A stretch of 22,944 bases of DNA, from positions 1 through 22,944 of IMG/VR virus record IMGVR_UViG_3300031565_005582; one strand, written 5' to 3'. Made by a program: the position numbers and the translations under genes. The DNA comes from a virus. Under the pieces are notes generated by a model, which saw only the letters and a list, made by a program, of their open reading frames with translations, ran no database searches and was not told the DNA's origin. Numbering within the stretch: the first letter of the stretch is position 1; the number at the start of each line of letters is the position of its first letter. Positions 1 to 22,944 of the stretch are shown here, one piece after another.

Positions 1-886
1 CTTTTTTCTCGATGTCGCGAAGCGTACCCGTGAGCTCTTCCGCCGTCTCCGTTACGACGTCTTTCATACCCTCTTGTTCGATCTTGAGTACTTCAGGCAT
101 GCGGTCGGAAAATGTTTTAATAGCTCGACTGCTTATACCGCTTACGGTTTCGCCGAGCTTCGGTGCGAGCTTCTGCACACCCTTGCGTAGATAACCCTTT
201 TGAGTGGCTTGAGCGATACCGGCTTTGGCGACTTGCTTCGCAGCCGCGCCCGTGCCGAAAAGCATGGGGGAGACGGCCCCGAAGCCTGCCGCCATTGCGA
301 CGTCGTCACCCATAAACTCTTTGTTAACGCCTGCGGCTTTACCGACCAGCTGGCGTAGCGACTCCATACCTGCCGAGCTGGCGGCGCCACCAGCCATGGC
401 TGCGGGGATAGCCCCGACACCACCGCCCGCTACTGCGCCGGCTACGCCGGCGCCTGCCGTTGCCGCACCTTCTACCACGCCAGCCCCAACGTCGTAGGCT
501 ACGTCGGTGATGTCTTGCAGGTCGAACCCGGACGGATCCAGGACTTTCCACTGGGTTTCGCCACGGTTTCGCGCCCTAATATTACCGTCTGGCGTAGGCT
601 CGAGCACCATGTTCGGGTGCTTCTTTTGGAGATATTCGGTAGCAGCGTTACTGTCGTTTGACAGGTTCTTGACAATAAGACGGTCGAAGAAGGTTAGATC
701 GGGATGCATCTCATCGACTGTTGGCAGCAGCGTGCTACCTGACACCTTGTTATGCGCTTCGATAAGCTCGGCGTCCGTCATTGATGCGTAGTCTTTACCA
801 GCTGGCGCTGGCGCAGCTGGTTTACTCTTTAAAGCCTGGTAAGTAGCAATAAGCTCTTCATCAGTCATTTTTGAGTAATCTGTCAT
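1..886 (-). CDS. Large ejection/internal virion protein, N-terminal part
   Basis: The gene is open from an ATG at 886 to the left edge, giving 295 codons with no stop, so only its N-terminal part is visible. The start forms an ATGA overlap with the stop of the upstream gene, and AGAGGA lies 10 nt before it. The protein opens with two copies of a short helical motif (SKMTDEELIATY at residues 5-16 and ASMTDAELIEAH at 34-45). Next comes a region of about 50 residues made almost only of Gly, Ala and Val (130-180), then a helical stretch rich in Lys and Glu. Gly/Ala-rich segments of this kind occur in phage ejection and tape-measure-like proteins, which enter or cross the host envelope during DNA delivery. 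The position after adaptor and internal-protein genes fits that role. The family is inferred; no enzymatic domain is visible in the part present. Confidence 0.75.
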   Translation of the reverse strand, partial: MTDYSKMTDEELIATYQALKSKPAAPAPAGKDYASMTDAELIEAHNKVSGSTLLPTVDEMHPDLTFFDRLIVKNLSNDSNAATEYLQKKHPNMVLEPTPDGNIRARNRGETQWKVLDPSGFDLQDITDVAYDVGAGVVEGAATAGAGVAGAVAGGGVGAIPAAMAGGAASSAGMESLRQLVGKAAGVNKEFMGDDVAMAAGFGAVSPMLFGTGAAAKQVAKAGIAQATQKGYLRKGVQKLAPKLGETVSGISSRAIKTFSDRMPEVLKIEQEGMKDVVTETAEELTGTLRDIEKK

Positions 887-2127
887 AACTTCAATTTCCT
901 CTGCTTCATAATCTCTTCAATTTGTTGCAGGTCGTTAGGTTTGGTTTTGCTTACACCAGATTCGGTAGCGGCTAAGAATTTATCGTATTTTTGTAAGTCC
1001 TCTTCAAAACCACCTATGTCGTACTGGCCAGATTTTTTGAAGTTACGTAGGTACGCAGCTGCATCATGCTTGAGTGTACGCTCTAAGTCGAGAGCCTTTG
1101 TAAAGGCCACTTCTGGTAAATCGTCGGTGTTAGGTAGCATCTTCTTATACTTCTCTTCGTCTTCTTTGCGAAGTACCCCGCCCTCGAGAACTGAACCAAT
1201 GCGCTGCGCACGTAATTTTAGTTTGCCTTGCAGTTTTTGTATGTCGGCATTGTAGGGGTTCCATCGCCATTTACCTCGTGCCGGACCCATAAGGCGTTTT
1301 GCGTCTTCGACAAGACCACTAAGCCCCTCGGCAAGATGGATCGCACCCTGCGCTTTTGAGTAGTCCTTTATGGTGTTCTCGCCTAAACCTTTAAGGCCGG
1401 GATTTTTCTTAGCCGCAGCTCTAATCGTGTTCGCGTTTTCCATCAGCTTAAGCCGCTCTTTCGTCGCCCACTCGTCAAACTTGCGGTTTTCCATGGACTG
1501 GCCCATCTTTGCCAGCTCCATCTCGGCTTTGGTACCGAAGCCTGCGGCTTCGGCCAACTGCTGGCGCCCTTTGGCGTCGAGCTGCACGGCCTGGTTTAGG
1601 GCCTGGCTGTCCTGTGGTTTTTTATAGCTCGAAGCAAAGTTGCTACCAGTCCAGGTGTCCACCAGTGCGGCCAGTGGCGAAAGATCCGCCGACACGTTGG
1701 GATCGGCTTGGGCCAGCATCTGCGAGTACTCGAGGGTACGCTCCGCAGGGTCAAGTCGCGCCTGCTTTTCAGCGGCGATGGCAGCTCGAAGCTTGTCGAG
1801 CGGATCAGTCGTACCGGGGATGGCCCCGCCGCTACTGCGGCGCCGCTTGGTGCTTGTCGACGTAGTGGCCTTTGTCTTACCCGTTGGTGGCTTTGGTACC
1901 GGCCCGATACCCGGCGCAACGGTGGCCAGGTTAGTACCGCCGCCGGGGATATTGAAGTTTGGCCCGATAACCGTAGCTGGCGACGGAGGCGCCAGCGGAG
2001 GTGGCGCCACGACCGACGGGTTGTTCATAGCTAAGCGCATTTTCAACTGTTCCACCGCTTGGGGATTGATATAGTCGTTGAAAATACGGTCGCCGCGTCC
2101 TGCCATCATAAAATCATTTGGCATCAT
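883..2127 (-). CDS. Putative internal virion / DNA ejection protein
   Basis: A 414-aa soluble protein with ATG ATG at its start and AAAGG 5 nt upstream. Residues about 37-85 are rich in Pro, Gly, Ala and Thr and probably disordered, followed by a basic patch (TKRRRSSGG). From about residue 110 to the end it is strongly helical and charged, with many Lys, Glu, Gln and Ala residues. A segment GSVLEGGVLRKEDEEKYKKM followed by LPNTDD resembles a motif I associate with phage internal or ejection proteins. No signal peptide, membrane segment or catalytic motif is visible. It lies between a short T7 gp14-like protein and the large Gly/Ala-rich ejection-type protein, whose start codon overlaps its stop. 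That context, more than any one motif, supports an ejection-protein role. A long structural coiled-coil protein with another function is possible. Confidence 0.72.
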   Translation of the reverse strand: MMPNDFMMAGRGDRIFNDYINPQAVEQLKMRLAMNNPSVVAPPPLAPPSPATVIGPNFNIPGGGTNLATVAPGIGPVPKPPTGKTKATTSTSTKRRRSSGGAIPGTTDPLDKLRAAIAAEKQARLDPAERTLEYSQMLAQADPNVSADLSPLAALVDTWTGSNFASSYKKPQDSQALNQAVQLDAKGRQQLAEAAGFGTKAEMELAKMGQSMENRKFDEWATKERLKLMENANTIRAAAKKNPGLKGLGENTIKDYSKAQGAIHLAEGLSGLVEDAKRLMGPARGKWRWNPYNADIQKLQGKLKLRAQRIGSVLEGGVLRKEDEEKYKKMLPNTDDLPEVAFTKALDLERTLKHDAAAYLRNFKKSGQYDIGGFEEDLQKYDKFLAATESGVSKTKPNDLQQIEEIMKQRKLKL

Positions 2128-2135
2128 ACGTACCT

Positions 2136-2600
2136 TTACATGAACATCCAGGGATTCGTGCGCTGATAAGGATCGCCAGCCATCGGTACCATGTTCGGTT
2201 GGCGTTGCATGGCGCCACTCATTGGCGATGCGGCACCCGGGCTTTGCATGACATTCGGCATTGCTCCACCGCCTTGCAGGTTCATGCCGCCACCTTGGCT
2301 CATCTGCTGTTCCATCAACTTGTTTTGGTTCTCAAGGTATTGCTGCTGCAGCTTGGACATCTGCTCATTGCTGGCTGCAGCGTCCATGTTCTGGCTCATC
2401 ATGAGGCCCGACATGCCGCCCTGCATCATGGCGTTGGCAGTGTTGGGATCCTGGACATTTTGACCCTGCATCCCGGTCCATGGAGACCACCGAGTTTTTT
2501 CGGCTTCAGCATTTCTCTGCCGCTGAGCCGCGGGTCTGTCTGACAGCTCACTTTTCGCCGCGCCCGCCGCCATCATCGCAAGTGGTATCCACCAGGCCAT
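2136..2600 (-). CDS. Small internal-virion-like protein, Met/Gln-rich
   Basis: A 154-aa protein whose start is well fixed: GAGGAGG lies 6 nt before the ATG at 2600. It begins with a short hydrophobic stretch (MAWWIPLAMMAAGAA) and continues as low-complexity sequence very rich in Met, Gln, Gly, Asn and Pro, with a helical Gln/Leu segment near residues 80-105. The hydrophobic start followed by Gln/Ala-rich helix resembles the layout of T7 gp14, an internal core protein ejected into the outer membrane. I see the resemblance only in composition and gene order, not in alignable sequence. The first 53 nt overlap the end of the preceding GNAT-fold gene, so translation is probably coupled. The function is inferred from position. 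Confidence 0.7.
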   Translation of the reverse strand: MAWWIPLAMMAAGAAKSELSDRPAAQRQRNAEAEKTRWSPWTGMQGQNVQDPNTANAMMQGGMSGLMMSQNMDAAASNEQMSKLQQQYLENQNKLMEQQMSQGGGMNLQGGGAMPNVMQSPGAASPMSGAMQRQPNMVPMAGDPYQRTNPWMFM

Positions 2601-3039
2601 CTCGAACCTCCTCGTCGAAAGAATTCAGTAAGTCTAATAGAATGTCACCATTGAAAGTGCGTGTACCTATTACTAAGAACCCGCATTTCAAGGCTATTCT
2701 AAGGTATTCTAAGTTATCGTTTTTTGTAAACGTAGAGACACGTTTGTACCGCTCCCCATGCCACGCTATTAGCTGATTGTAGATGGTTAGCGCGGTGTGG
2801 GGGCGAAAGTGCGGTTTGAAGCTTCCGCCGTACTGCCAGTAGATCGACTCATGGTCAAGCTCGCGAGCGGTGAGATACGCCACTGGAACGTCGCGCTCGA
2901 CATCGATAACAAGAAGGGCGTAGTCGATACGGTTGGAGTAGCCAGGACGGTGCTCACCAAATACGGCGACGTGGGCGGAGCTCGCGAAGCGAGCGGCCCA
3001 TTCTTTCGGGTCAATCTGAATTATCTTAAAACGTACCAC
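2548..3039 (-). CDS. GNAT-fold protein, T7 gp13-like position
   Basis: A 163-aa protein starting at a GTG that shares one base with the TAG of the gene before it. The middle and C-terminal parts read as a GNAT (N-acetyltransferase) fold: beta strands around ALLVIDVERDVPVAYLTARE (41-60), then the helix and strand TALTIYNQLI, and NDNLEYLRIALKCGFLVIGT near 107-126, which resembles the late helix-strand part of GNATs. The usual acetyl-CoA loop (R/Q-x-x-G-x-G/A) is absent; the equivalent region reads GGSFKPHFRPHTA. T7 gp13, encoded at a similar place before the ejection proteins, has been linked to the GNAT superfamily, so a structural or chaperone role is possible. The last 15 or so residues are acidic and glycine-rich and overlap the next gene. 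The fold is likely; enzymatic activity is doubtful. Confidence 0.68.
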   Translation of the reverse strand: MVRFKIIQIDPKEWAARFASSAHVAVFGEHRPGYSNRIDYALLVIDVERDVPVAYLTARELDHESIYWQYGGSFKPHFRPHTALTIYNQLIAWHGERYKRVSTFTKNDNLEYLRIALKCGFLVIGTRTFNGDILLDLLNSFDEEVRDGLVDTTCDDGGGRGEK

Positions 3040-3842
3040 TACTTTTTCCCACTGTTACGTGTAGCATCCGCAGTCTTCTCGGCACCAAGTGCACCCATTT
3101 GTTCTGAGTAACGGCGCATGTCAAAATCACTTAGGCCCTGCGCATTCATAACGCTAAGCGCAGAGTTCAACTGCTCTTGGGTGTTGCCAATGTTAGCCCC
3201 TTGGCGTCCGTAGTTAGCCGCCGCCAGCTCGGCGCCGGGGAGCATACCTATCGCGTTCATGCGCTGTTGCTCCGCAGAAGATGCCAGATTGGCACCGCTC
3301 ACCATGCTTTGACGCCTAATAGCTGCCGTGTCATTGACGTTGTTCTGGGTAAGTTCGCCAAGGCGGACCCGAGACATCCCACGCACGCCTCGCTCCGCTC
3401 CGCCGGCTGTCGCCGCGTTTGACGCCTGCAGGCGCGACAATGCCGACTGCTTTACGGCATCATCTGTCGTAGCACCGAGGGCAGCCTGCTGTGTCTTTAG
3501 CCACTCGCTCTGTGAGCTCGGCGTTGTAGCCATGTTTCTTAGCTGGTCGAGCCCCATGGTCGATAGCTCAGGGCCTTTATCCAATTGGATGTGATACGCA
3601 GGCTTAAGGATACCACTGTCTCCGTAAGTCATACTTTGGTACTCAGGCATCTGGATACCGCCGGGCCCGCCGACGGGGCCGCCGCCGAGGCCGCCGTAGT
3701 TATTCAGGCTGCTACCCGTCCACGAATCTGCCTTGGGGCGTAGGCCAGTTCCCTGTAAATTACCCACTCTATCAAGCAGCGGATTCATGAAACCGCCTGG
3801 GTTAAGTACCTGCCCACCTACTTCGCTTGCTGAGCCGCCCAT
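3039..3842 (-). CDS. Gly/Ala/Gln-rich putative virion protein
   Basis: A 267-aa protein starting at ATG with AGGGGG 4 nt upstream; the SD lies over the stop codon of the preceding gene. Residues 1-75 are rich in Gly, Pro and Asn, including the run GGLGGGPVGGPGG, and look flexible. Residues about 95-260 are predicted by eye to be mainly helical, rich in Ala, Gln, Asn and Met, with few aromatic residues, as in phage internal core or needle-like proteins. No signal peptide, membrane helix or enzymatic motif is seen. Flanked on both sides by GNAT-fold genes and sitting in the ejection cluster, it is most likely a structural or ejected virion protein. I do not recognise a specific family. Confidence 0.65.
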   Translation of the reverse strand: MGGSASEVGGQVLNPGGFMNPLLDRVGNLQGTGLRPKADSWTGSSLNNYGGLGGGPVGGPGGIQMPEYQSMTYGDSGILKPAYHIQLDKGPELSTMGLDQLRNMATTPSSQSEWLKTQQAALGATTDDAVKQSALSRLQASNAATAGGAERGVRGMSRVRLGELTQNNVNDTAAIRRQSMVSGANLASSAEQQRMNAIGMLPGAELAAANYGRQGANIGNTQEQLNSALSVMNAQGLSDFDMRRYSEQMGALGAEKTADATRNSGKK

Positions 3843-3850
3843 GCCGCCCC

Positions 3851-4183
3851 CTAAATTTTCCGCCCAAACGCTACGAATTCGCCATGAATACCGTAGGGCT
3901 TTAGACCGTATGCCAATATAATCTTCATCGATTCATCCGCGTTAAGCGCACGGGGATCGACACATCCAACAATCTGCTGCGCGCCACGCTTCCCTGCGTC
4001 GAGGATAAGCTCTTCAATCATCCTCGCACCGTGGCCACGCCGTCTCGACTCTTTACGCACGAATAGCTCGTGGATAAAAAGCGTGTAGTCTTCACCCTCG
4101 TAGGAGAATACGACAAAGCCGTACTCCGTCTCGAGAATGCTTCGAGATGTTCTTTCTTTCACATAATCAGCATACATGCTCAT
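3851..4183 (-). CDS. GNAT family N-acetyltransferase
   Basis: A 110-aa compact GNAT domain. The core of the family is clear: strand LFIHELFV (35-42), then the acetyl-CoA pyrophosphate-binding loop RRRGHGARM (47-55) leading into helix IEELILDAGKRGAQQI, then a late segment NADESMKIILAYGLKPYG (81-98). These enzymes move an acetyl group from acetyl-CoA to an amine; the substrate here cannot be told. The chosen ATG at 4183 lies 2 nt after the adaptor stop (TGAAAATG). A TTG at 4189 overlapping that stop, or a further ATG at 4177, are alternatives. It is embedded in the operon between the adaptor and a virion-protein gene, so it may act on a virion or host protein during assembly. The family is secure; the role is unknown. 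Confidence 0.85.
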   Translation of the reverse strand: MSMYADYVKERTSRSILETEYGFVVFSYEGEDYTLFIHELFVRKESRRRGHGARMIEELILDAGKRGAQQIVGCVDPRALNADESMKIILAYGLKPYGIHGEFVAFGRKI

Positions 4184-4185
4184 TT

Positions 4186-4878
4186 TCAAACACTTTCACG
4201 GTAATGGCTTAGATCGGCTTCAATCTCATTGTCGTTATCAAGAGTCATGTTTGTCAACGTTGATATCATATGCTCACGAAAATACGCCGCCTGCTCCATA
4301 GCTCGAGCGGCCATGGGGTGGGCGTCTTTGCCGAGCACCGTGGCTTTGACGTGCCAGAGGATAAACTGAATAAACTCAGGTATATCGCACTTGTCGGCGC
4401 CCGTCGTAAGACGGTTGGCGTTTCGGATATACCACGCTTCCATGAGTGTGCCCGACTCGTAGGCCGCTGGTGTAAGTACAATCTTTGGCGCGCCAGCTGT
4501 GGCGTTGACGAGAAAATACTGGTACTTCTCGGTATTTGTCGTGGTGGTGCGCGCCAGGCGGTACTCAAGAAAACGCTTCCAGCTCTTTACCCGCTTAACC
4601 TCATAAACGTCGGTACCGTTCTTGTAGATGATAGCGCGTATTTTGCCTGCATAAATGTCGGAAGGAAAAGCTATTTCCGACTCAGTGTCGACAAGTGTCA
4701 GGTCGGCTGGGGTGAGAAAGTAGTCTTCATGAAGGGTGAGTATATGACCCTCGGCGTCGTCGATGGCGTCGTTGGTGTACGACAAAAGCTCAGTCTCATC
4801 GACCAGGCCGTCGTAATCATCCAGGTCGAGCTCTTTGTCGAGACGCGCTTTAATCTCTGTCCAGGTCCAAAATTTCAT
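4186..4878 (-). CDS. Head-tail adaptor protein
   Basis: A 230-aa protein with GAGGAA 8 nt before its ATG and an ATGA overlap with the upstream gene. The N-terminal part (LLSYTNDAIDDAEGHILTLH, residues 31-50) followed by EDYFLT is the helical pattern seen in podovirus adaptor proteins, the class that includes P22 gp4 and T7 gp11. These form a ring under the portal and link it to the nozzle. The middle is beta-rich (FPSDIYAGKIRAIIY; KIVLTPAAYESGTLMEAWYI). The C-terminus returns to helix (DIPEFIQFILWHVKATVLGK; AMEQAAYFREHM). Length and position next to the nozzle-like gene agree with this role. The assignment rests on pattern recognition and neighbourhood. Confidence 0.78.
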   Translation of the reverse strand: MKFWTWTEIKARLDKELDLDDYDGLVDETELLSYTNDAIDDAEGHILTLHEDYFLTPADLTLVDTESEIAFPSDIYAGKIRAIIYKNGTDVYEVKRVKSWKRFLEYRLARTTTTNTEKYQYFLVNATAGAPKIVLTPAAYESGTLMEAWYIRNANRLTTGADKCDIPEFIQFILWHVKATVLGKDAHPMAARAMEQAAYFREHMISTLTNMTLDNDNEIEADLSHYRESV

Positions 4879-5228
4879 GAGCGTGGTTCCTCAAAGTAGC
4901 CTACCATCACCCGAACGGTGCAGGCGCCATTTACGGTTACGTCGAAATACTCGGTATCAAACTCGTCCCAGTTAAAAGTGATCCACACACCACCGGAGTC
5001 GGGCGTGATGTATGTCATCCACGCATCTTTCGGCGTACGCTTGAGATTATGCAGTACGCGGTAGTTTGTGGCTGCTGCTGTAAAGGTGAGCTCAAACACA
5101 CGACCTTTGAAGCGGGCATATGGGTTTTCGACGAGAAAATCATCCACCACCTCGAGCTGCTCACGAAGCCGCTCGTCAGGTACGTTGTTTAATTCAAGCC
5201 TGTACTTCTCACGCGTTGCCACTGCCAT
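4875..5228 (-). CDS. Small beta-rich phage structural protein, unknown
   Basis: A 117-aa protein between the nozzle-like gene and the adaptor gene. The frame is open further upstream, but a start before 5228 would overlap the nozzle gene by up to 176 nt, so the ATG at 5228 is preferred (20-nt overlap). GGGAG directly abuts this ATG, so a GTG two codons on, at 5222, has the better spacing and may be the true start. The N-terminal third is helical and charged (VPDERLREQLEVVDDFLVEN). The rest is a small beta domain with NYRVLHNLKRTPKDAWMTYI and FDTEYFDVTVNGACTVRVMV. This pattern resembles short beta proteins found among podovirus tail genes, for which I know no firm function. It may be a collar or tail accessory protein. 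Confidence 0.72.
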   Translation of the reverse strand: MAVATREKYRLELNNVPDERLREQLEVVDDFLVENPYARFKGRVFELTFTAAATNYRVLHNLKRTPKDAWMTYITPDSGGVWITFNWDEFDTEYFDVTVNGACTVRVMVGYFEEPRS

Positions 5229-7545
5229 CTCCCGTCGTGCTGTGGTCGAAAGTTCCTTCCCCGTGGGGAAGGAAGGGTATAGACACACCAAGAATGCGCA
5301 TTTTCTGGTCTTTGGGGTATCCTCGGATAACCCACTGCTTACCGGCCCCAGTCGGTAGAGTATTGCCTGCGTCCAGCACGACAAGGGTGGTAGCCGAGCG
5401 GGTGTAAATCTCCCACTCTTCGACGTAGCTGTCGTCGTCGAGAGATACGAACATCCCCTCTATACCAGTTGGCCAGGTGCCGGTTATAACCACCGTGTTG
5501 GCCGCGCCATTCGTCGTCGCTACTTCGTAGTCGTCCGACTTGGCGACAATCACCTTGCCTTTGGTGATTTTGATCTGTTTGTAATAACATCGCAGCTTAC
5601 CGCGAGTCATGCGCACCAGCCGCTTCCATACCTTATTAGTGCCAGACTGAGTGACAATGGTCTTACCAGCTTCCGTGAAAGAATCCTCGAGGTCGTTTTT
5701 GTGGAAAAACTGGGCGGTAAGATCCGACAAGTTCTCGAAGATGGCGTGCATCTTGGTGATCCACTTGCGGTTAAACGAGCCGCCAAACGAGAATGCGCAG
5801 CTCTCCCACTCGGGGACGACGGCCTTATGGTACCAGTTTGCATACGTCTTTGTGGTGTCTACCACCGGGTCGGTAAGTGCTGCTGCACTCTCCATAAAGA
5901 CGTAGCCATTTGTCTGGGCGCGGACATAATACCCGGCGTGCGTGTCGTCGGGTTGGTAGTAGGTTAACGCCGTGGTGTCGGTGGAGTAGTCCATGAAAGT
6001 TATACAACTGTTCGCACCAATTGGTTTATTAAGATCGAGGCAAATTACACCGTTTGTAGCTCCGGGTACCACCCAATAGATCCTGTTATTGTACGCATCA
6101 TATGTGCCAGCGACATCGTCGCGGTCGGTGTCGTCAACAATTCCTACAAGCATGGTTTGTATCGTGGTGCCTACATGCTCGCTCAGTGGGATAAGCTGAA
6201 AACCATCCGTCACAAAGATAGTGCCGGTGCGCGATAAAAAGTACAGGCTCGTGTCCACCTGAACAATCGATCTATGGCTTATTACACCCTCTGTACGCGA
6301 TAGAAACATCTTTTGATGCGCGCCGTTGCCGATGTTGTCAACGGTACCTTCAACACGATAAATGCACTCGTTTTCAAAGAACACCGGGTAGCGGCCAGCT
6401 GTGCCACAGCCCTTTATCTCGATCTCAGCTTCAAAGCGGAATGTCGACGGCGTTGCCTCGGGAAGTCCTGGTATGCTCTGTAATACATAACTTCCATACT
6501 GGTAATATATACTGTTGCATACATACCAAGTGGTGTCGGTATACGCGACATAGGTGGAAAAAAGCGAACCAGGGGGCTGGTCATGGTCGACTTCACCAGA
6601 CGCCGTATATAGCGGACTCCTTGTTACGAGAACTGCGTCGGTTACCTCGTCTTTAAAAGTTGTGGCGGTGTAAGTAACCTGCCCAACGTAATATGGTATA
6701 CTTCCATTGTGCGTAGTTCGGTAAATCCGCACAAATACACCGTGGTTACTCGACACACCATTGAATATATAATAGCCTTTCGCTGCTGTTATATTCGGGC
6801 CTGTCCCGTCACATTTATCCATATTGGCGGCGTTCATGTAGTGGCCGGCGATAGAAGGGTCCGCCATATTTGTTTTTTCGAGTATGTATGGCTTTCCGTA
6901 TATGCGCGTGCCGGCTGGCCCATGATAACCACTTTGGTCAGAACGCACGAATACGAAATAATAAAAGTAATTCTTCGAATCATCGTTAGATGCAGTTACC
7001 GTAGGCGCGGGGAAGCTTCCACTGTTTGGTGTAGGTAGCCCAGCACGGTATACAATCCAATCTGTCGGGTATGTAATCCCAACGTCGAAAAGATAGCTGT
7101 ACTTCAGTATGTAGGTCTCACTGTCACGGCGCGATACTATATATCTGTCAACCGTGTTCCTCGATATCATCATTGGGTACGTTATCGACGGCACGGATCC
7201 GTTCTCTAACACAGTGCCGACTGTACGCCAGGAATCGGAACGGCCTGTCGACGTGTAAATAGTATAACCACTGCTTATCATGAGGAAGTTGTACTCCTCA
7301 TTTGGCGTGATAAGACTGTCAGAAGATTGCGTGCGCTCCAAACGATACATTGAGTGAAGTGCAGCGTTACCGCCAGGCCCCTGCTCCTGGCCTGCCGTAG
7401 TGTGGAAAGCAACAAAGCCGCCGCGCTGAACAAGCTTGTCGTTATCGTCGACGTAAAAATTAAGCACCGACTTGCCGGCCTGCTTCGGCCCGTCGATATA
7501 ATTATCGGTCTGGCCTGTAAAGGAATGTATGTCCAAACTTGGCAT
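5209..7545 (-). CDS. Tail nozzle / stabilisation-like protein
   Basis: A 778-aa beta-rich protein. The start is the ATG at 7545, which shares one base with the preceding TAA (TAATG) and has GAGGGGG just upstream; the open frame extends 21 codons further but would overlap the previous gene. The N-terminus (GKSVLNFYVDDNDKLVQRGG) matches the pattern of nozzle proteins, which begin by describing a Gly/Arg-rich first propeller blade. Long repeats of aromatic beta strands follow (for example YILKYSYLFDVG, YFYYFVFVRSDQSGYHGPAG, YYIFNGVSSNHGVFVRIYRT), compatible with a beta-propeller. The size agrees with T7 gp12 (about 794 aa); P22 gp10 is shorter. These proteins form the tail tube end and contact the adaptor, whose gene lies two genes downstream. 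The assignment is inferred from size, composition and context. Confidence 0.75.
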   Translation of the reverse strand: MPSLDIHSFTGQTDNYIDGPKQAGKSVLNFYVDDNDKLVQRGGFVAFHTTAGQEQGPGGNAALHSMYRLERTQSSDSLITPNEEYNFLMISSGYTIYTSTGRSDSWRTVGTVLENGSVPSITYPMMISRNTVDRYIVSRRDSETYILKYSYLFDVGITYPTDWIVYRAGLPTPNSGSFPAPTVTASNDDSKNYFYYFVFVRSDQSGYHGPAGTRIYGKPYILEKTNMADPSIAGHYMNAANMDKCDGTGPNITAAKGYYIFNGVSSNHGVFVRIYRTTHNGSIPYYVGQVTYTATTFKDEVTDAVLVTRSPLYTASGEVDHDQPPGSLFSTYVAYTDTTWYVCNSIYYQYGSYVLQSIPGLPEATPSTFRFEAEIEIKGCGTAGRYPVFFENECIYRVEGTVDNIGNGAHQKMFLSRTEGVISHRSIVQVDTSLYFLSRTGTIFVTDGFQLIPLSEHVGTTIQTMLVGIVDDTDRDDVAGTYDAYNNRIYWVVPGATNGVICLDLNKPIGANSCITFMDYSTDTTALTYYQPDDTHAGYYVRAQTNGYVFMESAAALTDPVVDTTKTYANWYHKAVVPEWESCAFSFGGSFNRKWITKMHAIFENLSDLTAQFFHKNDLEDSFTEAGKTIVTQSGTNKVWKRLVRMTRGKLRCYYKQIKITKGKVIVAKSDDYEVATTNGAANTVVITGTWPTGIEGMFVSLDDDSYVEEWEIYTRSATTLVVLDAGNTLPTGAGKQWVIRGYPKDQKMRILGVSIPFLPHGEGTFDHSTTGDGSGNA

Positions 7546-8417
7546 TAGACCCCCTCGAGTATACCTGTACAAAGCACCTGCGCCGTCGCGTCCGGCATTG
7601 AACCCCAACCACCGTAGCCGTCGCGGAGCTCCACCTCGGAAGGGAAGCCCTCCATGGCCGCCAGGGCTTCGCCCTGGTCGCCATCATGGTAGCGGTGGTA
7701 CAGAGCCGTAAAGACGCAGCTCCCCTTATCACCGGCGTACCACGCCGCGATAAGCGCCTTCTCCGAAGAATCAATCTCCCCTTGCATCCGTCCAGTGGCA
7801 TGAACGGCCAAAGCTGTCAGATACTTATTGTGATCGGCGACGACTCCGTCGCTGTTAAGAAGAGCCAGGCCCTCAAGACCGCCGCTGAGATACGCCTGCA
7901 CCGAGAGGAGAAATGGCTCGAGGTGGCGTACGTTGGTAATCTCACGATCACCTTCACCACATATCCAGTTGTTACTATTCAAATACTCGAGCGTGCGGTT
8001 TACCTGAGGAAGCGAATCCGGGCCTTTGGATATCCAGTAGTGAGCAAGACCGATAAAACCATCGCCGCTGCACTCGGACTTGGAGTCAGGCTGGCCGTCT
8101 CCGTTCATATCCGCCAGGCATGACATATTGTCACGGTACCACTTTCCGTCACGATCCCACTCAAGGTCGTCCAGGTCGAAATTGTCTTTCGGGCAGTACG
8201 CAGCCGTCAAGGCTTTGAAAGTGAGCTTGTCGCAACGGGCCAGGTAAATGTCGTCGGTGATCGTCGCGCAGTAGTGGTCGCGAAGAGCAACGTGCGCCGC
8301 CGTGTCCTGCTGCGTCGCCTTTTCCTCGTGCTTTGCGCAGCCGAAAATATAGACGAGAAGCATCGCCCACGAAAGGAAGACGAAGAGTACGACGCCGTAT
8401 CGTGCGAGCTCTTTCAT
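7545..8417 (-). CDS. Putative exported lipoprotein, Cys-rich, unknown function
   Basis: A 290-aa protein starting with ATG in a TGATG overlap. Residues 8-26 are a hydrophobic helix (GVVLFVFLSWAMLLVYIFG) ending in IFGC, an imperfect lipobox (Phe at -2 is unusual) with the candidate lipidated Cys at 27. Eight more Cys (50, 62, 75, 100, 116, 153, 234, 283) follow, which suits disulfides outside the cytoplasm. DMNGDGQPDSKSE (103-115) looks like an acidic calcium-binding loop. The rest is mainly helical, with tetratricopeptide-like amphipathic segments but no family I recognise. It lies between a signal-peptide fibre-like protein and the nozzle gene. A membrane-anchored, non-lipidated form is the alternative. 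A role at the host envelope, such as receptor masking, is a hypothesis only. Confidence 0.7.
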   Translation of the reverse strand: MKELARYGVVLFVFLSWAMLLVYIFGCAKHEEKATQQDTAAHVALRDHYCATITDDIYLARCDKLTFKALTAAYCPKDNFDLDDLEWDRDGKWYRDNMSCLADMNGDGQPDSKSECSGDGFIGLAHYWISKGPDSLPQVNRTLEYLNSNNWICGEGDREITNVRHLEPFLLSVQAYLSGGLEGLALLNSDGVVADHNKYLTALAVHATGRMQGEIDSSEKALIAAWYAGDKGSCVFTALYHRYHDGDQGEALAAMEGFPSEVELRDGYGGWGSMPDATAQVLCTGILEGV

Positions 8418-10537
8418 CACATTACCCCGCCAATGCGACTAACTGACATTGTTGTTAGCTGATTTGTAGCGTGCCCGTAAAATGTGACATCGTCACTGTC
8501 GTCGCCAGCATCACCAGCTTCCCCCCACAACGACACATAATCACCAGCATTTAGGCTAAGAATAACAGTGCCATTTAACATGTATTTTTTATCGGCGGCC
8601 AAATCAGAAATCAGACCGCCAACATACTCAGCGCCAGTACCATTTTTTAATAAATACGTCTGTATATATGTCGTTGTACTTCCCCCTTTTGTACCAGCAT
8701 AAACAGCATAAGATATAGAGTACTTCCCAGCAGTTGGCGCATAGAAACGTCCAGAAGATAGCGCATTATGCGTATCTGTAGTTGCACCATCAAAAACAAC
8801 TTCTTCTGCGGACGAAGTGTCGTCAATGGTTTGTGAAGATGTTAAATAGTATTGGGCAGCTACCACTTCGCTTGCAGCTATGGCGGCAGGGCCGGATACT
8901 TTAGATATAGATAAATAGCTTGTTTCGGATACTGTCCACGCAGCTCCAGTAGTGTTTAAAACTGCCTGTATGACTATGGTATCTCCGGCGTTAAAAGGTA
9001 GGGTTATTGAGCCAACACGGTTAGTCGGCTGTGTTACCGAACCAGATAGCGGCTGCGAATATATGAAGTACGTTGTTGTGCTATTAACGTATACAGCTAA
9101 AGCATTGCTACCCGTACCCGTTACCGCTACGGAATCGCCAAACACGGCAGACGAAATATTATAAGTTCCGCTGACCTTTACCGTGTAAGTGTCCGACCCA
9201 TTCCATGCTGAATGCGTATCCTGCGTAATAGTAGGGAAGTCTATTTCATCGAGATCATTGTCCGTTACTGTCTGCGCCCCACCAGCAAAGGCAGTAAAAC
9301 TTACTAAGCGCGTATCCGCATCGGATGAAACAACCGTGTTTGAAGACCAGCCTACGATGGGGACGGATGCACGAATAAAAATATCGTCACCTGCGCCATA
9401 AGCAACTGGCTGGCCGGCGGTTCCATCCCACCATGCCGCTCCATCTGACGATTGTATTGCAAAGCCGCCGCCGCTGACTAATAGCACGCCATCAAATGTT
9501 TGATTACCGGCGTCGTAGTACGCGGCACTTCCAAGAGTGAATGCGGTTGCCGTTGACATTTTAGCCGTGTCCATCACGCCAACTTCAGCAAACTGATAGC
9601 TAATGTTGCCTGTTATTCCCGTAGGGTCAATATGCGATATCTGAATGTCAGCAGTATCACCAACCCTTCGGTATCTGCCTGTAAGCGTACCGGCGGTTAT
9701 ATTCGCCGCCGTTGGTGTAAAACTCTTCCAATCCGTCATCGCCGGGCCGTGAGCCTTAGCTGAAGGCCCTACTGAAATGTTGTCGAAAACCATCGTGAAC
9801 GCCGCGCTCGTATCGATGGCATGGATGGCAAGACGATAATCTGTGTAGCCAGTATTTGTTTGAAAATACCCCTCATACTTTCCGCTACCGTCAACTGTGA
9901 ACGGCGTTGGCTGTATGACGGTATTGGCGCTCGCCGGATTGCCAATAACATAAACGGTCAAAGCCGACGGATCGGTTGGATCCGAAGAATCGCCGTAGTC
10001 AAATGTTCCACTGCTCACATAGTAGTAAAACTCCACCTTCATCATCTGAGGGTGGTTGGCGAACTCTGTGTCCACGGAGAAGTCGTAAGAAACACCCTCG
10101 CCCTGCGCGCTTCCACCTCCGGCGTGCGTTATCTCCATCGAATATGTGCCGAGCTGGTTATCGGTGCTCTCAATAGCTACGGATATTTCATCCGCACTAC
10201 CACCAGTGCCATCCACCGGCGCGTCGACCGCGCCGTCGTCGTAAGCCGTCCAACCGGTTACAGTTCCGTCTTCAAAATCATAGTTATCTATGTAATTGAT
10301 CCCCGTGGAGCTTCCTGAGCCAACCTCTTTTACCACGTCCACGCCGGCGCCGTCGTCGGTAACAGTGTAAAGCTTCTTACTCGCAGCAAAAAGCCTCACA
10401 TCATTGGATCCACTGCCCGGACCAGCCGGATCCGACGCCTGGTGGTCAAACTCAATTACCGGGCCTTCCAAATAAGCAAACGTGCCCGACATGAGCAGAA
10501 TACAGAAAACGACAATGGCGTACTTAAATTTACTCAT
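8417..10537 (-). CDS. Exported fibre-like protein, CBM-like and two C1q-like domains
   Basis: A 706-aa protein starting with ATG in a TAATG overlap, with AGGA 8 nt upstream. It has a signal-peptide-like N-terminus: basic MSKFK, hydrophobic YAIVVFCILLM, and a possible cleavage after Ala21 (TFA). Residues about 82-258 begin YIDNYDFEDGTVTGW and read as a jelly-roll similar to carbohydrate-binding modules. Residues 268-400 begin MTDWKSFTPTAANI with YRRVGDTADI, a repeat-type beta domain seen in environmental phage proteins. Residues 405-548 and 557-703 are two C1q/TNF-like domains; both contain a His-containing DTH start, an AGKYSISY/SGTYNISS strand, an NAGD turn and a final strand of the SISKVSG/SVSRIGG type. 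Receptor or glycan binding is likely. Whether it is part of the virion or exported by the cell is open. Confidence 0.75.
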   Translation of the reverse strand: MSKFKYAIVVFCILLMSGTFAYLEGPVIEFDHQASDPAGPGSGSNDVRLFAASKKLYTVTDDGAGVDVVKEVGSGSSTGINYIDNYDFEDGTVTGWTAYDDGAVDAPVDGTGGSADEISVAIESTDNQLGTYSMEITHAGGGSAQGEGVSYDFSVDTEFANHPQMMKVEFYYYVSSGTFDYGDSSDPTDPSALTVYVIGNPASANTVIQPTPFTVDGSGKYEGYFQTNTGYTDYRLAIHAIDTSAAFTMVFDNISVGPSAKAHGPAMTDWKSFTPTAANITAGTLTGRYRRVGDTADIQISHIDPTGITGNISYQFAEVGVMDTAKMSTATAFTLGSAAYYDAGNQTFDGVLLVSGGGFAIQSSDGAAWWDGTAGQPVAYGAGDDIFIRASVPIVGWSSNTVVSSDADTRLVSFTAFAGGAQTVTDNDLDEIDFPTITQDTHSAWNGSDTYTVKVSGTYNISSAVFGDSVAVTGTGSNALAVYVNSTTTYFIYSQPLSGSVTQPTNRVGSITLPFNAGDTIVIQAVLNTTGAAWTVSETSYLSISKVSGPAAIAASEVVAAQYYLTSSQTIDDTSSAEEVVFDGATTDTHNALSSGRFYAPTAGKYSISYAVYAGTKGGSTTTYIQTYLLKNGTGAEYVGGLISDLAADKKYMLNGTVILSLNAGDYVSLWGEAGDAGDDSDDVTFYGHATNQLTTMSVSRIGGVM

Positions 10538-13362
10538 TATCCAATTCCTATAAGGCGATAAGTGCCAGCTGGTAGGTCGATCATCGACGTTACCCGGACT
10601 TGGGTAGCCGAAGGATGGTCGATCTTGACGTCCATAACTTGATGATTATTTGAATTGTCTTTGAACTGCCAAATGCACTGGCGCGAATCACTCACGCGAC
10701 CGCGTGCCGGGGTGTCCGATCCGTCCACGGTGTACGTCACCGTTGCCGTCGATCCGTCCCATGTTGCGGCGTCTTCATACTCCCACCGGTCGATGCTCAT
10801 CTTGAGCCACACCGCACCGGTGTCGACCAGGACGTCGTTTAAGTCGGTATCAAAAATGGCCCGGCCAGCTGCTGACGACGCCGGCCTGCCGGCTGTCGTG
10901 TAGTTCTCGAGACGAGCGCTTTTCAACTGACCAGAGACATAAATGTCTTTAATGTAATGAGTCGCGTCCCCCAAGTCTTCGGCGCCGTTGCCAGTCGGAC
11001 GCAGAAGAGTCGTCCAAATAACCGCTCCGTTAGCCGCCGCAGAGTTAGGAGAAAGAGTCAGGTTCTCCGCCGTCGTGTCAGAGCCGTATATCTGCGTACC
11101 GCCTGTACGTCCAGCAACCATGACATACTGGGAATGGTCGTCATCACCAAGCCCAGAGATTGTACCGTGGTCGACTTCAGTGTCAGGCGCAGATGCCGCC
11201 CACTTGGCACCGTCCCAGAACAAAGCATCACCGGAATTTGGCGCGCCGACCGTGGCAAATGTCATCAGATTTGCAATTGAGAACGTCGTCGTACCGTCCT
11301 GAATATTCCCGTCAATCCAAAGATCATTCCACCGTTTACCCGTTTTCCCTATGTCCCAAGCTGAATCGGTCTCAGGATAATACGCCGCGCCCAACTCAAT
11401 GAGACCCGTGCCGTTAGGGTCAATGATAATGCTACCATTGGTGTCGGTCGACGATATCGTATTGCCGTCAAGCAAAAGGTTATCGACCGGAAGCGCCGAC
11501 TTTAAAGCGTCGAGCGTCTCAAGTGCAAGCTGAACCGTCGTGTCCGCAACCGTGAGCCACCCACTGAAAGCACCTGAATTAACGGAGATAAGCGCAGCTG
11601 ATCCCACCGCGCCGCCACCGACAAGCTTTGTGTTAAATGTCGACTTGCTGACAGTCAAATCGTATATGTAGCCACCGGCAACGTTGTTGTCGACGACTGC
11701 GTAGCCAAGCTGCGCCAGCTCAAGACCGGCCAACTCATTAGTGGCTATAGACACCGTACCGGCGCCTACTGCCGAAAGCGCCTGTGTGTTATTGTCGTAC
11801 GCCGCAGCATTCATAACGGCATAGTACGTTGGTGTTGCCGTGTTCTTATCGTCTTTACTTATATAAAGTACGTAAGCGCCAACTGAAGATGCGCCGGACG
11901 TGTTGAGAGCTGTAGGCGTCCCCGCAGCGTTGTAAAACATTGGCAGCTCGGTCGCCTGGCTGTACATCACCCAATTGCCCGAGCCATCCGTATAATAAAT
12001 ATTCCATACAACACCGGCACCAGCCGAGTCAGCGATCGTCGTCTCAAGCCCATGGTCCTCAAGGACATCGGCGCCGACAATTTTAACCTGCCTATCGCCG
12101 GCAGCCGCTCCCGTGCCCGTTGCGACACGAGTTATAATTGCACCAGTTCCTCTTATGACAATCCCGACGTTATTATGTAAATATAAAGATAAACTTGTCT
12201 GTGCGTTGTAAGGATGATCTTCACGCACTGTACGTAAATTGACGCCGTCTTGAAGAACCTCAAACAATACGATATAAGATGTGTAAAGCCCTGTCATCGA
12301 TGTCGTCGTGCCTATCGTACCAGTTGAATCAATATAGACATAATGCAGTGTGTTCGACGCCGACAGATCCACCGTCTGCCCGCCAGCCCACGACACCGCC
12401 TTACCGTTAATAAAACCAGTGCCGGCGCGCAGGACGGTAAAGTCGCCGCTGGATATCGAATAATACGCGCCCGCGCCAGCCCAAGCGTCCACTCCGGTAC
12501 AATCCATGGCACTTACGGATGCCTGCAGCTGGTTTATCGCTCCGACGAATGATGAACCCGACGTTAGAATAGATGTACCGAAAGCTGTGTTTGACGCATC
12601 CCCGATGTTAATAGCCGTCGATACGTTTGCGTCCTTTAAACCGCCGTCAATACGCCACGCGTCCGCCGTGGCGAGTGTACCGGAGCTGTCCGAGAAAGCG
12701 CCGCTTTCCGCTATGGTTACGGTTCCGACCGTTACCTCATCGGACCATATTTTAAGCCATCGCTCGGTAGTCGTACCAAGTGACCATGTGCTGTCCACCT
12801 GTGGACGGGCGTTATCAGCACATTGAATGTAACCAGTCTGCGCTCCGACGCCGTCGCCAGCGTTGGCGTGTAACGTCAAATGGCTATTGGCACTCGCACC
12901 GCCAAAAATATGCTGGCCAGCATTAACACCCGTAAAAGCAGTGCCCGCACTGTCCAAATCATCGTAGCCATGCTTATAAACGTAAAAATCAAGCGTCTTA
13001 CTAAGGAAACCCGAAAGTATCTGGTCATAACCCCAGTCCATGTCGGTTATCTTATACCACTTCGCAGCTGAGTCACCTTCGCGCTGCTGCCACTGGTACC
13101 CGGCGGCGTTACCGTCTCCGTCGTCGGTGACGACACGGTAATCGCCAATACTGTTACCAGACGATGGAAGATCGCCAGGGGTGTCGACCGCATCCTGCGG
13201 ATACGGATAGAAAACGTTGAACACCCAGTCGAGCGCTTCCTGAAGATTAGTAATACCAGGGAGTGTTGAGTGGGTGTAAGCAAATTCAGATGTAGAATGC
13301 CGGTAAATATGCTGGTGCGGACCAATAACCACGCCGCGTGGGTCATGCTCGAAAGAACTCAT
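10537..13362 (-). CDS. Large tail-fibre-like / receptor-binding protein
   Basis: A 941-aa protein with GGGAG 9 nt before its ATG and no signal peptide. The N-terminal 115 residues (GITNLQEALDWVFNVFYPY, then DYRVVTDDGDGNAAGYQWQQ and ITDMDWGYDQIL) look like a virion-anchoring domain. The shaft contains repeated strands of the type TWSLGTTTERWLKIWSD, AWDIGKTGKRWNDLWIDG and EDLGDATHYIKDIYVSG, common in fibre or beta-helix proteins. The motif HGTISGLGDDDHSQYVMVAG followed by RTGG is a recurrent phage fibre motif. The C-terminus (DSRQCIWQFKDNSNN, ending PAGTYRLIGIG) is a compact beta domain. It lies directly before the gene for a second, signal-peptide-bearing fibre-like protein. Specific receptor and enzymatic activity cannot be told. 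Confidence 0.8.
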   Translation of the reverse strand: MSSFEHDPRGVVIGPHQHIYRHSTSEFAYTHSTLPGITNLQEALDWVFNVFYPYPQDAVDTPGDLPSSGNSIGDYRVVTDDGDGNAAGYQWQQREGDSAAKWYKITDMDWGYDQILSGFLSKTLDFYVYKHGYDDLDSAGTAFTGVNAGQHIFGGASANSHLTLHANAGDGVGAQTGYIQCADNARPQVDSTWSLGTTTERWLKIWSDEVTVGTVTIAESGAFSDSSGTLATADAWRIDGGLKDANVSTAINIGDASNTAFGTSILTSGSSFVGAINQLQASVSAMDCTGVDAWAGAGAYYSISSGDFTVLRAGTGFINGKAVSWAGGQTVDLSASNTLHYVYIDSTGTIGTTTSMTGLYTSYIVLFEVLQDGVNLRTVREDHPYNAQTSLSLYLHNNVGIVIRGTGAIITRVATGTGAAAGDRQVKIVGADVLEDHGLETTIADSAGAGVVWNIYYTDGSGNWVMYSQATELPMFYNAAGTPTALNTSGASSVGAYVLYISKDDKNTATPTYYAVMNAAAYDNNTQALSAVGAGTVSIATNELAGLELAQLGYAVVDNNVAGGYIYDLTVSKSTFNTKLVGGGAVGSAALISVNSGAFSGWLTVADTTVQLALETLDALKSALPVDNLLLDGNTISSTDTNGSIIIDPNGTGLIELGAAYYPETDSAWDIGKTGKRWNDLWIDGNIQDGTTTFSIANLMTFATVGAPNSGDALFWDGAKWAASAPDTEVDHGTISGLGDDDHSQYVMVAGRTGGTQIYGSDTTAENLTLSPNSAAANGAVIWTTLLRPTGNGAEDLGDATHYIKDIYVSGQLKSARLENYTTAGRPASSAAGRAIFDTDLNDVLVDTGAVWLKMSIDRWEYEDAATWDGSTATVTYTVDGSDTPARGRVSDSRQCIWQFKDNSNNHQVMDVKIDHPSATQVRVTSMIDLPAGTYRLIGIG

Positions 13363-13365
13363 CTG

Positions 13366-13590
13366 CTAAATCTCCCAAGTAGAATCCCACGTCGTTACGG
13401 ACTCCAACGTCTTCTCGACGTCACCATTGACGTCATACGTATACTGCGTACGTATCGCCACGTCGCCGTGCGATGCGCTCGCCGCAGCCTGGTACATACT
13501 CGTAATCTGCCTCGAGGCGTTGCGCACATAATAAGCTTTAAGCATCTCACGATTCAACGTGACAATTTGCCCCTGATCTTCGCGTCCCAT
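13366..13590 (-). CDS. Small phage protein of unknown function
   Basis: A 74-aa protein. The ATG at 13590 is chosen because GAGGG lies 5 nt before it; a TTG 12 nt upstream is possible but would begin inside the T-tract/SD zone. It starts with a charged helix (EDQGQIVTLNREMLKAYYVR) and ends in a beta hairpin (IRTQYTYDVNGDVEKTLESV, then TTWDSTWEI). I recall short phage proteins with a similar TEYTYDxxG...TWDSxW ending beside fibre genes, but know no function. It stands immediately after an intrinsic terminator and 3 nt before the 941-aa fibre gene. The SD of the fibre gene is encoded in its last codons, so the two are probably translated together. A fibre chaperone or virion joining protein are both possible. 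Confidence 0.72.
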   Translation of the reverse strand: MGREDQGQIVTLNREMLKAYYVRNASRQITSMYQAAASASHGDVAIRTQYTYDVNGDVEKTLESVTTWDSTWEI

Positions 13591-13605
13591 CGCATCCCTC
13601 AACGG

Positions 13606-13632
13606 AAAAAAAGAAAGGGGGCGAGAGCCCCC
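13606..13632 (-). terminator. Intrinsic terminator after the 503-aa gene
   Basis: On the minus strand a perfect 6-bp stem GGGGGC/GCCCCC with a 4-nt TCTC loop is followed by TTTCTTTTTTT. It begins 6 nt after the stop codon of the 503-aa signal-peptide gene and ends about 15 nt before the ATG of the 74-aa gene. No room remains for a promoter between them, so downstream genes depend on read-through or on promoters inside coding sequence. Confidence 0.85.
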
Positions 13633-13638
13633 GTTTGC

Positions 13639-15150
13639 TTAGTTGGTGGTTACGTCCACAACTTCAAAGTTATGAAGGTAAAATCCAGCTGATTGTACGT
13701 CACTTTGAAGTACATAAATGTACGGCACAATTACTTCATCGGTATCGAAGTCAAACGCAAGAGCGGCGGTAGGATCGGCCAAAGCGCCGTTCTCGCCAAG
13801 CTGAAGCCAAGTGCTCGAAGCGTCGATTGCGGAAGCACCGCTGTTATCTCCGGCAGTGTGCGCACTGGCGTTAGCGATGTGTAGCGCGAACTTTGCTTTG
13901 ATGTCATTCAAAACAGTTACACACTCGGCAAGTGTCGTCGGATTCGTATCGGAGATCAGCGAATCATCGTCGTCATTGTCAGCCTGGTGAAATACCCAAG
14001 ATGCGCCGAGCTGTGCGTCCGCTTCGTGCGCGGCATACGAATCTTGTAGCTCGGACACCGCCAAAATAAGCGTCGCTGTGGTGGTCGGCGCCGCCAAAGC
14101 AATAGCTGTATCGGCAGAGATGTGCTCCTCACCACCTGCACCCTGGTCGGCGTAGTGAGTATTGAACACCGATTTAAGATCCGCAGTGAGGTCTATGGCT
14201 GTTTGAAGCCTCGCCTCGTCACCGATATAGATTTTAATGTCCATGTACTCACCATCGGCGATGTCTTGCGTCGTGTTTACTTCCGCCTCACCGGCGTCGG
14301 CAAGGTTTGACACCACCTTAAGCAGTGCCGCCGCCGCCTTGGTGTTAATAGCTACCGCGTAGTAATCATCATAATTACCAAGCGTAGTTCCGTAAGCCAT
14401 GGCCTTGCGAAGTCCGACGTACATACCGTCGATGCCGTTACCTGTGGTAAGCTCTAACTTAGCGCGGAAATAAAAGTTATCGGTGTCGACGACTTTGGAA
14501 ACGTCGCTCGCCGTGGCACCAGTGCCGAACTCAAGGGCATCGTCCTGTGTCTGGTCGCCGGCAAGGTTAAAACCCTTACCAGTAACCCAGTTAACACCTA
14601 TCGTCTGCGCTACAGTGTTAAACCACTCGAAGTGATGTCCTCGTACCTCAATAGCGTTAACGTCGCCCTGGCCAGCACCAGCGACACCGCCATTGCCAGG
14701 ACCACTGAACGCGCCACTGAGACCTTCAAAATTGAAAATCATTTGGCTTCTGTCGATGTTCTCGAGGCCAACCGCACCGTCAGCAATCTTGGCGTTGGTG
14801 ACTGCATCTGCAGCTATTTCGGCAGTGCCGACGGCGCCGGTCTCAATCTGGGAAGCTCCCACCGAGTCGGCACTCAACGTCAATGCGCCTGTGTTGGCTA
14901 TCGTCGCGTCACCAGACAATGCCACGCCTGCACCGACGTTGCTTCCGTTACCTACAACGAGGTAAGTGTCTGTTAAAGCAATCTCGCCGGCAGTCACCGA
15001 CTCAGCATTTTGAATCAGAGTACCAAGCTGAGTTTGTCGCCCAACCGTACCCCAGTGGTTAAGTAAATACACCTCGCTGGTGGTGATAGTCGCATAGGCT
15101 ATCGGCACCAACACCACAAAAAGAAGCAGAGCTCCTATGATCTTTTTCAT
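13639..15150 (-). CDS. Signal-peptide-bearing structural-like protein with His-pair repeats
   Basis: A 503-aa protein with GGAGG 10 nt before its ATG. The first 20 residues are a classic Sec signal peptide: MKKIIGALLLFVVLVPIAYA with an A-Y-A cleavage site. Residues 45-130 hold fibre-type repeats (VVGNGSNVGAGVALSGDATI; AVTNAKIADGAV), typical of trimeric phage fibres. A jelly-roll or LamG-like region runs from about 165 to 310 and seems to resume at 462-500 (AFDFDTDEVIVPYIYVLQSD). Between them is a helical insert with three imperfect repeats, each with two His and an Asp ([FY]-x-x-H, 6-12 residues, H-x(2,3)-D). It is bounded by intrinsic terminators on both sides and directly follows the capsid gene. 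It could be a head decoration or fibre protein, or an exported envelope protein. Confidence 0.75.
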   Translation of the reverse strand: MKKIIGALLLFVVLVPIAYATITTSEVYLLNHWGTVGRQTQLGTLIQNAESVTAGEIALTDTYLVVGNGSNVGAGVALSGDATIANTGALTLSADSVGASQIETGAVGTAEIAADAVTNAKIADGAVGLENIDRSQMIFNFEGLSGAFSGPGNGGVAGAGQGDVNAIEVRGHHFEWFNTVAQTIGVNWVTGKGFNLAGDQTQDDALEFGTGATASDVSKVVDTDNFYFRAKLELTTGNGIDGMYVGLRKAMAYGTTLGNYDDYYAVAINTKAAAALLKVVSNLADAGEAEVNTTQDIADGEYMDIKIYIGDEARLQTAIDLTADLKSVFNTHYADQGAGGEEHISADTAIALAAPTTTATLILAVSELQDSYAAHEADAQLGASWVFHQADNDDDDSLISDTNPTTLAECVTVLNDIKAKFALHIANASAHTAGDNSGASAIDASSTWLQLGENGALADPTAALAFDFDTDEVIVPYIYVLQSDVQSAGFYLHNFEVVDVTTN

Positions 15151-15179
15151 CGCTTAAGAACCTCCAAATAGGCGACCGG

Positions 15180-15215
15180 AAAAAATAGACCGCACGCTCT
15201 TAAACGTGCGATCTA
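15180..15215 (-). terminator. Intrinsic terminator after the major capsid gene
   Basis: On the minus strand an 11-bp stem with one mismatch (TAGATCGCACG/CGTGCGGTCTA) and an 8-nt loop is followed by six T. It starts about 10 nt after the capsid stop codon. Placement behind the capsid gene is common in phages, where it sets the level of capsid mRNA above that of later genes. The next ATG is 29 nt beyond it, too close for a complete promoter in between. Confidence 0.88.
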
Positions 15216-15224
15216 CGCTGTGAC

Positions 15225-16487
15225 TTAGTACGAGATTGTGTGGACAATTCCAGAACCGTTTGGCTTCCGGTACTCCATCTCACCAAACAGACATACGTCA
15301 ATTAGGTAAGAATATCCGGTAGTTGCGCGGATTTCATAATAGCTCTTCCCGTCAGGCGCTTTGCGCTTGCGGAAAAGACCGTTGCTGCGGAAGGTTATGC
15401 CTTTCCAGTCGACGATTGGGATAATGTCGTCGTCCATCTCTTGGATGCCGACAATCTTCAGTGCTTCGCCACTGCTGGTCGATGCGATTGTGGTCTCCCA
15501 CCAGCCGTACTCGCTCGCCTTCGGCTCGCCGACAACACGGTACGCACCTTTGTTTGTCTCCATCGCCTTCATGCAGCTTCCCCAGTTCTTGAAAGACATG
15601 AGGAATTCTTGCGCGGTGCCGCGAGCACGTATGCGAACTTCGAGATAAGCGTCGAAAAGCTTCTCGAGGATGTTCGTAGCTGTGATCGCTGCGCCGGAAA
15701 TATTGACCGACTGAAGGTGCGGGTAGGCGGTTTTCGTCTGTCCATGAATGGTCGCCGCGCCGCCGTTTGTGGCGGAAAGAAGCGCCTGGCGCATGGAGAT
15801 GAAAGTGTTGTGGGCACCGCCGGAGTCGAAGACGCCGGGATGATAAAGAGCTGCGTTCTGGGCAGCCGTGAACGCGGAAAGGTTTACTGCCCCTCCACCG
15901 CGAGTCGCCGAAAAAGTGACTGCTTTGGTGTTGAGGTTAATCGCAGTGACATAAATCGCCGTACCCGATCCAGATGTGTCGTCGTCATCAATGACGCTCT
16001 TCTGGCTTAGTTGAAAACGATCTACACGGTCAACAACCATAACTCCGGTGGCGGCGTTAGTTGAATCGGTGACGAGTGCGAAATGCGGGCCGGATCCCAA
16101 CTGGATGGATACCACCTGCTTGTAGTAGTCCATGAAGTCCTCGAGCTCATCGTCAATCAGACGGATGAAAGTTGACTCGGGGATGGGTCCATCATGTTGC
16201 ATCAAGTCGGTGTGATTCAGCTTGATGGTACCCCAGACTTCGCGGTACGCATCAATCTTTCCGCGAATCTTGCTGGACTCAGCGATATCACTCTCTGCAC
16301 TCAAAGCTCCGAAGGAAATGGTGCTGGGAACATTTCCCTTGAATGGTACGATTAAATCTCCACCTTTCCAGGAAGTGTCTTTGACCACTTTGTTAAAAAT
16401 GTAGTCGCGCTTTACAAGATCCTCAGCCAACAATTTGTTGGGGAGGTATTCGTTTAACATTGCCTCGAACGTGCGGGTAGTCCCCAT
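15225..16487 (-). CDS. Major capsid protein, probable HK97 fold
   Basis: A 420-aa soluble protein with GGGAG about 10 nt before its ATG. The order of features suits an HK97-fold capsid protein: an N-terminal helical arm (MLNEYLPNKLLAEDLVKRDY), an early beta strand with GDLIVPFKGN, a long helix with ESTFIRLIDDELEDFMDYYK near 103-122, a beta-rich inserted part (about 140-200), and a C-terminal section with SYLIDVCLFGEMEYRKPNGS. The length is close to P22 coat (430 aa). Gene order (terminase, portal, scaffold, then this gene, then a strong terminator) strongly supports the call. It would assemble on the scaffold into the procapsid, with the portal at one vertex. Subfamily membership cannot be decided by eye. 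Confidence 0.85.
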   Translation of the reverse strand: MGTTRTFEAMLNEYLPNKLLAEDLVKRDYIFNKVVKDTSWKGGDLIVPFKGNVPSTISFGALSAESDIAESSKIRGKIDAYREVWGTIKLNHTDLMQHDGPIPESTFIRLIDDELEDFMDYYKQVVSIQLGSGPHFALVTDSTNAATGVMVVDRVDRFQLSQKSVIDDDDTSGSGTAIYVTAINLNTKAVTFSATRGGGAVNLSAFTAAQNAALYHPGVFDSGGAHNTFISMRQALLSATNGGAATIHGQTKTAYPHLQSVNISGAAITATNILEKLFDAYLEVRIRARGTAQEFLMSFKNWGSCMKAMETNKGAYRVVGEPKASEYGWWETTIASTSSGEALKIVGIQEMDDDIIPIVDWKGITFRSNGLFRKRKAPDGKSYYEIRATTGYSYLIDVCLFGEMEYRKPNGSGIVHTISY

Positions 16488-16512
16488 CTCTTAAATCTCC
16501 CAAGCGTTACGT

Positions 16513-17571
16513 TTAACGACCTTGGGCCTCCAACTGCGCTGCACGCTCCATCAAATCTTTCCGCGATCTAATGACCTTGCGAGCAGGTGAACGGCCCGAA
16601 CCTCTTAAATTTGACATCGTACCTGTGTTTTGTGGTACTGGTCCGGTACCCGCCGGGGATGGTTGGCCGCCACCACCTTGTATGTTTGCTGCTGGCGCGG
16701 GTGTCGGTGTGCCGCCGAGATTCACCCCCGCAAAGTTAAGCACTTCTTTTAAAAGCTCTTCGGCGGATTTGTCCACGCCTTGAGCACCATAATACTGCCC
16801 GCGATTGATAAGCTCACTGCGTAGCACGCCAAGCCTACCAAATCTTTCGTCTAATTGGCGGGAAGCTTCGCCGACGTCCGGGCGAGAAAACAATAAATCC
16901 ACCTCACGTTCACGAGCCCGCACAAGCTGCTGCTGGTATCCCTGCAGTGTGCTATGCGTCTGCCGCTCTTGATGGTGCTGCGTAAAAACCTGCTGCGACT
17001 GCTGCAGCAAACCGTTCTGCTGCTCAGGTGACATCTGCGCATACTGCAAAGACCACTGAAGTACATTCTGCAGTGGTATGCCGCAGCCCTGAAAAAATGC
17101 GCCAAGATCACCCTTCTGCACCAAACTGTTCAGAAGATTCACGTTATCAAGTGTAGGCTGTACCTCATTATACCAGTTCTGAAGGTTATCGCGGTCATCT
17201 TTAACAAAATCAAAGCCTTCGGCCTTCTCAAAGACCTCGCGCACCGCTTTGTTTGAAGCCTCATCCTTAACTGCAGCTCGCGCCCAGTCGGGTAGCACGC
17301 GAGGCTGGCCCTTCACCGTGTAGTTAAAATCACCCTTAAAACCAGCTTTATCCGGCGAAGGCGCACCATCGGGAGATGGCTCGGGAGCGCCTTCCGGCGC
17401 AGGCTCGCCCTCGGGTGCGGGTTCGCCCTCGGGTGCGGGCTCGGGATCGGGCGCAGACTCGGGATCGGGCGCAGGCTCTACGTCGCTCACAAATTCTGGA
17501 CCTTCACCGCCAGTGCTTGCATTGGCAACGGCTTCGCTTCCAGCTGGACTACTCGGTTCGATTGGACACAT
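16513..17571 (-). CDS. Putative scaffolding protein
   Basis: A 352-aa protein whose ATG directly abuts the portal stop (TAAATG), with AGGGAG 8 nt upstream. Residues about 32-75 are an acidic, Pro/Glu/Ala-rich tract (EPAPEGEPAPEGEPAPEG) encoded by an 18-bp tandem repeat. The middle is helical and rich in Gln (LQQSQQVFTQHHQERQ; LQGYQQQLVRAREREVDLLF). A Gly/Pro linker follows, then a basic C-terminal helix (ARKVIRSRKDLMERAAQLEA). Acidic, helical proteins with a short basic C-terminal helix that binds coat protein are typical scaffolds, and the place between portal and capsid genes is the usual one. No protease motif is seen. Confidence 0.83.
   Translation of the reverse strand: MCPIEPSSPAGSEAVANASTGGEGPEFVSDVEPAPDPESAPDPEPAPEGEPAPEGEPAPEGAPEPSPDGAPSPDKAGFKGDFNYTVKGQPRVLPDWARAAVKDEASNKAVREVFEKAEGFDFVKDDRDNLQNWYNEVQPTLDNVNLLNSLVQKGDLGAFFQGCGIPLQNVLQWSLQYAQMSPEQQNGLLQQSQQVFTQHHQERQTHSTLQGYQQQLVRAREREVDLLFSRPDVGEASRQLDERFGRLGVLRSELINRGQYYGAQGVDKSAEELLKEVLNFAGVNLGGTPTPAPAANIQGGGGQPSPAGTGPVPQNTGTMSNLRGSGRSPARKVIRSRKDLMERAAQLEAQGR
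17402..17473. repeat. 18-bp tandem repeat inside the scaffold gene
   Basis: Four consecutive 18-bp units in two sub-types. The first two are GGCTCGCCCTCGGGTGCG and a one-base variant (GGTTCG...). The next two are GGCTCGGGATCGGGCGCA and a one-base variant (GACTCG...). A related imperfect unit lies on the left. Each unit keeps the reading frame and encodes six residues of the Pro/Glu/Asp/Ala tract, so copy number can change without a frameshift. Confidence 0.85.
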
Positions 17572-19710
17572 TTACATAACTCCCTGTTCTGGCAGCATTC
17601 CACCCTGTCCAGGTGCCGGGAGTTGACCGCCCCCTTGCTGCGTTATCGTATCTGCTATCTGGGCCTGCTGGCCTGTGGACATCTGCTGGAATTTATCCAA
17701 GCTCTGCCCTTGCTGATTCAATTTCTGGACCAGCCATTCCAAAGACCTCTGCGGGAGTGTTGCGCGTTCCTGTTTTGTCGGATCATCCAACTTCGGCACG
17801 TACATGTCAAGCTTGACCATGCCACCGTCGATTGGGATGTACTCGTTTTTGGCCGCGATGATTTTCTGCTCTTTCATCGCAATCTGCTGATTATGAATGG
17901 ACATCAGAAGCTTGTAAGCCTCTTGCGTCTGCTGCGGCAGGGTGACAAAGTCCGGCTCTTTCATGCGCTTGGCAAGGCGCATTGATGCGTACTCGTTATT
18001 CTCATACTCAGAAATTTCCGGTGCGCCGCCACGTTCAATCGCCAGCATGTCGTTCTCGATGTTCGTCTGGTCGATGGTAAAATCGTCGAATACCTTACCA
18101 AAATTTCCATAAGGCATTTCCTTAACAAGCCGCGCCATATCTTCCTTGCCAAGCTGCTTGCCGAAGTACTGCATCACCTGCATACCCGTTAGCTGCTTGC
18201 CGAGTTTTCGCTCAAGTGTCTCCGACTGCACGTCGGTTTTTATCTGGCTGCGAAGCGGTGCGGTATTGCGGAACTCTTCAATATTAACCATCTCGCGGCG
18301 ACCGGCAGCGTAAATAACCTCGTCATCCGGCATATAGCGACGCGCCAACTCGAGGAAGGTGAAAAGCACATCCTGCTGAAATTGCTCGAATTTTTCGGTG
18401 TAGGTCGAGAAGTCCTTACGCTCCACGGCGGACGCAAAAAGAAACGCCACCGGATCGAAATTTTGCATCTTGCGCTGCGCCATTTCGCCGAGCATCGCCA
18501 TGTCGTATATCTCGGCTTTGGTGCCGTCGATATACGGGAAATATTGTGACCCATCGCGACCTGGAAGGATGGTCGGTGGAACACCTTGGTATGTTATACC
18601 ACGCACACCTGGCAGTAGTCCACCCTGCTGCAGCTTTGTGCCAGCCTGGTAAAGCACCTTGTCGTCGCCGACTGTTATCTGGTGCTGCGCAGCTGAAGAA
18701 CTCGCACGGTTCAGCTCAATCTGCGATGGACGGATCACACGCACTATCGAAGTGCATCGCGGCTTACCAAGAGAGTCATCAAAGCCTGCCCAGCAAATGG
18801 GGTAAATACCAAACGGAAGCGGCCCTTCTTCGAGGATGCCAGCTTTTGTCGAGAACACGTACCACCCCTCGGGGTAGCGCTTGCACCGCTTGAAAAAATA
18901 CTCGCGGATAAGCACTTCGCCCTTCGCGGATGTGCCGTAACCGTTCGCCTTGCCGTCGAATACAATAAACTCTTCTTCGGAAGCCTTCTGAATAAAGGCG
19001 CGCTTATCTGCGTCGTCGGCGTACATCGCCAAAAGTTTTTTCTCATCAATCATCTTGCGGATGATATGGCCTTCACCCTCTTCCATCTCGCGAGTGTTTG
19101 AAAACGGCATGATGTTATAAGCCGGCACACGCTCAAAAACAAAACGCCCACCAAAGATTGGCTTATCATGATCATCGATTGGCTGGCCTGTCTGCTCGTC
19201 AATCGCCACCTCACCTTCGGCATTGACCGTCGGCTCGTAGCCCTTTAGCTCGCCGTCGTCGGGGTCGAAAAATAATTTTACGCAAACCTCGCCAACACCG
19301 GAAAAGTCTTTTGCCCATTTGCGCTGCTTTTCCTTAACGCGCTCTTTGATCCAAGCCCAATCCCAAACTGCATTGTTCATGTCGGCGCTCTTGCAGTCCT
19401 GCAGCTCAAGCTCATTCTGCGGAAGCACCGTGGCTTTTGGCGCGTAGTCGAGAAGGTGGTTTACGTAATAGCGCACCACCTTGTGGGTAAAGTTCTTAAC
19501 GATGCGCAGCCGGCGGATGGTCTCCCAGTCCTTATTGTCTCGCAGCGTGCGCATATTGTCGGAAGAGCGCTTCGAGTAATGGTCGCCAGCCATGAGTAAT
19601 ATATTTGACCGGAACTCCGCAAACGCCTCACGGTTATCTGACTCCGCATCGTCGAACAACCGATTAAGCTCACTTATGTCGGGGTACTTATTCTCGGAGT
19701 CGGTACTCAT
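17572..19710 (-). CDS. Portal protein, P22-like size class
   Basis: A 712-aa protein with AAGGA 9 nt before its ATG and an ATGA overlap with the gene before it. The N-terminus (ESDNREAFAEFRSNILLMAG, then DHYSKRS) and RRLRIVKNFTHKVVRYYVNH (91-110) are the helical wing-type pattern of podovirus portals. Central parts include FVFERVPAYNIMPFSNTREM and WYVFSTKAGILEEGPLPFGI, beta-rich crown or clip segments, followed by VRVIRPSQIELNRASSSAAQ. The last 120 residues are helical and Gln-rich (QEAYKLLMSIHNQQIAMKEQ), as expected for a coiled barrel. The size is close to P22 gp1 (725 aa). The portal forms the dodecameric DNA entry ring for terminase and later binds the adaptor. Confidence 0.88.
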   Translation of the reverse strand: MSTDSENKYPDISELNRLFDDAESDNREAFAEFRSNILLMAGDHYSKRSSDNMRTLRDNKDWETIRRLRIVKNFTHKVVRYYVNHLLDYAPKATVLPQNELELQDCKSADMNNAVWDWAWIKERVKEKQRKWAKDFSGVGEVCVKLFFDPDDGELKGYEPTVNAEGEVAIDEQTGQPIDDHDKPIFGGRFVFERVPAYNIMPFSNTREMEEGEGHIIRKMIDEKKLLAMYADDADKRAFIQKASEEEFIVFDGKANGYGTSAKGEVLIREYFFKRCKRYPEGWYVFSTKAGILEEGPLPFGIYPICWAGFDDSLGKPRCTSIVRVIRPSQIELNRASSSAAQHQITVGDDKVLYQAGTKLQQGGLLPGVRGITYQGVPPTILPGRDGSQYFPYIDGTKAEIYDMAMLGEMAQRKMQNFDPVAFLFASAVERKDFSTYTEKFEQFQQDVLFTFLELARRYMPDDEVIYAAGRREMVNIEEFRNTAPLRSQIKTDVQSETLERKLGKQLTGMQVMQYFGKQLGKEDMARLVKEMPYGNFGKVFDDFTIDQTNIENDMLAIERGGAPEISEYENNEYASMRLAKRMKEPDFVTLPQQTQEAYKLLMSIHNQQIAMKEQKIIAAKNEYIPIDGGMVKLDMYVPKLDDPTKQERATLPQRSLEWLVQKLNQQGQSLDKFQQMSTGQQAQIADTITQQGGGQLPAPGQGGMLPEQGVM

Positions 19711-20057
19711 GCGTTATCTTCCTTATCGGTAAGCCCCATTTCCGCCATGGCACCGTCTATGATAGAATCCTCGTAGGCCAGCGGATCCTCGAGCATCATG
19801 TGCGCCTGCATGGCATCATCTATCGTGCGCCTGTCGGCGTCGGTCATCTCGAGCTCGTCGACGTCCGGCTCTTCCACGGGCTTTGTCACCCCAGTCGGAA
19901 GCGCCAGCCATGATGATGGCTTCGCCACTCCATTGGAGAACACCACTTTCATGTCTCCGATGGCTATCTCACTTACGCCTGCTCGATTACATGTTTCGAT
20001 GATACTGCAAACATCCGCAGCACTCAACTTATTAGTATCCACCAATGTGGCCTCCAT
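19707..20057 (-). CDS. Small acidic protein between terminase and portal
   Basis: A 116-aa soluble protein. The open frame reaches 20114 but the ATG at 20057 keeps the overlap with terL to 26 nt. GGAGG lies just after this ATG and 8 nt before a GTG at 20042, which may be the real start. The N-terminal half (KLSAADVCSIIETCNRAGVS, then EIAIGDMKVVFSNG) is a helix followed by a beta hairpin of the kind that says 'helix, then I-G-D-hydrophobic'. Similar short proteins occur next to terminase in environmental phages, to my knowledge without a function. The C-terminal half is highly acidic and Met-rich (EMTDADRRTIDDAMQAHMML). It ends in an ATGA overlap with the portal gene. It might assist packaging or portal assembly. 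Confidence 0.72.
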   Translation of the reverse strand: MEATLVDTNKLSAADVCSIIETCNRAGVSEIAIGDMKVVFSNGVAKPSSWLALPTGVTKPVEEPDVDELEMTDADRRTIDDAMQAHMMLEDPLAYEDSIIDGAMAEMGLTDKEDNA

Positions 20058-21609
20058 AAAGCTGATTATACTCCGCCACCTCGGCGTCAAGCTCGCTCCA
20101 CTCACCGCCTCCACGCTCTTGGCCCTCGGTCACAAAGCGTGAACGCCGCTCTTTTATCCGCCTGGCGATGGCCTCGGCCTCGGTCTCCGGCTTCGCCTCG
20201 AGACGTTTTCTCCTCGCCTCGTCGCGCTCTTCTTTCTTCTTGATCCCGCTCAGTGCTTCCCAATCCCACGGCACCGTCGCACAAATATAGCGCAGACAAT
20301 CTGCCATGTCGTCGTCGAGCTTGTTTTTAGGCTTATCAATAGGTACCGTCATCAACTCTGAGCCGAGCTTGTGCAGCTCCGGCTGCTCGTTTTCACTATC
20401 ATCGAACACGAAAAGCATACCATTTTTGAAAAGCGTGTTGACCGCACCCTCACCAGCGTCGTGGTGCTTCTCGGCATTGACGAAGTTCTCACCCATGCGG
20501 GTAGCAATAACGAAAAAATCCCTTGCATTTTGATCATAAATCTGCATGGTACACATATCGCCGGCGCGAATCTGCATAAATTTCTGCAATATATCCTCAG
20601 CGGTGTAATCCGCCCCGTCATCACCCTTCCACCCCTTAAACACCACCGCGTAGCGCCGGTCCGGCCTGACCGCCAGAAAAAGACACGCCGGCTTGTGATT
20701 ATTCCCCCCACTGCCAATATCCACCGCCCCATAAACGCTCCACTCCCTCGGAACCGAATACGGCTTGATAAGATGACGGGTAGGATCGTACTGAACGTAT
20801 TTTCGCCCCTCATCCTTCACAAAACGACCGTGAACACGACGATCAACCTCGGCTTTGTTCTTGCACCGCGCTATCGCCTTCGCAATACGCGCATCATTGT
20901 AAGGTCCAGGCGATCCGTCCGCGTAAACACGACAATCTTCCATCGATACCGTTCTTTTAAACGCCTCAGGGAATAACTCCGTCTCGCCCTTGCCCTCCAT
21001 CGCCCTGAGCCACATCTGCTGGCCCAACGTCGCAGTGAATACCATCCAAAAGTAACCCTGCGTACCCTCGATGCGAAAACTCAACTCGGAATAGTGCATT
21101 TCAGGCAGCTCTTCATCGCACGCCACGACCCAAACGGAAGCCGTCTGAAGTACCATGGTCCTCTGCCCGTACGTCTTGAATACCAGCAGCGGACCACTCT
21201 TAAACTGTACGCTCGCAATGTAATCACCCTCGAACTTCGCCTCCCACCCGTAAATCGGATGGTCCTGGTACGGCCCCTTCGGCATGAGAGGCAGCCACTT
21301 CGTCTTCCACTCGAGCGTCGCCACCTCTCGCGACGGGTAAAGATACCACATCAAAAGTGGGTCCGGCTTCGCCGGCCATAACTCGGGCCAAAGCTTCGGA
21401 GTCGTGCAAGTGCGAAGCATCTTCAAAATCATCGCCGTGGATTTGCCAATCTGATTGGCCGCAGTCAAAAATGCCAGCTCCGACTTCGTCTCAATAAAAT
21501 CCTTCTGCCACTGGTAAAGCTTCACACCATATAAATGCGGTAAACCAGCTTTTAACTCAGCAAAAAGCTTCTTTTTCTTCGCCAGCTTGTTTATCTGGTA
21601 CTGCGTCAA
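20032..21609 (-). CDS. terL: Terminase large subunit (packaging ATPase/nuclease)
   Basis: A 525-aa terminase that pumps DNA through the portal and cuts the concatemer. The ATPase has a Walker A variant TAANQIGKS (49-57), Walker B VWVVACDEE (159-167, catalytic pair D165/E166) and the coupling motif FTAT (191-194). The nuclease has three acidic sites: GAVDIGSGG (D297), IYDQNARD (D359) and LDDDMAD (432-437). The C-terminal 75 residues are a highly charged helix (KKKEERDEARRKRLEAKPET) that could contact the small subunit or portal. The only workable start before Walker A is a TTG at 21609 overlapping the previous stop, with GGAAG 7 nt before it. The next Met lies after Walker A. All required motifs are intact. 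Confidence 0.96.
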   Translation of the reverse strand: MTQYQINKLAKKKKLFAELKAGLPHLYGVKLYQWQKDFIETKSELAFLTAANQIGKSTAMILKMLRTCTTPKLWPELWPAKPDPLLMWYLYPSREVATLEWKTKWLPLMPKGPYQDHPIYGWEAKFEGDYIASVQFKSGPLLVFKTYGQRTMVLQTASVWVVACDEELPEMHYSELSFRIEGTQGYFWMVFTATLGQQMWLRAMEGKGETELFPEAFKRTVSMEDCRVYADGSPGPYNDARIAKAIARCKNKAEVDRRVHGRFVKDEGRKYVQYDPTRHLIKPYSVPREWSVYGAVDIGSGGNNHKPACLFLAVRPDRRYAVVFKGWKGDDGADYTAEDILQKFMQIRAGDMCTMQIYDQNARDFFVIATRMGENFVNAEKHHDAGEGAVNTLFKNGMLFVFDDSENEQPELHKLGSELMTVPIDKPKNKLDDDMADCLRYICATVPWDWEALSGIKKKEERDEARRKRLEAKPETEAEAIARRIKERRSRFVTEGQERGGGEWSELDAEVAEYNQLYGGHIGGY

Positions 21610-22559
21610 AACTCTTCTTCCAGTGTGTCTGCGTCTTCAGGGATTTCCTCAAGGTCCACGTCCACAGCATCGGGGTCCGGGCGGACCGCCAAGTCCTGCT
21701 CGAGCTCCGCAATCTCGTCTTCCAATATTGAGGGATCTTCCGGGTCTGGATCGGGGTGCGGGAAACCCTGTGATGGAAATGTCGGCTTTTTCGCCACCCG
21801 CACACCCTTTTTAGGCTCGGGATTACCGAATTTTTCCGCCACCGTGTAAAACTGCTGCGCACTTATGAGCATTCGCATCGTGTCGCGGATGGCACGGATC
21901 GCTGCCATGTCCACCTTCTGGTAACGCGTGTTCGTCGCCTTTATCTTACCGTTTGGTAACTCCTCTTTTATCGTTTTTCCCACCTTCGTTGTAAGTGGCA
22001 TCTGTAAAATCTCGTGGATCCTGTCGTAACCATGCAGCATGAGAGCTTTGTGAACAAACATCTCGTGGCGAGGGGGGCGGATGATAAACACCAGTGCACG
22101 CCAGTCGTTTAAAATCTCTTTGGACCAAAACTCCATCGCGCAGATGCCGTAACAAATGCGGGAGCGGTCCATTTTCTTGTTCGCCCTGCACGCACGGTTA
22201 AACTCCTCCCAAAATGCGATTCTCAGGCGCAGGAGTGTGTCATCGGGGTTCGCCAGCGCCGTTACCTTGGACTCAGTGGCATACGTCCACTTCCTTGGTA
22301 GCTTCGCTACCATCTGGGAACTTCGGACGTCCAGGCGATTCAAAAGCGCGTTGGGGTTTTTGCGATCGTAGATGTCAAAATCAATCTGCGTCATGATCTC
22401 GGCGCGCTTCTCCACTTCCGGGTCGATGCCAACCTCGGTCGTTTCCGCGTCGCGGGCGATGCGTTTTTCTTTGTTGACTTCGGCGCCGGTGGGGGTTGTG
22501 TCCGTGGTCGGGAGTCGGGGTGCATACGTTTTTTTACGGGGCGGTGCTATTCTGACCAT
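21606..22559 (-). CDS. Putative small terminase / packaging-associated protein
   Basis: A 317-aa protein. An upstream GTG at 22592 is in frame, but the ATG at 22559 follows AAAGGAG, so it is chosen. The N-terminus is basic (MVRIAPPRKKTYAPRL). Residues about 90-220 are helical, with WEEFNRACRANKKMDRSRIC and CAMEFWSKEILNDWRALVFI, and the C-terminus is strongly acidic (DPDAVDVDLEEIPEDADTLE). It is the first gene before terL, and its stop overlaps the terL start, which is the usual place of the DNA-recognising small terminase. It is longer than most small terminases and I see no clear helix-turn-helix, so another packaging or regulatory protein cannot be excluded. Confidence 0.68.
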   Translation of the reverse strand: MVRIAPPRKKTYAPRLPTTDTTPTGAEVNKEKRIARDAETTEVGIDPEVEKRAEIMTQIDFDIYDRKNPNALLNRLDVRSSQMVAKLPRKWTYATESKVTALANPDDTLLRLRIAFWEEFNRACRANKKMDRSRICYGICAMEFWSKEILNDWRALVFIIRPPRHEMFVHKALMLHGYDRIHEILQMPLTTKVGKTIKEELPNGKIKATNTRYQKVDMAAIRAIRDTMRMLISAQQFYTVAEKFGNPEPKKGVRVAKKPTFPSQGFPHPDPDPEDPSILEDEIAELEQDLAVRPDPDAVDVDLEEIPEDADTLEEEF

Positions 22560-22573
22560 TGAGAATGATTCTC
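22558..22573. promoter_or_regulatory. Operator-like palindrome over the first gene's RBS
   Basis: ATTGAGAATGATTCTC contains the perfect inverted repeat GAGAAT-G-ATTCTC. It lies between the Shine-Dalgarno sequence and the ATG of the first packaging gene and takes in part of both. The 7-1-7 spacing and sequence resemble a Fur box (TGATAATnATTATCA) with three differences. A second copy of the 16-mer with 13 identical bases lies at 22899-22914. Binding by any regulator is a hypothesis; in RNA it could also form a weak hairpin over the ribosome site. Confidence 0.35.
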
Positions 22574-22591
22574 CTTTACAAAATCTGGCCA

Positions 22592-22621
22592 CCCACCCGG
22601 GGGTGAAAAATAAGGGGTGGG
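22592..22621. repeat. GC-rich inverted repeat in the 5' leader
   Basis: A perfect 7-bp inverted repeat, CCCACCC and GGGTGGG, with a 16-nt loop, about 33-62 nt upstream of the first packaging gene. It stands out in otherwise AT-rich sequence. Neither side is followed by a T-run, so it is unlikely to be an intrinsic terminator. It may be a leader hairpin that shields or stabilises the packaging-operon mRNA, or a protein-binding site. Confidence 0.45.
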
Positions 22622-22716
22622 GGTCAATAAAATCAACTACTTAGACTCAAGACTGTATGCTGTTGTAATTATTATACTAATTGGTAGGCTGTATATACTT
22701 GTTATTACTGGTATTT

Positions 22717-22745
22717 AAAATACAATACTATTAATAGGTTATCAA
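22717..22745 (-). promoter_or_regulatory. Candidate sigma70-type promoter for the operon
   Basis: On the minus strand TTGATA (22745-22740, five of six to the -35 consensus) and TATTTT (22722-22717, four of six to the -10 consensus) are separated by 17 nt. It points toward the packaging genes, with a leader of about 150 nt. A perfect TATAAT at 22676-22671 lies closer to the gene but lacks a fitting -35. In AT-rich DNA such matches arise by chance, so this is only a candidate. Confidence 0.28.
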
Positions 22746-22840
22746 GCATAATCTGATAAGTTCCAGTTTTTACTACGTTCTAGCTCTGATACAATTCTTA
22801 TCGCCAGGGGATGGATTCAAAAAACAGATGTATTTTGAAC

Positions 22841-22853
22841 GGTAATATTTACC
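22841..22853. repeat. Short palindrome in the intergenic region
   Basis: GGTAATATTTACC is a perfect inverted repeat with 5-bp arms (GGTAA/TTACC) around TAT. It sits about 100 bp upstream of the candidate promoter. It could be an operator half-site, but short AT-rich palindromes are common by chance. Confidence 0.25.
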
Positions 22854-22869
22854 TAATTCCTCAACGATA

Positions 22870-22944
22870 TCAATATGTTAATTTTTTACGGGTTTCTAAT
22901 TGAGAATCGCTCTCAAAATGGGCCTTTAAAATTCGTTGCAGGAT
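22870..22944 (-). CDS. Possible C-terminal end of an upstream gene (partial)
   Basis: A minus-strand frame enters from the right edge and stays open for 24 codons before TGA at 22872-22870. It reads as a plausible charged helix (ILQRILKAHFESDSQLETRK), while the other two minus frames stop sooner. The length is too short to be significant in AT-rich DNA, and the downstream copy of the operator-like 16-mer lies inside it. It may be the end of the preceding phage gene or mere chance. Confidence 0.2.
   Translation of the reverse strand: MLQRILKAHFESDSQLETRKKLTY
22899..22914. repeat. Second copy of the operator-like 16-mer
   Basis: ATTGAGAATCGCTCTC matches the element at 22558-22573 at 13 of 16 positions, with all three differences in the centre. 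Here the inverted repeat extends as TTGAGA-N5-TCTCAA (22900-22916). The two copies are in the same orientation, 341 bp apart, near the two ends of the intergenic region. Confidence 0.4.

Follow-up and report, generated by a model that had tools for sequence, protein, structure and literature searches.

The window, that is, the whole stretch of 22,944 nucleotides of viral DNA that was analysed, carries on its minus strand a series of structural genes that runs from a major capsid protein to a nozzle-like tail protein. The capsid protein (15225..16487, 420 aa) matches the major head protein family phrog_14242 (E 1.7e-3) and the NCBIfam family capsid_maj_Podo (2e-4), and the nozzle-like protein (5209..7545, 778 aa) matches the tail appendage family phrog_8094 (E 1e-6); neither has a signal peptide. 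Between them lie a 503-aa protein in the head-fibre or cement slot (13639..15150), a small conserved protein of about 74 aa (13366..13590), the 941-aa main fibre, or fibre 1 (10537..13362), which has no signal peptide and whose family is present in 51 loci, a second fibre of 706 aa (8417..10537), and a Cys-rich 290-aa protein (7545..8417) predicted to be an exported lipoprotein or a signal-anchored protein. Terminator-like hairpins flank the 503-aa gene, one in the gap that separates it from the capsid gene (15185..15216, a 14-pair stem followed by a T run) and the other downstream (13617..13632). The small gene, an open frame at 13590..13366 that is absent from the program-made ORF list, has homologues at the equivalent position, ahead of the main fibre, in related phages. 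Once it is counted, the original prediction that three of the five proteins between the capsid and the nozzle bear envelope-targeting N-termini is correct.

The 503-aa protein begins with MKKIIGALLLFVVLVPIAYA ahead of TITT (signal peptide, residues 1-20, 15091..15150, with a GGAGG ribosome site upstream), and the 706-aa protein with MSKFKYAIVVFCILLMSGTFA ahead of YLEG (residues 1-21, 10475..10537). Both are strong predicted signal peptides according to a home-made heuristic (h-region, charge and the -3/-1 rule) that was used in place of SignalP, and so the textbook signal with an A-Y-A site (AYA/TI) that had been claimed for the former, as well as the second signal peptide claimed for the latter (TFA/YL), were borne out. 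An internal start producing a plain isoform was considered and rejected, as start codons with a ribosome site do not consistently occur at the junction; the 706-aa gene alone has an internal ATG (codon 16), lacking a ribosome site. The 290-aa protein begins with MKELARYGVVLFVFLSWAMLLVYIFG ahead of CAKHEE, and here the claim of a lipobox with eight further Cys holds in part: Cys27 is followed by the eight Cys, and the N-terminus is that of a lipoprotein or an anchor, but the lipobox, IFG/C, is non-canonical, with Phe at -2. Its homologues are found in L002 (285 aa, 45% identity), where the equivalent position reads HMG/C (His at -3), in L031 (310 aa), where it is a clean ITS/C, and in L094 (314 aa). 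The AlphaFold model is all-alpha (pLDDT 70), without a PDB match, and no Pfam, PHROG or NCBIfam family matches the protein, so that an identity as a known lysis protein (spanin or endolysin) gains no support; the protein may be part of the envelope programme of the other two, or of the lysis or exclusion slot where its gene sits.

The relation of these signals to the proteins that carry them becomes clear on comparison with homologues. The 503-aa protein aligns with a 665-aa protein of L019 (30% identity, E 4e-50) from its residue 22 and residue 3 of the latter, and the same exact junction is seen in the comparison with L002, L051 and L044 (alignment A8), where the motif YLLNxxxxxxxQLGTLIxNAES (14995..15090 in the window) is common to the 503-aa protein, the starts of plain homologues, and cement proteins. 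Behind this motif no cement core was found in the 503-aa protein: the motif alone is common, and the body is like that of the L019 protein, so that, compared with phage cement, a fibre-like body replaces the cement core. In the second fibre, the fibre-2 motif is located at residue 1-2 in nearly all the proteins that have it N-terminally, and in L006, L027, L146 and L148 it stands directly behind a signal of 17-23 aa. Homologues without the hydrophobic N-terminus, which the original prediction had set against its own reading, do therefore exist, but they do not make the signal spurious; since the signal ends exactly where the signal-less homologues begin, it appears as a gained add-on module. 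The 706-aa fibre, with a homologue in the podovirus MW202898, ends in a C1q domain (residues 570-689, 8471..8830; Pfam E 1.7e-5, over the cut-off), and the L027 homologue (as L026) joins its signal to a Peptidase_S74 tip (E 7e-8).

The capsid protein served to collect 131 related loci, and counts were taken in 104 capsid-related loci. Among proteins encoded between capsid and nozzle and no shorter than 120 aa, the heuristic finds such N-termini in 35 of 314, as against 4 of 424 among upstream genes (all of them odd start choices), 0 of 103 capsid proteins and 0 of 91 post-nozzle proteins, and when a random internal segment is placed in front as an N-terminal extension, a signal peptide whose site falls on the junction is called in 0.13% of trials; a chance hydrophobic N-terminus is ruled out by these counts and trials. 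The signal was never seen on the capsid, the portal or the main fibre (0 of the 51 loci with an intact N-terminus of that family). A positive n-region, an h-region and AxA-type sites recur across unrelated sequences, the distribution of signal-bearing genes among relatives is patchy, with at least nine state changes on the capsid tree, and dN is about 0.4-0.6 within the signal versus 0.13-0.25 in the 48 codons that follow. In IMG/VR, neither the 503-aa nor the 290-aa protein, scanned singly, nor a signal-bearing fibre taken from a Bdellovibrionota prophage returned a relative; capsid profiles recovered relatives. In INPHARED there is no match to the capsid, portal, 503-aa or 290-aa proteins.

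Signals of this type are also present on cement proteins, in L042, L082, L133 and L145 according to the heuristic and in L066 by eye. The AlphaFold model of the L082 protein (pLDDT 76) matches in Foldseek the cement proteins of KHP30/KHP40, Pam1 and GP4 (E 1e-5 to 8e-4; 7dn2 at E 1.1e-5, TM 0.66 on the target, and also 7dou, 7eel_H and 8h89_J), and the L002 and L066 proteins match the Pfam Bbp16 cement family; the cement profile, A9, proved too divergent to serve for scanning. The five signal-bearing cements have the fold and the capsid-adjacent position of BPP-1 Bbp16 and of the KHP30, Pam1 and GP4 cements, on none of which, to our knowledge, is a Sec signal peptide known, and the literature searched, of partial coverage, reports no Sec signals on tailed-phage cement or fibre proteins. 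Cement is single copy in G001 (a whole bacterial genome), G371, G372 and G373, a point in favour of the loading of exported cement into virions; G370 carries, in addition, a plain gene with a cement domain, which counts against such loading. Moreover, a cement match exists in only 12 of the 71 loci with at least three genes after the capsid gene, and so virions can do without cement, and there is no necessity for an exported copy to end up on the particle. Cys are more frequent in signal-bearing proteins (8.9 versus 4.5 per 1000, permutation p 0.005), a Cys pair is common to three of the five signal-bearing cements versus none of 12 plain ones, and CX5C lies behind the motif in L006, L027 and L146; such extra and paired Cys suggest, at the level of sequence, an oxidising periplasm. 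The mature 503-aa and 706-aa proteins have one and no Cys, respectively, and the disulphide argument consequently rests on relatives.

The virions of tailed phages are taken to be assembled entirely in the cytoplasm. Our best explanation, held tentatively and at somewhat less than an even chance, is that here some phage-encoded proteins of the virion surface leave the cytoplasm via Sec, by means of a fused signal, and are probably loaded at lysis. A signal of the Sec/signal-peptidase-I type would have been fused several times to the exact start of outer, last-added virion proteins: the capsid cement or head fibre (503 aa), the second fibre (706 aa, with its C1q tip), and other decorations. The signal would be used and cleaved, folding and disulphide formation would take place in the periplasm, and the exported proteins would probably join the particles once lysis mixes cytoplasm and periplasm; the 290-aa lipoprotein is also predicted to be exported. 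Signal grammar, exact junction, repeated gain or loss, virion-type domains behind the signal, and Cys enrichment and pairing are established at the sequence level. Such joining has a parallel in decoration proteins, which in free form can bind capsids that are already complete. Against virion loading is that no route or timing control is known for loading in the periplasm, and that incomplete export could leave a residual cytoplasmic pool. A likeness exists to filamentous phages, whose coat proteins, also virion proteins with a signal peptide, enter the inner-membrane export path before the particles assemble at the membrane; here, in contrast, we are dealing with tailed phages with DNA-filled cytoplasmic heads.

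The main rival to particle loading is that fibres and decorations, once exported, remain on the cell, infected or lysogenic, and alter its surface, for example by blocking receptors against superinfection or by giving a predatory host adhesins similar to the mosaic adhesive trimers (MATs) of Bdellovibrio, a reading that we consider rather unlikely. It is strengthened by a relative that resides as a prophage in the chromosome of a member of the Bdellovibrionales, which display such exported phage-like fibres; the capsid is present in 4 of 369 Bdellovibrionota genomes and a homologue of the 706-aa fibre in 5 of 369, although the host link reaches the window through that relative and is not direct. 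PMC10769870 describes the MATs of Bdellovibrio as exported trimers that resemble phage fibres, end in S74 or TNF/C1q-type tips and have been shown on the predator surface, and the likeness extends to the signal peptide (heuristic) and phage-fibre-like body of the 503-aa and 706-aa proteins and to the adhesive tip that follows a signal in the 706-aa protein (C1q) and in L027 (S74). However, a profile of the MAT N-domain, made from three host S74 proteins (L167, L174 and L188) that we took as MATs, has no match at E 0.1 across the phage loci and none at E 1 among 13 signal-bearing proteins, and MAT membership was rejected, as the conserved beta-rich domain of about 130 aa after the signal peptide is absent in this search; unlike MATs, the proteins compared here are encoded in phage structural operons. 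In favour of envelope display, the gene of the predicted lipoprotein adjoins that of the 706-aa fibre, and lambda Lom is a known exported protein encoded between tail genes (PMC12309495). Lom and the superinfection-exclusion lipoproteins T5 Llp and TP-J34 Ltp resemble our proteins as exported phage products acting on the host envelope; they differ in not being virion-type, and have no family match to the 290-aa protein. Cement proteins, furthermore, would be odd surface adhesins, and the virion-type N-terminal motif is retained right behind the signal. Between export and anchoring, the two options of the original prediction, the exact junction, the Cys and the signal grammar favour export; its phage-coded surface set does not follow, for the same signal is on cement and tail-fibre proteins in relatives, that is, on cargo of virion type whose final place may be the particle instead of the cell.

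Specialised N-terminal anchors are common in phage fibres, and the segments could be such anchors, left uncleaved, that hold the proteins on the virion or help trimers to start forming. We regard this as improbable, given that the predicted cleavage site coincides exactly with the start of signal-less homologues, and that the same n-region, h-region and AxA grammar recurs in unrelated sequences with Cys enrichment behind it; with the faster evolution of the segment and the paired Cys, export appears to be the better reading. The genes could also be accessory, moron-like acquisitions, derived from genes for exported fibres of the host and united by no shared purpose, an origin with which the patchy distribution, the hairpins either side of the 503-aa gene and the abundance of S74 fibres in Bdellovibrionota (198 of 369 genomes) would agree. 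But their positions are the usual ones of cement and fibre 2, their N-terminal domains are those of phages and not of hosts, and a terminator that follows the capsid gene also commonly serves to set expression levels, and we give this origin very little credence.

Returning to the export of virion parts, it is possible, at somewhat less than even odds, that a clade of tailed phages associated with Bdellovibrionota passes cement, head fibre and receptor-binding fibre through Sec, with disulphides formed in the periplasm and particles finished in that compartment as the cell lyses, or that the same exported fibres first re-dress the surface of the predatory host. If the repeated gain of cleavable signals on cement and fibres is true, either assembly would be split over two compartments or virion parts would be deployed as envelope proteins, and in predatory hosts this would bear on the origin of their exported phage-like fibres. 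In this little-known group of tailed phages, where and how the fibre and decoration parts are added becomes a testable question.

The three envelope-type N-termini that the original prediction placed between the capsid and nozzle-like genes are present. The 503-aa protein (15150..13639, minus strand, its start preceded by GGAGG) does carry the proposed signal peptide with its A-Y-A site, predicted to end AYA/T (slash, end of the signal), and the 706-aa protein (10537..8417), whose C-terminus is a C1q domain (Pfam, over the cut-off), has one predicted to end TFA/Y; in the 290-aa protein (8417..7545) the eight further Cys and a long hydrophobic stretch before Cys27 held up, while the lipobox itself proved irregular. 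These are indeed three of five proteins, the fifth being a gene of about 74 aa (13590..13366). The window is an entire IMG/VR contig (22,944 bases) and probably a piece of a podovirus-like genome; neither its capsid nor its portal is matched among the named phages of INPHARED. The minus strand carries all the main genes of the window: terminase, portal, scaffold, capsid, the five genes discussed here, nozzle-like, stopper-like genes and internal proteins, several of them named from position and length. Terminator-like hairpins flank the 503-aa gene (15216-15185 and 13632-13617, minus strand), which would fit graded expression downstream of the capsid gene. A GNAT acetyltransferase gene lies amid the structural genes (3851-4189), and similar genes are comparably placed in podovirus MW202898 and prophage locus L164.

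Two capsid profiles gave 131 loci, 104 with distinct capsids, in which the typical order is capsid, an optional cement (capsid decoration) or head-fibre gene, a small gene, main fibre, second fibre, lysis genes and nozzle. Signals were called by a home-made rule (h-region, charge, -3/-1), not SignalP, a positive being a signal peptide or a lipobox. By this rule 35/314 proteins of at least 120 aa in the capsid-nozzle interval were positive, including some lysis-slot lipoproteins and doubtful starts, as were 4/424 upstream genes, every one an odd start choice; capsid proteins (0/103) and post-nozzle proteins (0/91) gave none. The checked list holds 27 signal-bearing virion-type proteins in 20 loci; the main fibre has a signal in 0/51, and the presence of such signals switches at least nine times along the capsid tree. 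A different Bdellovibrionota prophage (L164, 8220-10025; G251:C71) has a fibre gene with a signal peptide (602 aa, AFA/DV), so that the habit extends beyond the window's capsid clade. Two loci, L159 (15632-17968, minus strand) and L009 (954-3674), have terminase-like ORFs of 778 and 906 aa, against about 530 in their kin, that of L159 with an N-terminal intein-like stretch, GVGDYVYTRLGNPTKI.

To judge from the alignments, the signal is a module. By BLASTP the 503-aa protein aligns with a 665-aa homologue lacking a signal (L019) from residues 22 and 3 (E 4e-50), and its homologues in L002, L051 and L044 have their own Met at the signal junction. The second-fibre motif MKVYGQLExAQxENLxSDP stands at residue 1-2 of almost every protein having it N-terminally, and immediately after a 17-23-aa signal in L006, L027, L146 and L148; because it recurs within the main fibre, it is a fibre motif and at most a candidate virion anchor. 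The 706-aa fibre homologue of Bdellovibrionota prophage G227 opens with the motif, without signal, and that of MW202898 has a signal if read from an internal start, MFNKILIAIVFIITCLNAFS. In L006, L027 and L146 the signal has diverged more quickly than the sequence that follows, with SWA/D retained; random N-extensions resemble such signals in 0.13% of trials.

The protein directly after the capsid gene bears the signal in L082, L042, L133 and L145, as, by eye, does the L066 cement (n-region charge zero). The L082 protein, as modelled by AlphaFold, is matched by the cements of KHP30/KHP40, Pam1 and GP4; L002 and L066 match Pfam Bbp16 (BPP-1 cement family) below the cut-off; and the second fibre of L026/L027 has a C-terminal S74 chaperone and a body alignable to cyanophage tail fibres. 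The signal-bearing cements and this fibre are virion-type proteins. Cement occurs once only in the whole genome holding L082, as it does in the L042, L066 and L145 records; the record of L133 (G370) has a second cement-domain gene, without signal, far from the capsid gene (L195, G370:C1:6001-18000), a stretch where two more short genes, one of them fibre-like, encode proteins with a signal and Cys.

Cysteines bear on the argument for an oxidising compartment. Their density in the interval is 8.9 per 1000 in signal-bearing against 4.5 in plain, signal-free proteins (permutation p 0.005), and the signal-bearing cements L042, L082 and L145 share a Cys pair at two common alignment columns, both present in 0/12 plain cements (Fisher 0.015), p values that are generous because the rows are related. 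CX5C follows shortly after the fibre motif in L006, L027 and L146, and 4/4 signal-bearing second fibres against 4/49 plain ones, again related rows, have Cys within the first 60 residues; the window's 503-aa and 706-aa proteins, with 1 and 0 Cys, add nothing here.

The 290-aa protein of the window and its homologues in L002, L031 and L094 make a family of four that spans two phage groups, with Cys positions and several motifs in common and a clean lipobox in L031. The structural model is all-alpha and found no counterpart in the PDB, and our guess would be an exclusion or envelope lipoprotein. In phage contig L094 (1120-2610) the gene immediately preceding the homologue encodes a 181-aa fibre-like protein with a signal.

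When the genomes of 84,980 species were scanned by pattern, a sole capsid relative emerged. It sits in a Bdellovibrionales MAG, on a contig of 212,865 bp, and its neighbours on both sides are chromosomal genes (by eye SecA-, Pst- and Mot-like), which makes it a prophage. Among 369 genomes of Bdellovibrionota, searched deeper than any other phylum, 4 have a capsid relative and 5 a 706-aa fibre homologue; it is kinship only that would suggest the window's own host.

Export of the signal-bearing proteins is, on these sequences, probably real; of its purpose we are less sure. In the rival reading, the exported proteins would be displayed on the host surface: lambda Lom is exported from a gene between tail genes (PMC12309495), and, as many relatives are without any cement gene, loss of a cement copy to the envelope might be tolerated. 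Bdellovibrio itself sends phage-tail-fibre-like MAT (mosaic adhesive trimer) proteins to its surface (PMC10769870), and their layout is resembled by the window's 706-aa protein and L027, which may work like MATs; MAT identity is only a candidate, and a model of the MAT N-domain, built on three host S74 proteins presumed to be MATs, found nothing in any phage locus. The passages reached by literature searches report no cleavable export signals on tailed-phage cement or fibre proteins. The signal is limited to peripheral, last-added proteins that occupy their usual genome slots and keep virion-type domains; the simplest reading is that these proteins would be completed in the periplasm and added to the particles upon lysis.
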